Shown here in pieces: positions 1 through 64,000 of a stretch of DNA of 64,000 nt. Origin of the DNA: Ancylobacter rudongensis (lineage in GTDB: Bacteria; Pseudomonadota; Alphaproteobacteria; Rhizobiales; Xanthobacteraceae); NCBI RefSeq assembly GCF_900100155.1, contig NZ_FMTP01000001.1, forward strand, positions 806,001 to 870,000, in the 5' to 3' direction. The position numbers and the translations under genes are program-made. The first letter of the stretch is position 1. Every line of letters starts with the position of its first letter. The notes beneath the pieces are model-generated. The model saw nothing but the letters and a program-made list of their open reading frames with translations. It was not told the DNA's origin and ran no database searches.

Positions 1-1
1 C

Positions 2-718
2 TTCTCCGCCCCCGATTCCAGCGGATTTGAAGACCGCATCGCCGTGGTGCTCGCCCAGGCCATGGGCCGCAAGCCGGTGTTCGTGCGCAACGACCAGCCG
101 GGCATCTATCTGGTGCGCGACCAGCTCGACAAGAATAACTGCGATGTGGTGATGGGCGTTGATGTCGGCGACGAGCGCGTGCTGGCCTCCAAGCCCTATT
201 ACCGCACCGGCTATGTGCTGGTGACCAAGGCCGACCGCAACATCACCACCGGTGACTGGGAAGACCAGCAGATCAAGGACCAGACCCGCTTCGCGGTGCG
301 CTTCTATTCGCCCGCCGAGACCATGCTCAAGCGCATCGGCCGTTTCGAGGACAACGCGGCCTACATGTACTCGTTGGTCAACTTCAAGTCGCGCCGCAAC
401 CAGTGGATCCAGGTGCCGGGCGACCGCATCGTCACCGAGGTCGCCAGCGGCGAGGCCGATGTCGGCATCGCCTTCGCCCCGGAAGTGGCGCGCTATGTGA
501 AATCCTCGTCGACGCCGCTGCGGATCACCGTGATCACCAAGGACATCGACCGGCCGAACGATACGCCGATCCCGATGCACTACGACCAGGCGATCGGCGT
601 GCGCAAGAACGATCCGGAACTGCTCAAGGAGATCAACGCGGCGCTGGATAAGGCGCGCCCGCAGATCGAGCAGATTCTGACCCAGGAAGGCATTCCGCTG
701 CTTGAGCCGAATACCTGA
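2..718 (+). CDS. mxaJ: MxaJ, methanol dehydrogenase accessory periplasmic protein (5' truncated by window edge)
   Basis: The frame is open from base 2, so the start and signal peptide lie outside the window; 238 residues remain. It resembles a family 3 periplasmic solute-binding protein fold, which is what MxaJ is. The visible part has the [13 protein letters not shown] segment near the start, the V-M-G-V-D-V-G-D loop, the [10 protein letters not shown] segment and a conserved [16 protein letters not shown] stretch. MxaJ is needed for maturation of the PQQ methanol dehydrogenase in the periplasm; it probably binds the alpha subunit MxaF during assembly. The identification rests on this sequence and on mxaG and mxaI directly downstream, the canonical F-J-G-I order. 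The only alternative is the XoxJ paralogue, but mxaI next door argues for mxaJ. Confidence 0.93.
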
Positions 719-791
719 CGGCCGCTTCCGACGCACCGCGTGTCTGCCGGGCCGCGGTGCGCCCCTGATCTCTTGCTGTGAACAAGGTTCG

Positions 792-1385
792 ATGACGAAG
801 ACGATTTTCACCAAGAAAGCGGCCGCGCTGCTGCTCGCCGGGGCCCTCGGGGCCGGTCTGGTCGGGTTCGGTGCCCGCGCCGCGATCATGCTGAGCAACA
901 CCGTCACTGGCCAGCCCCTCGATCTTTCCGAAGCGCCGGAAGAGGGCCGCGACACCAAGGCGGTGAAGGTCTTCCTGGAGACAGGCAAGAACATCTACAA
1001 CGAGGACCCCGTCTGCCTGCCCAAGGCACACGAGATCTTCCTGTCGATGTGCTCGGGCTGCCATGGCCATTATGGCGAGGGCAAGATCGGCCCCGGCCTC
1101 AACGATTCCTACTGGACCTATCCCAAGAACGAGACCGACCAGGGCTTGTTCGAGACGGTGTTCGGCGGCGCCAACGGCCAGATGGGTCCGATGTATGGCG
1201 CGCTGAACATGAACGAGATGCTGCTCGCCATGTCCTGGGTCCGGCATCTCTACAAGGACGATCCGAAGGGCGCGGTGTGGCTCACCGACGAGCAGCGCAG
1301 CAAGTTCAAGCCCTTCGACGCGAACGCCAAGCACGTAGAGCCAGCCGAAGAGCTGCCCGAAGCGTGCGGCGGGCCGGCGGGCTGA
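792..1385 (+). CDS. mxaG: MxaG, cytochrome cL, electron acceptor of methanol dehydrogenase
   Basis: 197 residues. Residues 1-30 form a Sec signal peptide (basic start, Ala/Leu/Gly core, ARA cleavage region). One haem c site, C-S-G-C-H, lies at about residues 87-91, and methionines in the GPMYG segment are candidates for the distal ligand. Cytochrome cL takes electrons from the PQQ of MxaFI and passes them to a class I cytochrome cH and then the oxidase. The frame opens at 702, but the ATG at 792 was chosen because the signal peptide starts there and the longer reading overlaps mxaJ. Followed by mxaI after 45 bp. Confidence 0.95.
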
Positions 1386-1430
1386 ACCGCGCCGGTCGAA
1401 GACGGGTGGAACACGACCAGGAGACTGAAC

Positions 1431-1742
1431 ATGAGCATCATCGACCGTAGCGTTGCCTTCGCCTTGACTCTCGCCGGCGCCGGTGCGCTGAGCCTCGCCA
1501 TGATTGGCGGGGCGAGCGCCTATGACGGCACCAACTGCAAGGCCCCCGGCAATTGCTGGGAACCCAAGCCCGGCTTTCCCGACAAGGTGGCTGGCTCCAA
1601 GTACGACCCCAAGCATGATCCCAAGGAGCTGAACAAGCAGTCGGAATCGATCAAGGCGATGGAAGCGCGCAACGCCCAGCGGGTCGCCAATTTCGAGAAG
1701 ACCGGCAAGTTCGTCTACGACGTGAACAAGATTCCGAACTGA
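1431..1742 (+). CDS. mxaI: MxaI, methanol dehydrogenase small (beta) subunit
   Basis: 103 residues, usual length for the family. A signal peptide spans residues 1-30, ending G-A-S-A, and leaves a 73-residue Lys-rich mature chain that starts YDGTNCKAPGNCW. The two cysteines, six residues apart, match the conserved disulfide of MxaI. The rest is a highly charged helix, as in the known structure, which wraps around MxaF without contacting the active site. Its presence shows this is a calcium-type MxaFI enzyme rather than the lanthanide XoxF type, which lacks a beta subunit. An AGGAGA ribosome site precedes the ATG. Confidence 0.97.
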   Translation: MSIIDRSVAFALTLAGAGALSLAMIGGASAYDGTNCKAPGNCWEPKPGFPDKVAGSKYDPKHDPKELNKQSESIKAMEARNAQRVANFEKTGKFVYDVNKIPN

Positions 1743-1782
1743 CGGTTTCGGGCACGGCTTTGCTTTTCGAGAACCCACTTGC

Positions 1783-1809
1783 GGGCGGACGCCATTCTCC
1801 TGTCCGCCC
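1783..1809 (+). other. Small stem-loop in the mxaI-mxaR spacer
   Basis: A perfect 8-bp inverted repeat, GGGCGGAC (1783-1790) and GTCCGCCC (1802-1809), with an 11-nt loop. It lies 41 bp after mxaI and before the much larger hairpin at 1849-1902. There is no T-tract. It may protect the 3' end of the abundant upstream message; this is inferred from position only. Confidence 0.45.
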
Positions 1810-1848
1810 CGCGATCCTCCGGGCAAGCCGCCCGGTTTGTGGGCAACT

Positions 1849-1902
1849 GGCGCGGCCGACGCCGAACGGGTGCCCCCCGTCCGGCGTGGGCCGCGCCCTT
1901 TT
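1849..1902 (+). terminator. Strong hairpin with T-run between mxaI and mxaR (attenuator/partial terminator)
   Basis: Two 22-nt arms (1849-1870 and 1876-1897) pair at 20 of 22 positions around a 5-nt loop. The stem is almost entirely G-C and is followed by CTTTT at 1898-1902. This is the form of an intrinsic terminator, yet the mxaRSACKLD genes continue on the same strand from 1948. It would let most transcripts stop after the structural genes while some read through to the assembly genes. It could also act as a 3' stabiliser of the mxaFJGI message. Confidence 0.7.
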
Positions 1903-1947
1903 CCGGCACATGCGGCCCCTGCGCCCGGCCGCCTGAAAGGCTTCCCG

Positions 1948-2979
1948 ATGCATCTCGTCCGCGATCCCGACTCCGTGCTGTCGGACTGGCATGGCCATGC
2001 GCTGCGTTTCGAACGCGAGATCGGCAAGGTCGTGCTGGGTCAGGAGCGGGTGATCCGCCTGCTGACGATCGCCACCTTCGCCCGTGGCCATGTGCTGCTG
2101 GAAGGCGATGTCGGCGTCGGCAAGACCACGCTGCTGCGGGCGATGGCCCGGGCCATTGGCGGGGCTTTCGAGCGCATCGAGGGCACGATCGACCTGATGC
2201 CGGGCGATCTCGTCTACCACGCCCATCTCGGCGAGGATGGAAAGCCCCGCATCGATCCCGGCCCGCTGCTGCGGCAGGGCGAGGACCTGTCCATCTTCTT
2301 CTTCAACGAGATCAACCGCGCCCGCCCGCAGGTGCACGCGCTGCTGCTGCGGCTGATGGCGGAGCGCTCGGTCTCGGCCTTCAACCGCGAATACCGCTTC
2401 CCGCATGTGCAGGTCTTCGCCGATCGCAACCGGGTGGAGCGCGAGGAGACGTTCGAACTGCCCGCCGCCGCCCGCGACCGCTTCCTGATGGAGGTGCAGG
2501 TGGTGATGCCGCAGGCCGACGAGGCCCGCCGCAGCCTGGTGTTCGATCCGCGCTTCCATGATGTCGATGCGCTGCTGATGGATGTCGAGAGCGGCGTGCT
2601 CGACCCGGAGGCGCTCGGCACCGTGGCGCGCGCCATCCAGATCGGCGTGCAGGCCAGCCCGGCGCTGGAGGCCTATACGCTGGCGCTCTGGGATGGGGTG
2701 CGCCGGCCGCAGGCGCTGGGCCTTTCGATTGACGGCGTCGACATCAACCGGCTGGTGCAGGGCGGCGCCAGCCCGCGCGGCATGAGCTATCTCGTGCGCG
2801 CCGCCCGCGTCCGCGCCTGGATCGAAGGGCGCGACATGGTGGTGCCGGAGGATCTGCGCGCCGTGTTCCCCGAGGTGATGGCGCACCGCATCTTCATCGA
2901 TCCGGTCTATGAGATGCGGCGCGAGCCGATCGTCGCCGCCCTCATCGCCGGCGTGTTCGAGCGAGTGCCGGCGCCATGA
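1948..2979 (+). CDS. mxaR: MxaR, MoxR-family AAA+ ATPase for methanol dehydrogenase activation
   Basis: 343 residues. Walker A G-D-V-G-V-G-K-T-T is at about residues 53-61, followed by the Walker B-like IFFFNEINRA segment typical of MoxR ATPases, sensor region and C-terminal lid. MoxR proteins act with von Willebrand factor A partners as chaperones; here the partners MxaS, MxaC and MxaL follow. The family member is required for calcium insertion or activation of methanol dehydrogenase. The frame is open from 1837, but the upstream part covers the terminator-like hairpin, so the ATG at 1948 is preferred. Its stop overlaps mxaS by four bases (ATGA). Confidence 0.93.
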   Translation: MHLVRDPDSVLSDWHGHALRFEREIGKVVLGQERVIRLLTIATFARGHVLLEGDVGVGKTTLLRAMARAIGGAFERIEGTIDLMPGDLVYHAHLGEDGKPRIDPGPLLRQGEDLSIFFFNEINRARPQVHALLLRLMAERSVSAFNREYRFPHVQVFADRNRVEREETFELPAAARDRFLMEVQVVMPQADEARRSLVFDPRFHDVDALLMDVESGVLDPEALGTVARAIQIGVQASPALEAYTLALWDGVRRPQALGLSIDGVDINRLVQGGASPRGMSYLVRAARVRAWIEGRDMVVPEDLRAVFPEVMAHRIFIDPVYEMRREPIVAALIAGVFERVPAP

Positions 2980-3860
2980 AGCCGCCCGCCGGCGCCCATC
3001 CGTCTCCCGAGGTGCGGCCCGTCGACCTGCGGCCTCTGCCCTATCGCCTGCGCTGGCGGCCCGAGGGCATCTTCCCCGGCGCCCATCCCGGGCGCGGCGA
3101 GGGCTCGGAGGGCGAGTTCCGCCGGCATGTCTCGCTGCTGCGCCAGCCCGATCCGCGCCGTATCGACCTGCGCGTCTCGCTGCGCGATCCCCATGGCGAG
3201 CTGCATGTGCGCCAGTTCGCGCCGCGCCGTTCGGTGCCGGTGGCGACGCTGGTCGATCTGTCCGGCTCGATGCGCTTTGGCGAGGCGGTGGCGGGACGGG
3301 TGGCGGATCTGTGCGCGCTGCTGGCGCTCTCCGCCGTGCGCTCGGGCGACAATTTCGTGCTGTTCGGCTGCGATGCCGGGGTGAACGAGGCGGCGAGCCT
3401 GCCGCTGTCGCGCCGGCGCGGGCTGGAGGAGGAGGTGCGCGCGTGCCTCATCGCCGCAAAGCCGCGCGGCACCGGCGCGAGCGGCCTGTTCGAGGCCGCC
3501 GGGCGCCTGCCGGGCCGCCGCTCGCTGGTGTTCCTGGTGTCGGATTTCCTGATGCCCGTGGCCGAGATCGAACGCCTGCTCGACGCGCTGTGGCGGCACG
3601 ATGTCATCCCGGTGGTGGTGCGCGACGGCGCGGTGGAAGAGGGCCTGCCGCGGTGGGGGCTGATTGAGCTCGGGGATCTGGAGACCGGCGCCGCCCGGCT
3701 GGTGTTCATGCGCCCCGGCCTGCGGACGCGCTGGCTGCGCGCGGCGCGTGAGCGGCAGGCGGCGCTGGCGGCGCTGTTCACCCGCCGTGGCCTGCGCCCG
3801 GTCGATCTCAAGGACGCGCTCGATACGGACGCGCTGGCCCAACGACTGATGGAGGGCTGA
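2976..3860 (+). CDS. mxaS: MxaS, DUF58/VWA-like protein of the methanol dehydrogenase assembly set
   Basis: 294 residues, no signal peptide and no clear membrane segment. It has the DUF58 layout: an N-terminal region with PYRLRWRPEG and a von Willebrand A fold with a metal-ion-dependent adhesion site V-D-L-S-G-S-M near residues 93-99. DUF58 proteins are regular partners of MoxR ATPases, and the gene overlaps mxaR by ATGA. It is probably cytoplasmic and works with MxaR in remodelling or metal loading of the dehydrogenase. Only MxaS, MxaC and MxaL in this operon carry the VWA motif, so they may form a shared complex. Confidence 0.9.
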   Translation: MKPPAGAHPSPEVRPVDLRPLPYRLRWRPEGIFPGAHPGRGEGSEGEFRRHVSLLRQPDPRRIDLRVSLRDPHGELHVRQFAPRRSVPVATLVDLSGSMRFGEAVAGRVADLCALLALSAVRSGDNFVLFGCDAGVNEAASLPLSRRRGLEEEVRACLIAAKPRGTGASGLFEAAGRLPGRRSLVFLVSDFLMPVAEIERLLDALWRHDVIPVVVRDGAVEEGLPRWGLIELGDLETGAARLVFMRPGLRTRWLRAARERQAALAALFTRRGLRPVDLKDALDTDALAQRLMEG

Positions 3861-4799
3861 ATGGGGTGGCGCGCGCGCATCCTTGCCACGCTGGTTCTGC
3901 TGGTGCTGACCGTCTCCCCTGCCCTGGCGCAGCTGCGGGCGGTGGAGCTGTACGCGCCGCGCGCCTTCGGCCATGTCATCGGCGACACGCTTACCCTCAC
4001 CGCCGAGATCGCGCTGGACGCGCCCTTCGTGCTCGACCCCGCCTCGCTGCCGCCGCCACGGGCGCTCAATTACTGGCTCGACCTGCGCGAGGCGCGGCTT
4101 GAGGACCATGGCGTGCGCGACGGCGTGCACCGCTACACGCTCGATCTGGTCTACCAGACCTTCTATGCCCCGCTGGAGCCGCGCCGGCTGACCATTCCCG
4201 CCGTGGCGCTGTTCGCCATCGAGGGCGAGCGGCGGGTGCCGGTCGAGGTGCCGGCCTGGTCGTTCCTGATGTCGCCGCTGCGCGAGATCGTCGCCACCGG
4301 GCCGGGCCCGGCGATGCAGCTGCGGCCCGATATCGCACCGCGCCCGCTGCCCACGACCCCGCTCATTCGCGGGCTTGCTCTCGCGCTCGGCGTGGCCCTG
4401 CTGGCGCTGCTTCTGCTCGCCTGGCAGATGGGCTGGGGCCCCTTCGGCCGGCGGTGCTCGCGGCCCTTCGCCCGGGCGGCGCGGGCGATCCCGTCGACGC
4501 TCGCCACCGCGCCGGGCGATCCGACGCTGGCGGCCTCGCGCTATGCCCGCGCGCTGCAGGCGCTGCACCGCGCCTTTGACGCCACCGACGGCAAGGGCGT
4601 CTTCGCCGAGGACCTGCCGGGCTTCTTCGAGCGGCATGCCGCCTTCCGGGCGGCAGAGGCTGAAGTGCGGCGCCTGTTCGAGGCCTCCCGCCGGGCGTTC
4701 TTCGGCGCCGATCCCGCCGGGGCACAGCGGGAGCTGCCGCCGGAGGAACTGGTGGCGCTGTCGCGCCGGCTGCGCGCCGTCGAGCGGGGCACGGCATGA
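3861..4799 (+). CDS. mxaA: MxaA, membrane-anchored methanol dehydrogenase assembly protein
   Basis: 312 residues. A signal peptide (residues 1-24, ending P-A-L-A-Q) is followed by a periplasmic domain, one transmembrane helix at about residues 171-192, and a cytoplasmic C-terminal domain rich in Arg and Ala. MxaA is needed for calcium-dependent maturation of the dehydrogenase in Methylobacterium and Paracoccus. Starts directly after the mxaS stop and overlaps mxaC by four bases, so translation is probably coupled through the operon. The exact biochemical role is unknown. Confidence 0.9.
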   Translation: MGWRARILATLVLLVLTVSPALAQLRAVELYAPRAFGHVIGDTLTLTAEIALDAPFVLDPASLPPPRALNYWLDLREARLEDHGVRDGVHRYTLDLVYQTFYAPLEPRRLTIPAVALFAIEGERRVPVEVPAWSFLMSPLREIVATGPGPAMQLRPDIAPRPLPTTPLIRGLALALGVALLALLLLAWQMGWGPFGRRCSRPFARAARAIPSTLATAPGDPTLAASRYARALQALHRAFDATDGKGVFAEDLPGFFERHAAFRAAEAEVRRLFEASRRAFFGADPAGAQRELPPEELVALSRRLRAVERGTA

Positions 4800-5869
4800 A
4801 CGCCGCCAGCGCCTTCTGGGACGGGCTGACGCGCGGCTGGGGCGTCGATCAACCCGCCGTGCTGGCGCTGCTTGTCCTCGCGCTGCTGCCGCTGGTGGCC
4901 TCGGCCTTCCGCCGGCGCGGCATCGCCTCGACCCGCCTGATCCCGGACGATCCGCTGTCGGTTGCGGTGGGCGCCGGCCTGCGGCTGGCCGGCGCGGTGG
5001 CGATCATTGCGCTGGTGCTGGGGCTTGCCGGCCTGCACCGGCGCGAGCAGAGCGTCGAGCGCGAGGGCACCGGCGCCCATCTGGTGCTGCTGCTCGACCG
5101 CTCCTCCAGCATGGACAACAGTTTCGCCGACCGCGCACCGACCGGCGACCAGGAATCGAAGTCGGCCGCCGCCAAGCGGCTGCTGGCGGAATTCGTCGCC
5201 CGCCGCCCGCATGACCGCATCGCGGTGGCCGCCTTTTCCACCTCGCCGATGCCGGTGCTGCCGCTGACCGACCATCACGAGGTGGTGGACGCGGCGATCG
5301 ACGCCATCGACCGGCCGGGCCTTGCCTTCACCGATGTCGGGCGCGGGCTGGCGCTGGCCTTCTCCTATTTCGCCGACGATACGGATGAGTCCTCGCGGGC
5401 GGTGCTGCTGGTGTCCGACGGCGCGGCGCTAATCGACCGGCGGGTGCAGGAGGCGCTGCGCGACGCCGCCGCGCGCACGCCGGTGCATCTCTACTGGCTG
5501 TTCCTGCGCTCGCGCGGCGCCCAGGGCATTTACGACGTGCCGGCTTCCGGCGACGATTCCGCCCAGGCCAATCCCGAGCGCCATCTGCATCTGTTCCTGC
5601 AGAGCCTCGGCGTGCCCTACCGCGCCTTCGAGGCGACCAGCCCGCAGGCGGTGGCGCAGGCGATCACCGAGATCGACCGGCAGGAGACGCGGCCGATCCG
5701 CTATGTCGAACGCATTCCGCGCCGCGATCTGGTTCGCCCCGCCTTTTTCGTCGCCGCCCTCGCCACCGCCCTGCTGCTCGCGGCCAAGCTGGCCGAGCGG
5801 CAGCTGCGTCCCGCCGGACGGGGCGCCAAGGAGGGCACCGACGCCATCGACCTGAGGAGAGCGGCATGA
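4796..5869 (+). CDS. mxaC: MxaC, VWA-domain membrane protein
   Basis: 357 residues with the BatA/BatB-like layout: two N-terminal transmembrane helices (about 18-35 and 58-77), a von Willebrand A domain with the metal site D-R-S-S-S near residues 100-104, and a C-terminal transmembrane helix at about 315-336. The VWA domain would face the periplasm. In methylotrophs MxaC is required for active methanol dehydrogenase. The ATGA overlaps on both sides show tight coupling to mxaA and mxaK. Partner of the MoxR ATPase MxaR by family analogy. Confidence 0.9.
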   Translation: MNAASAFWDGLTRGWGVDQPAVLALLVLALLPLVASAFRRRGIASTRLIPDDPLSVAVGAGLRLAGAVAIIALVLGLAGLHRREQSVEREGTGAHLVLLLDRSSSMDNSFADRAPTGDQESKSAAAKRLLAEFVARRPHDRIAVAAFSTSPMPVLPLTDHHEVVDAAIDAIDRPGLAFTDVGRGLALAFSYFADDTDESSRAVLLVSDGAALIDRRVQEALRDAAARTPVHLYWLFLRSRGAQGIYDVPASGDDSAQANPERHLHLFLQSLGVPYRAFEATSPQAVAQAITEIDRQETRPIRYVERIPRRDLVRPAFFVAALATALLLAAKLAERQLRPAGRGAKEGTDAIDLRRAA

Positions 5870-6426
5870 GGACACGGCGCCTGGCGCTCACCGCCACCTT
5901 TGCCCTGCTGGTCGCCAGCCTGCTCGCCGCCGCCTGGCTGGCCGCGCGGCTGTTCGTGGTCGAGCGCGACAACGGCCTGATCGCCTCGCTCGCCGCCGGC
6001 CATGATCTTGCGATCAGCGCCGAGGACCCGCCGGCGCTGCTGTTCGCCCGGCTGCATTTCCTCATCACCCGCGACCGGCTGGACGAGGCGCAGCCGCTGC
6101 TCAACCGGCTCGCCGCCGGCGAGGACCGGGACCTTGCGGTCGCCGCCCTGTACGACATTGCCAATGCCCGGCTCCGGGTCGCCTTCAACCATCTTGAATC
6201 GAACCGGATCGACCCGGCGATCCCCTTGGTGCGGCTCGCCAAGGACAATTACCGCCGCGCGCTGGTGCTCGCTCCCGGCTTCTGGGACGGCAAGTACAAT
6301 CTCGACATCGCCATGCGGCTGGTGCGCGATTTTCCGCAGATCGACCTTGAGGGCGAGGAGCTTCCGCCCGACGCGGTGAAGAAGCTGTGGACCGACCTGC
6401 CCGGCCTGCCGAGGGGGCTGCCATGA
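5866..6426 (+). CDS. mxaK: MxaK, small membrane-anchored assembly protein
   Basis: 186 residues. One N-terminal transmembrane helix (about residues 5-28) and a periplasmic helical part with TPR-like spacing (RLHFLITRDRLDEAQPLLNRL), as in the small BatC/BatE-like members of MoxR operons. It sits between the two VWA genes mxaC and mxaL with ATGA overlaps on both sides. Function in methanol dehydrogenase assembly is known only from operon membership and mutant data in related organisms. Confidence 0.85.
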   Translation: MRTRRLALTATFALLVASLLAAAWLAARLFVVERDNGLIASLAAGHDLAISAEDPPALLFARLHFLITRDRLDEAQPLLNRLAAGEDRDLAVAALYDIANARLRVAFNHLESNRIDPAIPLVRLAKDNYRRALVLAPGFWDGKYNLDIAMRLVRDFPQIDLEGEELPPDAVKKLWTDLPGLPRGLP

Positions 6427-7427
6427 GCACGGCGGCCGGCGAGGGGAGCGGGCGAATGGGCAGCGGTCCGCGACGCGACTGGCGGTTCTGGCTGCTGCTG
6501 GCGGCGCTGCTCGCCATCGTCGCCGCGCTGTTCGCCCCGCGCATCGTCCAGACCGGCAATGTGCGCGAGGCGCTGCTGGTGATCGACGTCACCGGCAGCA
6601 TGAATGTGCGCGACGCGCAGAGCCAGGGGGCGCCGGCCACCCGTCTCGACGCCGCCAAGCGCAGCGCCCGCGATATTCTGGCCGGCCTGCCCTGCGGCTC
6701 GCGGCTGGGCCTCGCGATCTTCACAGAGCGCCGCAGCTTCCTGCTCTTCGAGCCGGCCGAGGTGTGCGAGAACTTCGCCGCCATTGCCGGCTCGATCGAC
6801 GATCTCGACTGGCGCATGGCCTGGGAGGGCGACAGCTATGTCGCGCGCGGCGTCCATTCCGGCCTCGCCATGGCCGCCAGCCTGAAGGCCGATCTCATCT
6901 TCATGACCGACGGGCATGAAGCCCCTCCCCTGCCCGGCGGCGCCCTGCCGGCCTTCGAGGGCGAGCCGGGCGAGGTCGCCGGGCTGCTGGTCGGCATCGG
7001 CGGCGTCGACCCCTCGCCGATCCCGAAATTCGATCAGGACGGGCGCGAGACCGGCTTCTATGCCGAGGAAGACGTGCCGCAGGAAAACCGCATGGGGCCG
7101 CCGCCGGAGGATGCCGCCTCGCGCGCCGGCTGGAATCCGCGCAACGCCCCCTGGGGCGGCGAGCCGGCCACCGGCACCGAGCATCTGAGCGCCCTGCGCG
7201 AGGAACATCTGCGCGCGCTCGCCGCCCAGACCGGGCTTGGCTACATCGCGCTCGGCAATGAAAGCGGGCTCCTCGCCGCCGTCGAGGCCGACACAAGGCC
7301 CCGGCCGGTCGAGATGCGTCTCGACACCGCCGCCATCCCCGCCGCGCTGGCGCTGTTCTGCCTAGCGCTGCTGTTCGGGCTCGGCGCCACCACCTCACGG
7401 CGACCCGAGCGACTTCCCACTCGATAA
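6423..7427 (+). CDS. mxaL: MxaL, VWA-domain membrane protein
   Basis: 334 residues. Transmembrane helices lie near residues 20-42 and 302-323, with a von Willebrand A domain between them. The metal site reads D-V-T-G-S (about 55-59), with Thr in place of the first Ser of the usual DxSxS. The frame opens at 6387, but the ATG at 6423 overlaps the mxaK stop by four bases, like the other genes here, and gives a normal N-terminus. Probably forms a periplasm-facing complex with MxaC and MxaK under the control of MxaR. Confidence 0.9.
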   Translation: MSTAAGEGSGRMGSGPRRDWRFWLLLAALLAIVAALFAPRIVQTGNVREALLVIDVTGSMNVRDAQSQGAPATRLDAAKRSARDILAGLPCGSRLGLAIFTERRSFLLFEPAEVCENFAAIAGSIDDLDWRMAWEGDSYVARGVHSGLAMAASLKADLIFMTDGHEAPPLPGGALPAFEGEPGEVAGLLVGIGGVDPSPIPKFDQDGRETGFYAEEDVPQENRMGPPPEDAASRAGWNPRNAPWGGEPATGTEHLSALREEHLRALAAQTGLGYIALGNESGLLAAVEADTRPRPVEMRLDTAAIPAALALFCLALLFGLGATTSRRPERLPTR

Positions 7428-7439
7428 AGGAAAAAGACG

Positions 7440-7967
7440 ATGCTTCAACGACTTGCGCTCGCGCTCGGCTTGCTGCTGCTGGCCCCTGCCCTGGCCCTCG
7501 CCCATGGACCGACGCCCCAGCGCGCCGATGAGACGCTGGTGATCGCCGCCCCGCCGGAAGCGGTATGGGCGGTGCTGTCCCGCTTCGGCGGCATTGGCGA
7601 GTGGCATCCGATGGTGAAGAAGGTGGAGGCGACCGGCGGCGACGCGGCCGGCGCCGAGCGGGTGCTGACGCTGGAGAAGGGCGAGATCAAGGAAGGGCTG
7701 GACGAGGTCGATCCCGCCGCCTACCGCCTCTCCTACCGCCTGCTGACGGAGAATGCCGAGGCGATCCCGGTCAGTTTCTATACCCAGACCATCGAGGTGA
7801 AGCCGGATGGCGCCGGCAGCGAAGTCAGCTGGGGCGCCCGCTTCTACCGCGCCGACACCACCAATGAGCCGCCGGAAGACCGCAACGACGCGGCCGCCAT
7901 CGCCGCGATGACCGACTTCATCCAGCAGGGGCTGAAGGGGTTGCAGGCCAAGGTGACGGGCAAGTGA
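7440..7967 (+). CDS. mxaD: MxaD, periplasmic SRPBCC-fold protein of methanol oxidation
   Basis: 175 residues. Signal peptide about 1-21 (ends A-L-A-L-A), then a START/SRPBCC-like domain with the sequence EAVWAVLSRFGGIGEWHPMV. MxaD is a 17-kDa periplasmic protein that in Methylobacterium speeds electron transfer from methanol dehydrogenase to cytochrome cL. An AAGGAAAAA stretch precedes the ATG. It is the last recognised mxa gene; its stop overlaps the possible GTG start of the next gene, so that gene may be cotranscribed. Confidence 0.9.
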   Translation: MLQRLALALGLLLLAPALALAHGPTPQRADETLVIAAPPEAVWAVLSRFGGIGEWHPMVKKVEATGGDAAGAERVLTLEKGEIKEGLDEVDPAAYRLSYRLLTENAEAIPVSFYTQTIEVKPDGAGSEVSWGARFYRADTTNEPPEDRNDAAAIAAMTDFIQQGLKGLQAKVTGK

Positions 7968-9079
7968 GTGGCCAAGCGAGCGGCGGGGCGGGCGCGCATG
8001 TGGGGTCGGGAGACGGCGCGGTGAGCGCCGCCCTCCCCCCGTTCATGCGGGCGCGCAAGGCACTAGTGCGCCTCGCTCTGGCGCGCCTCGCTCTCGCGCT
8101 GCTCGCTCTCGCGCTGCTCGCTCTCGCGCTGCTCGCCCTCGCTCCGCTCGCCGCTTCGCAGCCGGCACCGGCGGACACGCCCGCGCCGCTGGTCGCCGTG
8201 GTGTCGCAGAAGGCGGCGCAGCTGTCGCTGGTCGACATCGACGCGCGTGAGGTGCGGGCGGTGATCGGCCTCGCCGCCGTTCCCGCCGGCCTTGCCGCCA
8301 GCCCGGACGGGGCGCGCGTCTATGTCACCCATCCCGACCTCAGCCGGGTCAGCCGCATCGACCTCGCCTCCCGCACCGTGACCGCGACCTTCAAGGTCGG
8401 GCTGGAGCCGTTCGGCATCGCGGTGAGCGCGGATGGCCGCGACCTTCTGGTCAGCGACTGGAGCGCAAATGCGCTGATCCGGCTCGACGCTGCCACCGGC
8501 GCCGAAACTGGCCGCGTCGCGGTCGGCCACGCCCCGGCCGGGCTGGTGGTGGATGAGAAAGCCGGCCTTGCCTATGTCGCCGATCGCGAGAGCGATCAGG
8601 TCAGCGTGGTGCGCCTGGCCGATATGGATCGCATCGCCACCGTGCCGGTCGGGCGGGCGCCCTTCGCGCTGGCGCTGTCACCGGGCGGGGATCGGCTCTA
8701 TGTCGCCAATGTGCAGAGCGGCGACCTCTCGGTGATCGCGACCGACGCCGCGCCGCGCGAGATCGCCCGCCCGAAGGTCGGGCTCATGCCCTATGGGGTG
8801 GCGGTGACGCCGGACGGGCGCACGGTGCTGGTCAGCAACCAGCAGAGCGGCAAGCTCGCCCTCGTCGATGCCGAGACGCTCACTCTGGCGCCGGCGCAGC
8901 CAAGGCTCGGCACCTTTCCGGAAGGCATTACGGTGGTGTCGCCCAGCCGCGCGGCGGCGGTCGACTGGGCCGAGGACGAGGTGGTGGTGATCGATATCGA
9001 GGCTCGCGCGATCCTCGGCCGGATCACGGTCGGCAACAGCCCGCGCAATCTGGTGGCCCTGCCGATGGGCGGGCACTAG
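7964..9079 (+). CDS. YVTN-type beta-propeller repeat protein, secreted
   Basis: Up to 371 residues. After an unusual hydrophobic leader come seven-bladed-propeller style repeats of about 42 residues with motifs such as A-S-P-D-G-A-R-V-Y-V-T and L-Y-V-A-N-V-Q-S-G-D-L-S-V-I. Such periplasmic propellers are often encoded near PQQ alcohol dehydrogenases; their role is not defined, perhaps as a scaffold or redox-partner docking protein. Two starts are possible: GTG at 7964, which overlaps mxaD, or ATG at 8045, which places the Arg-Lys residues directly before the hydrophobic leader and makes a more normal signal peptide. The leader is encoded by a 15-bp tandem repeat, listed separately. Confidence 0.82.
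   Translation: MSGQASGGAGAHVGSGDGAVSAALPPFMRARKALVRLALARLALALLALALLALALLALAPLAASQPAPADTPAPLVAVVSQKAAQLSLVDIDAREVRAVIGLAAVPAGLAASPDGARVYVTHPDLSRVSRIDLASRTVTATFKVGLEPFGIAVSADGRDLLVSDWSANALIRLDAATGAETGRVAVGHAPAGLVVDEKAGLAYVADRESDQVSVVRLADMDRIATVPVGRAPFALALSPGGDRLYVANVQSGDLSVIATDAAPREIARPKVGLMPYGVAVTPDGRTVLVSNQQSGKLALVDAETLTLAPAQPRLGTFPEGITVVSPSRAAAVDWAEDEVVVIDIEARAILGRITVGNSPRNLVALPMGGH
8067..8150 (+). repeat. 15-bp tandem repeats encoding the signal peptide core
   Basis: The unit GCTCGCTCTCGCGCT is repeated about five times with small changes. It encodes L-A-L-A-L or A-L-L-A-L type pentapeptide repeats, so the hydrophobic core of the leader is a perfect Leu/Ala array. The repeat length is a multiple of three, so slippage would lengthen or shorten the leader without a frameshift. 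Confidence 0.85.
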
Positions 9080-9081
9080 AG

Positions 9082-9357
9082 CTAGCCGCCGCGTGGGTTG
9101 GCGTGGCTGTCCTGTCCGCCCCAGTCGATCCGCGGCATTTCACGCTGAACCGCCTCGATGGCCGCGCGCAGCTGATCCAGCCGCCATTGCTTGTAGGCGT
9201 GCCCGCCGCCGGCCTGCCGGGCGATCCGCGCGGTCCAGTTGGGCTCGTCGCCGCGCGCCTCGACCGGATAGATGCCGACCTCCTGCGCGTCGATGCGGCC
9301 CAGACGGGGCTGCACCGCCTCGGCGATCCGTCGTATCACCTCGAATGCCGTTATCAT
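9082..9357 (-). CDS. Conserved hypothetical protein, 91 aa
   Basis: I do not recognise a named family. The protein starts MITAFEVIRRIAEAVQ and has a balanced charged composition with E-A-R-G-D-E-P-N-W-T and a C-terminal helix QLRAAIEAVQREMPRIDW. It looks like a real small soluble protein rather than a frame shadow. An in-frame ATG at 9441 would add 28 residues with no better ribosome site, so the shorter form with a GGAG eight bases upstream is preferred. It converges on the propeller gene with only two bases between the stops. Confidence 0.62.
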   Translation of the reverse strand: MITAFEVIRRIAEAVQPRLGRIDAQEVGIYPVEARGDEPNWTARIARQAGGGHAYKQWRLDQLRAAIEAVQREMPRIDWGGQDSHANPRGG

Positions 9358-9497
9358 TGCCGCGCTCCACACCTCGAACGAGGATGGTCGGACATGCAGT
9401 GGCAATGTGCGCTCATGATGACCGACCTTTGACGCCGGCATGACACTTCGCGCCCCCGGCCGAACTTCCGCAGCCATCGCGGGTTAGTCCCGAGATC

Positions 9498-9509
9498 AAG
9501 GAGGTGATC
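9498..9509 (+). promoter_or_regulatory. Extended Shine-Dalgarno sequence, 12-nt match to 16S anti-SD
   Basis: AAGGAGGTGATC directly before the ATG at 9510. All 12 bases are complementary to the usual 3' end of bacterial 16S rRNA, which is unusually long. It also decides the start: an in-frame GTG at 9504 is inside this element and is not the start. Confidence 0.85.
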
Positions 9510-9797
9510 ATGACGCTGCATCATTCGGCCAAGCCGCCCGAGGACATCAACGACCGCAAAGCCATCCGCTTCTTCTTCCGGGGCGACGAGGACATCGTCG
9601 AATGCCTCGTCGGCTGGGATGCGCTCGAAAGGCTGGAGAACAGCCCGCTGGACAGCCGCGCCGACCGCATGGCCCGGTTCGAGCAGCACCGGCTGCTGAT
9701 CGAGGCGGCGGCCCTTCGCAAGATGGAAAAGGCCAGCACTGACGAGCGGCCGCTCACCCTCGACGCGCAGGACGTGCTGGAGGGGCCGGTGGCCTGA
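9510..9797 (+). CDS. DUF1488 family protein
   Basis: 95 residues. It matches the small DUF1488 family common in alphaproteobacteria: an N-terminal beta-rich half (IRFFFRGDEDIVECLVGWDALERL) and a helical C-terminal half (FEQHRLLIEAAALRKME). No catalytic residues are known and the function is unknown. No signal peptide or membrane segment. The start is fixed by an exceptionally strong ribosome binding site. It is a single-gene unit followed by a clear intrinsic terminator. Confidence 0.8.
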   Translation: MTLHHSAKPPEDINDRKAIRFFFRGDEDIVECLVGWDALERLENSPLDSRADRMARFEQHRLLIEAAALRKMEKASTDERPLTLDAQDVLEGPVA

Positions 9798-9816
9798 GGC
9801 CCCGTCCAGAAGCGCG

Positions 9817-9848
9817 CCCCGCCACCCTTTCCCGGGTGGCGGGGTTTT
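9817..9848 (+). terminator. Intrinsic terminator after the DUF1488 gene
   Basis: A perfect 11-bp stem, CCCCGCCACCC (9817-9827) and its complement (9834-9844), with a 6-nt loop, followed by TTTT-CT at 9845-9850. It could also serve the convergent gene ending at 9859, although the T-run favours the plus strand. Confidence 0.85.
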
Positions 9849-9858
9849 CTGCGCGGCG

Positions 9859-10299
9859 TTAGCCATCAATGAGCTTTTCCGCCTGGTCCAGCGCCGTGCC
9901 GCAGGCGGCGGCGTCGCCGCTCGCATCGGCCTGGCGGGCGCGCGCAAGGGCGTTCGAGAGCTCGTCGGCGGTGGAGGCGCCGCCCTCCGCCGCCGTCTTC
10001 TGGCCCGAGGTCTGGGCGCGGACATCGGCGGGCGACGCCGCCTTGCCGGCCAGCGTCTCGTTCATGCCGGCGGTGCCGCCGGTGCCGGGCGCCTCGCCGG
10101 CGCGGGGCGTGGCCGTATCGGGGGTGGTGGTGCCGGCCGCCGGCAGCTGGGTCGGCCCCGATCCGGCATCGGTGGCGGCGACCTTCTTCTCCACCTGCGC
10201 GAGGCGGTCGGTGCACGGCCCGGCCAGGGCGCTGCCGGCCGCGAGGCTTAGCGCGGCACCGAGGGCGAGTGCGGTGGCGGTTTTCCGAGTGGTTGTCAT
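9859..10299 (-). CDS. Secreted hypothetical protein, 146 aa
   Basis: Not a family I can name. A signal peptide spans about residues 1-26 (MTTTRK basic start, Ala/Leu core, ending S-A-L-A). The mature part has a short N-terminal helix with one Cys, a low-complexity Gly/Pro/Thr/Ala-rich middle (about 45-95), and a C-terminal helix with a second Cys and the end LDQAEKLIDG. Two cysteines may form a disulfide in the periplasm. The start at 10299 has a strong AGGAGG site; a longer reading to 10353 is less likely. Confidence 0.7.
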   Translation of the reverse strand: MTTTRKTATALALGAALSLAAGSALAGPCTDRLAQVEKKVAATDAGSGPTQLPAAGTTTPDTATPRAGEAPGTGGTAGMNETLAGKAASPADVRAQTSGQKTAAEGGASTADELSNALARARQADASGDAAACGTALDQAEKLIDG

Positions 10300-10434
10300 T
10301 GGCGTTCCTCCTGCCAGGGTTTTGGCTGCGGGAAGAACTTCCCGGCCAACCACTCGTTCCCCGACCGGCCTTCCCGCCCTGTTTCCCGCGCGCGGCGGCG
10401 CCTCGGTGGAAGAGGTTTAAAAAGTCAAACAGTA

Positions 10435-10444
10435 TGACTAGTCA
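10435..10444. promoter_or_regulatory. Palindromic candidate operator upstream of ytfQ-like gene
   Basis: TGACTAGTCA is a perfect 10-bp palindrome in a locally AT-rich stretch (10420-10445), 84-93 bp before the start of the binding-protein gene. It lies in the divergent region between the secreted hypothetical protein and the sugar operon. The operon encodes a FadR-subfamily GntR regulator, which binds such short palindromes; the link is inferred. Confidence 0.5.
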
Positions 10445-10527
10445 GCCCTTCCAGACTGTGGCATAGATTCCCCGCCGGAAAGCACCCGCAAGTGGCGCGA
10501 CGGCGACATCTCACGGGAGAAACGCCA

Positions 10528-11493
10528 ATGAATCTCAGGGCATTGCTGCTTGCGTCCGCCGTTTCCGGCGCGCTGTTCTCGTTCGGCGCGCAGGCCGCCG
10601 ACATGACCATCGGCTTTTCGCAGATCGGCTCGGAATCGGGCTGGCGCGCTGCCGAGACCACCGTTTCCAAGGCCGAGGCCGCGAAGCGGAACATTACTTT
10701 CAAGATCGCCGACGCCCAGCAGAAGCAGGAGAACCAGATCAAGGCGATCCGCTCCTTCGTGGCCCAGGGCGTGGATGCGATCTTCCTCGCGCCCGTCGTC
10801 GCCACCGGCTGGGATTCGGTGCTGAAGGAAGCGCAGGAGGCCAAGATCCCGGTCGTGCTGCTCGACCGCGACATCGACCCCGCCGGCAAGGACCTGTACC
10901 TGACCGCCGTCACCTCCGACAGCGTGCATGAAGGCAAGGTCGCCGGCGAGTGGCTGGTGAAGACCGTCGCCGGCAAGCCCTGCAATGTGGTGGAGCTTCA
11001 GGGCACGGTCGGCGCGTCCGTCGCCACCAACCGCAAGAAGGGCTTCGAGGACGGCATCGCCGGCGCTTCCAACGTCAAGATCGTGCGCAGCCAGACCGGC
11101 GACTTCACCCGCGCCAAGGGCAAGGAAGTGATGGAGAGCTTCATCAAGGCCGAAGGCGGCGGCAAGAACATCTGCGCCGTCTACGCCCATAATGACGACA
11201 TGATGGTCGGCGCCATCCAGGCGATGAAGGAAGCCGGGCTGAAGCCGGGCACCGAGGTGCTCACCGTCTCGATCGACGCCGTGCCCGACATCTTCAAGGC
11301 CATGGCGGCCGGCGAAGCCAACGCGACGGTGGAGCTCACCCCGAACATGGCCGGTCCCGCCTTCGACGCGATCATCGCCTTCAAGGAAAAGGGCACCGTG
11401 CCGCCGAAGTGGATCCAGACGGAATCGAAGCTCTACACCCAGGCCGACAACCCGATGGCGGTCTACGAATCCAAGAAGGACCTCGGTTACTGA
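10528..11493 (+). CDS. ytfQ: YtfQ-like sugar ABC transporter substrate-binding protein
   Basis: 321 residues, periplasmic-binding-protein family 4 (LacI-like fold). Signal peptide about 1-24 ending A-Q-A-A. The mature start D-M-T-I-G-F-S-Q-I-G-S-E-S-G-W-R is typical of YtfQ, the galactofuranose binding protein, and of the L-arabinose binding proteins in the same subfamily. DRDIDP and the C-terminal VSIDAVPDIFKAMAAGE segments belong to the ligand cleft. The downstream genes point to L-arabinose and perhaps D-galactose as ligands. The longer frame from 10492 was rejected because the ATG at 10528 begins the signal peptide and follows GGGAGAA. Confidence 0.88.
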   Translation: MNLRALLLASAVSGALFSFGAQAADMTIGFSQIGSESGWRAAETTVSKAEAAKRNITFKIADAQQKQENQIKAIRSFVAQGVDAIFLAPVVATGWDSVLKEAQEAKIPVVLLDRDIDPAGKDLYLTAVTSDSVHEGKVAGEWLVKTVAGKPCNVVELQGTVGASVATNRKKGFEDGIAGASNVKIVRSQTGDFTRAKGKEVMESFIKAEGGGKNICAVYAHNDDMMVGAIQAMKEAGLKPGTEVLTVSIDAVPDIFKAMAAGEANATVELTPNMAGPAFDAIIAFKEKGTVPPKWIQTESKLYTQADNPMAVYESKKDLGY

Positions 11494-11532
11494 GAGGGCG
11501 CGGCTGCGGTCCTCGCCCGCAGCCCCTGCCCC

Positions 11533-11566
11533 GCGCGAGCCGGCTCGTCCTCCGGCCGGCTCGCGC
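11533..11566 (+). other. Stem-loop between binding-protein and ATPase genes
   Basis: A perfect 12-bp inverted repeat (11533-11544 and 11555-11566) around a 10-nt loop. It is very GC-rich and has no T-run. The position is typical for intra-operon hairpins that give the binding protein more mRNA than the membrane components. Confidence 0.65.
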
Positions 11567-11593
11567 CGCTTTCCCGCCGCTTCCGAGGCCGTC

Positions 11594-13129
11594 ATGCACG
11601 CCACCGAAACGTTCCCGCCGCCGCTTCTGGCGCTTGCCGGCTTCTCCAAGTCCTTCGCCGGCTTCAAGGCGCTCGACCGCGTCGACTTCAGCCTGCGGGC
11701 CGGCGAGATCCACGCCCTGCTGGGCGAGAACGGCGCCGGCAAATCGACGCTCATCAAGGCAATGACCGGCGTCGTCCAGCGCGATGCCGGCTCGCTGCGG
11801 CTCGACGGCGTCGAGATCGCCCCCCGCTCGGCCGAGGAAGCGGTCCGGGCCGGCATTGCCACGGTCTACCAGGAGGTCAATCTCGCGCCCAATCTCTCGG
11901 TGGCGCAGAACCTTTTCCTCGGCCGCCAGCCGACCCGGTTCGGGCTGGTGCGCGAGGGCGAGATGCGCCGGCGCGCCCGCGCGCTGCTCAGCGAATTCGG
12001 CCTTGCCATTGATGTGAGCGCGCCGCTGGAAAGCTATTCCGTCGCCGTCCAGCACATCGTCGCCATCGCCCGCGCGGTCGACCAGTCGGCGCGCGTGCTC
12101 ATTCTCGACGAGCCCACCGCCAGCCTCGACGCCCATGAGGTGGAGGTGCTGTTCGCCGTCATGCGCCAGCTCAGCGCGCGCGGCATCGGCATCGTCTTCG
12201 TCACCCATTTCCTCGATCAGGTCTACGCCATCTGCGACCGCATCACCGTGCTGCGCAATGGCCGCCTCGCCGGCAGCGCGCCGGTGGACGAGCTCCCCCG
12301 CCTCGACCTCGTGCGCCTGATGCTGGGGCGCGAGCTGAGCGAGGCGACGTCGCGGCGCCCGCCCGCGAGCGAGGGCGAGGCACCGGCCGATGTCGCCCGC
12401 TTCCGCGGGGTCGGCAAGGCGGGCACCATCGCCCCCTTCGACCTCACCTTGCGCGCCGGCCATGTCGTCGGCCTCGCCGGGCTTCTGGGTTCCGGGCGGA
12501 CGGAGACGGTGCGGCTGGTCTTCGGCGCCGACCGCGCCGATTGCGGCGCGGTGGAGGTCGCCGGTCGCGCCGTGTCGATCGGCTCGCCGCGCGAGGCGAT
12601 GGCGCTCGGCTTCGGCTATTGCCCGGAGGAGCGCAAGACCGAGGGCATCGTCGCCGAGCTCACCGTGCGCGAGAACATCGCGCTGGCGCTGCAGGCCCGG
12701 CGCGGCGCCCTCTCCCCGCTCTCCCGCCGTGAGCAGGACGCGCTGGCGGCGAAGTTCATCGGCCTGCTCGACATCCGCCCGCCTGATCCCGAGCGCCCGG
12801 TCGGCCTGCTCTCCGGCGGCAACCAGCAGAAGGTGCTGCTGGCGCGCTGGCTCGCCACCGCCCCGCGGCTGCTGATCCTCGACGAGCCGACGCGCGGCAT
12901 TGATGTCGGCGCCCATGCCGAGATCATCGGGTTGATCCGCGACCTCTGCCGCGAGGGCATGGCGCTGCTCGTCGTCTCCTCCGAGCTGGAAGAGCTCGTC
13001 ACCTATGCCGACGAGGTCGTGGTGCTGCGCGACCGCGCCCATGTCGCCCGGCTGAGCGGGGCTGAGATCGAGGTGTCGACCATTCTCGCCACCATCGCTG
13101 ATGCGCCGGCATCGCTGGCGGCGGCGTGA
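11594..13129 (+). CDS. ytfR: YtfR-like sugar ABC transporter ATP-binding protein
   Basis: 511 residues, two fused ABC domains as in all CUT2 importers. The first domain has Walker [10 protein letters not shown] near 44-52 and [10 protein letters not shown]; its signature region (ESYSVAVQHIVAIARAV) is the degenerate form of this family. The second domain has the proper signature [15 protein letters not shown] and [15 protein letters not shown], but its Walker A is degenerate (GLLGSGRTE), as in RbsA/AraG. It drives import by the permeases encoded next. Probable ligand L-arabinose or galactose in furanose form. Confidence 0.9.
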   Translation: MHATETFPPPLLALAGFSKSFAGFKALDRVDFSLRAGEIHALLGENGAGKSTLIKAMTGVVQRDAGSLRLDGVEIAPRSAEEAVRAGIATVYQEVNLAPNLSVAQNLFLGRQPTRFGLVREGEMRRRARALLSEFGLAIDVSAPLESYSVAVQHIVAIARAVDQSARVLILDEPTASLDAHEVEVLFAVMRQLSARGIGIVFVTHFLDQVYAICDRITVLRNGRLAGSAPVDELPRLDLVRLMLGRELSEATSRRPPASEGEAPADVARFRGVGKAGTIAPFDLTLRAGHVVGLAGLLGSGRTETVRLVFGADRADCGAVEVAGRAVSIGSPREAMALGFGYCPEERKTEGIVAELTVRENIALALQARRGALSPLSRREQDALAAKFIGLLDIRPPDPERPVGLLSGGNQQKVLLARWLATAPRLLILDEPTRGIDVGAHAEIIGLIRDLCREGMALLVVSSELEELVTYADEVVVLRDRAHVARLSGAEIEVSTILATIADAPASLAAA

Positions 13130-13140
13130 GGGGGCGGGCC

Positions 13141-14151
13141 ATGGCAGTGCGTCTTCCCCGCATCGGCACCGCGCAGATCGTCGCGCTGGGGCTCATCCTG
13201 GTCGCCAACTGGATCGTCTCGCCGCAGTTCTTCGACATAAGGGTGCAGGACGGGCGGCTGTTCGGCAGCCTGATCGACGTGTTCAACCGCGGCGCGCCGG
13301 TGGCGCTGTTGTCCATCGGCATGGTGCTTGTCATCGCCATGCGCGGCATCGACCTCTCCGTTGGCGCTGTGATGGCGATCTGCGGCGCCATCGCCGCCAG
13401 CCTCGCCGACAGCCATTCTCTGCCAGTGGTGCTGGCGGCGGCGCTCGGCGCCGGCCTGCTCTGCGGGCTGTGGAACGGGCTGCTGGTCGCCGTGCTCGGC
13501 ATCCAGCCCATTGTCGCGACGCTGATCCTGATGGTCGCCGGCCGCGGCATCGCCCAGCTGATCACCGAGGGGCGGATCGTCACCTTCACCTCGCCCGATC
13601 TCGCCTTTCTCGGCGGCGGCTCGGTGCTCGGCCTGCCGACGCCCGTGGTGCTGACGCTCGGCATGATGGCGCTGACGCTGCTGCTGGTGCGTGGCACCGC
13701 GCTCGGCCTGATGATCGAGGCGACGGGCGGCAATCCCCGCGCCAGCGCGCTGGCGGGCATCGGCACACGGCTCATCACGGTCGCGGTCTATGTCTGGAGC
13801 GGCCTGTGCGCGGCGCTGGCCGGCATCGTCGCCAGCGCCGACATTCTCGGCGCCGACGCCAACAATGCCGGGCTGTGGCTGGAGCTCGACGCCATCCTCG
13901 CCGTGGTGATTGGCGGCACCTCGCTGTTCGGCGGGCGGTTCTCGATTCTTCTCGCCGTGGTCGGCGCCTTCATCATCCAGGCGATGAACACCGGCATCCT
14001 GCTCTCCGGCTTTCCGCCCGAGACCAATCTGGTGGTGAAGGCGGTGGTGGTGCTCACCGTGCTGCTCGCCCAGTCGCCGCGCCTCGGTGGCCATCTCGCC
14101 GGGCTCGGCGTGCTGTTCAGCCGCTCGAAATCGGGAGGCAAGCGCCGATGA
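13141..14151 (+). CDS. ytfT: YtfT-like sugar ABC transporter permease
   Basis: 336 residues with about ten hydrophobic segments and the CUT2 signature GIDLSVGAVMAICGA (branched-chain permease superfamily). The ATG at 13141 follows a GAGGGGG site; a GTG at 13126 overlapping the ATPase gene is possible but weaker. Ends with an ATGA overlap to the second permease gene, and the pair would form the heterodimeric channel in the inner membrane. Confidence 0.88.
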   Translation: MAVRLPRIGTAQIVALGLILVANWIVSPQFFDIRVQDGRLFGSLIDVFNRGAPVALLSIGMVLVIAMRGIDLSVGAVMAICGAIAASLADSHSLPVVLAAALGAGLLCGLWNGLLVAVLGIQPIVATLILMVAGRGIAQLITEGRIVTFTSPDLAFLGGGSVLGLPTPVVLTLGMMALTLLLVRGTALGLMIEATGGNPRASALAGIGTRLITVAVYVWSGLCAALAGIVASADILGADANNAGLWLELDAILAVVIGGTSLFGGRFSILLAVVGAFIIQAMNTGILLSGFPPETNLVVKAVVVLTVLLAQSPRLGGHLAGLGVLFSRSKSGGKRR

Positions 14152-15140
14152 TCCGTTCCCTGAGCCGGCTGTCGCCGGTGCTCGCCACGGCTGCGGTATT
14201 CCTTGCCGGCTTCGTGGTCTGTTCGCTGATCTACCCCAATTTCGCCTCGCTGCGGGTGGTGATGAACCTGCTGACCGACAATGCCTTCCTGGTCATTGTC
14301 GCGGTGGGCATGACCTTCGTCATCATCTCAGGCGGCATCGACCTCTCGGTCGGCTCGGTCATCGGCTTCACCACCGTGTTCCTGGCTCTCGCCATCGAGC
14401 GCTGGGGCGTGCCGCCGCTCGCTGCCTTCGTGCTGATCCTCGTCATCTGCGCCGCCTTCGGCGCGGGCATGGGGGCGATCATCCAGTATTTCGAGCTGCC
14501 CCCCTTCATCGTCACCCTGGCCGGCATGTTCCTGGCGCGCGGGGTGAGCTTCCTCCTGTCGACGGAATCGCTGCCGATCACCGCCGATCTCTACGCCCAC
14601 CTGTCCGACCATGCCTTCCGCTTCGACGGCGGGGCGCGCCTCACCGTGCCGGCGATGATCATGCTGGTCGTGGTGGTCGGCGGCATGGTGCTGCTGCACC
14701 TCACCCGCTTCGGTGCCAATGTCTATGCGCTGGGCGGCTCGCGCACCGCCACCGGGCTGATGGGCATCAATGTCGCCCGCACCACGGTGCTGATCTACAC
14801 CCTCTCCAGCGTGCTCGCCGGCCTCGCGGGCATCGTGTTCTCGCTCTACACCTCGTCGGGCTATTCGCTCTCGGCGGTGGGCGTCGAGCTGGACGCCATT
14901 GCCGCGGTGGTGATCGGCGGCACGCTGCTCTCGGGCGGCTACGGCTTCATCTTCGGCTCCTTCCTCGGTGTGATGATCCAGGGGCTGATCCAGACCTACA
15001 TCAGCTTCGACGGCATGCTGTCGAGCTGGTGGGCGAAGATCGCCACCGGGCTGCTGCTGTTCGCCTTCATCGCATTCCAGCAGCTCACATTGCACCTCGC
15101 CCGCCGCTCCCGGCGCGCCCCGGCCGGAGTTCATCCATGA
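14148..15140 (+). CDS. yjfF: YjfF-like sugar ABC transporter permease
   Basis: 330 residues, about eight to ten membrane helices, with the CUT2 motif [15 protein letters not shown]. It is more like YjfF than YtfT in its N-terminus (NFASLRVVMNLLTDNAFLVIVAVGMTFVIISGG). The start overlaps the ytfT stop (ATGA), and its own stop overlaps the regulator start in the same way. A two-permease CUT2 system is the YtfQRT-YjfF arrangement. Confidence 0.88.
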   Translation: MIRSLSRLSPVLATAAVFLAGFVVCSLIYPNFASLRVVMNLLTDNAFLVIVAVGMTFVIISGGIDLSVGSVIGFTTVFLALAIERWGVPPLAAFVLILVICAAFGAGMGAIIQYFELPPFIVTLAGMFLARGVSFLLSTESLPITADLYAHLSDHAFRFDGGARLTVPAMIMLVVVVGGMVLLHLTRFGANVYALGGSRTATGLMGINVARTTVLIYTLSSVLAGLAGIVFSLYTSSGYSLSAVGVELDAIAAVVIGGTLLSGGYGFIFGSFLGVMIQGLIQTYISFDGMLSSWWAKIATGLLLFAFIAFQQLTLHLARRSRRAPAGVHP

Positions 15141-15871
15141 GCGCGCCCAACGCCTCGCAGATCATCGTCATCCCGGCCCGGCGCTCGCATTCCAACCATG
15201 CGGAAGTGGCGCGCACCATCGGCATCGACATCATCGCCGGCCGCTATGGCGAGGGCGCCAAGCTGCCGGGCGATGCGGAGCTAACGCTGATCTTCGGCGT
15301 CTCGCGGCCGGTGCTGCGCGAGAGCGTGAAGACGCTGGTGGCCAAGGGCCTGCTCTCCACCAAAGCGCGGGTCGGCACGGTGGTGCGCGAGCGCGCCGCC
15401 TGGAACATGTTCGACGCCGATGTGCTGGCCTGGCATCTCGACGCCGGCATCGACAAGCGCTTCCTGCGCGATCTCTCCGAGATCCGCCTCGCGGTGGAGC
15501 CGCGCGCCGCCGCGCTGGCGGCCGAGCGGCGCAGCGCCGACGACCTCGCGCTGATGCGCCAGGCGGTGGCGCGGATGAAGGACCAGCCCGGCGCCTCGGA
15601 GAGCTTCGCCGAGGCCGACCTGACGCTGCATGTGGCGGTCGCCACCGCCTCGGGAAACCCGTTCATGCGCTCGATCGGCGCGGTCATCGAGGCGGCGCTG
15701 CGCGCCTCCTTCGTGCTCTCCGCCCCGGGCGACGCGCGCGAGCACGACATCGCGGTCGCCGCCCATGAGCGCATCGTCGAGGCCATCGCCGATGCCGACG
15801 CGGAAGCGGCGGCCGCCGCCATGACCAATGTGATTTTCAACGGCCTGCGCCGCCACGGCGCGGCCGGCTGA
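15137..15871 (+). CDS. GntR-family (FadR/FCD) transcriptional regulator of the sugar operon
   Basis: 244 residues. N-terminal winged helix (about 20-90) with LPGDAELTLIFGVSRPVLRESVKTLVAKGLL, and a C-terminal FCD ligand domain with the metal-binding pattern R-x-x-E near 120 and later His residues (LHVAVATASGNP, VAAHERIVEAI). Such regulators of sugar-acid operons usually bind a pathway intermediate such as a pentonate or 2-keto-3-deoxy acid and release the operator. It overlaps yjfF by ATGA and is followed 12 bp later by the dehydratase gene. The palindrome at 10435 is a candidate target. Confidence 0.88.
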   Translation: MSAPNASQIIVIPARRSHSNHAEVARTIGIDIIAGRYGEGAKLPGDAELTLIFGVSRPVLRESVKTLVAKGLLSTKARVGTVVRERAAWNMFDADVLAWHLDAGIDKRFLRDLSEIRLAVEPRAAALAAERRSADDLALMRQAVARMKDQPGASESFAEADLTLHVAVATASGNPFMRSIGAVIEAALRASFVLSAPGDAREHDIAVAAHERIVEAIADADAEAAAAAMTNVIFNGLRRHGAAG

Positions 15872-15883
15872 CCAGGTGCCGAC

Positions 15884-17632
15884 ATGAGCGATGACGGATC
15901 GACCAACGACAACAAGAAGCCTTTGCGTAGCCAGGCCTGGTTCGGCCGGCAGGACAAGATGGGGTTCTATTACCGCTCCTTCCTGAAGAATTCCGGCCAG
16001 CCGCAGGACCGTTTCGACGGCCGCCCGGTGATCGGCATCTGCAACACCTGGTCGGAACTGACCCCCTGCAACATCCATTTCCGCGACCTCGCCGAACATG
16101 TGCGGCGCGGCGTGCTGGACGCGGGCGGCTATCCGCTGGAGTTTCCGGTCTCCTCGCTCGGCGAGGTGACGATGCGTCCCACCGCCATGCTGTTCCGCAA
16201 CCTCGCCTCGATGGATGTGGAAGAGGCGATCCGCGCCCACCCGCTCGACGGCGTGGTGCTGCTGATGGGCTGCGACAAGACCACGCCGGCGCTGCTGATG
16301 GGCGCGGCTTCCGCCGACCTGCCGGCCATCGGCGTCTCCGGCGGGCCGCAGCTGCGCGGCAATTACCGCGGCCAGATCATCGGCTCGGGCACCAACATCA
16401 TCTCGATGAGCGAGCAGCTGCGCGCCGGCGAGATCACCATGGCCGAGTTCCACGAGGCGGAAGCGGGCATGAACCGCTCGTCGGGCTCCTGCATGACCAT
16501 GGGCACCGCCTCCACCATGGCCTCGATGGTGGAAGCGCTCGGCATCGGCCTGCCGGAGAACGCCGCCATTCCCGCCGTCGACGCCCGCCGCAATTTGCTG
16601 GCCCGCATGGCCGGTCGGCGCATCGTCGACATGGTGCATGAGGACCTGAAGCCCTCCGACATCCTGACGCGGGAAGCCTTCGAGAACGCCATCCGGGCGC
16701 TAGCCGCCATTGGCGGCTCGACCAATGCGGTGGTGCATCTGCTCGCCCTCGCCGGCCGCGTCGGTGTCGACCTCACGCTGGCGGATTTCGACCGGCTCGG
16801 CCGCGACATTCACTGCCTTGTCGACCTGATGCCGTCGGGCCGTTTCCTGATGGAGGATTTCTACTATGCCGGCGGCCTGCCGGCGGTGCTGCGGGCGCTG
16901 GGCGAGCGCGGCCTGCTGAACAAGGACGCCGTCACCGCCAATGGGCGGACGATCTGGGAGAATGTCGCCACGGCGCCGAACTGGAACGCCGAGGTCATCA
17001 CGCCGTTCGAAACGCCGTTCAAGCCGGAGGCCGGCATCGCCATTCTCACCGGCAACCTCGCGCCGGATGGTGCCGTCATCAAGCCCTCCGCCGCCTCGCC
17101 GGAACTGATGGTGCACACCGGCCGCGCCGTGGTGTTCGAGAGCGTCGAGGAGATGCATCACGCGGTGAACGACGAGGCGCTGGATATCGACGCCTCCTGC
17201 ATCATGGTGCTGAAGCATTGCGGCCCGAAGGGCTATCCCGGCATGGCCGAGGTCGGCAACATGCCCCTTCCCGCCAAGCTGCTGCGCGAGGGCGTGCGCG
17301 ACATGATCCGCATTTCCGATGCCCGCATGTCCGGCACCGCCTATGGCACCGTGGTGCTCCACGTCGCCCCCGAGGCGACCGCCGGCGGCCCGCTGGCATT
17401 GGTGCGCAACGGCGACCTGATCACGCTCGACGTGCCCGCCCGCTCGCTGCACCTGCATGTGAGCGAGGAGGAAATGGCCGCCCGCCGCGCCGCCTGGGTG
17501 GCCCCCGCCCCGCACGCCACGCGCGGCTATCAGCGTCTCTACATCGACCACGTGCTGCAGGCCGACCGCGGCGCCGATTTCGACTTTCTGGTCGGGCGTT
17601 CGGGTTCGCCCGTTCCCCGCGACAATCACTGA
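15884..17632 (+). CDS. araC: L-arabonate dehydratase (IlvD/Edd family)
   Basis: 582 residues, normal family length. It keeps the iron-sulfur cysteines and signatures of the IlvD/Edd family: [45 protein letters not shown] and the C-terminal SDARMSGTAYGT. The N-terminal RSQAWFGRQDKMGFYYRSFLKN is characteristic of the pentonate dehydratase branch, and L-arabonate dehydratase fits best. It makes 2-keto-3-deoxy-L-arabonate in the cytoplasm, the substrate of the next enzyme. D-fuconate or D-galactonate may also be accepted, which matters because DgoK and DgoA are encoded in the same operon. Symbol follows the Azospirillum pathway naming and must not be confused with the E. coli regulator AraC. Confidence 0.85.
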   Translation: MSDDGSTNDNKKPLRSQAWFGRQDKMGFYYRSFLKNSGQPQDRFDGRPVIGICNTWSELTPCNIHFRDLAEHVRRGVLDAGGYPLEFPVSSLGEVTMRPTAMLFRNLASMDVEEAIRAHPLDGVVLLMGCDKTTPALLMGAASADLPAIGVSGGPQLRGNYRGQIIGSGTNIISMSEQLRAGEITMAEFHEAEAGMNRSSGSCMTMGTASTMASMVEALGIGLPENAAIPAVDARRNLLARMAGRRIVDMVHEDLKPSDILTREAFENAIRALAAIGGSTNAVVHLLALAGRVGVDLTLADFDRLGRDIHCLVDLMPSGRFLMEDFYYAGGLPAVLRALGERGLLNKDAVTANGRTIWENVATAPNWNAEVITPFETPFKPEAGIAILTGNLAPDGAVIKPSAASPELMVHTGRAVVFESVEEMHHAVNDEALDIDASCIMVLKHCGPKGYPGMAEVGNMPLPAKLLREGVRDMIRISDARMSGTAYGTVVLHVAPEATAGGPLALVRNGDLITLDVPARSLHLHVSEEEMAARRAAWVAPAPHATRGYQRLYIDHVLQADRGADFDFLVGRSGSPVPRDNH

Positions 17633-17640
17633 GGTACAGG

Positions 17641-18573
17641 ATGACCCGCCTTTCCGCCGCCGGCCCGTATAAGGGCGTGTTCCCGGTCGCCCCGACCGTG
17701 TTCGACGCCGAAGGCCGGCTCGATCTCGACGGCCAGAAGCGCTGCATCGACTTCATGATCGATGCCGGCTCGCACGGCCTGTGCATCCTCGCCAATTTCT
17801 CCGAGCAGTTCGTGCTGGCCGATGACGAGCGCGATCTTGTCATGACCACGGTGCTGGAACATGTGGCGGGCCGGGTGCCTGTTATCGTCACCACCACCCA
17901 TTTCGCCACCCATATCTGCGCCGAGCGCTCGAAGCGCGCGCAGGAGGCGGGGGCGGCGATGGTGATGGTGATGCCGCCCTATCACGGCGCGACCTTCCGC
18001 GTGCCGGAAGCCTCCATCTATGCGTTCTACAAGGCGGTGTCCGACGCCATCGACATCCCGATCATGGTGCAGGACGCGCCCGTCGCCGGCACGCCGCTCT
18101 CCGTGCCGTTCCTGGCCAAAATGGCAAGCGAGATCGAGAACCTCGCCTATTTCAAGATCGAGGTGCCGCAGGCGGCGAACAAGCTGCGGGCGCTGATCGA
18201 GGCCGGCGGCGATGCCATCATCGGCCCGTGGGACGGCGAGGAGGCGATCACCCTGATGGCCGATCTCGATGCGGGGGCCACCGGCGCCATGACCGGCGGC
18301 GGCTTTCCCGACGGCATCCGTGAGATCATCGACCCCTATTTCGCGGGGAATCGCGAGGCGGCGCTCGACGCCTATCAGCGCTGGCTGCCGCTGATCAATT
18401 ACGAGAACCGCCAGGCCGGCTTCGCCACGGCGAAGATCCTGATGCAGGAGGGCGGGGTCATCAAGCATGACACGCTGCGCGCGCCGCTGCCGCCGGTCCA
18501 CCCCGCCACCCGCGCCGGGCTGATCGAGCTCGCGCGTCGGCTTGACCCTATGGTACTGAGGTGGGGTAAGTGA
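17641..18573 (+). CDS. araD: 2-keto-3-deoxy-L-arabonate dehydratase (DHDPS family)
   Basis: 310 residues, (beta/alpha)8 dihydrodipicolinate synthase family. The Schiff-base lysine is in Y-F-K-I-E-V-P-Q (about residue 171) and the family Tyr in MVMPPYHG. The sequence has the N-acetylneuraminate lyase-like fold but the L-KDA dehydratase pattern ([32 protein letters not shown]). It converts 2-keto-3-deoxy-L-arabonate to 2-oxoglutarate semialdehyde, the next step after the arabonate dehydratase. The ATG at 17641 follows AGGTACAGG, eight bases after the previous stop. Symbol as in Azospirillum, not the E. coli epimerase. Confidence 0.85.
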
Positions 18574-20174
18574 GCGCTATGGCCATGACCGAACTCACCG
18601 GCGCTACCCTTCTCGGCTCCCGCGACCTCGCCGGCGCCGCGACCTTTCGTGCCGTCGATCCCGCCACCGGCATCGAGCTGGAGCCCGCCTTCACCGAGGC
18701 CGGACCGGCCGAGGTGGCGGAAGCGGCGGCGCTCGCCGCTGCCGCCTTCCCGCTCTACCGCGCCACCACGCCGGAGGCGCGTGCCGCCTTTCTCGACGCC
18801 ATCGCCGCCAATATCGAGGCGCTGGGCGACGCGCTGATCGCCCGTGCCGCGCGCGAGACCGGCCTGCCCGTCGCCCGGCTCACCGGCGAGCGGGCCCGCA
18901 CAATGGGCCAGCTGCGTCTGTTCGCCAGCTGGGTTCGGGCCGGCGGGGCGGACGAGCCGCGCCTCGACAGCCCGCTGCCCGCCCGCACGCCGCTGCCGCG
19001 CGCCGATCTGCGCCTGCGCCATATCGGCATCGGCCCGGTGGCAGTGTTCGGCGCCTCGAACTTCCCCCTCGCCTTCTCGGTGGCGGGCGGCGACACCGCC
19101 TCGGCGCTGGCGGCGGGCTGCCCGGTCATCGTCAAGGGCCACCCTGCCCATCCCGGCACCTCGGAACTGGTCGGCCGCGCCATCCGCGCGGCGGTCCGCG
19201 AGGCCGGGCTGCCGGAGGGCGTGTTCTCGCTGCTCACCGGCACCGCGCATGAGCTGGGCGGCGCGCTGGTGGCCGATCCCCGCGTCAAGGCGGTGGGCTT
19301 CACCGGCTCGCGCGCCGGGGGGCTGGCTTTGTGCCGCATCGCCGCCAACCGGCCCGAGCCTATCCCGGTCTTTGCCGAGATGAGCAGCATCAACCCCGTT
19401 TTCCTGCTGCCCGCCGCGCTGGAGGCGCGGGCCGAGGCGCTGGCCACCGGCTTCGTCGGCTCGCTGACCATGGGCGCCGGCCAGTTCTGCACCAATCCCG
19501 GCCTGGTCATCGCCCTCAGCGGCGCGGCGCTGGACCGCTTCATCGCCAGCGCCGCCACGGCGGTGGCCGCCGCCCCGGCCGCGACCATGCTCACCCCGGG
19601 CATTGCCGGCGCCTATGCCAAGGGCGTCGCCGCGCTGGAGGGCAGCGCTGACGTCACCGAGGTCGCCCACGGCGCGGAGGGCGGCGCCAATGCCTGCCGG
19701 CCGGCGCTGTTCGTCACTGAGGCGGCCGCCTTCCTGCGCGAGCCGGTGCTGTCGCATGAAGTGTTCGGCGCCTCGTCTGTGGTGATCCGCTGCGCCAATG
19801 CCGACGAGATGCGGGCGGTGGCCGGCGGGCTGGAGGGCCAGCTCACCGCGACGCTGCATCTCGATCCCGCCGACCACCTCCTCGCCGCCGCCCTGCTGCC
19901 GGTGCTGGAAGACAAGGCCGGCCGCATCCTCGCCAATGGCTGGCCGACCGGTGTGGAAGTCTGCCACGCCATGGTGCATGGCGGGCCATTCCCGGCGACG
20001 TCGGACCCGCGCTCGACCTCGGTCGGCACGCTCGCCATACGCCGCTTCCTGCGCCCGGTCTGCTACCAGGATCTGCCGGAGGCGCTGCTGCCCGCCGTGC
20101 TGCGGACGAAAAACCCGCTCGGCCTGCCCCGCCTCGTCGACGGCACGCCCGTACGCACCGGGGAGGCGCAGTGA
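18570..20174 (+). CDS. 2-oxoglutarate semialdehyde dehydrogenase
   Basis: 534 residues, NADP-type aldehyde dehydrogenase of the KGSADH branch. The catalytic Cys lies in [11 protein letters not shown] and the general-base Glu in [15 protein letters not shown]. The proline-rich ending and the length above 500 are typical of this group rather than of ordinary aldehyde dehydrogenases. It oxidises 2-oxoglutarate semialdehyde to 2-oxoglutarate, which enters the TCA cycle. The GTG at 18570 overlaps the preceding stop; the ATG at 18579 or 18585 is an equally plausible start. Confidence 0.87.
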
Positions 20175-21100
20175 TGAGCCCGATCCGTCTCGCCCTGGTC
20201 GGCCTCGGCAAGATCGCCCGCGACCAGCACCTTCCCGCCATCGCCGCGACAGAGGGCATCGAACTCGTGGCGGTGGCCAGCCGCAATGCCAGCCTCGACG
20301 GCGTCGCCCATTTCGCCACGCTGGCCGATCTGCTGGCGAGCGGCGAGGCGATCGACGCGGTGGCGCTGTGCACCCCGCCGCAGGGCCGCCACGACCTCGC
20401 GGCGCAGGCCTTGAACGCGGGCAAGCATGTGCTGCTGGAGAAGCCGCCCGGCGCCACGGTGAGCGAACTCGGCCCGCTGGTCGCGGCGGCGCAGGCCTCC
20501 AGCCGTACCCTGTTCGCCACCTGGCATTCGCGCTTCGCCCCGGCGGTGGAGCCGGCCCGCGCCTTCCTCAGCGAAGTGCCGGCCCGCGCGGTGACGATCA
20601 CCTGGAAGGAAGATGTCCGCGTCTGGCATCCCGGCCAGCGCTGGATCTGGGAGCCCGGCGGGCTCGGCGTGTTCGATCCTGCCATCAACGCGCTGTCGAT
20701 CCTCACCGCCATCCTGCCGCGCCCGGTTTTCGTGACCGGGGCGGAACTGGCCTTTCCTTCCAATTGCGCCGCCCCCATCGCCGCCACGGTGGATCTGGCG
20801 GATGCGGCCGGGCTGAAGGTAGAGGCCGATCTCGATTTCCTGCAGACCGGCCCGCAGAGCTGGGACATCGCGGTTGAAACCGACCGGGGCACGCTGCTGC
20901 TCTCGCAGGGCGGGGCAAGGCTGACGCTGGACGGGCAGGTGCTGAGCGCCCAGCCGGAGGCCGAATACAGGAACATCTACAAGCACTTCGTCGCGCTTGT
21001 TGAAGCGGGACGGTCGGATGTCGACCTCGCCCCGCTGCAGCTGGTCGCCGACGCCTTCCTGCTGGGCCGCCGCGTCGACGTTGCGCCGTTCCACGACTGA
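20174..21100 (+). CDS. Gfo/Idh/MocA sugar 1-dehydrogenase (L-arabinose / D-galactose)
   Basis: 308 residues. Rossmann N-terminus [18 protein letters not shown], the [11 protein letters not shown] motif with the conserved Lys, and a C-terminal oxidoreductase fold. It resembles the NAD(P) L-arabinose 1-dehydrogenase of Azospirillum and D-galactose 1-dehydrogenase of Pseudomonas, which accept both sugars because they share stereochemistry at C1-C4. It makes the lactone that the SMP-30 protein opens. The ATG at 20174 overlaps the previous stop (ATGA); a GTG three bases earlier is less likely. No xylose dehydrogenase is seen in the window, so this enzyme may feed several branches. Confidence 0.85.
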
Positions 21101-21116
21101 GCCTGAGGAGACACGC

Positions 21117-22937
21117 ATGGACGGCAAAGCCAGCAAGAGCGACGCACCCCTTCGCGACCGGCCCCTGCGGTCCCGCGCCTGGTTCGATAACCCCGACAAT
21201 ATCGACATGACCGCGCTCTATCTCGAGCGCTACCTCAATTTCGGCCTGAGCCAGGAGGAGCTGCAGAGCGGGCGGCCGATCATCGGCATCGCCCAGACCG
21301 GCTCGGACCTCTCGCCCTGCAACCGCCACCACCTTGAGCTGGCCAAGCGCACCCGCGACGGCATTCGCGAGGCCGGCGGCATCGCCATCGAATTCCCGGT
21401 GCATCCGATCCAGGAGACCGGCAAGCGCCCCACCGCCGGGCTCGACCGCAACCTCGCCTATCTCGGCCTGGTCGAGGTTCTGTACGGCTACCCGCTCGAC
21501 GGCGTGGTGCTCACCATCGGCTGCGACAAGACTACCCCGGCCCTGCTGATGGCGGCGGCGACCGTGAACATTCCCGCCATCGCCCTCTCGGTCGGGCCGA
21601 TGCTGAACGGCTGGTACAAGGGCGAGCGCACCGGCTCCGGCACCATCGTCTGGAAAGCGCGCGAATTGCTGGCGGCCGGCGAGATCGACCATGCCGGCTT
21701 CGTCAAGCTGGTGGCGTCCTCCGCCCCCTCCACCGGCTACTGCAACACCATGGGCACGGCGACGACGATGAACTCGCTCGCCGAGGCGCTGGGCATGCAG
21801 CTGCCCGGTTCTGCCGCCATCCCCGCGCCCTATCGCGACCGGCAGGAAATCGCCTACCGCACCGGCCTGCGCATCGTCGAGATGGTGCATGAAGACCTCA
21901 AGCCCTCCGACATCCTCACCCGCGACGCCTTCCTCAACGCCATCCGGGTGAATTCGGCCATTGGCGGCTCGACCAATGCGCCGATCCATCTCAACGCGCT
22001 GGCCCGCCATGTCGGGGTGGAGCTGTCCATCGACGACTGGCAGACCTATGGCGAGCATGTGCCGCTGCTGGTGAACCTGCAGCCGGCCGGGGAATATCTC
22101 GGCGAGGATTATTACCATGCCGGCGGCGTGCCGGCGGTGGTGAACCAGCTGATGGGCCAAGGCCTGATCGCCGAGGACGCGCTCACCGCCAATGGCCGCA
22201 CCCTCGGCGCCAACTGCGGCGGCGCCCGCATCGAGGACGAGGCGGTGATCCGCCCCTATGACCAGCCGCTGAAGGCGAATGCCGGCTTCCGCGTGCTGCG
22301 CGGTAACCTGTTCTCCTCCGCCATCATGAAGATGAGCGTGATCAGCGCCGAATTCCGCGTCCGCTACCTCTCCAACCCCGACGACCCGGACGCCTTCGAG
22401 GGCCGCGCCATCGTGTTCGACGGGCCGGAGGACTACCACGCCCGCATCGACGACCCGGCGCTGGCGATTGACGACATGTGCATCCTGTTCATGCGCGGCG
22501 CCGGCCCGGTCGGCTATCCCGGCGCGGCGGAAGTGGTGAACATGCGGGCGCCGGATTACCTCATCAAGGCCGGCGTCCATGCCCTGCCCTGCATCGGCGA
22601 TGGCCGACAGTCCGGCACCTCAGGCTCGCCCTCCATCCTCAACGCTTCGCCCGAGGCGGCGGTCGGCGGCGGCCTCGCCTTGCTGCGCACCGGCGACCGC
22701 GTGCGCATCGATTTGAAGCGCAACAGCGCCAACATGCTGGTGCCGGAGGAGGAGCTTGCCCGCCGCCGCGCCGAGCTGGAGGCCGCGGGCGGCTATGCCT
22801 ACCCCGCCAGCCAGACCCCCTGGCAGGAAATCCAGCGCGGGCTGGTCGGCCAGCTGGAAACCGGCGCCGTGCTGGAAGGGGCCGTGCGCTACCAGCGCAT
22901 CGCCCAGACCAAGGGGATGCCGCGTGACAACCATTAG
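21117..22937 (+). CDS. xylD: D-xylonate dehydratase-type IlvD/Edd dehydratase
   Basis: 606 residues. The N-terminal [32 protein letters not shown] matches the Caulobacter XylD branch closely. Iron-sulfur cysteines sit in GSDLSPCN and [13 protein letters not shown], with a third in [15 protein letters not shown]. The C-terminal [22 protein letters not shown] motif is also typical of this branch. D-xylonate to 2-keto-3-deoxy-D-xylonate is the best guess; the gluconate and galactonate dehydratase activities known in this branch are alternatives. A TGAGGAG site is present before the ATG, 16 bp after the dehydrogenase. The second paralogous dehydratase in one operon suggests at least two sugar acids are used. 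Confidence 0.83.
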
Positions 22938-23832
22938 CGCGCCCACCCCCGAGACGGCCTCCGTCACCCTCATCTGCGCCGAGCGCTGCCATCTCGGCGA
23001 GGGCCCGGCCTATGACGCCGCCAGCGACACCGCCTGGTGGTTCGACATCGTGGAGAAGCGCCTTTACGAGGCGCGGCTCGCCACGGGCGCGATCACCGTG
23101 CACGCGCTGCCGGTCATGGCCAGCGCGCTGGCCATGGTCGATGCCGAGCGCCAGCTGCTCGTCACCGAAAGCGGGCTGATGCTGCGCGACATCGCCAGCG
23201 GCCGGCTGGAAACGCTCGCCACTGTGGAGGCCGACACGTCAGGCACCCGCTCCAACGATGCCCGCGTCCACCCCTCCGGCACCTTCTGGTTCAGCACCAT
23301 GGGCCGCAACGCGGAGACCGGCGCCGGCACCGTCTATGCCTTCCATGCCGGGGCGGTCATCCCGCTTTTCCCCGCCGTCACCATTCCCAACGCCATCTGC
23401 TTTTCGCCCGATGGAACGCTCGGCTATTTCGCCGATACCGCCATTGGCGAACTCTACCGGGTGCGGCTCGATCCCGGTTCCGGCCTGCCGCTAGAAGCCC
23501 CCACCCTTCTGCACCGGCACGGCGGCGAAGGCGGGCTGGATGGCGCCGTCACCGATGCCGAGGGGCTGATCTGGTGCGCCATCTGGGGCGGGGCGCGGCT
23601 CAATGCCTATTCCCCGGCCGGCGATCTCGTCCGCAGCGTTCCCACCCCGGCCCTTCAGACCAGCTGCCCGGTCTTCGTCGGCAAGGGGTTTGACCGCGTG
23701 CTCGTCACCTCGGCCTGGGAGCATATGGATGCGGACGCCCGCGCGGCGGACCCGGAACATGGCCGCACCTTCCTTCTCGACATCGGCGTAACCGGCCGCG
23801 CCGAGCCGCGCGTCCGGCTCGGGGGGCTGTGA
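22924..23832 (+). CDS. SMP-30/gluconolactonase-family sugar lactonase
   Basis: 302 residues, six-bladed propeller of the regucalcin family. Metal ligands can be placed: Glu in H-L-G-E-G-P, Asn in S-N-D-A-R-V and Asp in [11 protein letters not shown]. It would hydrolyse L-arabino-1,4-lactone, D-galactono- or D-xylonolactone made by the upstream dehydrogenase. Translation begins at a GTG that lies inside the end of the dehydratase gene (14-bp overlap), so it is probably coupled. Confidence 0.85.
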
Positions 23833-24758
23833 TGGCTGGCGTCTCCCACATCGTCGTCGACTGGGGCACGTCGAGCTTCCGCTTGTGGGCGCTCGACCGC
23901 GCCGGCGCCGTGCTGGCCGAGCGGCGCAGCCCGCAGGGGCTTGCCGCCTCGGGCGCCGAGGGCTTCGAGACGGTGCTGGAATCCCATCTCGCGGCGCTGG
24001 CCCTTCCCGAGAGCGTGCCGGTCATGATGTGCGGCATGGTCGGCTCGCGCGCCGGCTGGGTGGAGGCGGCCTATGTCGCCACCCCCGCCGGGCTCGACGG
24101 TCTGACGGAGAAGGCCGCGCATGTGCCCTCCGCGCGGCGGCTCATCCGCATCCTGCCCGGCATCGCCCAGCGCGGCGCGGCGGGCGCCGACGTGATGCGC
24201 GGCGAGGAAACCCAGCTGCTGCCGCTGATCCGCGACGGCTTCAAGGGGCTCGCCTGCCTGCCGGGCACCCATTCCAAATGGGTCCGGGTCGAGGGCGGCG
24301 AGGTGAGCGGCTTCGCCACCTTCATGACCGGCGAGCTGTTCCATCTGCTGCGCAGCGCCTCGATCCTTGTCCCGGCCGTGGAGGGCGCGGCAATGGTGGA
24401 CCCCGCCTCGGACGCCTTCGCCCAGGGCGTGAAGGACGGCCTTGCCGCGCCTGAGATGCTCGGCAACCAGCTGTTTCGCCTGCGCGCCGCCTGGCTGCTG
24501 GAGGGCGAGGGCCCGCAGGCGGCGCTGGCGCGGCTGTCCGGCCTGCTGCTCGGCACGGAACTGGCGGGCGCGGCGCGGTTCGGCGGCCGGGGGCCGGTCG
24601 CGCTCATCGCCTCCGGCCCGGCGGCGGCGCTCTACCAGGTGGCGCTGGCGCTGGCCGGCGTCGCGGACATCACCACGCATGACGCCGAGGAGTGCGTGCG
24701 GGCCGGGCTGCACGCTGCCGCCGTCACCGCCTTCCGGCTGGAAAGGACCTGCGCATGA
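23832..24758 (+). CDS. dgoK: 2-dehydro-3-deoxygalactonokinase
   Basis: 308 residues. The N-terminal phosphate-binding motif V-D-W-G-T-S-S-F-R-L-W and the PGTHSKWV and MTGELFHLL segments are characteristic of DgoK (ASKHA fold). It phosphorylates 2-keto-3-deoxy-D-galactonate with ATP. The ATG overlaps the lactonase stop by one base (TGATG) and the gene overlaps dgoA by four bases. It shows that the operon also serves D-galactose through the De Ley-Doudoroff route. Confidence 0.92.
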   Translation: MAGVSHIVVDWGTSSFRLWALDRAGAVLAERRSPQGLAASGAEGFETVLESHLAALALPESVPVMMCGMVGSRAGWVEAAYVATPAGLDGLTEKAAHVPSARRLIRILPGIAQRGAAGADVMRGEETQLLPLIRDGFKGLACLPGTHSKWVRVEGGEVSGFATFMTGELFHLLRSASILVPAVEGAAMVDPASDAFAQGVKDGLAAPEMLGNQLFRLRAAWLLEGEGPQAALARLSGLLLGTELAGAARFGGRGPVALIASGPAAALYQVALALAGVADITTHDAEECVRAGLHAAAVTAFRLERTCA

Positions 24759-25426
24759 CCGGCCCCTCCTCTTCCCACATCCCCTGGCCGCCGATGCGGC
24801 GCGGGCTGGTCGCCATCCTGCGCGGCATCCGCCCGGACGAGGCGGAGGCCATCGTCGCCGCGCTGATCGAGGAAGGGCTGGAGGCGATCGAGATCCCGCT
24901 CAACTCGCCGGACCCCTTCGTCTCGATCGAGGCCGCCGCCCGCCTCGCCCCAAAGGGCGTGCTGATCGGCGCCGGCACGGTGCTCACAGTGGAGGAGGTC
25001 GATCTGCTCAACTATGCCGGCGGCCGGCTGATGGTGAGCCCGAATGTCCACGCGGTGGTGATCGCTCGCGCCGGCGCCCACGGCATGGTGACGATGCCCG
25101 GCGTGCTGACCCCCACCGAAGCGCTGGCGGCGGTGAAGGCGGGGGCGTCGGGGCTCAAGTTCTTTCCGGCCAATCTGCTCGGCCCCTCGATCATCCAGGC
25201 GATTTCTGTGGTGCTGCCGCCGGGCACGGTGATCGGCGCGGTCGGCGGGGTCGGCGAGAGCGAATTCGCCGCCTATGCGGCCGTCGGCATCCGCACCTTC
25301 GGCCTCGGCTCCAGCCTCTACCGGCCCGGCGCCACCGCCGCCGAGGTGCGGGCGAAGGCACGCGCGGTGGTCGCCGCCTATGACGCCGCCTTTCCACCCA
25401 TCGAGACACGGCACGCCGCCCAGTGA
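24755..25426 (+). CDS. dgoA: 2-dehydro-3-deoxy-6-phosphogalactonate aldolase
   Basis: 223 residues, KDPG/KDPGal aldolase family. Catalytic Glu in A-I-E-I-P-L-N-S-P, the Schiff-base Lys in G-L-K-F-F-P-A-N and the phosphate-binding GGVGE-type loop are all present. The L-N-S-P sequence after the Glu is the KDPGal rather than the KDPG form. It cleaves the product of DgoK to pyruvate and glyceraldehyde 3-phosphate. ATGA overlap with dgoK. Last enzyme gene before the second transporter. Confidence 0.92.
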
Positions 25427-25521
25427 GGCGCGCGCCCTCGCGCGGGAGTCCCCGCCAAGAACCCGGAACGCCAAAGGCGACCGCTGCAAAGACGAAACGT
25501 GAAACGCTCAAGGAGCTGACG

Positions 25522-26592
25522 ATGAAACGCCTGACGACGCTTTTCTCCGCTACCGCCTTCGCGCTCGGCGCGCTGGCCCTCGCCCTCCCCGCCTCGGCGG
25601 CGGACAAGGGCACGGTCGGCATCGCCATGCCCACCAAGTCCTCCGCCCGCTGGATCGCCGATGGCGACAACATGGTGAAGGTGCTGCAGGAGCGCGGCTA
25701 CACCACCGACCTGCAATATGCCGAGGACGACATCCCGAACCAGCTCTCGCAGATCGAGAACATGGTGACCAAGGGCGCCAAGGTGCTTGTCATCGCCTCG
25801 ATCGACGGCACCACCCTGTCGGACGTGCTGAAGCAGGCGCATGACAAGGGCATCAAGGTCATCGCCTATGACCGCCTGATCCGCGAGACGCCGAATGTCG
25901 ACTATTACGCGACCTTCGACAATTTCCAGGTCGGCGTGCTGCAGGCGCAGTCGCTGCTCAAGGGCCTCGGCTATCCCGAGAACAAGGGCCCGTTCAACAT
26001 CGAGCTGTTCGGCGGCTCGCCGGACGATAACAACGCCTATTTCTTCTATGACGGCGCCATGTCGGTGCTGAAGCCGCTGATCGACAACGGCACGCTCAAG
26101 GTCGCTTCCGGCCAGATGGGCATGGACAAGGTCTCGACCCTGCGCTGGGACGGCGCCACCGCCCAGGCCCGCATGGACAATTTGCTCAGCGCCTACTACT
26201 CCGACAAGACCCTCAATGGCGTGCTCTCGCCCTATGACGGGCTGTCGATCGGCATCCTGTCCTCGCTCAAGGGCGTCGGCTATGGCTCGGGCAAGATGAA
26301 GATGCCCGTCGTCACCGGCCAGGACGCCGAAGTGCCGTCGATGAAGTCGATCCTCGCCGGCGAGCAGTACTCGACCATCTTCAAGGACACGCGCGAGCTG
26401 GCCAAGGTGACGGCCGACATGGTCGACGCCTCGCTCAGCGGCAAGGAAGTCACGGTCAACGACACCAAGACCTACAATAATGGCGTCAAGGTCGTGCCGT
26501 CCTACCTGCTGAAGCCGGTCGTGGTCGACAAGGACAATTGGGAAGCCGTGCTCATCGGCTCCGGCTACTACAAGCCGGGCGAGATCAACTGA
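25522..26592 (+). CDS. chvE: ChvE-type multiple sugar-binding periplasmic protein
   Basis: 356 residues. Signal peptide about 1-27 ending A-S-A-A; mature start [25 protein letters not shown] is diagnostic for ChvE. In Agrobacterium ChvE binds D-galactose, L-arabinose, D-xylose and D-glucose and also acts in chemotaxis and virulence sensing. The ligand range agrees with the enzymes upstream. An AAGGAGCTGACG site precedes the ATG. The longer frame from 25423 was rejected. Confidence 0.93.
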
Positions 26593-26613
26593 CCCTATCC
26601 GCACCCGCCGATC

Positions 26614-26640
26614 CCCGCGCCGGACTGGTTCCGGCGCGGG
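26614..26640 (+). other. Stem-loop between chvE and gguA
   Basis: A perfect 10-bp inverted repeat, CCCGCGCCGG (26614-26623) and its complement (26631-26640), with a 7-nt loop and no T-run. Same position relative to the binding-protein gene as the hairpins at 11533 and 42261. Confidence 0.65.
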
Positions 26641-26660
26641 CCCGGCCATTGGAGCGAGCC

Positions 26661-28207
<1,547 letters not shown>

Positions 28208-28211
<4 letters not shown>

Positions 28212-29395
28212 GCGATACCGCTCTCAAGGACAAGCCGCAGCATGCCGGCTTCCTGAAGAACAATCTGCGCGAATACGGGATGCTGATCTCGCTCTTCGCC
28301 ATCATGATCTTCTTCGAGGTGGTGACGAACGGCACGCTGATGCGCCCGCTCAACCTCACCAATCTGGTGCTGCAGAACAGCTACATCGTCATCATGGCGC
28401 TGGGCATGCTGCTGGTCATCGTCACCGGCCATATCGACCTCTCGGTCGGCTCGGTGGCCGGCTTCATCGGCGCGGTGGCCGCCGTGCTGATGGTGAAGTT
28501 CGATGTCCACTACATCCCCGCCACGCTGATCTGCCTGGCGCTGGGCGGGCTGATCGGCGCCGCCCAGGGCTATTGGGTGGCCTATTTCAAGATCCCGTCC
28601 TTCATCGTGACGCTGGCCGGCATGCTGGTGTTCAAGGGGCTGGCGCTCGCCATCCTCGCCGGCCAGTCGGTCGGCCCGTTTCCGCCCACCTTCCAGAAGC
28701 TGTCCTCTGGCTTCATCCCGGAACTGGTGCCGGATGCCGGCGGTCTCTATCCCACCTCGCTGGCGGTCGGCGCCGTTCTGGCCCTCGGGCTGGTGTGGCT
28801 GAATTTTCGCGGCCGCGCCCGGCAGGAGGCGCACCATGTCGAGACCGAGCCCTATGGCTTCTTCGTCGCCAAGAATGTGGCGCTGTTCGGCATCATCACC
28901 TATTTCGCCTATCTGATCGCCTCGCATCGCGGCATGCCGAATGTGCTCGTCATCATGACGGCGCTGATCGCGCTCTATGCGTTTGTCACCACCCGCACCA
29001 CCATCGGCCGGCAGATCTATGCCGTCGGCGGCAATGAGAAGGCGGCCAAGCTCTCAGGCATCAAGACCGAGCGGCTCACCTTCCTCACCTTCGTCAATAT
29101 GGGCGTGCTGGCGGCGCTGGCGGGCCTCGTCTTCGCCGCCCGGCTGAACACGGCGACGCCGAAGGCGGGCCTTGGCTTCGAGCTCGACGTCATCGCCGCC
29201 TGCTTCATCGGCGGCGCCTCGGCCTATGGCGGCGTCGGCCGGGTCGGTGGCGCGGTGATCGGCGCGCTGATCATGGGCGTGATGAATAACGGCATGTCGA
29301 TCCTCGGCATCGGCATCGACTACCAGCAGGTCATCAAGGGCCTCGTGCTGCTCGGCGCCGTCTGCCTCGACGTCTACAACCAGCGCCGCGCCTGA
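28208..29395 (+). CDS. gguB: GguB-type sugar ABC transporter permease
   Basis: 395 residues, XylH/MmsB-like permease with about 11-12 membrane segments. The CUT2 motif [16 protein letters not shown] and the conserved EAA-like loop [17 protein letters not shown] are present, as is a long hydrophilic loop (about 195-220) typical of GguB. With ChvE and GguA it completes the second sugar importer. It ends the sugar island; a 118-bp gap follows before the next gene. Confidence 0.92.
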
Positions 29396-29513
29396 GGCGG
29401 CTGCGGCCCGGCGCTCCCGAGCGGGTGCCGGGTCCTGCGGGGCGCCCGGCTTGACAAGCGCGGCGCGCTGGCCGACCCCGGTTGTCCGCAACCCTCCCCG
29501 CACCCGGCGCGCC

Positions 29514-30638
29514 ATGTTCCGCTTCCTGCATTCCAGCGACCTGCATCTGGGCAAGCGCTTCGGCAATTTTTCCGGCGACCTGCCCAGCCGCCTGCGCGAG
29601 GCGCGCCATGGCGTGATCGCCCGGCTGGCGCAGCACGCGCGCGAGCAGGGCGCCGCCACCATCCTTCTCGCCGGCGACACCTTCGACACCGAAACCCCGG
29701 CCCCCGATGTGCGCCGTCAGGCGCTGGCGGAAATGCGCCACCATGCGCCGCTGCGCTGGGTCTTGCTGCCGGGCAACCATGATTCGCTGCAGGCGACCCA
29801 GCTCTGGGCGACGCTGACGGCGGAGGCGCCTGACAATGTGATCCTCGCCACCCAGGCCCGGCCGCTCGATCTCGCCCCCGGCGTGGTGCTGCTGCCCGCC
29901 CCCTGCACCACCCGCCGGCCCGGCCGCGACCTCACGGAGTGGATGGACGCCCAACCGACTCCCGAGGGCACGCTGCGCCTCGGCCTCGCCCATGGCGCCA
30001 TTCGCAGCTTTTCCGAGGACGCGGTGGCCGGCGACGTGATCGCGCCCGACCGTGCCCGCCGGGCCGGCCTTGCCTATCTCGCGCTCGGCGACTGGCACGG
30101 CGCGGTCGAGATCGACCCGCGCACTCGCTACAGCGGCACGCCCGAGCCGGACCGCTTCAAGCACGAGGCGCCGGGCACGGCGCTGCTGGTCAGCCTTGCC
30201 GGGGCGAGCGCCCTGCCCGAGGTGACGGCGCTGCCGACGGCGAGCTTCGCCTGGCGCGACCTCGACCTGCACCTGCTGGAAGGCGACGACCCCCTTTTGG
30301 CGCTGGCGGCGGTGCTGCCGGAGGCGCGGGCGCGCCGGCAGACGCTGGCCCGCCTCATCGCCACCGGGCGCACCCGGCTGGCCGGACAGGCAGCGCTGGC
30401 GGGCGCCGTCGCCGAGGCGGCGCCGGACTTCGCCTTTCTGGAGCTGGTCGAGGCGGGCCTCGTCACCGCCTGCGAAGCGGATGATCTCGACCTGATCGAC
30501 CGCGGCGGCGCGCTGCGCGAGGCGGCCAATGCGCTGCTGGCGGAGGCGGGCGACGCCTCCCGCTCTGCCGCCGAGCGCGAGGTCGCCCGCGCGGCGCTGG
30601 CGCGGCTCTACTCCTACGCGCAAGGTGCCGCGCCATGA
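29514..30638 (+). CDS. SbcD/YhaO-like DNA repair metallophosphoesterase
   Basis: 374 residues. All calcineurin-like metal motifs are present in order: S-D-L-H-L-G (D-x-H), A-G-D-T-F-D (GDxxD), P-G-N-H-D-S (GNHD), A-H-G-A and G-D-W-H-G. It is the Mre11/SbcD type nuclease partner of the ATPase encoded directly downstream with a four-base overlap. The C-terminal half is divergent and helical. The frame opens at 29451, but the N-terminal MFRFLHSSDLHLGK fixes the start. Probably processes DNA ends; the pair differs from standard SbcCD, as the partner lacks a zinc hook. Confidence 0.87.
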   Translation: MFRFLHSSDLHLGKRFGNFSGDLPSRLREARHGVIARLAQHAREQGAATILLAGDTFDTETPAPDVRRQALAEMRHHAPLRWVLLPGNHDSLQATQLWATLTAEAPDNVILATQARPLDLAPGVVLLPAPCTTRRPGRDLTEWMDAQPTPEGTLRLGLAHGAIRSFSEDAVAGDVIAPDRARRAGLAYLALGDWHGAVEIDPRTRYSGTPEPDRFKHEAPGTALLVSLAGASALPEVTALPTASFAWRDLDLHLLEGDDPLLALAAVLPEARARRQTLARLIATGRTRLAGQAALAGAVAEAAPDFAFLELVEAGLVTACEADDLDLIDRGGALREAANALLAEAGDASRSAAEREVARAALARLYSYAQGAAP

Positions 30639-33259
30639 AAATTTCGGCGCTGCGCCTGTTCAATGTGAAGCGCTTCGCCCAACGCGGCGTGGCGATCGAG
30701 GGCATCGGCAACGGCGTCAACGTGCTGTGCGCCGTCAACGAATTCGGCAAGTCGACCAGCTTCGAGGCGCTGCACGCGCTGTTCTTCCAGCCGCATTCCG
30801 GCACGCCGGGCGATGTGCAGCGGCTGCGGCCCTATAGCGGCGGCAGCCCGCTGGTCGAGGCTGACATCGCCACCGAAGAGGGCCGCTACCGCCTCACCAA
30901 GCAATATTATGGCGGCCGCTTCGCCCGCGTCACCGATCTGGCGACCGGCCGGCTGGTGGCGCAGGCGGATGAGGCGGAGGCCTTCATCGCCGGCCTCATC
31001 CGTGGCGGCACCGCCGGCCCGGCCGGGCTGCTCTGGGTGCGGCAGGGCCTCACCGGCATCGAGAAGCGCAGCAAGTCGGAAGAGGACAGCGAGAAGCAGG
31101 TGCGCGCCAGCCTGCTGGAATCGGTGCAGGGCGAGGTCGAGGCCGTCACTGGCGGCCGGCGCATGGCGGAGATCATGGCAGCGGCGCAGGAAGCGCTGGC
31201 CGAACTCGTCACCCCCAGCGGGAAGCCCAAGGCGAATGGGCGCTACGCCGCCGCAATCGACGCCCGCGACCGGCTGACGGCGCAGGAACAGCGGCTGGCC
31301 GAGGATGTCCGCGTCCTGCGCGAGGCGCTGGACCGCCGCGCCGTCGCGGTGAAGCGGCTCGCCGAACTGGACGATGCCGGCGAGCGTCAGGCCCGGCGCA
31401 AGGCGGTGGAGACCGCGCAGGCTTCCTTCGATGCGGCCAAGGCGCAGGGCGAGGCGCTGCGCACCGCCGAGGCGGAATGGAAGCTGGCCCGCGAGCGCCG
31501 CACCGCCGCCGAGCGGGAACTCACCGCCTTTCGCACCGTCCTTGCCACCTCGGACGCGCATTGGGCCGCGCTACAGGGCGCCGAGCAGCGGCGCGACGAG
31601 GCGGTGGCCAGGCGTCACGCGGCCAGTGCCGGGGTGGAGCAGGCCCATGCCGAGGTTGCGGCGGCGGAAGCCGCCGAGCAGGAGGCGCGCCAGCGCCTCG
31701 CCCGCGTCGAGGCCGCGCTCAAGGCGCGCGAGACGCTGGCGCGGCACGCGGCGTTGAGCGAGCGGCTGGCCGGCGCCGAGGCCGCCCGGCAGGCGCTGGA
31801 GGGGGCGCAGGCCCGGCTCGCCGTCGAGACGCTCCCGGCAGGCGCGGTGGAAGAACTCCAGGCGCTGGAAATCGACATCGCCAAGCTTCGCGCGGTCGAG
31901 GAGGCGGCGCGCCCCTCGGTGGCGATCGCCTATCAACCCGGCGCTGCCTCGCCCGTGCTGATGGACGCCACGCCGCTGCGCGAGGGCGAGGAACGCGGCT
32001 ATGAGGGCCAGGCGCAGCTGGTCATCCCTGGCCTCGGCACCCTCACTTTGCGCTCCAACCGGCCGCCGCAGGACAATAGCCGGCTGGAAAAGGCGCTGGC
32101 CCGCCATCGCGCGCTGCTGGCCGCCATGGGCGTGGCGACCCTCGCCGCCGCCCGCGCCCGGCAGATACGGGCGCAGCAGATCGAGTCCGAAGCGCGCGAG
32201 CTGCAGGGCCGGCTGGCTTTGCTCGCCCCGGAAGGGCTGGCGCGGCTGCGCGAGGCGGCGGCGATGCCCGGCGCGGTCGAGGCCGAGGCACCGGGTCCGG
32301 ACGAGGACCCCGCGCCGCTCCGCGCCTCCCTCGCCGCCACCGAGGCCCGGCGCACCCTCGCCCGGCAGGCGCTGCGGGCAGCCGAGCCGCTGCGGGCCCG
32401 CGCCGACGAGGCCTTTGTCGAGGCCGAGACCGCTTTGGCGGCGCTCCGGGCCGAGCGAACCCAGATCGAGGCCATTCTCGGCCCGGCGGAGGCGCGCGGC
32501 GCCCGGCTGCAGGAACTCTCCGAGCGCTTCGCGGAACGCGACCGACACAGCGCGGCCGCCGAGGCGCAGCTGCAGCGCCTGCGCGCTACGGTCATCGATC
32601 TCGAATCGGCCGAGGCGGCGCTGAGGCGCTCCCGTTCGGTCGAGGACGCCGCCGACAAGGAAGCCGCCACTTTGCGCGAGGCCATTGCCGGCCTCAACGC
32701 TCAGATCGGTACCCGCTCCGACGAGGCGGTGGAGGAAATGTGGGGCGAGGCGAAGGAGGCGCTTGCCGCCGCCAGCGCCCGCGTCGAGGGTTTCGCCGCC
32801 GAAATCCGCGTGCTGCAGCGGCTCGCCTCGGCGCTGGAAGCGGCGCGGGCGCAGGCGCGCGATCTCTATCTCAAGCCTGTGATGGCCGAGCTGACGCCGC
32901 TGCTCGGCCTGCTGTTCGACGATGCCGCCATCACCTTCGACGACAAGACGCTGCTGCCGCAGACCCTGCGCCGCAACGGTCATGAGGAAGATGTCGAGCG
33001 CCTCAGCGGCGGCATGCGCGAACAGCTCTCGGTGCTCACCCGCCTCGCCTTCGCCCGCCTGCTCGCCCGCGACGGCCGGCCGGCGCCGGTTATTCTCGAC
33101 GATGCGCTGGTCTATTCCGACGACGACCGCATCGAGCGCATGTTCGACGCGCTGCACCGCCAGTCGCGCGACCAGCAGATCATCGTCTTTTCCTGCCGCC
33201 AGCGCGCCTTCCAGAAGCTCGGCGGCAACGTGCTGACCATGACCGACTGGCAGCCCTGA
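30635..33259 (+). CDS. SbcC/YhaN-like AAA ATPase with long coiled coils, no zinc hook
   Basis: 874 residues. N-terminal P-loop reads N-E-F-G-K-S-T near residues 35-41, preceded by Ala-Val where the first Gly of the Walker A is usual. Long Arg/Glu/Ala-rich coiled coils run from about 190 to 420 and 480 to 770. The ABC signature L-S-G-G-M-R-E-Q is near 790 and Walker B P-V-I-L-D-D-A near 820. No C-x-x-C zinc hook is visible; instead a Gly/Pro-rich insert (about 427-475, with PGAASPVLMDATPL and VIPGLGTLTLRSNRPP) sits at the coil apex. It is a partner of the preceding nuclease by four-base overlap. YhaN-type proteins also lack the hook. Confidence 0.85.
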   Translation: MKISALRLFNVKRFAQRGVAIEGIGNGVNVLCAVNEFGKSTSFEALHALFFQPHSGTPGDVQRLRPYSGGSPLVEADIATEEGRYRLTKQYYGGRFARVTDLATGRLVAQADEAEAFIAGLIRGGTAGPAGLLWVRQGLTGIEKRSKSEEDSEKQVRASLLESVQGEVEAVTGGRRMAEIMAAAQEALAELVTPSGKPKANGRYAAAIDARDRLTAQEQRLAEDVRVLREALDRRAVAVKRLAELDDAGERQARRKAVETAQASFDAAKAQGEALRTAEAEWKLARERRTAAERELTAFRTVLATSDAHWAALQGAEQRRDEAVARRHAASAGVEQAHAEVAAAEAAEQEARQRLARVEAALKARETLARHAALSERLAGAEAARQALEGAQARLAVETLPAGAVEELQALEIDIAKLRAVEEAARPSVAIAYQPGAASPVLMDATPLREGEERGYEGQAQLVIPGLGTLTLRSNRPPQDNSRLEKALARHRALLAAMGVATLAAARARQIRAQQIESEARELQGRLALLAPEGLARLREAAAMPGAVEAEAPGPDEDPAPLRASLAATEARRTLARQALRAAEPLRARADEAFVEAETALAALRAERTQIEAILGPAEARGARLQELSERFAERDRHSAAAEAQLQRLRATVIDLESAEAALRRSRSVEDAADKEAATLREAIAGLNAQIGTRSDEAVEEMWGEAKEALAAASARVEGFAAEIRVLQRLASALEAARAQARDLYLKPVMAELTPLLGLLFDDAAITFDDKTLLPQTLRRNGHEEDVERLSGGMREQLSVLTRLAFARLLARDGRPAPVILDDALVYSDDDRIERMFDALHRQSRDQQIIVFSCRQRAFQKLGGNVLTMTDWQP

Positions 33260-33274
33260 GGCCGGCGCTGCGCT

Positions 33275-34696
33275 CTAGCCCCGCACCACCTTGCCGGGGT
33301 TCATGATGTTGGCGGGGTCGAGCGCGGCTTTCAGCGCCCGCATCATGTGGAGCTTGGCCTTGTCGCCATAGCGGTCCAGCAGGTCGAGCTTGACGATGCC
33401 GATGCCATATTCCGCGCCGAAGGAGCCGCCCATCGCCACCGCAAGGTCATAGATGCGCGGCGACACCTCGCGCTCGAACCATGGCTTGTAAACGGCCGGC
33501 TCCGCCCCCACCGGGGCGACCACGTTGAAATGGACATTGCCGTCGCCGACATGGCCGTAAATGGAGAGCCGCCCGCCGGCGCCGTGCGCGTCCACCAGCG
33601 CGCTGGCCTTGGTGATGAAGGCCGGCAAAGCCGAGGTCGGCACCGAGACGTCGTGCTTCACCGAGCCGCCATTGGCGACTTCCGCCTCGGGAATATGCTC
33701 GCGCAAATACCATAGCTGGTCGCGCTGCTGGCCCCCATTGGCGAGCGTGCCGTCGCTGACCAGCCCCTCGCCCATCAGTTCCTCCAGCAAGGTCCCCACC
33801 GCCTCCTCCAGCGCCAGCACCGGCGAGCAGGTCTGCGCCTCCATCAGCACATAGTGCTGCGCCGGCGTCTCCAGCGGATGGCGCAGGCCGGGCTGCGCGG
33901 CCAGCAGCAGGCTGAGCGAATGCTGCGAGACATATTCGAACGAGGTGATGTTCTCGCCGGTCAGTGTTTGCGCCCGGGCCAGCAGCGTGGTCAGCGCGTC
34001 GATCTCCGCCACGGCGAGGAAGGCGGTCACGGTCTGCGCCGGCTTGCGCGCCAGCTTCAGCGAGGCGGCGGTGATGATGCCGAGCGTGCCCTCGGCGCCG
34101 AGCAGCATCTGCTTGACGTCGTAGCCGGTGTTGTTCTTGCGCAGTGGCTGCAGCACGTTGAGCAATTGCCCGTCCGGCAGCACCGCCTCCAGCCCCAGCA
34201 CGAGGTCGCGGGCCATGCCGTATTTCAGCACCGAGATGCCGCCGGCATTGGTGGAAAGCGCGCCGCCGAGCTGGCAGGACTGGCGCGAACCGAGATCGAG
34301 CGGCAGCATCAGGCCGGCCGCGTCGGCCGCCTCCTGCAGCACGCTCAGCACGCAGCCGGCTTCCGCCGTGAGCGAGAGATTGGCGGCGTCGAGCGCCCGC
34401 ACCGCGTTCAGCCGCTCCAGGCTCAGCACCAGTTCGCCGCCATCCGGCGAGGGGGTGGCGGCGGCGCAATAGGAGGTGTTGCCGCCCTGCGGCACCAGCG
34501 GCACGCCATGGGCGGCGCAAAGGGTGACGATGGCCTGCACCTCCACTGTGGAGCGCGGGCGCAGCACGGCGCGCGCGGCGCCGGTGCGGAAGTGGCGGAA
34601 ATCGGTGAGATAGCGCGCCACCACATCCGGGTCGGTGGCGGTGATCTCCGGCGGCAGGCGGCCGAGAACGGTGCTGATCGGGTCCATCTCTGCCAT
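33275..34696 (-). CDS. FAD-linked oxidase, D-lactate / D-2-hydroxyglutarate dehydrogenase type
   Basis: 473 residues, GlcD/DLD2 family: FAD_binding_4 domain (about 35-215, with the pyrophosphate-binding VPQGGNTS and QLGGALSTNAGGISVLKYG) and a C-terminal FAD-oxidase domain with metal-binding SIYGHVGDGNVHFNV and the final NPGKVV. The oxidised substrate is a D-2-hydroxy acid; which one cannot be read. The first loop reads N-T-S-Y-C-A-A-A, where most family members have N-T-G-L-V-G-G, so the group is unusual. The ATG at 34696 follows GAGG with six bases spacing; a longer frame to 34717 is weaker. Downstream of, and codirectional with, the GntR gene. Confidence 0.87.
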   Translation of the reverse strand: MAEMDPISTVLGRLPPEITATDPDVVARYLTDFRHFRTGAARAVLRPRSTVEVQAIVTLCAAHGVPLVPQGGNTSYCAAATPSPDGGELVLSLERLNAVRALDAANLSLTAEAGCVLSVLQEAADAAGLMLPLDLGSRQSCQLGGALSTNAGGISVLKYGMARDLVLGLEAVLPDGQLLNVLQPLRKNNTGYDVKQMLLGAEGTLGIITAASLKLARKPAQTVTAFLAVAEIDALTTLLARAQTLTGENITSFEYVSQHSLSLLLAAQPGLRHPLETPAQHYVLMEAQTCSPVLALEEAVGTLLEELMGEGLVSDGTLANGGQQRDQLWYLREHIPEAEVANGGSVKHDVSVPTSALPAFITKASALVDAHGAGGRLSIYGHVGDGNVHFNVVAPVGAEPAVYKPWFEREVSPRIYDLAVAMGGSFGAEYGIGIVKLDLLDRYGDKAKLHMMRALKAALDPANIMNPGKVVRG

Positions 34697-34791
34697 GTCG
34701 TTCCTCGCCGCTCGCATCCACCCTATGCGGGCCGGCCGAGATAGCCGGTGCGCGGCGCGGCTGGCAAGCCGGGGCGATACGCGGCGGCGGG

Positions 34792-35487
34792 TCAGATCCG
34801 GCTGAGAATGGCGCCGGCGAGTCCGGCCACCGTCGCCACATGGGCGCGGCTGGCCTCATAGGCGCCCGCCCCGTCCCGCCGCAGCAGCGCCGCGTGCAGC
34901 AGCCGCATCTCGGCGATGGCGGCCCTGTGCCGCCCTTCCTGCGCGATGGTCATCGAGCGCAGATGGTTGATGCGGGCATTGAGCGAGCGCACCACGTCCC
35001 ACGCCACTTCCTTGCCGGCGGCGACGAACAGCTTCTCGTAGAATTCCGTGGTCCGGCGCAGCACTTCGCGCGGGCTGCCGGTCTGGAAAGCGGCGTCGAT
35101 CTCGTCGATCACCCGGCCGAGCTCGGCGATGGCGGCCTCGGAAGCGTTCAGCGCGCAGGCCCGCGCCGCCTCGCTCTCCAGCAGGCCGCGGATCTCGTAG
35201 ATCTGTGCCGCCTGCGCCGGGTCCGGCTTGGTCACGGCCGGGCCCTGATGGGGAATGGTTTCCACCAGCCCCTCGGCCTCCAGATGCCGCAGCACCTCGC
35301 GCACCACGCTGCGGCTTACCCCCAGCCGCTCGCACAGCGTGCGCTCGACCAGCCGCTCGCCGGGCTTGAAGCGGAAATCGAGAATGGCGTCGCGCATCTT
35401 TTCCAGCGTCAGGCTGCGCAGCGTGGTGACGCTGCGCTCGACCTTCATCTCTTCATTCGCCGTGTTCGATTCCGTCGTCGCGACCAT
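34792..35487 (-). CDS. GntR-family (FCD) transcriptional regulator, divergent to DUF1185 operon
   Basis: 231 residues. Winged helix (about 20-90) with ERLVERTLCERLGVSRSVVREVLRHLEAEGLV and FCD domain with E-I-R-G-L-L-E-S-E-A-A and later Asp/His candidates. It is divergent from the monooxygenase-transporter operon that starts at 35640 and 95 bp upstream of the FAD oxidase on the same strand, so it probably controls both. Two inverted repeats in the 152-bp divergent region are good candidate operators. Confidence 0.87.
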   Translation of the reverse strand: MVATTESNTANEEMKVERSVTTLRSLTLEKMRDAILDFRFKPGERLVERTLCERLGVSRSVVREVLRHLEAEGLVETIPHQGPAVTKPDPAQAAQIYEIRGLLESEAARACALNASEAAIAELGRVIDEIDAAFQTGSPREVLRRTTEFYEKLFVAAGKEVAWDVVRSLNARINHLRSMTIAQEGRHRAAIAEMRLLHAALLRRDGAGAYEASRAHVATVAGLAGAILSRI

Positions 35488-35531
35488 GGCCGTCTCCGTT
35501 CCCGCCTCTTGTCGCCCGAGCGGCGCGGGAT

Positions 35532-35550
35532 GACAATTGACTCGATTGTC
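35532..35550. promoter_or_regulatory. Inverted repeat, candidate GntR operator 1
   Basis: GACAAT (35532-35537) and ATTGTC (35545-35550) separated by seven bases. It overlaps a TTGACT sequence (35537) that could be a -35 box reading toward the DUF1185 operon. It lies in the divergent region just upstream of the second palindrome. Confidence 0.5.
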
Positions 35551-35552
35551 TT

Positions 35553-35564
35553 ATGGTATACCAT
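35553..35564. promoter_or_regulatory. Perfect palindrome ATGGTATACCAT, candidate GntR operator 2
   Basis: A 12-bp perfect palindrome in the AT-rich centre of the divergent region. FCD-type GntR regulators typically bind such TNGTNTACNA-like palindromes with a central TA step, and this one fits that form well. It begins two bases after the first inverted repeat, so both may be contacted together. Confidence 0.65.
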
Positions 35565-35639
35565 CATACGTAACGTGAGAACACCCGCCCTGAACACCGC
35601 TTCGGGCGGCGATCCAGCCCTTCTGTCGTGGAACCCATC

Positions 35640-36260
35640 ATGCCGTTGCAGCTGCGCAAGCTCGTTACCTATTCCGAGACCACGCTGATCGAGGGCGGCC
35701 GCGCCGCCGCCACACCGCTGCGCCTGTATGCGGCGGCGGCCGTGCTGACCAACCCGTGGGCCGGGCGCGGCTTCGTCGAGGATCTCAAGCCCGAGATTCA
35801 CGACATCGCCCCCCAGCTCGGCGCGCTGCTGACCGAGGAAATCCTGCGCATGGCCGGCTCGGGCGAGGCGGTGGAAGGCTATGGCAAGGCGGCGATCGTC
35901 GGCACCTCGGGCGAGGTGGAGCACGCCTCGGCGCTGATCCACACGCTGCGTTTCGGCAATCACTACCGCAAGGCGGTCGGCGCCAAGAGCTATCTCGCCT
36001 TCACCAATACGCGCGGCGGGCCGAACGCTTCCATCGCCATTCCGCTGATGGACAAGCTGGATGAGGGGCGCCGCTCGCATTACCTCACCATCCAGTTCGC
36101 GATTCCCGACGCCCCGGCGCCCGACGAGATCGTGGTCGCGCTCGGCGCCTCCATCGGTGGCCGCCCGCATCACCGCATCGGCGACCGCTATCAGGACCTG
36201 AAGGACCTCGGCTCCACTCAGGGGCTGGACACCGCCCCGGCGGACGCCTCGCATGGCTGA
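35640..36260 (+). CDS. DUF1185 (amino acid synthesis family) protein
   Basis: 206 residues. It matches the DUF1185 family, annotated as amino acid synthesis protein without firm evidence. No signal peptide or membrane span. Conserved-looking segments are GKAAIVGTSGEVEHASALIHTLRFG and IVVALGASIGGRPHHRIGDRYQDL. The family is often next to flavin-dependent monooxygenase genes, as here; a role as a small hydrolase or enzyme of a ring-opening step is possible but unproven. The ATG at 35640 was chosen over a GTG at 35628. It overlaps the next gene by eight bases. Confidence 0.78.
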   Translation: MPLQLRKLVTYSETTLIEGGRAAATPLRLYAAAAVLTNPWAGRGFVEDLKPEIHDIAPQLGALLTEEILRMAGSGEAVEGYGKAAIVGTSGEVEHASALIHTLRFGNHYRKAVGAKSYLAFTNTRGGPNASIAIPLMDKLDEGRRSHYLTIQFAIPDAPAPDEIVVALGASIGGRPHHRIGDRYQDLKDLGSTQGLDTAPADASHG

Positions 36261-38028
36261 GCTTCGCACCCTCCGCTATTCCGGCCGCGATGGCGCCCCG
36301 GCGCAGGTCGCCTATCGCCGGGCCGGCGTGGCGGGCGCGCCTGTTGTGGTGCTGATCCATGGCGTCGGCATGGCGAGCGAGGTGTGGGGCCCGCAGATCG
36401 TGGCGCTGTCCGTCGGCCATGACGTGATCGCCCTCGACATGCCCGGCCATGGCGGCTCCAGCCTGCCGCCGGAAGACGCCCGCCTGTCCGATTACGCCGA
36501 TCAGGTCGTCGCGCTGTTGGACGGGCTAGGCCTGCCCTCCGCCGCTCTGGTCGGCCATTCCATGGGCGCGCTGGTGGCGCTGGAGACGGCGCTGTCGCAT
36601 CCCGCCCGGGTGCGCGCCGTCGCCGCGCTCAACGCCGTGTTCTGCCGCACGCCGGAACAGCGCGCCATCGTCACCGCCCGCGCCGGTTCGCTGGAGGCGG
36701 AAGGCCGCGCCGCCTCGCACGCCGCCGCCGTGGCGCGCTGGTTCGGCGCGCCGGTGCCGGTGGAGCTTGAGGCGAGCGCGGCGCAGGTCGCGGCTCTGCT
36801 CGCTTCCGGCGACCCCGTCGGCTATGCCCGCACCTATGCGCTGTTCGCCGCCTCCGACGACGCCCATCGCGACCGGCTCGCCAGCCTTGCCGTGCCGGCC
36901 CTGTTCATGACCGCCGACGGCGATGCCAATTCGACCCCGGCCATGTCGCAGGCGATGGCGGCGCTCGCCCCGCAGGGCCGCGCCGAGGTGCTGCAAGGCG
37001 CCCGCCACATGATGACGCTGACCCATCCGGGCGAGGTGAACGCAAGGCTGCTCGCCTTTCTCGACGCGCGGGCCGCCGCCCCCGCTTTCGATCCCAAAGC
37101 CTTCCGCCAGGCGCTCGGCGCCTTCCTCACCGGCGTGACCGTGGTGACGACCCGCAACGCTGACGGCGAGATGCGCGGCTTTACCGCCAATTCCTTCTCC
37201 TCCGTCTCGCTCGATCCGCCGTTGATCCTCGTCTGCCTGGCGAAAACCGCGTCGAGCTTCCCGGTGTTCTCAGCGGCGGCGAATTTCGCCGTCTCGGTGC
37301 TGGCGGCGGAGCAGAAGGACGTCTCGGCGCTGTTCGCCTCGAAGTCGCCGGACAAGTTTTCCGGCGCGCCCTGGCAACTAGGTCCCGCCGGCAGCCCGGT
37401 CATGTCTGGCGCGGCGGCGTGGTTCGATTGCACGCGCCACGAGGTGGTGGAAGCCGGCGACCATGTGATCCTGATCGGCCATGTCAGGGGCTTCGGCGCG
37501 CGCGATGTCGCCCCGCTCGGCTATTGCCGCGGCGCCTATGTCGATGTCTCGCTCGGCCTGCAGGCGTTGGCCAGGCGCGACGAACCCGCCCGCGTCGGTG
37601 CCATTCTGGAAGCGGACGGCGCGCTGCTGCTGGTCGAGGACGGCAAGGGCGGCCTGTCGCTGCCCACCGGCTCCTGCCTGGAGCCCGCCGCCAACCCGCG
37701 CAGCCTGCGCGGCGCGCTCAGCAAGCTCGGCGTCGAGGGACGGCTCGGCTTCCTGTTCGCGGTGTTCGAGACGCCAGCCGCCGGCGACGGCCCGCCCACC
37801 GTCTCGCTCTATTATCGCGGCAGCTTTGAAGGCACACCCGCCGCGTCGGTGGGCGCTGTCCTCGTGCCGCTCGACGCGGTCGACCTCGCCCGCCTGCCTG
37901 ATGAAGCCACCCGCTCCATGCTCGCGCGCTATCTGCGCGAGCGCCGCGAGGATGCGTTCGGCATCTATGTCGGCGATGCCGCGCAGGGCGTCGTCCATCC
38001 CCTCGCCACCCCCGCGCCGCACGGCTGA
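36253..38028 (+). CDS. Alpha/beta hydrolase - flavin reductase - Nudix-like triple fusion
   Basis: 591 residues. Domain 1 (about 1-272) is an alpha/beta hydrolase with nucleophile elbow G-H-S-M-G near 101-105 and a C-terminal GARHMMTLTHP catalytic His. Domain 2 (about 280-437) is a flavin reductase of the RutF/HpaC class (FRQALGAFLTGVTVVTT; FTANSFSSVSLDPPLILVCL). Domain 3 (about 440-591) looks like a Nudix fold but the R-E-x-x-E-E-x-G box is absent, so it is probably not catalytic. The first two correspond to RutD and RutF of pyrimidine degradation. The reductase would supply reduced FMN to the LLM monooxygenase encoded next, and the hydrolase would act on the oxygenated product. Confidence 0.85.
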   Translation: MAELRTLRYSGRDGAPAQVAYRRAGVAGAPVVVLIHGVGMASEVWGPQIVALSVGHDVIALDMPGHGGSSLPPEDARLSDYADQVVALLDGLGLPSAALVGHSMGALVALETALSHPARVRAVAALNAVFCRTPEQRAIVTARAGSLEAEGRAASHAAAVARWFGAPVPVELEASAAQVAALLASGDPVGYARTYALFAASDDAHRDRLASLAVPALFMTADGDANSTPAMSQAMAALAPQGRAEVLQGARHMMTLTHPGEVNARLLAFLDARAAAPAFDPKAFRQALGAFLTGVTVVTTRNADGEMRGFTANSFSSVSLDPPLILVCLAKTASSFPVFSAAANFAVSVLAAEQKDVSALFASKSPDKFSGAPWQLGPAGSPVMSGAAAWFDCTRHEVVEAGDHVILIGHVRGFGARDVAPLGYCRGAYVDVSLGLQALARRDEPARVGAILEADGALLLVEDGKGGLSLPTGSCLEPAANPRSLRGALSKLGVEGRLGFLFAVFETPAAGDGPPTVSLYYRGSFEGTPAASVGAVLVPLDAVDLARLPDEATRSMLARYLRERREDAFGIYVGDAAQGVVHPLATPAPHG

Positions 38029-38046
38029 GACACCGGGATCACCGCC

Positions 38047-39105
38047 ATGAAGTTCTCCCTCTTCGTCCATATGGAGCGCACCGATCCCGCCATTCCCCAC
38101 GCAAGGCTGTTCGCCGAGCTGGAGGAACTGGCGCTCACCGCCGAGGGCGCGGGCTTCGAGACGGTGTGGATCGGCGAACACCACGCGATGGATTTCACCA
38201 TCGCCCCCAACCCCTTCATCCAGCTCGCCCATCTGGCGGCCAAGACCTCGACCATCCGCCTCGGCACCGGCAATGTCATCGCCCCGTTCTGGCACCCGAT
38301 CCGGCTGGCCGGTGAGGCAGCGATGATGGACATCGCCTGTGAGGGCCGGCTCGATCTCGGCGTGGCGCGCGGCGCCTACAGTTTTGAGTATGAGCGCCTG
38401 CTGCCCGGCCTCGACGCCATGGGCGCCGGGCTGCGCATGCGCGAGCTGGTGCCGGCGGTGCAGAAGCTCTGGGCCGGCGACTACGCCCATGAGGGCCAGT
38501 TCTGGAGCTTCCCCACCTCCACCGCTTCGCCCAAGCCCGTGCAAGAAGGCGGCCCGCCGATCTGGATCGCCGCGCGCGACCCCAACAGCCATGCCTTCGC
38601 CGTCGCCAATGGCTGCAATGTGCAGGTAACGCCGCTCGCCTCGGGCGATGGCGAGGTGGCGAGCCTGATGGAGCGCTTCAATACCGCGGTCGCCGACCAC
38701 CCCGCCGTGCCGCGCCCGAAGATCATGTTGCTTCAGCACTGTTTTGTCGCGGATTCGCCCGACGAGGCCGACCAGCTCGCCGAGGATCTCTCCGCCTGGT
38801 ACGGGCTGTTCGGCGCCTGGTTCGCCAATAAGCGGCCGATCCATCAGGCGATCATGGCGCCGCTGACAGCCGAAGAGCGCGCCGCCGTCCCGCACTTCGC
38901 CCCGGAGGTTGTGCGGAAAAATCTCGTCATCGGCGAGCCCGACGAGGTGATCGCCCGGCTGAAGGGTTATGAGGCGCTTGGCTTCGACCAGTTCTCGCTC
39001 TGGATCGACGCCGGCATCAGCCACGCGCGCAAGGCGAAGTCGCTCGACCGCTTCATCCGCCATGTGATGCCGGCCTTTGCCGGGTCGGCCACAGCGGCGG
39101 CGTGA
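38047..39105 (+). CDS. LLM-class flavin-dependent monooxygenase
   Basis: 352 residues, bacterial-luciferase-like TIM barrel. Segments GFETVWIGEHHAMDF, TSTIRLGTGNVIAPFWHP and PPIWIAARDPNS are typical of the FMN-binding family. No cofactor is bound covalently; FMNH2 must be supplied, most likely by the reductase domain of the preceding gene. The ATG lies 18 bp after that stop. Substrate unknown. Possible reactions are C-N bond oxygenation as in RutA, or alkanal or amine oxidation. The following aldehyde dehydrogenase suggests that an aldehyde is produced. Confidence 0.85.
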   Translation: MKFSLFVHMERTDPAIPHARLFAELEELALTAEGAGFETVWIGEHHAMDFTIAPNPFIQLAHLAAKTSTIRLGTGNVIAPFWHPIRLAGEAAMMDIACEGRLDLGVARGAYSFEYERLLPGLDAMGAGLRMRELVPAVQKLWAGDYAHEGQFWSFPTSTASPKPVQEGGPPIWIAARDPNSHAFAVANGCNVQVTPLASGDGEVASLMERFNTAVADHPAVPRPKIMLLQHCFVADSPDEADQLAEDLSAWYGLFGAWFANKRPIHQAIMAPLTAEERAAVPHFAPEVVRKNLVIGEPDEVIARLKGYEALGFDQFSLWIDAGISHARKAKSLDRFIRHVMPAFAGSATAAA

Positions 39106-39141
39106 GGGGGGAACCATGCAGATCATCCCGGCATCGGCCTT

Positions 39142-39188
39142 CTGCGTCCTTCGAGGCCCGAGCGGCGCTCGGGCACCTCAGGATGACG
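39142..39188 (+). repeat. REP-like palindromic repeat, copy 1
   Basis: Begins CTGCGTCCTTCGAGGC, then a GC-rich hairpin (CCCGAGCG and CGCTCGGG), then CACCTCAGGATGACG. This layout, TTCGAGG ... CCTCAGGATGA, is a common intergenic repeat in Rhizobiales. It lies between the LLM gene and the aldehyde dehydrogenase gene, with an inverted partner 25 bp away. Confidence 0.8.
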
Positions 39189-39213
39189 ACCGAACCCTTT
39201 TGGCATCGCGCCT

Positions 39214-39258
39214 CGTCATGCTGAGGTGCCGGCCGCAGGCCGGCCTCGAAGCACGCAG
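39214..39258 (-). repeat. REP-like palindromic repeat, copy 2 (inverted)
   Basis: Read on the minus strand it begins CTGCGTGCTTCGAGGC and ends CACCTCAGCATGACG, with a central CCGGCC-GGCCGG hairpin of different sequence from copy 1. The outer parts match copy 1 in 14 of 16 and 14 of 15 positions, so the two form a long inverted pair across 39142-39258. The pair interrupts the operon without carrying a gene. Confidence 0.8.
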
Positions 39259-39291
39259 GCCCGCCTCCCATCTGGCGCCGAAGGAGTCCCG

Positions 39292-40773
39292 ATGACCGCC
39301 CTGCGCGACGATTTCCGGCTCTATATCGATGGCGCCTTCGTGACCGGCGGCGCCAGCTTCGAGAGCTATGACCCCGCCACCGGTCAGCCCTGGGCGGTGA
39401 TGCCCGCTGCGACCGCCGACGACGTGAACCGCGCGGTGGAAGCCGCCCACCGCGCTTTTGAGGCGCCCGAATGGGCCGGCCTTACCGCCACCCAGCGCGG
39501 CAAGCTGCTTATGCGGCTCGGCGATCTTGTTGCCGCGCAGGCGCAGGAACTGGCCGAACTGGAGACCCGCGACACCGGCAAGATCATCCGCGAGACCCGG
39601 GCGCAGATCGGCTATGTCGCGGAATATTATCGCTATTTCGGCGGCCTTGCCGACAAGGTCGAGGGCTCGCATCTGCCCGTCGACAAGCCTGACATGGAAG
39701 CCTGGCTGCGCCGTGAGCCGATCGGTGTCGTTGCCGCCGTCGTGCCGTGGAATTCGCAGCTGTTCCTCTCGGCGGTGAAGCTCGGCCCGGCGCTGGCGGC
39801 GGGCTGCACCGTCGTGCTGAAAGCGTCGGAGGAAGGCCCCGCCCCGCTGCTCGCCTTCGCAAGGCTGGTGCATGAGGCCGGCTTTCCCCCCGGCGTCGTC
39901 AACATCCTCACCGGCTTCGGCGAGGAGTGCGGGAAGACGCTCACCGCACACAGGCTCGTCTCCCGCGTCGCCTTCACCGGCGGGCCGGCGACCGCGCGGC
40001 ATGTGGTGCGCAACACGGCGGAAAACCTCGCTTTCACGACGCTGGAACTTGGCGGCAAATCGCCGGTGCTGGTCTTCGCCGATGCCGATCTGGAGAGCGC
40101 GGCCAATGCCGTGGTGGCCGGCATCTTCGCCGCCTCCGGCCAGAGCTGCGTCGCTGGCTCCCGCCTCTTCGTCGAGGAGAGCGTGCGCGACAAGCTGCTC
40201 GCCATCCTCACGCAGAAGGCCCGCCGTATCCGCATCGGCGACCCGCAGGACCCGGCGACCGAGATGGGCCCGCTCGCCACCGCGCGCCAGCTCGCCCATA
40301 TCGAGCAGGTCGTCGCCGCAAGCCTCGAAGCCGGTGCCGCGCTGGTGACCGGCGGACAGCGGGCGGAGGGGTTCACAGCCGGCAATTATTACGCCCCGAC
40401 CATCCTCGCCTGCGCCGGCAATGAAGTGCCCTGCGCGGCGGAGGAACTGTTCGGCCCGGTGCTCAGTGTCATCAGCTTCGAGGGCGAGGCCGACGCCGTT
40501 GCCAAGGCCAATGACAGCCCGTTCGGCCTCGCCGCCGGTGTGTTCACCCGCGATCTCACTCGCGCCCACCGGCTCATCCGGCGGCTGCGCGCCGGCATCG
40601 TCTGGGTGAACACCTATCGCGCCGTCTCGCCCATCGTGCCCTTCGGCGGCTACGGCCTGTCCGGCCTCGGCCGCGAGGGCGGGGCGGAATCGATCCGCGA
40701 CTACACCCGCACCAAGTCGGTCTGGCTGCGCACATCAGACGAGCCGATCGCCGATCCCTTTGTGATGCGCTGA
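39292..40773 (+). CDS. Aldehyde dehydrogenase family protein
   Basis: 493 residues. Catalytic Cys in A-S-G-Q-S-C-V-A-G (about 286) and Glu in T-L-E-L-G-G-K-S-P (about 252); NAD-binding VPWNSQLFLSAVKLGPALAAGCTVVLK. It belongs to the betaine/gamma-aminobutyraldehyde-like group and would oxidise the aldehyde product of the LLM step to an acid. An AAGGAG site lies six bases before the ATG. The REP pair separates it from the LLM gene, but there is no terminator and the operon direction continues. Confidence 0.87.
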   Translation: MTALRDDFRLYIDGAFVTGGASFESYDPATGQPWAVMPAATADDVNRAVEAAHRAFEAPEWAGLTATQRGKLLMRLGDLVAAQAQELAELETRDTGKIIRETRAQIGYVAEYYRYFGGLADKVEGSHLPVDKPDMEAWLRREPIGVVAAVVPWNSQLFLSAVKLGPALAAGCTVVLKASEEGPAPLLAFARLVHEAGFPPGVVNILTGFGEECGKTLTAHRLVSRVAFTGGPATARHVVRNTAENLAFTTLELGGKSPVLVFADADLESAANAVVAGIFAASGQSCVAGSRLFVEESVRDKLLAILTQKARRIRIGDPQDPATEMGPLATARQLAHIEQVVAASLEAGAALVTGGQRAEGFTAGNYYAPTILACAGNEVPCAAEELFGPVLSVISFEGEADAVAKANDSPFGLAAGVFTRDLTRAHRLIRRLRAGIVWVNTYRAVSPIVPFGGYGLSGLGREGGAESIRDYTRTKSVWLRTSDEPIADPFVMR

Positions 40774-40782
40774 GGCCAAGCC

Positions 40783-41097
40783 ATGCTCTACGAGATGCGT
40801 ACCTACCGCCTGAAGACCGGCACCGTCCCGGCCTATGTGAAGCTGGTCGCCGAGGAAGGCATCGCTTTGCAGAAGAGCCATCTCGGCCAGCTGGTCGGCT
40901 ATTTCACCAGCGAGATCGGCCCGCTGAACGAGATCGTCCACATCTGGGCCTATGCCAGCCTGGACGACCGCGCCGCCCGCCGCGCCCGGCTGAATGCCGA
41001 TCCCGCCTGGCTCGCCTTCCTGCCGAAGATCCAGGCGCTGATCGAGACCATGGAGAACAAGATTCTCCTGCCCACCGCTTTCTCGCCGCTGGACTGA
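40783..41097 (+). CDS. NIPSNAP family protein
   Basis: 104 residues, a ferredoxin-like dimeric alpha/beta-barrel fold. Begins M-L-Y-E-M-R-T-Y-R-L-K-T-G, the classic NIPSNAP start, and has VHIWAYASLDDRAARRARL and a C-terminal PTAFSPL. These proteins often accompany monooxygenase and catabolic operons and may act as small isomerases or oxygenases; the role here is not known. Nine bases after the aldehyde dehydrogenase. Confidence 0.85.
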   Translation: MLYEMRTYRLKTGTVPAYVKLVAEEGIALQKSHLGQLVGYFTSEIGPLNEIVHIWAYASLDDRAARRARLNADPAWLAFLPKIQALIETMENKILLPTAFSPLD

Positions 41098-41106
41098 CGA
41101 GGGAAC

Positions 41107-41123
41107 GGGCTGGTCGACAGCCC
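41107..41123 (+). other. Short hairpin after the NIPSNAP gene
   Basis: GGGCTG (41107-41112) and CAGCCC (41118-41123) around a 5-nt loop, ten bases after the stop. No T-run. It may only be a processing or stability element, as the transporter genes follow on the same strand. Confidence 0.35.
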
Positions 41124-41200
41124 GCCCTCGCCCCGACGCACGAAATCAGAGCGCCCAACGCGCCGCCTTCCACACCGAACGCCAACCAAAGGGGACTAAC

Positions 41201-42229
41201 ATGTCGCGCACATCACGAGCCCTCGGGGTCGCCGCCCTCGCCCTCGCCGCCGGCCTCGCCGGCGCCGCCATGGCGCAGTCGGGCTCCATCGTCTTCACCA
41301 GCTGGGGCGGCACCACCCAGGACGCCCAGAAGAAGAGCTGGGCCGTGCCCTTCACCAAGGAAACCGGCATCACCGTCAAGCAGGACGGCCCGACCGACTA
41401 TGGCAAGCTGAAAGCCATGGTCGAGAGCGGCAACGTCTCCTGGGACGTGGTCGACGTGGAGGCCGATTTCGCCGCCGCTGCCGCCAAGGACGGGCTGATC
41501 GAGCCGATCGACTTTTCCATCGTCAAGCGCGGCGAGATCGACCCGCGCTTCGTCACCGACCATGCGGTCGGCAGCTTCTATTATTCCTTCGTGCTCGGCT
41601 TCAACCCGGCGAGCCTCAAGGGCAAGACGCCGAAGAGCTGGGCGGATGTGTTCGACACCACGGCCTTTCCCGGCAAGCGCACCTTCTACAAATGGTCGGC
41701 GCCGGGCGTGCTGGAAATCGCCCTGCTGGCGGATGGCGTGCCGGCCGACAAGCTCTACCCGCTCGACCTCGACCGCGCCTTCAAGAAGCTCGACAGCATC
41801 AAGAAGGACATTGTCTGGTGGGGCACCGGGGCGCAGTCGCAGCAGCTGCTCGCCTCCGGCGAGGCGCCGATCGGCCAGTTCTGGAACGGCCGCATCTTCG
41901 CCCTGCAGCAGAGCGGCGAGAAGGTCGACCTGTCCTGGGAGCAGAACCTGACCGCCGCCGACATGCTGGTCGTGCCGAAGGGGGCGAAGAACAAGGAAGC
42001 GGCGATGAAGTTCATCGCCGAGGCCACCAGCCCCGAGGGACAGGCGAGCTTCGCCACCGAGAGCGGCTATGCGCCGGTGAATGTGAAGTCCGCCGCGCTG
42101 ATGCCGAAGGACGTCGCCGCCAACCTGCCCGACAAGCACACCGCCTCGCAGATCAATCTCGACATGGGCTATTGGGCCGCCCATCGCGACGAGATCGGCA
42201 AGCGCTGGTACGCCTGGCAGGCGGAGTGA
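41201..42229 (+). CDS. PotD-like ABC transporter substrate-binding protein
   Basis: 342 residues, spermidine/putrescine-binding-type family (SBP_bac_8). Signal peptide about 1-25, ending A-A-M-A-Q. Typical start G-S-I-V-F-T-S-W-G-G-T-T-Q-D-A-Q-K and ligand-site region FWNGRIFALQQSGEKVDLSWEQN. Ligands of this family are polyamines, amino-acid-like cations, or organic acids such as 2-aminoethylphosphonate; the substrate of this operon is probably imported by it. Followed by a hairpin and two permease genes and the ATPase. Confidence 0.87.
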   Translation: MSRTSRALGVAALALAAGLAGAAMAQSGSIVFTSWGGTTQDAQKKSWAVPFTKETGITVKQDGPTDYGKLKAMVESGNVSWDVVDVEADFAAAAAKDGLIEPIDFSIVKRGEIDPRFVTDHAVGSFYYSFVLGFNPASLKGKTPKSWADVFDTTAFPGKRTFYKWSAPGVLEIALLADGVPADKLYPLDLDRAFKKLDSIKKDIVWWGTGAQSQQLLASGEAPIGQFWNGRIFALQQSGEKVDLSWEQNLTAADMLVVPKGAKNKEAAMKFIAEATSPEGQASFATESGYAPVNVKSAALMPKDVAANLPDKHTASQINLDMGYWAAHRDEIGKRWYAWQAE

Positions 42230-42260
42230 GCGGGAGGCCCCCGGGAGCCGTCACCCGACC

Positions 42261-42289
42261 GTCCGCGCTCGCTCCGGTTGAGCGCGGAC
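42261..42289 (+). other. Stem-loop between binding-protein and permease genes
   Basis: A perfect 10-bp inverted repeat, GTCCGCGCTC (42261-42270) and its complement (42280-42289), with a 9-nt loop. No T-run. Third example in this window of a hairpin directly after a binding-protein gene. Confidence 0.65.
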
Positions 42290-42387
42290 CCGTCGAGGCG
42301 GGCGCCTCCGGCCATTCGGTCATTTCGGCCGCATCGGCCTGATCGTCCTCCTGACCGCACTCACCGAACCGCCGTGATCGAGCCCTC

Positions 42388-43263
42388 ATGACCGTGACCG
42401 ACGTGCCGATTGCCACCCCCTCGCCCGTCCTCGCCGCCGCCCGGCGGCGCGGCCGCGGCCTTGCGCCTGTGCTGCCGGCACTCGCTCTGATTGTGGTGGT
42501 CTTCGTGATTCCGGTGCTCGCCTTGCTGCTGCGCAGCGTGCTGGAACCCGAGCCGGGGCTGCAGAACTACGCCGCCTTCTTCGCCTCGACGACCTATCTC
42601 AAAGTGCTGGGCAACACCTTCCTGGTCGCGGGAACGGTGACGGTGGCGACGGTTCTGCTCGGCTTTCCAGTGGCTTGGTTCCTGGCGATCGCGCCGTCCT
42701 TCTGGTCGCGGCTGCTGTTCGCCATCGTCATCCTGTCGATGTGGACCAACCTTCTCGCCCGCACCTATGCCTGGATGGTGCTGCTGCAGCGCACCGGCAT
42801 CATCAACCGCACTTTGATGGAGATCGGCCTCATCTCCGAGCCGCTGCCGCTGATCAACAACCTCGTCGGCGTCACCATCGGCATGACCTACATCATGCTG
42901 CCCTTCATGATCCTGCCGCTGCACGCCACCATCCGTTCCATCGACCCCGCCATCTTCCAGGCCGCATCCCTTTGCGGCGCCAGTCGTTTTCAGGCTTTCA
43001 CCCGCGTCATGCTCCCCCTCACCGCCTCCGGCATCGCCGCCGGGGCGCTGATGGTGTTCGTTATGTCGCTTGGCTACTTCATCACCCCGGCCCTGCTCGG
43101 CGGCACCTCGAACATGATGCTGGCGGAGCTGATCGCGCAGCTGGTGCAATCGCTGCTTGACTGGGGGCTGGCGGGTGCAGCGGCGCTGGTGCTGCTGGTG
43201 ATCACGCTCGCCATCTATATGGTGCAGCTACGCTTTTTCGGCTTCGGTCAGGCGAGGGGCTAG
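42388..43263 (+). CDS. PotB-like ABC transporter permease
   Basis: 291 residues, six membrane helices, with the BPD_transp_1 EAA motif AASLCGASRFQAFTRVMLPLTASGI in the cytoplasmic loop. N-terminal 30 residues are Arg-rich and cytoplasmic. Works as a heterodimer with the next permease. Its stop is followed by the next ATG after five bases. Confidence 0.87.
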   Translation: MTVTDVPIATPSPVLAAARRRGRGLAPVLPALALIVVVFVIPVLALLLRSVLEPEPGLQNYAAFFASTTYLKVLGNTFLVAGTVTVATVLLGFPVAWFLAIAPSFWSRLLFAIVILSMWTNLLARTYAWMVLLQRTGIINRTLMEIGLISEPLPLINNLVGVTIGMTYIMLPFMILPLHATIRSIDPAIFQAASLCGASRFQAFTRVMLPLTASGIAAGALMVFVMSLGYFITPALLGGTSNMMLAELIAQLVQSLLDWGLAGAAALVLLVITLAIYMVQLRFFGFGQARG

Positions 43264-43268
43264 GCGCC

Positions 43269-44069
43269 ATGCTGCTCGATTTCGCCCGTCTCGGCCCCTG
43301 GCGGGTCGCCCTCATCCTCATCGCCCTGCTGGTCGGCGCCTATCTGCTGCTGCCGATCCTGCTGATCATCGCCCTCTCTTTCGGCTCCTCGCAATGGTTG
43401 CAATTCCCGCCGCCGGGCTGGACGCTGCGCTGGTATGAGGAGCTGTTCGAGGATCCCGAATGGATCGCCTCCTTCCTCACCAGCTTCAAGATCGCCGCCG
43501 TCGTCACCGTACTGTCGGTCGGAATCGGCCTGATGGCCTCCTTCGGCCTGACACGCGGCACGTTTCGCGGCCGCGAGGCGCTGCGCGCGCTGTTTCTCAC
43601 CCCGATGATCCTGCCGGTGGTGGTGCTGGCGGTCGCGCTCTACGCCTTCTTCCTCCGGTTGCACCTCAACGGCACGTTTTTCGGCTTCGTGCTGGCGCAT
43701 CTCGTCATCGCCCTGCCCTTCTCGATCATCGCGATTTCCAATGCGCTGGAACGGTTTGACCGCGATATCGAAACCGCCGCCATCGTCTGCGGCGCCAGCC
43801 CGCTGGAGGCCAAGATCCGCGTCACCCTGCCCGGCATCCGCCTAGGATTGATCAGCGCGGCGATCTTCTCCTTCCTCGCCTCCTGGGACGAGGTGGTGAT
43901 CGCCATCTTCATGGCGAGCCCGGACTTGCAGACCCTGCCTGTGCGGATCTACGGCACGCTGCGACAGGATCTTTCCCCGGTCATCGCTGCGGTCTCGACG
44001 CTGCTGATCGCCCTGACCGCTGGCCTCATGGCGCTTGCCGCCTTCTTCCGCAAGGACGCCCGCTCATGA
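43269..44069 (+). CDS. PotC-like ABC transporter permease
   Basis: 266 residues, six membrane helices with the EAA loop AAIVCGASPLEAKIRVTLPGIRLGLISA. Hydrophobic start LGPWRVALILIALLVGAYLLLPILLIIALSFG. The stop overlaps the start of the ATPase gene by four bases. Confidence 0.87.
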   Translation: MLLDFARLGPWRVALILIALLVGAYLLLPILLIIALSFGSSQWLQFPPPGWTLRWYEELFEDPEWIASFLTSFKIAAVVTVLSVGIGLMASFGLTRGTFRGREALRALFLTPMILPVVVLAVALYAFFLRLHLNGTFFGFVLAHLVIALPFSIIAISNALERFDRDIETAAIVCGASPLEAKIRVTLPGIRLGLISAAIFSFLASWDEVVIAIFMASPDLQTLPVRIYGTLRQDLSPVIAAVSTLLIALTAGLMALAAFFRKDARS

Positions 44070-45145
44070 CCTTTCTGGAAATATCGAATATTTCCAAGAC
44101 GTTCGGCAAGGTTGCCGCGGTCAATGACGTCTCGCTGGAGATCACGCAGGGCGAGTTCGTGACCTTTCTCGGACCTTCGGGCTCGGGCAAGAGCACGACG
44201 CTCTACATGATCGCTGGCTTCTTCGAGCCGACGGCCGGCGATGTGCGGCTGGAGGGGCGCAGCATCCTCGCCGAGCCGTCGAACAAGCGGAACATCGGCA
44301 TGGTGTTCCAGCGCTACACGCTGTTTCCCCATCTGTCGGTCGCGGAAAACGTCGCCTTCCCTCTGCGCGTGCGTCGGCGGCCGGCGGGCGAGATCGCCCG
44401 CAAGGTCGAGGAGATGCTGGCGCTGGTGCGACTGGAGAGCTTCGCCGACCGAATGCCTGCCCAGCTTTCCGGCGGCCAGCAGCAGCGTGTCGCCCTGGCC
44501 CGAGCGCTGGCCTACAACCCACCATTGCTGCTGATGGACGAGCCGCTTTCCGCCCTCGACAAGAAGCTGCGCGAGGAGATCCAGGACGAGATCCGCCGCA
44601 TCCACCGCCAGACCGGCGTCACCATTCTCTATGTCACCCACGACCAGGAGGAAGCGCTGAGCCTTTCCGATCGCATCGCCCTGTTCAATCAGGGTCGCAT
44701 CGAACAACTCGGCAAGGGCCGCGAACTCTATGACGCGCCTCGCACGCGCTTTGTCGCTGATTTCATTGGTCATTCCAACTTCATTGACTGCGCCATTACC
44801 CGCAGCGAGGGCGGGAGCGCCGACATTGTGCTACCGGATGGCGGCACCCTGAACGGGATATCCCTGCACGGTGCCGCCGTCGCTGGCGCCCGCGCCGGGC
44901 TGATGATCCGCCCCGACCGCCTGCGTTTCTCGCCGCTGGGCGAGGGGGCGGAGCCGGGCATCGACGCCGTCCTGACCGACGCCACCTTCATCGGCGAGAC
45001 ATACCATGTGGTGCTCGCCACCGGATGGGGCGCCAGCGTCAATGTGCGCATTCCCGCGAGCCGTATCCGTCCGCAGGATTTGACCATGGGCACCCATGTG
45101 CGGTTGCACTGGGAGGCGGGTGACGCCCGGCTCTTCGGCCAGTGA
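44066..45145 (+). CDS. PotA-like ABC transporter ATP-binding protein
   Basis: 359 residues. Walker [10 protein letters not shown] (about 36-44), signature [15 protein letters not shown], Walker [13 protein letters not shown], and switch His in Y-V-T-H-D-Q-E-E. C-terminal TOBE domain (about 275-355) as in PotA/MalK-type ATPases. It drives uptake through the PotB/PotC-like permeases. It is the last gene of the operon; a 197-bp gap follows. Confidence 0.9.
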
Positions 45146-45342
45146 CACCGGTAGACATGAGGCCTGCCGCGGCTCTGTGATCGCCATCCGCCGTCCCGGA
45201 CCTCCGCGGGGTGCCATAGCCAGCCAGCTTCGCTCCTGCTATTGCGCCAGGCCTCCTCGCCCGCGAGTGCCGTGCCACGCCGGACCCTGTCCGGTAAAGG
45301 CTCCGAAGTGGTCGAGCGCCCCACCTCGAAGCGAGCCAAGAG
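45146..45342. other. Intergenic region without recognised gene
   Basis: 197 bp after the transporter operon. No convincing open frame, terminator or promoter could be recognised. The sequence is as GC-rich as the flanking genes. Confidence 0.5.
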
Positions 45343-45735
45343 ATGACAGCCGAAGAATTCAAGGACGCACTCGAAACGCTGAACGCGACGCCAGCAGCGA
45401 TCGCCAAGCTCCTGGGCGTCGACATTCGCACGGTGCGCCGCTGGAGCACCGGCGCGAAGGCCATCCCAGACACCGCCGCCGTCCAGCTCGGCGCCATCCT
45501 CCAATCCGGCTGGCTACCGGCGAAGTCGGCCGCGGAGATGGCGGCTATTCGCCTAAAAGAGGAGGCCGAGCGGCCGACCTCGCGTTTCGTATGGGTGCAG
45601 CGCAGGGAAAGTGACCCGCATTGGACGGTCGCGGAACACGACCTGGTTTCCGATGTGTTTTATCTGCCCGGCCGAATCGAGCGCTTCGTCGCTGACGAAC
45701 TGGTCATCGGTTCGCCCGTGGCGGCGCCGGAGTGA
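45343..45735 (+). CDS. Small HTH DNA-binding-like hypothetical protein
   Basis: 130 residues. The N-terminal half has a Cro/C1-like helix-turn-helix: TPAAIAKLLGVDIRTVRRWSTGAKAIPDTAAV. The C-terminal half (FVWVQRRESDPHWTVAEHDLVSDVFYLPGRIERFVADELVIG) has no family I recognise. It could be a regulator or a phage/antitoxin-type protein. It is alone between the transporter operon and the heptose locus. The two GC-poorer codons at the start fit a genuine ATG. Confidence 0.65.
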   Translation: MTAEEFKDALETLNATPAAIAKLLGVDIRTVRRWSTGAKAIPDTAAVQLGAILQSGWLPAKSAAEMAAIRLKEEAERPTSRFVWVQRRESDPHWTVAEHDLVSDVFYLPGRIERFVADELVIGSPVAAPE

Positions 45736-45857
45736 GCGCGATGGGCGGGACGGCGCTTTTGCTCGCCGGGTTCTGGCCCCCTTCCGCCAGCCCTCGACTC
45801 GGATAAGGTCCGGGCGGTAGCGGATAGGGGCTTTGCACGCCTCTCGGGCAGAGCTGC

Positions 45858-46442
45858 ATGAACAATTCGACCGACGTCATCGTCGCCTATTTTGCCGAAA
45901 CCGCCCGTTTGATGGGGCGGCTCGAGGGCATTGCCAGCCAGGTTGCGCAGGCGGCCGATGCCTGCATTGCCGCCCTGTCTTGCGGGGGCAAGGTGATGTT
46001 CTGCGGCAATGGCGGCTCGGCGGCCGATGCTCAGCATCTTGCGGCGGAACTGATGGGGCGCTTCCTGTACGAGCGCGATCCGCTGCCCGCCCTGGCCCTG
46101 ACCATCAACACCTCCGCGCTCACGGCGATCGGCAATGACTATGGCTATGAGCATATCTTCGCCCGCCAGATCCGGGGGATCGGCCGGAACGGCGATGTGC
46201 TGGTCGGCCTGTCCACCAGCGGCCATAGCGCCAATGTGGTGAAGGCCTTCGAGGTTGCCCGCGAGATGGGAATCGTCACCATTGCCCTCACCGGCGCGAC
46301 CTGTGGTGCCCTGGAGCCGCTTTCCGACATCCTGATCCCCGTGCCGCACGGGCAGACCAATCATATCCAGGAAGCTCACATCACGATTGGCCATCTGATC
46401 TGCGGAATTGCCGAATCGGCCCTGCGCCCGCCACGCCGCTGA
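45858..46442 (+). CDS. gmhA: GmhA-type phosphoheptose isomerase (SIS domain)
   Basis: 194 residues. SIS fold with FCGNGGSAADAQHLAAELMGRFLYERDPLPAL, the STSGHSANVVKAFEVAREMG phosphate loop and the catalytic His/Glu region H-I-Q-E-A-H-I-T-I-G-H-L-I. It converts sedoheptulose 7-phosphate to D-glycero-D-manno-heptose 7-phosphate, the entry step for heptose in LPS, S-layer glycans or capsules. The other steps are encoded on the opposite strand, converging on it: HddA and the fused protein. Related DiaA-type SIS proteins are an alternative, but the neighbours support GmhA. Confidence 0.88.
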   Translation: MNNSTDVIVAYFAETARLMGRLEGIASQVAQAADACIAALSCGGKVMFCGNGGSAADAQHLAAELMGRFLYERDPLPALALTINTSALTAIGNDYGYEHIFARQIRGIGRNGDVLVGLSTSGHSANVVKAFEVAREMGIVTIALTGATCGALEPLSDILIPVPHGQTNHIQEAHITIGHLICGIAESALRPPRR

Positions 46443-46508
46443 AACGGACTCAGGCGCCGCCAGGCCTGTTGCTGGTCATGGTTCGGGAGAGGGAGCGCCC
46501 GGCGCGGC

Positions 46509-47504
46509 TCAATCGAAGCACGAGACCGTTGAGCCGGCATCGGTCATCGAGATCGGGATGACGTTGCCGGCTCCGAAATGCTCTCGAAAGGCGTCATGGC
46601 GGGCCGGCTCGGCAATGAAGAGCATGAAGCCGGCACCGCCGGCGCCAAGGAGTTTGCCGCCTTGCGCGCCAAGCGCCTTGCCCTCGAGATAGAGATCGTC
46701 AATGGCCGGGTTGGTGACGCCCTCGCCCAGCTTTCGCTTCAGGCGCCAGCCTTCATCCAGCAAGTCGGCGAAACGCGCCACACTGGCGGTGTCGCTACCT
46801 GACGCTTCCAGGATTTGCGTACCGGTGCGCGTCATCTCATACATCTCGCTGAGATGGGCGCGGTTGTCGCCGCGGGTGGTGCGCAGGTGCTGGCTGTCGA
46901 GCGCGTCGATGGCGCGCCGCTGTGTGCCGGTATAGACGAGCAGAAGCGAGGCATTGAGGGTTGCCAGACGGCTGGTGGTTAGCCGCAGCGGCTCGATGGC
47001 GATGGTGTCGCCGGAAAATTCGTAGCGGGCAAGCCCGCCGAAGGCGGCATGAATCTGGTCCTGTATGCCGACATTCTCCCGGAGAATCTCCTGTTCCATC
47101 CGGATCGCCTGTCGCGCGAGCTCATAGCGTGTCAGCTCGATGCCGCGCATGCGGTGCAAAAGGTTGATGAAGCCGACAGTGAACGCCGACGAACTGCCGA
47201 GACCCGTATTCCCGGGAAGATCGGACATGGTGGCGATGTTGAGCGGGTCTTCCCAGCGATAGAGCTTCAGGGTTTCGCGGATCACCGGATGCTGGATGTC
47301 CTCGATCCGCTGCACGCTCTCGGTCGCCCGGTAGGTGACGCGAAATCTCTGCTCGGCGACGGGAGAGAGGGGAAGAGCCTGGATATAGATGTATTTGTCG
47401 ATCGTGCCGCCCAGCACGGCGCCGGGACTGGAGCGGAAATGCGAGGGATAGTCGGTGCCCCCGCCAAAGAAACTCGCCCGAAGAGGGGTTCTGCTGATCC
47501 ACAT
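46509..47504 (-). CDS. hddA: HddA-type heptose-7-phosphate kinase (GHMP family)
   Basis: 331 residues. GHMP kinase motif L-P-G-N-T-G-L-G-S-S-S-A (ATP loop, about 91-102), an N-terminal SRTPLRASFFGGGTDYP substrate motif and a C-terminal GAQGGKLLGAGGAGFML motif 3. This is the D-glycero-alpha-D-manno-heptose 7-phosphate 1-kinase type (or the closely related fucokinase-like group). It produces the 1,7-bisphosphate for the phosphatase part of the upstream fused gene, 11 bp away. It ends 67 bp from the convergent gmhA. Confidence 0.87.
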   Translation of the reverse strand: MWISRTPLRASFFGGGTDYPSHFRSSPGAVLGGTIDKYIYIQALPLSPVAEQRFRVTYRATESVQRIEDIQHPVIRETLKLYRWEDPLNIATMSDLPGNTGLGSSSAFTVGFINLLHRMRGIELTRYELARQAIRMEQEILRENVGIQDQIHAAFGGLARYEFSGDTIAIEPLRLTTSRLATLNASLLLVYTGTQRRAIDALDSQHLRTTRGDNRAHLSEMYEMTRTGTQILEASGSDTASVARFADLLDEGWRLKRKLGEGVTNPAIDDLYLEGKALGAQGGKLLGAGGAGFMLFIAEPARHDAFREHFGAGNVIPISMTDAGSTVSCFD

Positions 47505-47515
47505 GAGGATACCGC

Positions 47516-48736
47516 TTAAAGCGACGCCGACAGGATGTCGAGCAGCGATCCGTCCTGATACCGAACGGCGCGCAGACCGGCCGCGCGCGCCGCCTCGATA
47601 TCGGCCTCGCCCTTGCCGATCAGGAAGCTCCGGCGGCGCTCCACCGGCCAGGCAGCCAACACATCAAGGATCATGCCAGGACCGGCCTTGCGGCCTGAGC
47701 AATCCTGTCGGGACCCATGAACGGTGGCGTCGCGGTGGTGCGGGCGCCGGTGGAACGCATCGACATGCGCGCCGATCTGCGTCAGCGAGTCCTGCATGGC
47801 GCGGTGAAAGGTCTCGACTGCGGCCTCTTCATACATCCCGCGTGCGACGCCGGACTGGTTCGTGACAACGAAGACAAAGTAGCCCTTATCATTGGCGAGG
47901 GCGACGGCTTCGCGGGCCTGGGGCATCCAGATGAGATCATCGGCGCGGTGGGGGTCGCCACTGTCGCGGGTGAGCGTTCCGTCCCGGTCGAAGAACACGG
48001 CGGGGCGGGTGCGGACATTGATCAGTTCGTCCTGCACCCGGGCAAGGGTCTCCCGGATACCGATATCGACGAAATAGGCGCCCTCGGGTGCCTGAGTGGC
48101 GACAACCCGCCCTTCCGCCACGAGGCGGGGCAGGATCTCCCATTCCAGCGAGCAGGCGCCGTGATGTGCGATGAGGTCGACAATCCGGCGGTCGACGACA
48201 TACACGCCGGCATTGACCAGCGCCGACGCCTCCATGCACCGTGCGTCCTTCTCGACGAAGGAGGTAACCCAGTCGCCCTCCAGCGTCACCCGCCCAAAGC
48301 GGGCGGGATCGGCGACGCGGTGCAGCAACATCTGGACGATCAGCGCAGGGTCGCGTTGCCGTGCCAGCTTCCAGGACCGCATAAAGCGGGTGAGGTCGGC
48401 GTCGATCCAGGAATCGCCGTTCAGCAGCATAAATTCCGGGTCGAGGTGTCCGACCGCGAAACCCAGCGCGCCGCCAGTGCCGAGCGGCGCGGGTTCTGCC
48501 AGTACCTCGATCTCAGCCCCGAAAAGCCGCTGGCGGTGAAAAGCCGCCTTGATCTGCTCGCCAAAGTGGCCGGCCAGTAGAGTGATCCGTGGCACGCCGT
48601 GGCGGGCGACCTCCTGAATGAGATGAAGGAGGAAAGGCCGCCCGGCTACCTCCAGCAGGGGCTTCGGCGTCGCTTCGGTGAGCGTTCCGAGGCGGGTGCC
48701 CAGGCCGCCGCAGAGGATGACCGCCTGAGCGACCAA
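47516..48736 (-). CDS. HddC-type nucleotidyltransferase fused to GmhB-type HAD phosphatase
   Basis: 406 residues, two domains. N-terminal (about 1-235) nucleotidyltransferase with A-V-I-L-C-G-G-L-G-T-R-L-G and L-N-G-D-S-W; C-terminal (about 243-406) HAD domain with FDRDGTL, VVTNQSGVA and DCSGRKAGPGMIL, as in GmhB. Normal GmhB motif IV is G-D-K-x-x-D; here it is G-K-G-E-A-D, so one Asp is replaced by Lys. The start is a TTG: no ATG or GTG occurs in frame upstream before the frame closes. Together with HddA and GmhA it can make GDP-D-glycero-D-manno-heptose (or the ADP form). Order of steps: GmhA, HddA, phosphatase, nucleotidyltransferase. Confidence 0.82.
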   Translation of the reverse strand: MVAQAVILCGGLGTRLGTLTEATPKPLLEVAGRPFLLHLIQEVARHGVPRITLLAGHFGEQIKAAFHRQRLFGAEIEVLAEPAPLGTGGALGFAVGHLDPEFMLLNGDSWIDADLTRFMRSWKLARQRDPALIVQMLLHRVADPARFGRVTLEGDWVTSFVEKDARCMEASALVNAGVYVVDRRIVDLIAHHGACSLEWEILPRLVAEGRVVATQAPEGAYFVDIGIRETLARVQDELINVRTRPAVFFDRDGTLTRDSGDPHRADDLIWMPQAREAVALANDKGYFVFVVTNQSGVARGMYEEAAVETFHRAMQDSLTQIGAHVDAFHRRPHHRDATVHGSRQDCSGRKAGPGMILDVLAAWPVERRRSFLIGKGEADIEAARAAGLRAVRYQDGSLLDILSASL

Positions 48737-49142
48737 GCTATGACCCCACTTGAGCCGAGGCGCGTGCCGGCGCCGCCGGGGGCGCGTCGAAGCGGCGCGA
48801 CGGTCGGAGGGATCGCCGCGCGATGCAGCGGTCGGCCGGTCCGCGAAGACGCTCAGTGACCGACGCGCTCATGCCGCTCGCGCTCGCCGCCGCCGGACAG
48901 TGGCCCGGCCTTGCTTGACGTGGAGAGAGATGGTGGCGCCGAAGGATGACATGGGTGGAGGATGCGAGAGATGACGGCTAACGGCAACCGGCCAGACCAC
49001 CCCGCCCAATAAAAAGCAGGCCTGTCGCGCCAGAGGTCCCGACGATCGATGGCCCCGCCCCGCCTGCGAGGCGGACAGCAGGACCGGCGACGGGCCTGCT
49101 GCCGCCTTGGTCGCCGCATCGCGCGGCGCTCCGGCGCCGTCT
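48737..49142. other. 406-bp region without a supported gene
   Basis: Lies between the fmd operon stop and the heptose locus start, both on the minus strand. Open frames here have the Arg/Pro-rich composition of shadows. It must hold the promoter of the heptose locus, which I cannot pin down, and one hairpin (49070-49106) near the end of the fmd operon. Confidence 0.5.
49070..49106 (-). terminator. Candidate terminator hairpin after fmdB
   Basis: GGCGG-A-CAGCAGG (49070-49082) pairs with CCTGCTG-CCGCC (49095-49106): 12 base pairs with one bulged A and a 12-nt loop. It lies 36 bp past the fmdB-like stop on the minus strand. No T-run, so it may be Rho-assisted or only an mRNA end. Confidence 0.4.
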
Positions 49143-49445
49143 TCAGTGGCCCAGCGACCATCGCCGTTCGATCGGCGCCGGCTTGTTCTTGCGCGTACCG
49201 CAGAGTGAGCAGCCGCAGCCGGCCAGATGCTCGCGCGAGACCACCTTCGGTTCGGAGGCGGTGCCCTCGGAGCGGGCCAGCGCCCGCCGCAGCGTGCCGT
49301 TCATCGTGCTGAGGCGCGGCATCGCCATCTCACGCGGCGCGCTGGCGGCGCATTCCGGGCAGCAGGCGGGCTGGTCGGCGTCGTTCATCGAACTCCAGCC
49401 CTCGAACGGGCCGCAATCCTCGCAGGCATAGGAATAGAGGGGCAT
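49143..49445 (-). CDS. fmdB: FmdB family zinc-ribbon protein
   Basis: 100 residues. N-terminal zinc ribbon of the FmdB type: MPLYSYACEDCG with C-x-x-C, then A-C-C-P-E-C-A-A; a further Cys cluster near the C-terminus (C-G-C-S-L-C-G) is an addition to the usual ribbon. FmdB of Methylophilus was proposed to regulate the formamidase gene. It is the third gene of the operon fmdA-amiS-fmdB on the minus strand, 61 bp after the channel gene. Confidence 0.87.
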   Translation of the reverse strand: MPLYSYACEDCGPFEGWSSMNDADQPACCPECAASAPREMAMPRLSTMNGTLRRALARSEGTASEPKVVSREHLAGCGCSLCGTRKNKPAPIERRWSLGH

Positions 49446-49506
49446 CGCAACGCTCCAGGTTTCGCTCCATATGGGAAAGCGGATGGCCCATGGGCCATCC
49501 GGTAGG

Positions 49507-50025
49507 TCAGGGTTGCAGCCAGCCTTGCAGCAGCGACACGCCTGGCACCCAGCCGGTGACGATGCCGATCAGCACCGTAAAGGCGCCGGTGAAGCGCAGG
49601 ATCGGCTGTTTCATCGTGAGCAGCAGGAAGTAGCAGAACCACAGCAGGCCCCAGCCGACCCAGTTCCACCCCATCCAGAGGCTGATGGAACTGTCCGCCC
49701 CCTGAAGCGACTGGATCGCCACCGGCGCCACGGTGATGGCGACGAACAGGCTGAACCAGCCCAGGCCGCGCCCGTCCACCTTGGTGATGCGGTTATAGGC
49801 GACCCAGAAATAGGTGGCGGTGAACAGCAGGGTCAGCGCCGCGCCCTTGATCGAGCCGGCATCCGCCTGCGCGTTGAACGCCCAGAACAGCGAGATGGCG
49901 AGCGTCACCACACCGGAGACGACGTTCACCACGATGATTTCGCGATCTTCGATCTTGCCCAGCAGCCAGAGGCCGTTGAGCACGAGCACCGCGCCGACAT
50001 AGAGCAGGCCCAGTCCGAGCAGCAT
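49507..50025 (-). CDS. amiS: AmiS/UreI family amide/urea channel
   Basis: 172 residues, six hydrophobic segments (about 1-20, 30-50, 59-77, 85-105, 118-137, 143-165), the length and layout of AmiS/UreI. It is an inner-membrane pore for small amides such as formamide, acetamide or urea. It sits between formamidase and FmdB genes, so formamide uptake is the natural role. ATG at 50025; 60 bp after the fmdA stop. Confidence 0.9.
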   Translation of the reverse strand: MLLGLGLLYVGAVLVLNGLWLLGKIEDREIIVVNVVSGVVTLAISLFWAFNAQADAGSIKGAALTLLFTATYFWVAYNRITKVDGRGLGWFSLFVAITVAPVAIQSLQGADSSISLWMGWNWVGWGLLWFCYFLLLTMKQPILRFTGAFTVLIGIVTGWVPGVSLLQGWLQP

Positions 50026-50085
50026 GGTCGATCTCCTCAGCCCCGGCCGGACCGGCCAGCCGGGGCGCCAGGTTGCCGGAAGGGT

Positions 50086-51312
50086 TCAGCTCGCGCGGGC
50101 GACGTCGACGCCCGACACCTGCCGGGTGGGCCCGGTGGAGTTCGGGTTGATGTCGAAATCGAAGATCTTGGTCGGGATCGCCACCGTCGCGCAGACATTT
50201 GGGATGTCGACGATGCCGGCAATGCGGCCCTCTACCGGCGCTGTGCCGAGGATCGTGTAGGCCTGCTCGCCTGAATAGCCGAACTTCTTCAGGTACTCGA
50301 TGGCGTTGAGGCAGGCACGGCGATAGGCGACATGGGCGTCGAGATAGTACTGCTCGCCCGTATGCTCGTCGACCGAGATACCCTCGAAGATCAGGTAGTC
50401 ATCGAAATGCGGGTCGATCGGGCTGGGCTTGAAGATCGGATTGATGACGCCGTATTTCGCCATGCCGCCCTTGATGAGGCTCACGCCGATATCGATCCAC
50501 CCGGCCATCTCGATGGCGCCGCAGAAGGTGATTTCACCGTCGCCCTGCGAGAAGTGGATGTCGCCCATGGAGAGACCGCCCCCCTTCACATAGACCGGGA
50601 AGTAGCAACGGGCGCCGCGCGACAGGTTCTTGATGTCGCAATTGCCGCCATGCTCGCGCGGCGGCACGGTACGCCAGCCTTCCGCCGCCGCCTTGTCGCG
50701 GGCGGCGCCGTGCATCTGGCCCATCAGCGCGGTGTCAGAATAAGGCAGGGCGGCGAGCGGGGGCACGCGGTTGGGGTTGGTGGCGACGAGTGCGGCTTCG
50801 CGCCGGTTGGCCTCCGCCAGCAGCTTGTGGTCGGGCAGGCAGCCGATCAGGCCGGGGTGAACCAGGCCGGGGTAGCGCACCCTCGGGACGTGGCGCGAGG
50901 TGGTGTAGATGCCGTGGAAATCCCAGCAGGACTTGACCGCATCGGGATAATGCTCGGTCAGGAAGCCGCCGCCATTGTTCTTGTCGAACAGGCCGTTGAA
51001 GCCCCATTCCGAGCCTTCGAGCGGCCCGATATCGAGAATGTCGACGACCATCAGGTCGCCCGGCTCGGCGCCTTCGACGCCAAACGGTCCGCTGAGATAG
51101 TGCACCTTGGTCAGGTCGACGTCGCGCACGTCGTTGGCGCTGTCATTGTTGCCGATCTGGCCGCCAGTCCAGTCGTAGCACTCGACCCGGAACTCGTCGC
51201 CGGGCTTGAACATCTCGACCATGGGAATGTCGGGATGCCAGCGATTATGGGTCTTGATGTCCTGGTCTTCCGGCGCCTTGTTGAGATCGATCTTGAAGAC
51301 GGTCTTGGCCAT
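50086..51312 (-). CDS. fmdA: Formamidase (acetamidase/formamidase family)
   Basis: 408 residues, the usual FmdA length. Start MAKTVFKIDLNKAPEDQD and internal HNRWHPDIPMVEMFKPGDEFRVECYDWTGGQI are typical of FmdA. LSMGDIHFSQGDGEITFCGAIEM holds metal and active-site candidates. It hydrolyses formamide to formate and ammonia in the cytoplasm: nitrogen for growth, and formate that a methylotroph can oxidise. The ATG at 51312 has the ribosome site AGGAGGAA; the longer frame to 51447 was rejected. Divergent from the OmpR-type regulator gene. Confidence 0.94.
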   Translation of the reverse strand: MAKTVFKIDLNKAPEDQDIKTHNRWHPDIPMVEMFKPGDEFRVECYDWTGGQIGNNDSANDVRDVDLTKVHYLSGPFGVEGAEPGDLMVVDILDIGPLEGSEWGFNGLFDKNNGGGFLTEHYPDAVKSCWDFHGIYTTSRHVPRVRYPGLVHPGLIGCLPDHKLLAEANRREAALVATNPNRVPPLAALPYSDTALMGQMHGAARDKAAAEGWRTVPPREHGGNCDIKNLSRGARCYFPVYVKGGGLSMGDIHFSQGDGEITFCGAIEMAGWIDIGVSLIKGGMAKYGVINPIFKPSPIDPHFDDYLIFEGISVDEHTGEQYYLDAHVAYRRACLNAIEYLKKFGYSGEQAYTILGTAPVEGRIAGIVDIPNVCATVAIPTKIFDFDINPNSTGPTRQVSGVDVARAS

Positions 51313-51415
51313 GAGCTTCCTCCTGTGAGGGTGCCGCGGCTTTCTTGCCGTTGCTGAAGGCAGGCGGTGGAAAGCCGCCTTGCCCGCACCCTGCCCAAGG
51401 AGGCTAGGAGGCGTA

Positions 51416-51463
51416 TGTAAGCGCCCTACCCGCGCCGGGGGTGGCAAATGTAAAGTTTTGTAA
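51416..51463. promoter_or_regulatory. TGTAA direct repeats in the fmdA/regulator divergent region
   Basis: TGTAA at 51416, 51449 and 51459. The last two are exactly 10 bp apart (TGTAAAGTTT-TGTAATTCCG) in the only AT-rich stretch of the 250-bp region. OmpR-family regulators bind such direct half-sites one helical turn apart, so this is a candidate box for the adjacent regulator, acting on fmdA and/or itself. Confidence 0.5.
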
Positions 51464-51562
51464 TTCCGGCTGTGTGGCTGCCCATTGCCCGCCCCGACCG
51501 GCTATGATCGACCTCAAGGCGACGAAAAGTCGTCTCGGTGCGCGAATGCACGGGGCGGTAGG

Positions 51563-52294
51563 ATGGGCGAAACGGTGCGCATGCCGCGCATCCTGATGGT
51601 GGACGACGACCGCCGCATGTGCGGATTCGTCACCAAATTCCTCGCGCGGGAAGGCTTTTCGGCGGAGTTCGCGCTGGACGGCACCAGCATGCGCGACGCT
51701 CTCGCCGCCACCAGCTTCGACCTCATCATCCTCGACCTGACCTTTCCGCGCGGAGAGGACGGCCTGTCGCTGGCGCGCACGGTGCGTGCGACCGGGCACA
51801 TGCCATTGCTCGTGCTCTCGGCCAAATGCGAAACGGTCGACAAGATCGTCTGCCTCGAACTTGGTGCCGATGACTATGTGACCAAGCCGTTCGAGCCGCG
51901 CGAGCTGCTGGCGCGCATCCGCGCTTTGCTGCGGCGCGCCCGTGGCATGAGCCGCGGCGCCCAGCCGTTGGAGGGGCCGGACAAGCGCGTGCGCTTCGGG
52001 GCGTGGCGGCTCGACCTCGACGGCCGCGACCTGATCCGCCCGGACGGCACCCGGGTGGCCTTGACCAGCCACGAATTCCGCCTGCTGGTCGCGCTCGCCG
52101 AGCGGCCCGGCCGCGTGCTCACCCGCGACCAGATGCTTGACCTCGTCGCCAACCGGCAATGGGCGCCGTTCGACCGCAGCATCGACGTGCTGGTCGGCAA
52201 GCTGCGCCGCAAGCTGGACGACGGCACCGGCCACCAGGTCATCAAGACCGTTCGCGGCGAGGGCTATGTCTTCACCCCGCCCCCGCCGCATTGA
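51563..52294 (+). CDS. OmpR-family response regulator
   Basis: 243 residues. Receiver domain (about 1-125) with acidic pocket D-D-D, phosphoacceptor Asp in L-I-I-L-D-L-T-F-P and conserved Lys in Y-V-T-K-P-F. C-terminal winged helix (about 150-240) with VALTSHEFRLLVALAERPGRVLTRDQML. Divergent from fmdA, and convergent with the kinase genes, with 17 bp between stops. It probably controls the formamide operon in response to the transporter-linked kinase. The start could also be at 51581 (MPRILMVDDD). Confidence 0.88.
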   Translation: MGETVRMPRILMVDDDRRMCGFVTKFLAREGFSAEFALDGTSMRDALAATSFDLIILDLTFPRGEDGLSLARTVRATGHMPLLVLSAKCETVDKIVCLELGADDYVTKPFEPRELLARIRALLRRARGMSRGAQPLEGPDKRVRFGAWRLDLDGRDLIRPDGTRVALTSHEFRLLVALAERPGRVLTRDQMLDLVANRQWAPFDRSIDVLVGKLRRKLDDGTGHQVIKTVRGEGYVFTPPPPH

Positions 52295-52311
52295 CGCCGG
52301 CCCCTGCCCGC

Positions 52312-53466
52312 TCAGGGACGCGACGGCATCGCCGGCAGCAGTAGCGTGATCCGCGTGCCCACGCCGGCCTCGCTCTCGATGAGGAGATTGCCACCGGACT
52401 GGCGCGCGAATCCGTAGGCGGTGGGCAGGCCGAGACCGCTGCCGCTCTCGGCCGGCTTGGTGGAGAAGAACGGCTGCAGCGCGTTCTCGGCGATATCGGC
52501 GGCCATGCCGCAGCCGTCATCCTGGACCACGATTCCGGCATACGCGCCCGGCGCCATGTCGGCGAGCAGAAAGGCCGAGCCGGGCTGCAGATCGCATGGT
52601 TCGAGCTCGACCCGCACGGTGCCGGCGCCCGCCACCGCGTCGCGGGCATTGAAGATCAGGTTCAACAGGCTGGCTTCGAGCTGATGCGGATCGGCGACTG
52701 CGAGGCAGTCGACGGGTAGCCGGGACAGTTCCAGCGTGATCCCCGCACCGAAGGCGTGGCGCGCCCGGCTCACGACCTGTTCGACTGCGTGGCCGAGATC
52801 CAGCACACGCGGCAGCAGCGGCTGCGCCCGGCCGACGGCGAGCAGGCGCCGGTTGGCGCAGATGCCGTCCTCGACCGCCCCCAGGGCGTCGCCGACCAAT
52901 TCGCGCATGATGGCGGGGTCGCCCGCCGCGCCCCGCGCCAATTCCTCCTGCAGGAGCTTGAGGTTTCCCCCCACCACTGTGAGCAGGTTGTTGAAGTCGT
53001 GAGCGATGCCGGCCGAGAGCCGGCCAACGGCCTCCATGCGGCGGCTGCGGCGCAGCAATTCTTCCGCCTGCGCACGGTCTGCCGCCAGGCGGTGCCGGTC
53101 GAAGCATCGGGCCAGCGTTGCCAGCAGCTCGGCGGGCTCGAACGGCTTGCAGACATAGTCGTAGATGCCGGCCTGCAATGCCTTGATGGCGGTCTGCACC
53201 GAGGCATAGGCGGTGACCATGACCGTGAGCAGCTCCGGACGCTGCCGCCCCAGCTCAATGGCGATCGCCACCCCGTCCTCATGGCCGAGGCGAATGTCGA
53301 CCAGCGCCACCGCCACCGCCACCGCCGTAACCGCGTCCCGCGCGGCCGCCCCGTCATGGGCGACAACAACGTCATAGCCTTCCATTTCCAGCAGCAGGGC
53401 AAGGCTGGCCGCGAAGTCGTGGTCGTCGTCCACGATCAGGACGCGCCGCTTCTCGTCATGCCACAT
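52312..53466 (-). CDS. Receiver-histidine kinase hybrid
   Basis: 384 residues. N-terminal REC domain (about 1-125, phosphoacceptor Asp in L-V-D-I-R-L-G, Lys in V-C-K-P-F-E), a short coiled coil, H-box G-I-A-H-D-F-N-N-L-L (about 168) and HATPase region with N-L-I-F-N-A-R-D-A and D-D-G-C-G-M, then SGSGLGLPTAYG. No membrane segment: soluble. It is the middle element of a likely phosphorelay between the NCS1-fused kinase (whose end it overlaps by 11 bp) and the OmpR regulator. The ATG at 53466 was chosen over a longer frame. Confidence 0.87.
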   Translation of the reverse strand: MWHDEKRRVLIVDDDHDFAASLALLLEMEGYDVVVAHDGAAARDAVTAVAVAVALVDIRLGHEDGVAIAIELGRQRPELLTVMVTAYASVQTAIKALQAGIYDYVCKPFEPAELLATLARCFDRHRLAADRAQAEELLRRSRRMEAVGRLSAGIAHDFNNLLTVVGGNLKLLQEELARGAAGDPAIMRELVGDALGAVEDGICANRRLLAVGRAQPLLPRVLDLGHAVEQVVSRARHAFGAGITLELSRLPVDCLAVADPHQLEASLLNLIFNARDAVAGAGTVRVELEPCDLQPGSAFLLADMAPGAYAGIVVQDDGCGMAADIAENALQPFFSTKPAESGSGLGLPTAYGFARQSGGNLLIESEAGVGTRITLLLPAMPSRP

Positions 53467-56113
53467 GTGGGCGCTCCGCAGTGGCGGCGGGCAGGAAGAT
53501 GTCGACCCGCGTACCCTCGCCGGGACGGGAGGCGACGACAACACGGCCGCCATGGCGCTCGACCAGGCGCCGGACCAGAGCGAGGCCGAGGCCGAGGCCG
53601 AAGGGCTTTGTGCTGAAAAGGGGCTCGAACAGCCGCTGGGTGGCCTCCTCGCTCATGCCGACGCCATTGTCGGCGACGGTCAGCCGCACGCTCTCCTCCT
53701 CGCAGGCTGTTTCGATTCGGACCCGCCCCGCCGCGCCGCCGGCCGGGCGTTCGAGTACCGCCTGCATGGCGTTCTGGACCAGATTGACCAGAACCTGCCG
53801 CAGCCGCTCGCCATCGGCCTCGATCATGCGGTCGCACTGCAACTCCAGTTCGAGCGCGACCGGCGATAGCGCCCGCAGATCCGCCACCTGCTCGACGATC
53901 CAGGCGTCGAGCGCCAGCGGCACCATGGTGACATTGGGGCGGCGGGAGAATTCGAGCAGGTCGTCGATGATGCGCACGCAGCGGCGCACATTGCGCTGGA
54001 TCCGGTCGAGTTCGTTGCGCTCCCGCTCCCCGGCCATGCCGCCGGCCCGCTGCAGCACGGCGACAGAGGTGGCGAGCGTGCCGAGTGGGTTGCGCAATTC
54101 ATGGCTGACGGTCGCGGTGAGCTGGCCGAGGGCCGCGAGGCGCTCGCTGCGGGTGAGTTCCTCGCGCGTCTCGTAGAGTTTCTCCAGCGAGCCGACGAGG
54201 TTGCGCTCGGCGAGTTCCCGGCTCTCATTGGCCAGCACGATCCACCAGGCGCTGATCGCCAGCAGCGGCAGGAGAGCGAGGAAGATCCGCAGCAGCAGCG
54301 CGCCATTGTCGAGATGCGGCACATCCTCGCCTGGGTCGATCAGCCGGTAGGTGAGCAGAAACAGCGCGCCCGTCACCACTGCGAGGGCGACCAGAACACC
54401 GGCGACCTTCAAAAGCCGCTGCGGCATATGCGGGGCGATGCGCCGGGTGAACCCGCCACCGAAATAGCGCGAGCGCGAGGTCTCCAGATCCTGATGCGAC
54501 TTCTTGCAGGCGTCGTGGCAGTGCGCATCGAGGCTGCAGCACAGCGAGCAGATCGGACGCTCGTAGAAGCTGCAATAGGCCATGTCGTCCCGCTCATAGC
54601 CATGATCGCAGATTTCGCAGCGCAGCACCGCCGAGGGCTCTGAGCCGAGGCTCGGATGCACCGGTGGGCGGGCGAGATAGTAGCGCCCGCCGGTGGCGAA
54701 GCCGATCAGCGTCGCGGTCAGAAAGGCGACGAGGAATGAGAAGGGCGCGGCATAGGCCTGCATCAGCGGCCCCAGAATGCCGGTGAAGGCGGTGAGCGAG
54801 ACCAGCGAGCCCAGCGCCATGCCGCCGCAGCCCACCGGATTGATATCGTGCAGATGCGCGCGCTTGAACTCGATGAAGCCGGGGCTGACCTTGAGCGGCT
54901 TCAGCACCAGCAGGTCGGCGACGATCGCCCCGACCCACGCCATGGCGATGTTGGAATAGACCGCGAGCACCACCTCCAGCGTGTCGAAGATGCCGAGCAG
55001 CATCAGCAGCAGCGAGATGAGGATGTTGAACACCAGCCAGACCACCCGGCCGGGATGGTAGTGCGTCACGCGCGAGAAGAAGTTCGACCAGGCGAGCGAG
55101 CCGGCATAGGCGTTGGTGACGTTGATCTTGATCTGCGAGATCAGCACGAAGAACGTCGCGCAGAACAGCACCAGCGCCGGGTTTTCGAACACGTAGCCAT
55201 AAGCCACAATGTACATGTGGATCGGCTCCAGCGCCGCCGGACGCGGCAGGCCGCTGCCCAGCACGAGCACCGCCAGCAAGCCGCCGGCCAGGATCTTCAG
55301 CCCGCCGATCAGGATCCAGCCCGGCCCGGCCAGGATGACCGTGCTCCACCAGCCAAGCCGGTTGGCCGGCGTCTTCTCCGGCAGGAAGCGCAGATAATCC
55401 GCCTGCTCGCCGATCTGTACGACCAGCGAGCACATCATGCTGACCGCCGCGCCGAAGGCGAGCACGTCGAAGCCGCGCGAGCCGGTTTCCAGCCCGGCGA
55501 ACTGGGTCCACGCGGCGATGTCTTCCGGCGCCTTCACCGCGATCAGCACGAAGGGCAGCATCATCATCCCGACCCAGAGCGGCTGCGTCACCATCTGTAG
55601 CCGCGAGATCATGGTGATGCCCATGAGCGTGAGCGGGATGATCACCAGCGAGGAGACGATATAGCCCAGCACCAGCGGCACATCGGCGTAGATCTTCAGC
55701 GCCTGCGCCATGATCGCGCCTTCCAGCGCGAAAAAGATGAAGGTGAAGCTAGCATAGATCAGGGATGTGATGGTCGAGCCGATATAGCCGAAGCCGGCAC
55801 CTCGGGTCAGGAGATCGAGGTCGACGCCGTATTTGCTGGAGTAATAGGCGATCGGCAGGCTGGTGACGAAGATGAACGCCGAAACGACGAGGATCGCCAG
55901 CCCGGCATTCATGAAGCCGTAGCTCAGCGTGATCGAGGCGCCGATCGTCTCCAGCGCGAGGAAGGATATGCCTCCCAGCGCCGTGTTGGCGATGACGAAG
56001 GGCGACCAGCGACGGAAGGAGCGCGCGGTGTAGCGCAGCGAATAGTCTTCCAGCGTCTCGTTGGCGATCCAGGAGTGATAGGACCGCAAGGCGGGTAGGT
56101 CAGGCGTTTCCAC
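53456..56113 (-). CDS. NCS1 transporter - Cys-rich module - histidine kinase fusion
   Basis: 885 residues. Residues about 1-480 are a full NCS1 (cytosine/purine/allantoin permease) domain with about 12 helices, including the segment GVDLDLLTRGAGFGYIGSTI and the cytoplasmic loop SRLQMVTQPLWVGMMM. Residues about 498-540 hold at least eight Cys and two His (CEICDHG, CSFYERPICSLCC, CHDACKK), a zinc-ribbon-like module. Two more helices (about 568-590 and 605-625) lead to a coiled coil, the H-box S-H-E-L-R-N-P (His about 671) and an HATPase domain with D-N-G-V-G-M and GLGLGLALVRRL. The transporter half would sense or co-sense its substrate and control autophosphorylation. Neighbouring formamidase suggests a nitrogenous small molecule as signal. 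Confidence 0.9.
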   Translation of the reverse strand: METPDLPALRSYHSWIANETLEDYSLRYTARSFRRWSPFVIANTALGGISFLALETIGASITLSYGFMNAGLAILVVSAFIFVTSLPIAYYSSKYGVDLDLLTRGAGFGYIGSTITSLIYASFTFIFFALEGAIMAQALKIYADVPLVLGYIVSSLVIIPLTLMGITMISRLQMVTQPLWVGMMMLPFVLIAVKAPEDIAAWTQFAGLETGSRGFDVLAFGAAVSMMCSLVVQIGEQADYLRFLPEKTPANRLGWWSTVILAGPGWILIGGLKILAGGLLAVLVLGSGLPRPAALEPIHMYIVAYGYVFENPALVLFCATFFVLISQIKINVTNAYAGSLAWSNFFSRVTHYHPGRVVWLVFNILISLLLMLLGIFDTLEVVLAVYSNIAMAWVGAIVADLLVLKPLKVSPGFIEFKRAHLHDINPVGCGGMALGSLVSLTAFTGILGPLMQAYAAPFSFLVAFLTATLIGFATGGRYYLARPPVHPSLGSEPSAVLRCEICDHGYERDDMAYCSFYERPICSLCCSLDAHCHDACKKSHQDLETSRSRYFGGGFTRRIAPHMPQRLLKVAGVLVALAVVTGALFLLTYRLIDPGEDVPHLDNGALLLRIFLALLPLLAISAWWIVLANESRELAERNLVGSLEKLYETREELTRSERLAALGQLTATVSHELRNPLGTLATSVAVLQRAGGMAGERERNELDRIQRNVRRCVRIIDDLLEFSRRPNVTMVPLALDAWIVEQVADLRALSPVALELELQCDRMIEADGERLRQVLVNLVQNAMQAVLERPAGGAAGRVRIETACEEESVRLTVADNGVGMSEEATQRLFEPLFSTKPFGLGLGLALVRRLVERHGGRVVVASRPGEGTRVDIFLPAATAERPHVA

Positions 56114-56316
56114 GGGCTTCGCACCTTGTTTTGGCGGAGGCTAGTGGATCGCTTGGCGAGGGGCCAGCCTTTCATCTTCCCCCTGTCGCGCAGGCGGATG
56201 GGCGTTTCCTCCCGGCGTGGCCGGCGGAGGCATCGCCAGCCGCACCTGCCGGGGCGCCCCATCCTTCCCGAGAATACGGCCTGCGCCAGCCCGCGCGCCT
56301 CCGGCAGGCCTCCTGA

Positions 56317-56535
56317 TCGCGGTCGGGCCCGGGACGCCAGGGCATCGCCCATGTGATCGAGGACCATGTGCTCGACGATTACGCGCGCGCCGCCATTGCG
56401 GACGGGACGCTGGTCGAGGTGCTGGGGGATTGGAGCCCGAAACTGGCGAGCTGGTTTCTCTACTACCCCAACAGGCGGCACAGCAGCGCCACCATGCGCG
56501 CCTTTCTCGAATTCGTCCGACGATCGGCCCGTTAG
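56317..56535 (+). pseudogene. C-terminal remnant of a LysR-family regulator
   Basis: The frame reads Q-G-I-A-H-V-I-E-D-H-V and ends G-D-W-S-P-K-L-A-S-W-F-L-Y-Y-P-N-R-R-H with A-F-L-E-F-V-R-R, the typical last 65-70 residues of a LysR substrate-binding domain. The DNA-binding and the main ligand domains are absent upstream: the preceding bases up to 56114 do not continue the family in any frame and belong to the other strand's promoter region. It is therefore a decayed or truncated gene, and the intervening rearrangement may have joined the fmd/kinase block to the sensor block on its right. Confidence 0.7.
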
Positions 56536-56633
56536 GTCTTCGTCGTCCGCCGGTAGACAAAGCGGACCAACTCGGGGAGGTTCCGGCTCGACCATCCATC
56601 GGTCCGGGGATCTCCTGCGAAAGGTGACGCACA

Positions 56634-58226
56634 GTGTCGGGCAGCGAAGACCAGATGGAGACCTCGTTCCGCGTCACGCGCCTGCAACTCGCCGTGGCGG
56701 GCGGCCTGTCGCTCGCGCTGGTCGCCCTGTTCGTCGCGACCATGCCCTTTGCGCGCCTGCCGACGCACGACACCGAAATCCTCGTACCCGCCTATGCCGC
56801 CGCGACCTTTGTGCTGGAGGCGATGACGGCGGCCCTCCTTTTCGCGCTCTACAGTGCGAGGCGCCAGCTTCCACTGCTCTTCCTCGCCTCCGGCTACCTG
56901 TTCGGCGCCCTTATGCTCGCGCCCTGGGCACTGACCTTTCCGGGCGTCTTCACCGGCTTCGACATGGATGCGGGGCTGCAGGTCACGGCCGCCTTCGGCC
57001 TGTTGCGCCGGCTGGCCTTTCCGCTTTTCGTGCTTGCCTATGCTCTGGCCCCGCGTCGGGAGATCGCGACCAACGCCGCGCTGGTCGCGGTCAGCGTGTG
57101 CCTCGGGGCGACGGTGCTGATCGAGGCGACCCTGTTCTTTCGCGACTGGCTGCCGCCGCTGATGCGCGACGGGCGGCAGGTAAACCTGCTGTGGCAGGTC
57201 GTCCCCGCCCTGGCGATGATGCTCTATGCCGTTGATATCGTGCTGCTGCTCTGGTTTCGCCGTTCGGCGCTGAGCCTGTGGGTCTGCATCGTCCTCTTCT
57301 CGCTCAGCATCGAATTGCTGCTGATCTCCTATCTCGGTGGCGGCACGCGGCTGAGCGTGGGCTGGTGGGCCGGCCGGCTCTACGGTCTGGTGGCAATGAG
57401 CATCATCCTGCTGGTCCTGATCGCCCAGACCACGCTGGTGCATGTCCGCCTCGCCCGCACCGTGGCGGCCGAGTTGCGCAGCCGGGAGAAGCGGCTGACC
57501 GCGATGGAAGCGCTCTCCGCCTCGATCGCCCATGAGATCAACCAGCCCCTCGCCAGCATGGTGACAAATGCCGATGCGGCGCTGCGCTGGCTGTCCAAGG
57601 CCGAGCCGCGCATCGACAAGGCGGAGCTGGCGCTGCGCCGGATCGTCGAGGACGGGCACCGGGCCAATGGCGTGGTCGCGGGCATCCGCACCATGTTCAC
57701 CAAGGGCACGCGCGAGCGGGCCGAACTGGACCTTGCGGCCATCGTCGCGCAGGCAGCTTCGGAGGCGGCCCGCGACGCGCGCCATTTCGGCGTGGAGATC
57801 GCGGTCGAAGGCGAGCGCGAGGTGCCGCCCGTCATCGGCAACGCCGTGCAACTGCATCATGTGCTGCGCAACCTGATCGAGAACGCGGTCGATGCCGTGC
57901 GCACGGCGCCGCTGCGGGCGCGCCGCGTAACGGTGCGGCTGACGCAGGAGCCGCATGGCGACGTGCATGTCTGCGTCGCCGACACCGGCGCCGGCATCGC
58001 CGCCGAGGTGGCCGAGCGGCTGTTCGACCCCTTCGTCACCACCAAGCCCGGCGGCATGGGCATGGGGCTGATGTTCTGCCGCGCCGTGGTCGAGGCACAT
58101 GGCGGCAGCATCTGGGTCAGCGCGAACACGCCGCACGGGGCCATCTTCCATTTCTCGCTTCCCGTGGCGATCCTGTCTGTGGCAGACGCGCAGACGAGGC
58201 CCAGCGTGGAGGAGAAAGCCCGATGA
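56634..58226 (+). CDS. MASE4-domain sensor histidine kinase
   Basis: 530 residues. N-terminal eight-helix membrane domain (about 15-270) with the MASE4 pattern [26 protein letters not shown]-box [12 protein letters not shown] (His about 301) of the FixL type, HATPase with [14 protein letters not shown] and G-M-G-M-G-L. No PAS domain is seen. Starts at GTG 56634; ATG at 56655 is possible. It forms a pair with the regulator overlapping its 3' end by four bases (ATGA). The signal is unknown. Confidence 0.87.
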
Positions 58227-58843
58227 CGGACGCGGTGGTCTATGTCGTCGACGACGACCGCTCGGTGCTCGCCTCGCTGGAAAGCCTTCTGTCCTGCGAA
58301 GGCTATGCGGTGCTCACCTATGAGTCGCCGAAGGACTTCCTGAACGCCCGATGCCCGGACCTTCCCGGCTGTCTCATCCTCGATGTGCGGCTGCGCGGGG
58401 CGAGCGGGCTCGAATTCCAGCGCGAACTCGCGCGCGCCGGCATCGCCACGCCCATCGTCTTCATCACCGGCCATGGCGACGTGCCGATGTCGGTGACGGC
58501 GATGAAATCCGGCGCCGTCGAATTCCTGCTCAAGCCTTTCCGCGACCAGGACCTGCTCGATGCGGTGCGCGAGGGCATCGCCCGTGACCGCCAGCGCCGG
58601 GCGCGCGACGCCGAGATTACGGCGCTGCGCCGACGTCAGGCGGCGTTGACGCCGCGCGAGCGCGAACTGATGCCGCTCATCGCCAGCGGGCTGATGAACA
58701 AGCAGATCGCCGCCCAGCTGCAGCTGAGCGAGGCGACGGTGAAGGTGCACCGGGCCCAGATCATGCAGAAGCTGCAGGCACGCACCATCGCCGATCTGGT
58801 ACGGATCGCCGACCAGCTGGCCGCCCCTGGCTCCGGAGCGTAG
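58223..58843 (+). CDS. FixJ/NarL-type response regulator
   Basis: 206 residues. REC domain with V-V-D-D-D, phosphoacceptor Asp in L-I-L-D-V-R-L, Thr/Lys in F-I-T-G-H-G and L-K-P-F-R. C-terminal LuxR helix-turn-helix with [37 protein letters not shown]. It is the cognate partner of the MASE4 kinase gene it overlaps. Its targets may include the hydrolase-amidohydrolase operon immediately downstream. Confidence 0.9.
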
Positions 58844-58948
58844 AGACCTACACCCACCGGCCAATTGTGGCGCACCGGAGCGGCCGGCAAAGCTCGCCGC
58901 CATATGGCCGGGCCACTCGTTGTCCGGCGCGATGGACCCTTGCCGGGC

Positions 58949-59323
58949 ATGCGCAAGACAGTGGCAATCGTCGACGACGATCCCGCGGCTTTGGCGGCAT
59001 TGGGGGGACTGGTTGATGCACTCGGCTACCGGCCGCTGTGTTTTGCCGATCCCGCCGACTTCCTGGCGTCGGATTGGGCGCGATCGATCGATGTGCTTGT
59101 GGCGGATATTCGTCTGCGTGATTTCAGCGGCATCGTGCTCCATCGCCGCCTGCGGGCGCTAGGCCTGGACGTGCCGACCATCCTCGTGACCGCCTATCCC
59201 GACGAGGCGACGAGCCAACGGGCGTTGCGGGCCGGGTTCCACGGCTATCTCGCCAAGCCGGTGGTGCCTGAGGAGCTGCTCGCCTGCTTGCGCCGAGCGA
59301 CCGGGCAAGGCGGGCCAACCTAG
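58949..59323 (+). CDS. Stand-alone receiver-domain protein
   Basis: 124 residues, a single REC domain: V-D-D-D acidic pocket, phosphoacceptor Asp in V-A-D-I-R-L-R and Lys in Y-L-A-K-P-V-V. No output domain. It may act as a phosphate sink or shuttle for the adjacent kinase. An ATG at 58904 or even 58865 would lengthen it by Arg-rich residues that look like untranslated sequence, so 58949 is preferred. Confidence 0.78.
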   Translation: MRKTVAIVDDDPAALAALGGLVDALGYRPLCFADPADFLASDWARSIDVLVADIRLRDFSGIVLHRRLRALGLDVPTILVTAYPDEATSQRALRAGFHGYLAKPVVPEELLACLRRATGQGGPT

Positions 59324-59418
59324 CCGCAGGGCCAACAACACCCCTCCCCGCGCACAATTGTTCCGCCCGCGCCCCGCGTCCTACGAGTCCGGCAGACCCC
59401 ACCACGCAGGGATGTGCA

Positions 59419-60072
59419 ATGCCAACCGCAACTCCGACCCCCGGCAAGGAACTCCTCGATCCTGACAACCATGTCCTGGTGCTGATCGACTTCCAGTCGC
59501 AGATGGCTTTTGCGACCAGCTCGATCGATGCCGTCATTCTGCGCAACAATGCGGCGCTCATCTCCCGCGCTGCCGCCGGCTTTCATGTCCCGACCATTCT
59601 CACCACGGTGGCGGAGAAGAGCTTTTCCGGACCGATGTTCGCGGAAATCAGCGAGGCCTTTCCCGGCCAGGCGATGCTCGACCGGACCTCGATGAATACC
59701 TGGGAAGACGCGGCCGTCATCGCCCGGGTGAATGAGATCGGCAGAAGCCGCATCGTTTTCGCCGGCCTGTGGACCAGCGTGTGCATCGTCGGCCCGGCGC
59801 TGTCCGCCCTCGACCAGGGCTTCGAGGTCTTCGTCATCGCCGATGCCTGTGGCGATGTTTCCAGCGAGGCGCATGAGCGCGCGCTGCAGCGGATGATCCA
59901 GGCCGGGGCCCGGCCGATGACCTCGCTGCAATATCTTCTGGAACTGCAGCGCGACTGGGCCCGCACCCAGACCTACGAGATGACCACCGGAATCGCGAAG
60001 ACGTTCGGCGGCGCCTATGGCCACGGCATCGTCTACGCCAAGACCATGTTCGGCGCGTCGGAAGGTCATTGA
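59419..60072 (+). CDS. Isochorismatase-like (cysteine hydrolase) family protein
   Basis: 217 residues. Rossmann-like fold with the catalytic Asp in L-V-L-I-D-F-Q-S-Q and Cys in W-T-S-V-C-I-V-G. It is closest to the YcaC-type branch of the isochorismatase family, whose substrates are mostly small amides or ureas or unknown. It is followed by an alpha/beta hydrolase gene. The start at 59419 has an AGGGATGTGCA region before it. Confidence 0.85.
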
Positions 60073-60080
60073 GGCGCGCC

Positions 60081-61049
60081 ATGAGCGATCATCCTGCCGC
60101 TCTGTCGCGACGGGCCGTTCTCGAATTGGGGAGCGCCACGGCCCTCCTCGCCACGCTCGGCCCGCTCGCTCCCGCTTTCGCCGCAACCATCGCCACTCAC
60201 GGAGCCCCTGCCATGACCACCATCACCACCAAGGACGGCGTCGAGATTTTCTTCAAGGACTGGGGTCCGAAGGATGCCCAGCCGATCATGTTCCACCATG
60301 GCTGGCCGCTGTCGTCGGACGATTGGGACGCGCAGATGCTGTTCTTCGTCCAGAACGGCTTCCGCGTCGTCGCCCATGACCGGCGCGGCCATGGCCGCTC
60401 GGCGCAGGTGTCCGGCGGCCACGACATGGACCATTACGCCGCCGACGCCTTCGCCGTGGTCGAGCATCTCGACCTGAAGAACGCCGTGCATATCGGCCAT
60501 TCCACCGGCGGCGGCGAAGTCGCCCGCTATGTGGCCAAGCATGGCGAGCCGGCCGGCCGCGTCGCCAAGGCGGTGCTGGTCTCCGCCGTGCCGCCGCTGA
60601 TGCTGAAGACCGACGCCAACCCGGAGGGCCTGCCGCTGGAGGTGTTCGACGGTTTCCGCAAGGCCACCGCCGACAACCGCGCGCAGTTCTTCCTCGATGT
60701 GCCGGCCGGCCCGTTCTACGGCTTCAACCGCGAGGGCGCGAAGGTCTATCCCGGCGTGGTCAACAACTGGTGGCGCCAGGGCATGATGGGCAGCGCGAAG
60801 GCGCATTATGACGGCATCAAGGCCTTCTCCGAGACCGACCAGACCGAGGATCTCAAGGCCATCGGCGTGCCCACGCTCGTGATGCACGGCGATGACGACC
60901 AGATCGTGCCGATCGCCGATTCCGCGCTGAAGGCGGTCAAGCTGCTGAAGAACGGCACGCTCAAGGTCTACAAGGGCTACCCCCACGGCATGCTCACCAC
61001 CCATGCCGAGGTGATCAACCCGGACCTGCTCGCCTTCATCAAGGGCTGA
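60081..61049 (+). CDS. Alpha/beta hydrolase (non-haem chloroperoxidase/esterase type), exported
   Basis: 322 residues. A possible Tat signal: [12 protein letters not shown] with an Ala/Leu core and P-A-F-A-A. The mature part is the chloroperoxidase-like hydrolase: [23 protein letters not shown], nucleophile elbow G-H-S-T-G-G and the C-terminal H-G-M-L. A second internal Met ([14 protein letters not shown]) starts the cytoplasmic form found in many relatives, so the signal may be an added extension. Start chosen at 60081, shortly after the previous stop; a second start at 60212 cannot be excluded. Confidence 0.82.
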
Positions 61050-61077
61050 GCCCGGCACGCCCGCAGGAGTGCGGCCG

Positions 61078-61356
61078 ATGAAGCTCTATTTCGCCTCGCT
61101 CGGTGCCGGCCTGCTGGTCGGCATCGTCTACAGCCTCATCAATGTCCGCTCGCCGGCCCCGCCTGTGGTGGCGCTGGTCGGGCTGTTCGGCATTCTCATC
61201 GGCGAGCAAGTGGTGCCCGTCGCCCGGCATCTGTTAAAGGGCGACAGCCTGCGCGCCGCCATCGGCCTCTCCGACTGCTCCGACCACGTGCTCGGCCAAC
61301 TGCCCGGCCGCAAGGCCGGCGCCGGCGAGGGCCCCGAGGCACCACCCGGTTCCTGA
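61078..61356 (+). CDS. XapX-domain membrane protein
   Basis: 92 residues. Two hydrophobic helices (about 3-20 and 33-50) with V-R-S-P-A-P-P-V-V-A-L-V-G-L-F-G between, the XapX motif. Small two-helix proteins of this family are found next to hydrolase and amidohydrolase genes, function unknown. The CAGGAG site fixes the ATG at 61078; a GTG at 61069 is less likely. The cytoplasmic tail is hydrophilic. Confidence 0.8.
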   Translation: MKLYFASLGAGLLVGIVYSLINVRSPAPPVVALVGLFGILIGEQVVPVARHLLKGDSLRAAIGLSDCSDHVLGQLPGRKAGAGEGPEAPPGS

Positions 61357-61387
61357 CCGGCTGCCCCTCTCAGCGGAGACCGCGATC

Positions 61388-63253
61388 ATGCCATCCACCG
61401 CCGATCTGATCCTGTTCAACGGCAAGGTCACGACGCTCGACCGTTCCAATCCGCAGGCCGAGGCGGTGGCGATCAGGGACGGCAAGGTGCTGTTCGCCGG
61501 CGCGGCGCGCGAGGCGATGGCACTGGCCGGCGAGGCGACGACGCGGCTCGACCTTGGCGGGCGCCGGGTGATTCCGGGCCTGATCGACAGCCACATGCAC
61601 ATCATCCGCGGCGGGCTGAACTACAATATGGAGCTGCGCTGGGACGGGGTGCGCTCGCTCGCCCACGCAATGGAAATGCTGAAGAAGCAGGTCGACAACA
61701 CCCCTGCGCCGCAATGGGTGCGCGTGGTCGGCGGCTTCAGCGAGTACCAGTTCGCGGAAAAGCGCCTGCCGACGCTGGAGGAGATCAACGCGATCGCCCC
61801 CGACACGCCGGTGTTCATCCTGCATCTCTACGACCGCGCCTTGCTCAACGGGGCCGCGCTGCGGGCGGTGGGCTACACGAAAGACACGCCGAACCCGCCC
61901 GGCGGCGAGATCGCGCGCGACGGCGCGGGCAACCCAACGGGCCTGCTGCTCGCCCAGCCCAACGCGACCATTCTCTATGCAACGCTCGCCAAGGGGCCGA
62001 AGCTGCCGGTCGCGTACCAGAAAAACTCCACCCGCCATTTCATGCGCGAGGTGAACCGGCTCGGCGTCACCGGCGTCATCGACGCCGGCGGCGGCTTCCA
62101 GAACTACCCGGACGACTACGCGATCATCGAGGAACTGCATCGCGACGGCGAACTCACCATCCGCATCGCCTACAACCTCTTCACCCAGAAGCCGAAGGAG
62201 GAGCTTGCCGACTTCACCGGCTGGGCGAAGCAGGTGAAGCCCGGCCAGGGCGACGACCTCTACCGCACCAATGGCGCCGGCGAGATGCTGGTCTATTCCG
62301 CCGCCGATTTCGAGGATTTCAGGGTCGAGCGTCCCGATATGCCCGCGAGCATGGAAGGCGACCTCGAACCCGTCATCCGCCTGCTGGCGCAGAACCGCTG
62401 GCCGTGGCGGATGCACGCGACCTATGACCAGACCATCTCCCGCGCGCTCGACGTGTTCGAGACGGTCAATCGCGACGTGCCGCTCGAAGGGCTCAACTGG
62501 TTCTTCGACCATGCCGAGACCGTCACCGACCGCAACATCGCGCGTATCGCCCGGCTCGGCGGCGGCATCGCGGTGCAGCACCGGATGGCCTTTCAGGGCG
62601 AGTATTTCACCGAGCGCTACGGCGCCCGCGCCGCCGAGCGCACACCGCCGGTGCGGCGCATGCTGGAGATGGGTGTGAAGGTGGGCGCGGGCACCGATGC
62701 CACCCGTGTCGCGTCCTACAATCCCTGGATCTCGCTGGCCTGGCTGGTCACCGGCCGCACGGTGGGCGGGCTCGCCCTCTACCCCGCCGCGAACCGGCTC
62801 GACCGCGAGACGGCGCTGCGCCTGTGGACGCAAGCGAACACGTGGTTCTCCAGTGAAGAGGGCAAGAAGGGGCAGATCGCCCCCGGGCAGCTGGCCGACA
62901 TCGCCGTGCTCTCGGATGACTACTTCGCCGTACCGGAGGACGCCATCGCCGACATCACCGCAGTGCTGACGCTGCTCGGCGGCACGCCGGTGCATGGGGC
63001 CGGCGACTTCAAGGACCTCGCGCCCGAACTGCCGCCGGCGATGCCGGACTGGTCGCCGGTACGGACCTTCGGCGGCTACCAGCAACGCGCACAAGCGGGC
63101 GCACCCCGGCACGCCTTCGCCCGGCTGTGCGGCTGCGCCCGGGAATGCAACGTCCACGGCCATGCGCATGCCGGCGCCTTGCAAGCGCAGGTGCCGGCCT
63201 CGGACGCGCGAAGCTTCTGGGGCGCGCTCGGCTGCGCCTGCTGGGCGGTGTGA
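61388..63253 (+). CDS. Amidohydrolase (YtcJ-like, amidohydrolase family 3)
   Basis: 621 residues. Metal-binding His pair in L-I-D-S-H-M-H and other metal ligands in RMHATYDQ, WFFDHAETV and AGTDATR. The YtcJ-type layout of a beta-sandwich with the barrel is present. The last 60 residues are unusual: C-G-C-A-R-E-C-N-V-H-G-H-A-H, then G-A-L-G-C-A-C, a Cys/His-rich tail that could bind metal. The substrate is unknown, likely an amide or cyclic imide/ureide. Operon with upstream hydrolases and downstream exporter. Confidence 0.85.
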   Translation: MPSTADLILFNGKVTTLDRSNPQAEAVAIRDGKVLFAGAAREAMALAGEATTRLDLGGRRVIPGLIDSHMHIIRGGLNYNMELRWDGVRSLAHAMEMLKKQVDNTPAPQWVRVVGGFSEYQFAEKRLPTLEEINAIAPDTPVFILHLYDRALLNGAALRAVGYTKDTPNPPGGEIARDGAGNPTGLLLAQPNATILYATLAKGPKLPVAYQKNSTRHFMREVNRLGVTGVIDAGGGFQNYPDDYAIIEELHRDGELTIRIAYNLFTQKPKEELADFTGWAKQVKPGQGDDLYRTNGAGEMLVYSAADFEDFRVERPDMPASMEGDLEPVIRLLAQNRWPWRMHATYDQTISRALDVFETVNRDVPLEGLNWFFDHAETVTDRNIARIARLGGGIAVQHRMAFQGEYFTERYGARAAERTPPVRRMLEMGVKVGAGTDATRVASYNPWISLAWLVTGRTVGGLALYPAANRLDRETALRLWTQANTWFSSEEGKKGQIAPGQLADIAVLSDDYFAVPEDAIADITAVLTLLGGTPVHGAGDFKDLAPELPPAMPDWSPVRTFGGYQQRAQAGAPRHAFARLCGCARECNVHGHAHAGALQAQVPASDARSFWGALGCACWAV

Positions 63254-63284
63254 CAGGCGCCCTGCGGGCGAGAAGGAGACAGAG

Positions 63285-64000
63285 ATGACCGAGGCCACCC
63301 CATCGCCCGCGTCGCCCGCCGGCAGCTTCGCGCCGCTGCGGCGCCCGGTCTTCGCCGTCCTCTGGGCCGCCACCGTGCTGGGCAATACCGGCAGCTTCAT
63401 GCGCGATGTCGCCAGCGCCTGGCTGGTGACGGACCTTTCCGCCTCGCCCGCCGCCGTCGCCGCGGTCCAGGCCGCCGGCATGCTGCCGATCTTCCTGCTC
63501 GCCATACCGGCCGGCGTACTGTCCGATATTCTCGACCGGCGCAAATTCCTGATCTTCATCCAGATCATGCTGGGCTGCGTCAGCGCCACGCTGATGCTGT
63601 TGTCGGCGAGCGGCCTCGTCACCGTGTCGGGGCTCATCATGCTCACCTTCGTCGGCGGCATCGGCGCGGCGCTGATGGGGCCGACCTGGCAGTCCATCGT
63701 GCCCGAGCTGGTGCCGCGCGGCGAACTGAAGAGCGCGGTCGCGCTCAATTCGCTGGGCATCAACATCGCCCGTTCCATCGGGCCGGCCGTCGGCGGCATG
63801 CTGCTCGCCGCCTTCGGCGCGGCCGTGACCTATGGGGCGGATGTCGCCAGCTACCTCATCGTGATCGCCGCCCTGCTGTGGTGGAAGCGGCCGGCGAACA
63901 CGCAGGACGAACTGAGCGAGCATTTCGGCGGCGCCTTCCGGGCCGGGCTGCGCTATGCCCGCTCCAGCCGCGAGCTGCATGTGGTGCTGCTGCGCGCCGC
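63285..64000 (+). CDS. MFS transporter (DUF894/enterobactin-exporter type), 3' truncated by window edge
   Basis: Frame open from the ATG at 63285 to the window end (238 residues visible) with an AGAAGGAGAC site upstream. It starts MTEATPSPASPAGSF and has hydrophobic segments such as FAVLWAATVLGNTG, MLPIFLLAIPAGVLSD with the MFS loop DILDRRKF, and a later GPTWQSIVPELVPRGELKSAVALNS, all typical of the MFS_3/EntS-like group. It would export or import a product related to the amidohydrolase operon. The C-terminal half is outside the window. Confidence 0.87.
   Translation, partial: MTEATPSPASPAGSFAPLRRPVFAVLWAATVLGNTGSFMRDVASAWLVTDLSASPAAVAAVQAAGMLPIFLLAIPAGVLSDILDRRKFLIFIQIMLGCVSATLMLLSASGLVTVSGLIMLTFVGGIGAALMGPTWQSIVPELVPRGELKSAVALNSLGINIARSIGPAVGGMLLAAFGAAVTYGADVASYLIVIAALLWWKRPANTQDELSEHFGGAFRAGLRYARSSRELHVVLLRA

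Follow-up and report, generated by a model that had tools for sequence, protein, structure and literature searches.

The window, a stretch of 64,000 nucleotides from Ancylobacter rudongensis (contig NZ_FMTP01000001.1), carries at 53456..56113 on the minus strand a gene for an 885-residue protein, here called TK, in which a permease is joined to a histidine kinase. An NCS1-fold permease domain (54674..56044, minus strand, residues ~24-480; structure comparison, hhalign and profile matches) is followed on the same strand by a module of eight cysteines (54503..54619, residues 499-537), two extra transmembrane helices (54224..54424, residues ~564-630; helix prediction and hydrophobic sequence), a HisKA domain with the phospho-acceptor H671 (53939..54130, residues 662-725) and a HATPase_c domain (53483..53815, residues 767-877). 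The permease-kinase fusion claimed in an earlier note on this DNA is real, since an NCS1-type permease is joined to a HisKA and HATPase_c kinase, and the two further helices that it placed after the Cys module are also predicted. H-box HisKA and HATPase_c domains assign TK to the HisKA-type kinases, and H671 and E672 were found in all 74 aligned proteins (L020, L026 and L044 were left out as short, broken or overlong frames).

TK is adjoined by a receiver-HisKA-HATPase protein, RR-HK, in a 413-aa frame (52312..53553, minus strand). Its likely start at 53466 would give an overlap with the TK stop, and its HisKA domain scored 22.2 bits, below the cut-off of 26.9. An OmpR-family response regulator (PF00072 and PF00486) is encoded on the plus strand at 51485..52294. 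Upstream of fmdA lies a TTACA-N5-TTACA direct repeat (51449..51463, minus strand), the proposed operator, with a third TTACA half-site (51416..51420, minus strand) 33 bp past the second. The formamidase gene fmdA (50086..51312, minus strand; PF03069, 5e-182) starts with ATG at 51312 in a frame open to 51447, and its product matched the NCBIfam equivalog NF045496 with 768 bits against a cut-off of 500. Also on the minus strand are genes for an AmiS/UreI-family transporter (49507..50025; PF02293, 2.6e-55) and an FmdB-type zinc-ribbon protein (49143..49445; TIGR02605, 8.8e-13; PF09723, 1.6e-11), relatives of which were found in 30 out of 33 loci.

Structure comparison with a predicted model assigned the TK permease to the NCS1 fold, and remote NCS1 homology was supported by hhalign and by relatives in common from profile matches. 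This indirect proof of ancestry was used because Pfam and NCBIfam scans gave no direct NCS1 match for TK. PF02133 matched none of 46 TK family members at E up to 1. The fold match came from VIA re-alignment and a second TK model; among the best 50 Foldseek matches listed for the full-length model were only kinases, and a PDB-sequence profile search with an 18-member permease-Cys alignment gave one chance-level match (CRIPT chain 7dvq_0, E 3.1). CodB and Mhp1 share 15-18% identity with the TK permease in the structural alignment. The NCS1-type fold of the full-length permease proposed earlier stands, but by its sequence the domain is far from typical.

TK was present in 39 of the 40 genomes with an FmdA over the cut-off, G153 being an FmdA genome without TK, and the two lay within 13 kb in 38 of these 39 (co-occurrence by Fisher test, p 5e-41, not corrected for kinship). 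Conversely, 14 out of 53 TK genomes, counted after removal of the weak matches G078 and G233 (standalone permeases) from 55, have no FmdA over the cut-off; these counts exclude 35 further genomes with a sub-cut-off FmdA (75 in total). The neighbourhood counts confirm the linkage to fmdA expected from the window. A failure to co-occur with amidase operons had been named as evidence against a sensor of a nitrogenous small molecule; the opposite, a very strong linkage to amidase and urea genes, was found.

Flanks were taken for 40 loci (L076-L115), picked for spread from a longer list; the clusters omit L033, an unrelated kinase, and L024 yielded no callable frame. The loci fall into two classes, and because loci within one class are related the following counts are not independent. 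In the short class RR-HK occurs in 27 of 27 loci, and the OmpR-type regulator and the AmiS/UreI transporter in 26 each. One locus, L008, keeps TK and RR-HK and lacks the regulator, fmdA, amiS and the TTACA repeat, which indicates that the short-class unit can come apart. The 49 long-class loci combine FmdA with Urt (21), FmdA, AmiE and Urt (11), AmiE and Urt (2), or UreC and Urt (2), or carry Urt only (7) or UreC only (6). One representative each of UrtA-E, FmdA, aliphatic amidase and urease alpha passed curated cut-offs. Where clustered, the UrtA-type frame and TK lie on opposite strands in 40 of 41 loci, and an annotated Azospirillum plasmid has the gene order of the long-class loci. The LuxR-type regulator of this class carries PF00072 and PF00196 on L027; a fragment on L076 considered as a regulator gave no match at the strict limit. 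Mean identity between short and long class is 55.1% for the permease, 50.7% for the Cys module and 25.5% for the kinase, suggesting that the sensor was kept while the output was swapped.

The recurrent neighbour families identified are urea or amide genes, several other recurring frames carrying no annotation, and the chemistry common to the TK neighbours is that of urea and short amides. Because TK adjoins uptake and breakdown genes for formamide/urea-type compounds, it is probably a small-amide sensor. We estimate a probability of about two in three that in TK an NCS1-type permease has become a receptor of small amides like urea, with formamide, urea and perhaps acetamide as ligands. By association alone, these three compounds are inseparable as ligand.

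The pocket residues T124, E131, Q233, E236, Q237, K329, N331 and N334 are invariant in 74 out of 74 aligned proteins, spanning 8 urease-linked as well as the formamidase-linked members. A substrate site degenerate throughout the family, named beforehand as speaking against a ligand sensor, is the reverse of this result. According to the CodB paper, aromatics (a TM3 Trp and a TM6 Phe/Trp) clamp the substrate in NCS1 transporters; the sodium-site hydroxyls on TM8 are those of CodB Thr278 and Thr279. In alignments at ~20% identity, the TM3 clamp position of the TK family is Phe in 70 and Leu in 4 of 74 proteins, Trp being absent. The TM6 position is either Leu230 (74/74) or Ala/Ser at 229 (73/74), as a one-residue gap leaves the equivalent of CodB Phe204 uncertain by one position; the neighbouring residue 228 is Phe in 37/74. 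Lys329 (74/74) aligns with Thr278 and Ile330 (73/74) with Thr279, so that the sodium-site hydroxyls are absent by alignment. The canonical aromatic clamp and the sodium threonines thus appear to be missing, again by alignment, from a domain far from typical NCS1, which favours urea and short-chain amides as ligands over hydantoins and nucleobases. The nitrogenous small molecule suggested earlier probably holds, while the hydantoins and nucleobases suggested with it have become less likely. A standalone permease (L074) matches PF02133 yet carries Ala in TM6 too, and the TM8 sodium-site positions are variable in other aligned NCS1 proteins as well. Urease-linked (8) and formamidase-linked (57) members differ at three permease positions, 267 (Val/Ile), 296 (Asp/Glu) and 380 (Gly/Glu).

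These data also bear on another nitrogen signal as ligand, either ammonium or, as in known NCS1 proteins, a hydantoin or nucleobase, with the amide-gene link reflecting general nitrogen control. NCS1 proteins are known to carry nucleobases, hydantoins and allantoin. According to the accessible part of a review, high ammonia represses the Methylophilus methylotrophus fmd cluster. The TM6 clamp position without a fixed aromatic, the TM3 position without Trp, and the identified urea and amide neighbours, some recurring frames being unannotated, argue against this explanation, which we regard as improbable.

A true transceptor, importing amide or urea with protons and with a kinase that responds to transport turnover, a mechanism proposed for CbrA, seems unlikely, though it deserves some weight. 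The pocket is conserved, and the invariant K329 at the position of CodB Thr278 recalls CbrA and further proton-coupled transporters with this fold, where a lysine reaches into the sodium site (accessible text of PMC13022988). Against import speaks that AmiS or UrtABCDE is encoded in the same cluster at most loci, a finding that fits a sensor role for TK; neither is present in the flanks examined at L008 and at 6 urease-linked loci. The TK lysine is located on TM8, whereas the corresponding lysine of ApcT is on a different helix. Furthermore, the accessible part of PMC5764959 describes with Ks-Amt5 a precedent in which the transporter domain binds but translocates inefficiently.

The cysteines C499, C502, C514, C522, C525, C526, C532 and C536 are invariant in 74 out of 74 aligned proteins. 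A search of 398 genomes found the module in 52, all listed matches being in TK-sized frames; in this sample it appears restricted to TK-type fusions. The cluster called zinc-ribbon-like before was not recognised as a zinc ribbon: no Pfam zinc-ribbon family matched the module, weak single matches being Prok-RING_1 (E 3.5, 1 of 18 members) and CRIPT (E 0.029, 1 of 46). Such conservation and confinement could mean that the module itself is the sensor of metal, redox state or an Fe-S cluster, the permease merely setting a threshold or membrane site. However, between the classes the permease is no less conserved than the module, the pocket is invariant, and the identified neighbour families are amide and urea genes, which renders this very improbable. 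An all-Cys double metal site may be purely structural.

If TK is a small-amide receptor, the ligand would bind in the old substrate pocket of the permease, and the movement would be relayed to the kinase via the eight-Cys module and the extra helix pair, leading to autophosphorylation on H671. In the short class the phosphoryl group would probably pass to the OmpR-type regulator, directly or via RR-HK, and the regulator, presumably bound to the TTACA repeats, would switch on fmdA-amiS-fmdB. At long-class loci this receptor may act on a fused receiver and the LuxR-type regulator beside urtABCDE, formamidase, amidase or urease. Motif scans with corrected fmdA starts found TTACA-N5-TTACA in all 27 short-class loci with fmdA and in 0 of 49 long-class loci. 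The second and third half-sites are 33 bp apart, start to start, in 24 of the 27, 32 bp in 2 and 34 bp in 1. The repeat is conserved and operator-like and is proposed as the operator. A candidate shared site of the long class, TACGT-N4-TGACG, occurs in 18 of 40 upstream regions; in three mononucleotide shuffles the best pattern never reached more than 5.

In contrast to the NCS1 transporters CodB and Mhp1, TK is fused to a kinase, lacks a PF02133 match and, by alignment, has other residues in place of the aromatic clamp and the sodium threonines. As far as the available descriptions go, the SLC5-STAC kinases CbrA, CrbS and RpuS likewise combine a LeuT-fold transporter domain with a kinase and a module in between, and CbrA has a lysine at the sodium site. 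They are of SLC5 ancestry, TK of NCS1 ancestry; TK has no SLC5 transporter domain, its linker differs by the eight-Cys module and two extra helices, and its ligand and regulon presumably differ as well. Pfam scans of the TK family gave no STAC match, although Pfam may hold no STAC model. Ks-Amt5 is also a transport protein recruited as a kinase-fused sensor of a nitrogen compound; it has an Amt domain and ammonium as ligand, and the accessible part of PMC5764959 does not mention a Cys module. The 5TMR sensor kinases share a membrane fold with transporters, but this is the ECF S-component fold and not the LeuT fold, and the accessible main text of PMC11109136 does not mention NCS1. The Methylophilus methylotrophus cluster resembles the TK locus in its formamidase, FmdB and amide/urea uptake genes and is induced by formamide and urea, but in the accessible part of the review only a putative positive regulator and no sensor kinase is named. 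GrtK, considered as a prior example, is not a permease fusion.

Among the matches listed from open-licence PMC papers, we found no study of an NCS1-kinase fusion and no sensor kinase of an fmd or urt operon; on record there, as far as accessible, are SLC5 and Amt fusions and kinases with the S-component fold. In the accessible part of the review PMC8399564, the sole NCS1 mention is in a thesis reference. TK is proposed as sensor for formamidase and urea-uptake operons. Permease-kinase fusions are among the cleanest routes to understanding how transporter movement becomes signal, and the TK family adds another transporter lineage. Its likely small, cheap ligand, proposed target operon and compact upstream repeat make induction, binding and coupling directly testable. 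The chances appear about even for a wider proposal, namely that TK represents a distinct receptor-kinase class in which an NCS1 permease was rebuilt as a dedicated urea/amide receptor. The aromatic clamp would have been lost to fit a one-carbon amide, a lysine charge would occupy the CodB sodium position, and a private eight-Cys module would provide coupling. Across Pseudomonadota, such a class would fill the place of the missing inducer sensor for formamidase and urea-uptake operons; its sensor would have stayed fixed while kinase and regulator were exchanged at least once.

One amiE-fmdAB-urtABCDE locus is described as being without amiC or amiR in the accessible part of a 2026 paper (PMC13209695). 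Among the plasmid rows listed, 10 of 12 and 13 of 19 fusions (one standalone permease excluded from the 19) are annotated as 'ATP-binding protein'.

TK, the permease-kinase fusion at window 53456..56113 (minus strand), combines an NCS1-fold permease with an eight-Cys module, two transmembrane helices and a HisKA/HATPase_c kinase. In a spread sample of the phylum comprising 398 genomes, the search for this fusion matched 55, of which 53 were retained, two of them with fragments (G263 and G275); G078 and G233 gave weak matches to standalone permeases and were rejected. At most three candidates were scored per genome, hence copy numbers are lower bounds. From the 77 loci compared (32 + 5 + 40, the last 40 drawn from places found in the 398-genome search), 76 contained a callable fusion. 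These comprised 27 members of a short class, 25 of them 875-929 aa long, and 49 members of a long class with a fused receiver, measuring 1114-1353 aa apart from a single frame of 1892. L027, the only long member scanned whole against Pfam, carries HisKA, HATPase_c and a C-terminal receiver, and the receiver residues are kept across 48 aligned long members. A. rudongensis has one copy of each class (L034 and L035, contig C7); its long fusion lies about 576 kb from the short one in the window and adjoins its own fmdA and Urt genes.

All 27 short-class loci encode the adjoining receiver-HisKA-HATPase protein (RR-HK), and 26 each encode the OmpR-family regulator (window 51485..52294, plus strand), FmdA and AmiS. 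The exception was L008 of Nitratireductor pacificus every time: TK and RR-HK are kept, while OmpR, fmdA, amiS and the TTACA repeat described below are absent from the stretch examined, which reflects loss, rearrangement or an assembly break. A response-regulator gene, LuxR-type in the one tested, was present in 49 of 49 long-class loci, as were Urt and/or urease genes. The combinations were FmdA with Urt (21), FmdA with AmiE and Urt (11), Urt only (7), UreC only (6), AmiE with Urt (2) and UreC with Urt (2). UrtA-E, FmdA, aliphatic amidase and urease alpha exceeded curated cut-offs (one representative of each scored), and an annotated Azospirillum plasmid has the same gene order.

Formamidase and TK also co-occur genome-wide. 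The FmdA equivalog NF045496 matched 75 of the 398 genomes, over cut-off in 40, and 39 of these 40 possess TK, G153 being the sole case without it. The two starts are less than 13 kb apart in 38 of the 39 shared genomes; in G150 they are on different contigs. Over-cut-off FmdA is absent from 14 of the 53 TK genomes. Counting genomes as independent despite their kinship, the association has a Fisher p of 5e-41.

Anatomy, conservation and linkage are what was observed here; that TK acts as a receptor for urea or a short amide, driving fmdA-amiS-fmdB via OmpR, has in our estimate a probability of about two in three. The permease domain would bind the ligand, the resulting movement would be relayed via the Cys module and the helices to the kinase, phosphate would arrive at OmpR, perhaps via RR-HK, and fmdA-amiS-fmdB would then be switched on. 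This choice of ligand follows from the shared neighbours and from the fmd cluster of M. methylotrophus, reportedly induced by formamide and urea according to passages of PMC10781810. Our neighbour counts cover identified families, and several other recurring frames also accompany TK loci. These frames leave some room for a different nitrogen signal, the amide-gene linkage then reflecting general nitrogen control, which in view of the identified amide and urea families beside them seems quite improbable.

Comparison of 26 short and 48 long proteins gave mean short-long identities of 55.1% for the permease, 50.7% for the Cys module, 23.4% for the extra helices and 25.5% for the kinase. Judged by these values, the sensor part is kept and the output part swapped between the classes. 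Phosphorylation residues are kept in short-class RR-HK (27 sequences) and OmpR (26 sequences). The Cys module joins the last permease helix to the two extra helices, and the even helix count makes a cytoplasmic location probable. C499, C502, C514, C522, C525, C526, C532 and C536 occur in 74/74 TK proteins and H533 in 47/74; the eight cysteines suggest two putative metal sites. A profile of 23 modules matched 52 of the 398 genomes, namely the 53 TK genomes minus G275. Among the matches listed, each sits in the same-length frame found by the TK search, and thus the module appears private to TK in this sample.

CodB pocket residues, taken from PMC9379551, were carried to TK via two sequence alignments of low identity (CodB-L074, then L074-TK), so the equivalences are tentative. 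Trp108 corresponds to F127 (Phe 70/74, Leu 4/74), Gln105 to T124 (74/74), Thr278 to K329 (74/74), Thr279 to I330 (73/74), and Phe204 either to L230 ignoring a gap (74/74) or to S229 with it (Ala/Ser 73/74); Gln121 of Mhp1 corresponds to E131 (74/74). On these alignments the pocket is strictly conserved yet unlike the known nucleobase type, since TM6 has no fixed aromatic clamp, TM3 no Trp, and the CodB sodium position a fixed positive charge. Residue 228, Phe in 37/74, counts against a clean no-clamp reading. The charge is not limited to fusions, because the aligned permeases L073 and L074 carry Arg and L075 carries Lys at the K329 position. In proton-coupled transporters a lysine points into the same site, as stated in parts of the CbrA preprint PMC13022988. 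A proton-driven, CbrA-like transceptor is nevertheless rather unlikely, as AmiS or an ABC transporter already exists in most loci; this favours a sensor resembling Ks-Amt5, a sensor-type transporter fusion (PMC5764959, in part), over an importer.

At L073 5949-9168, a standalone NCS1 permease, 28% identical to the TK permease, is encoded immediately upstream of a 614-aa frame that gives two PF00795 (carbon-nitrogen hydrolase) matches. This permease may import an amide or a nitrile, and may hint at what the TK ancestor was like.

A candidate operator, TTACA-N5-TTACA, has a single copy in every one of the 26 fmdA-bearing short-class loci and likewise in the window, where it spans 51449-51463. 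Each copy shares the strand of fmdA and precedes the formamidase start by 146-179 bp; in 24/27 a third half-site, TTAC(A/G), follows after another 33 bp. The repeat was found in none of the 49 long-class stretches, and 0/100 dinucleotide shuffles matched the window repeat. A scan with the longer form TTACAAAANTTTACAT, rather than the loose repeat, gave one occurrence with at most one mismatch in the 4.5-Mb genome. Half-sites 10 bp apart fit binding by OmpR-family proteins, and the OmpR regulator, encoded divergently from fmdA, is the putative binder. Upstream regions of long-class TK genes showed a TACGT-N4-TGACG pattern in 18/40, which may be a site of the LuxR-type regulator.

Transporter-kinase fusions are already known from CbrA (PMC13022988), Ks-Amt5 (PMC5764959), CrbS and RpuS, and S-component-fold kinases from PMC11109136. 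Our searches of open-licence papers listed no study of an NCS1-type fusion. TK matched 528 plasmid records, 342 of them from Klebsiella; among the matches listed, most copies are annotated 'ATP-binding protein', and some records name the fusion 'ArcB' or 'response regulator'. The one plasmid examined (L135, NZ_CP063888.1), a conjugative IncFIB Klebsiella plasmid, carries a long-class fusion adjoining urtABCDE and a gene annotated formamidase.

Divergent from and adjoining TK, window 56634-58843 (plus strand) encodes a MASE4-HisKA-HATPase kinase and, after it, a FixJ/NarL-type response regulator. Wherever the compared loci gave any match to this kinase, the TK kinase domain scored best; the MASE4 kinase therefore probably lies outside the conserved unit. 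By their Pfam domains, a SIS-domain protein, a GHMP kinase and a nucleotidyltransferase-HAD protein are encoded side by side at window 45858-48736, a combination that resembles a heptose-type sugar nucleotide cluster.
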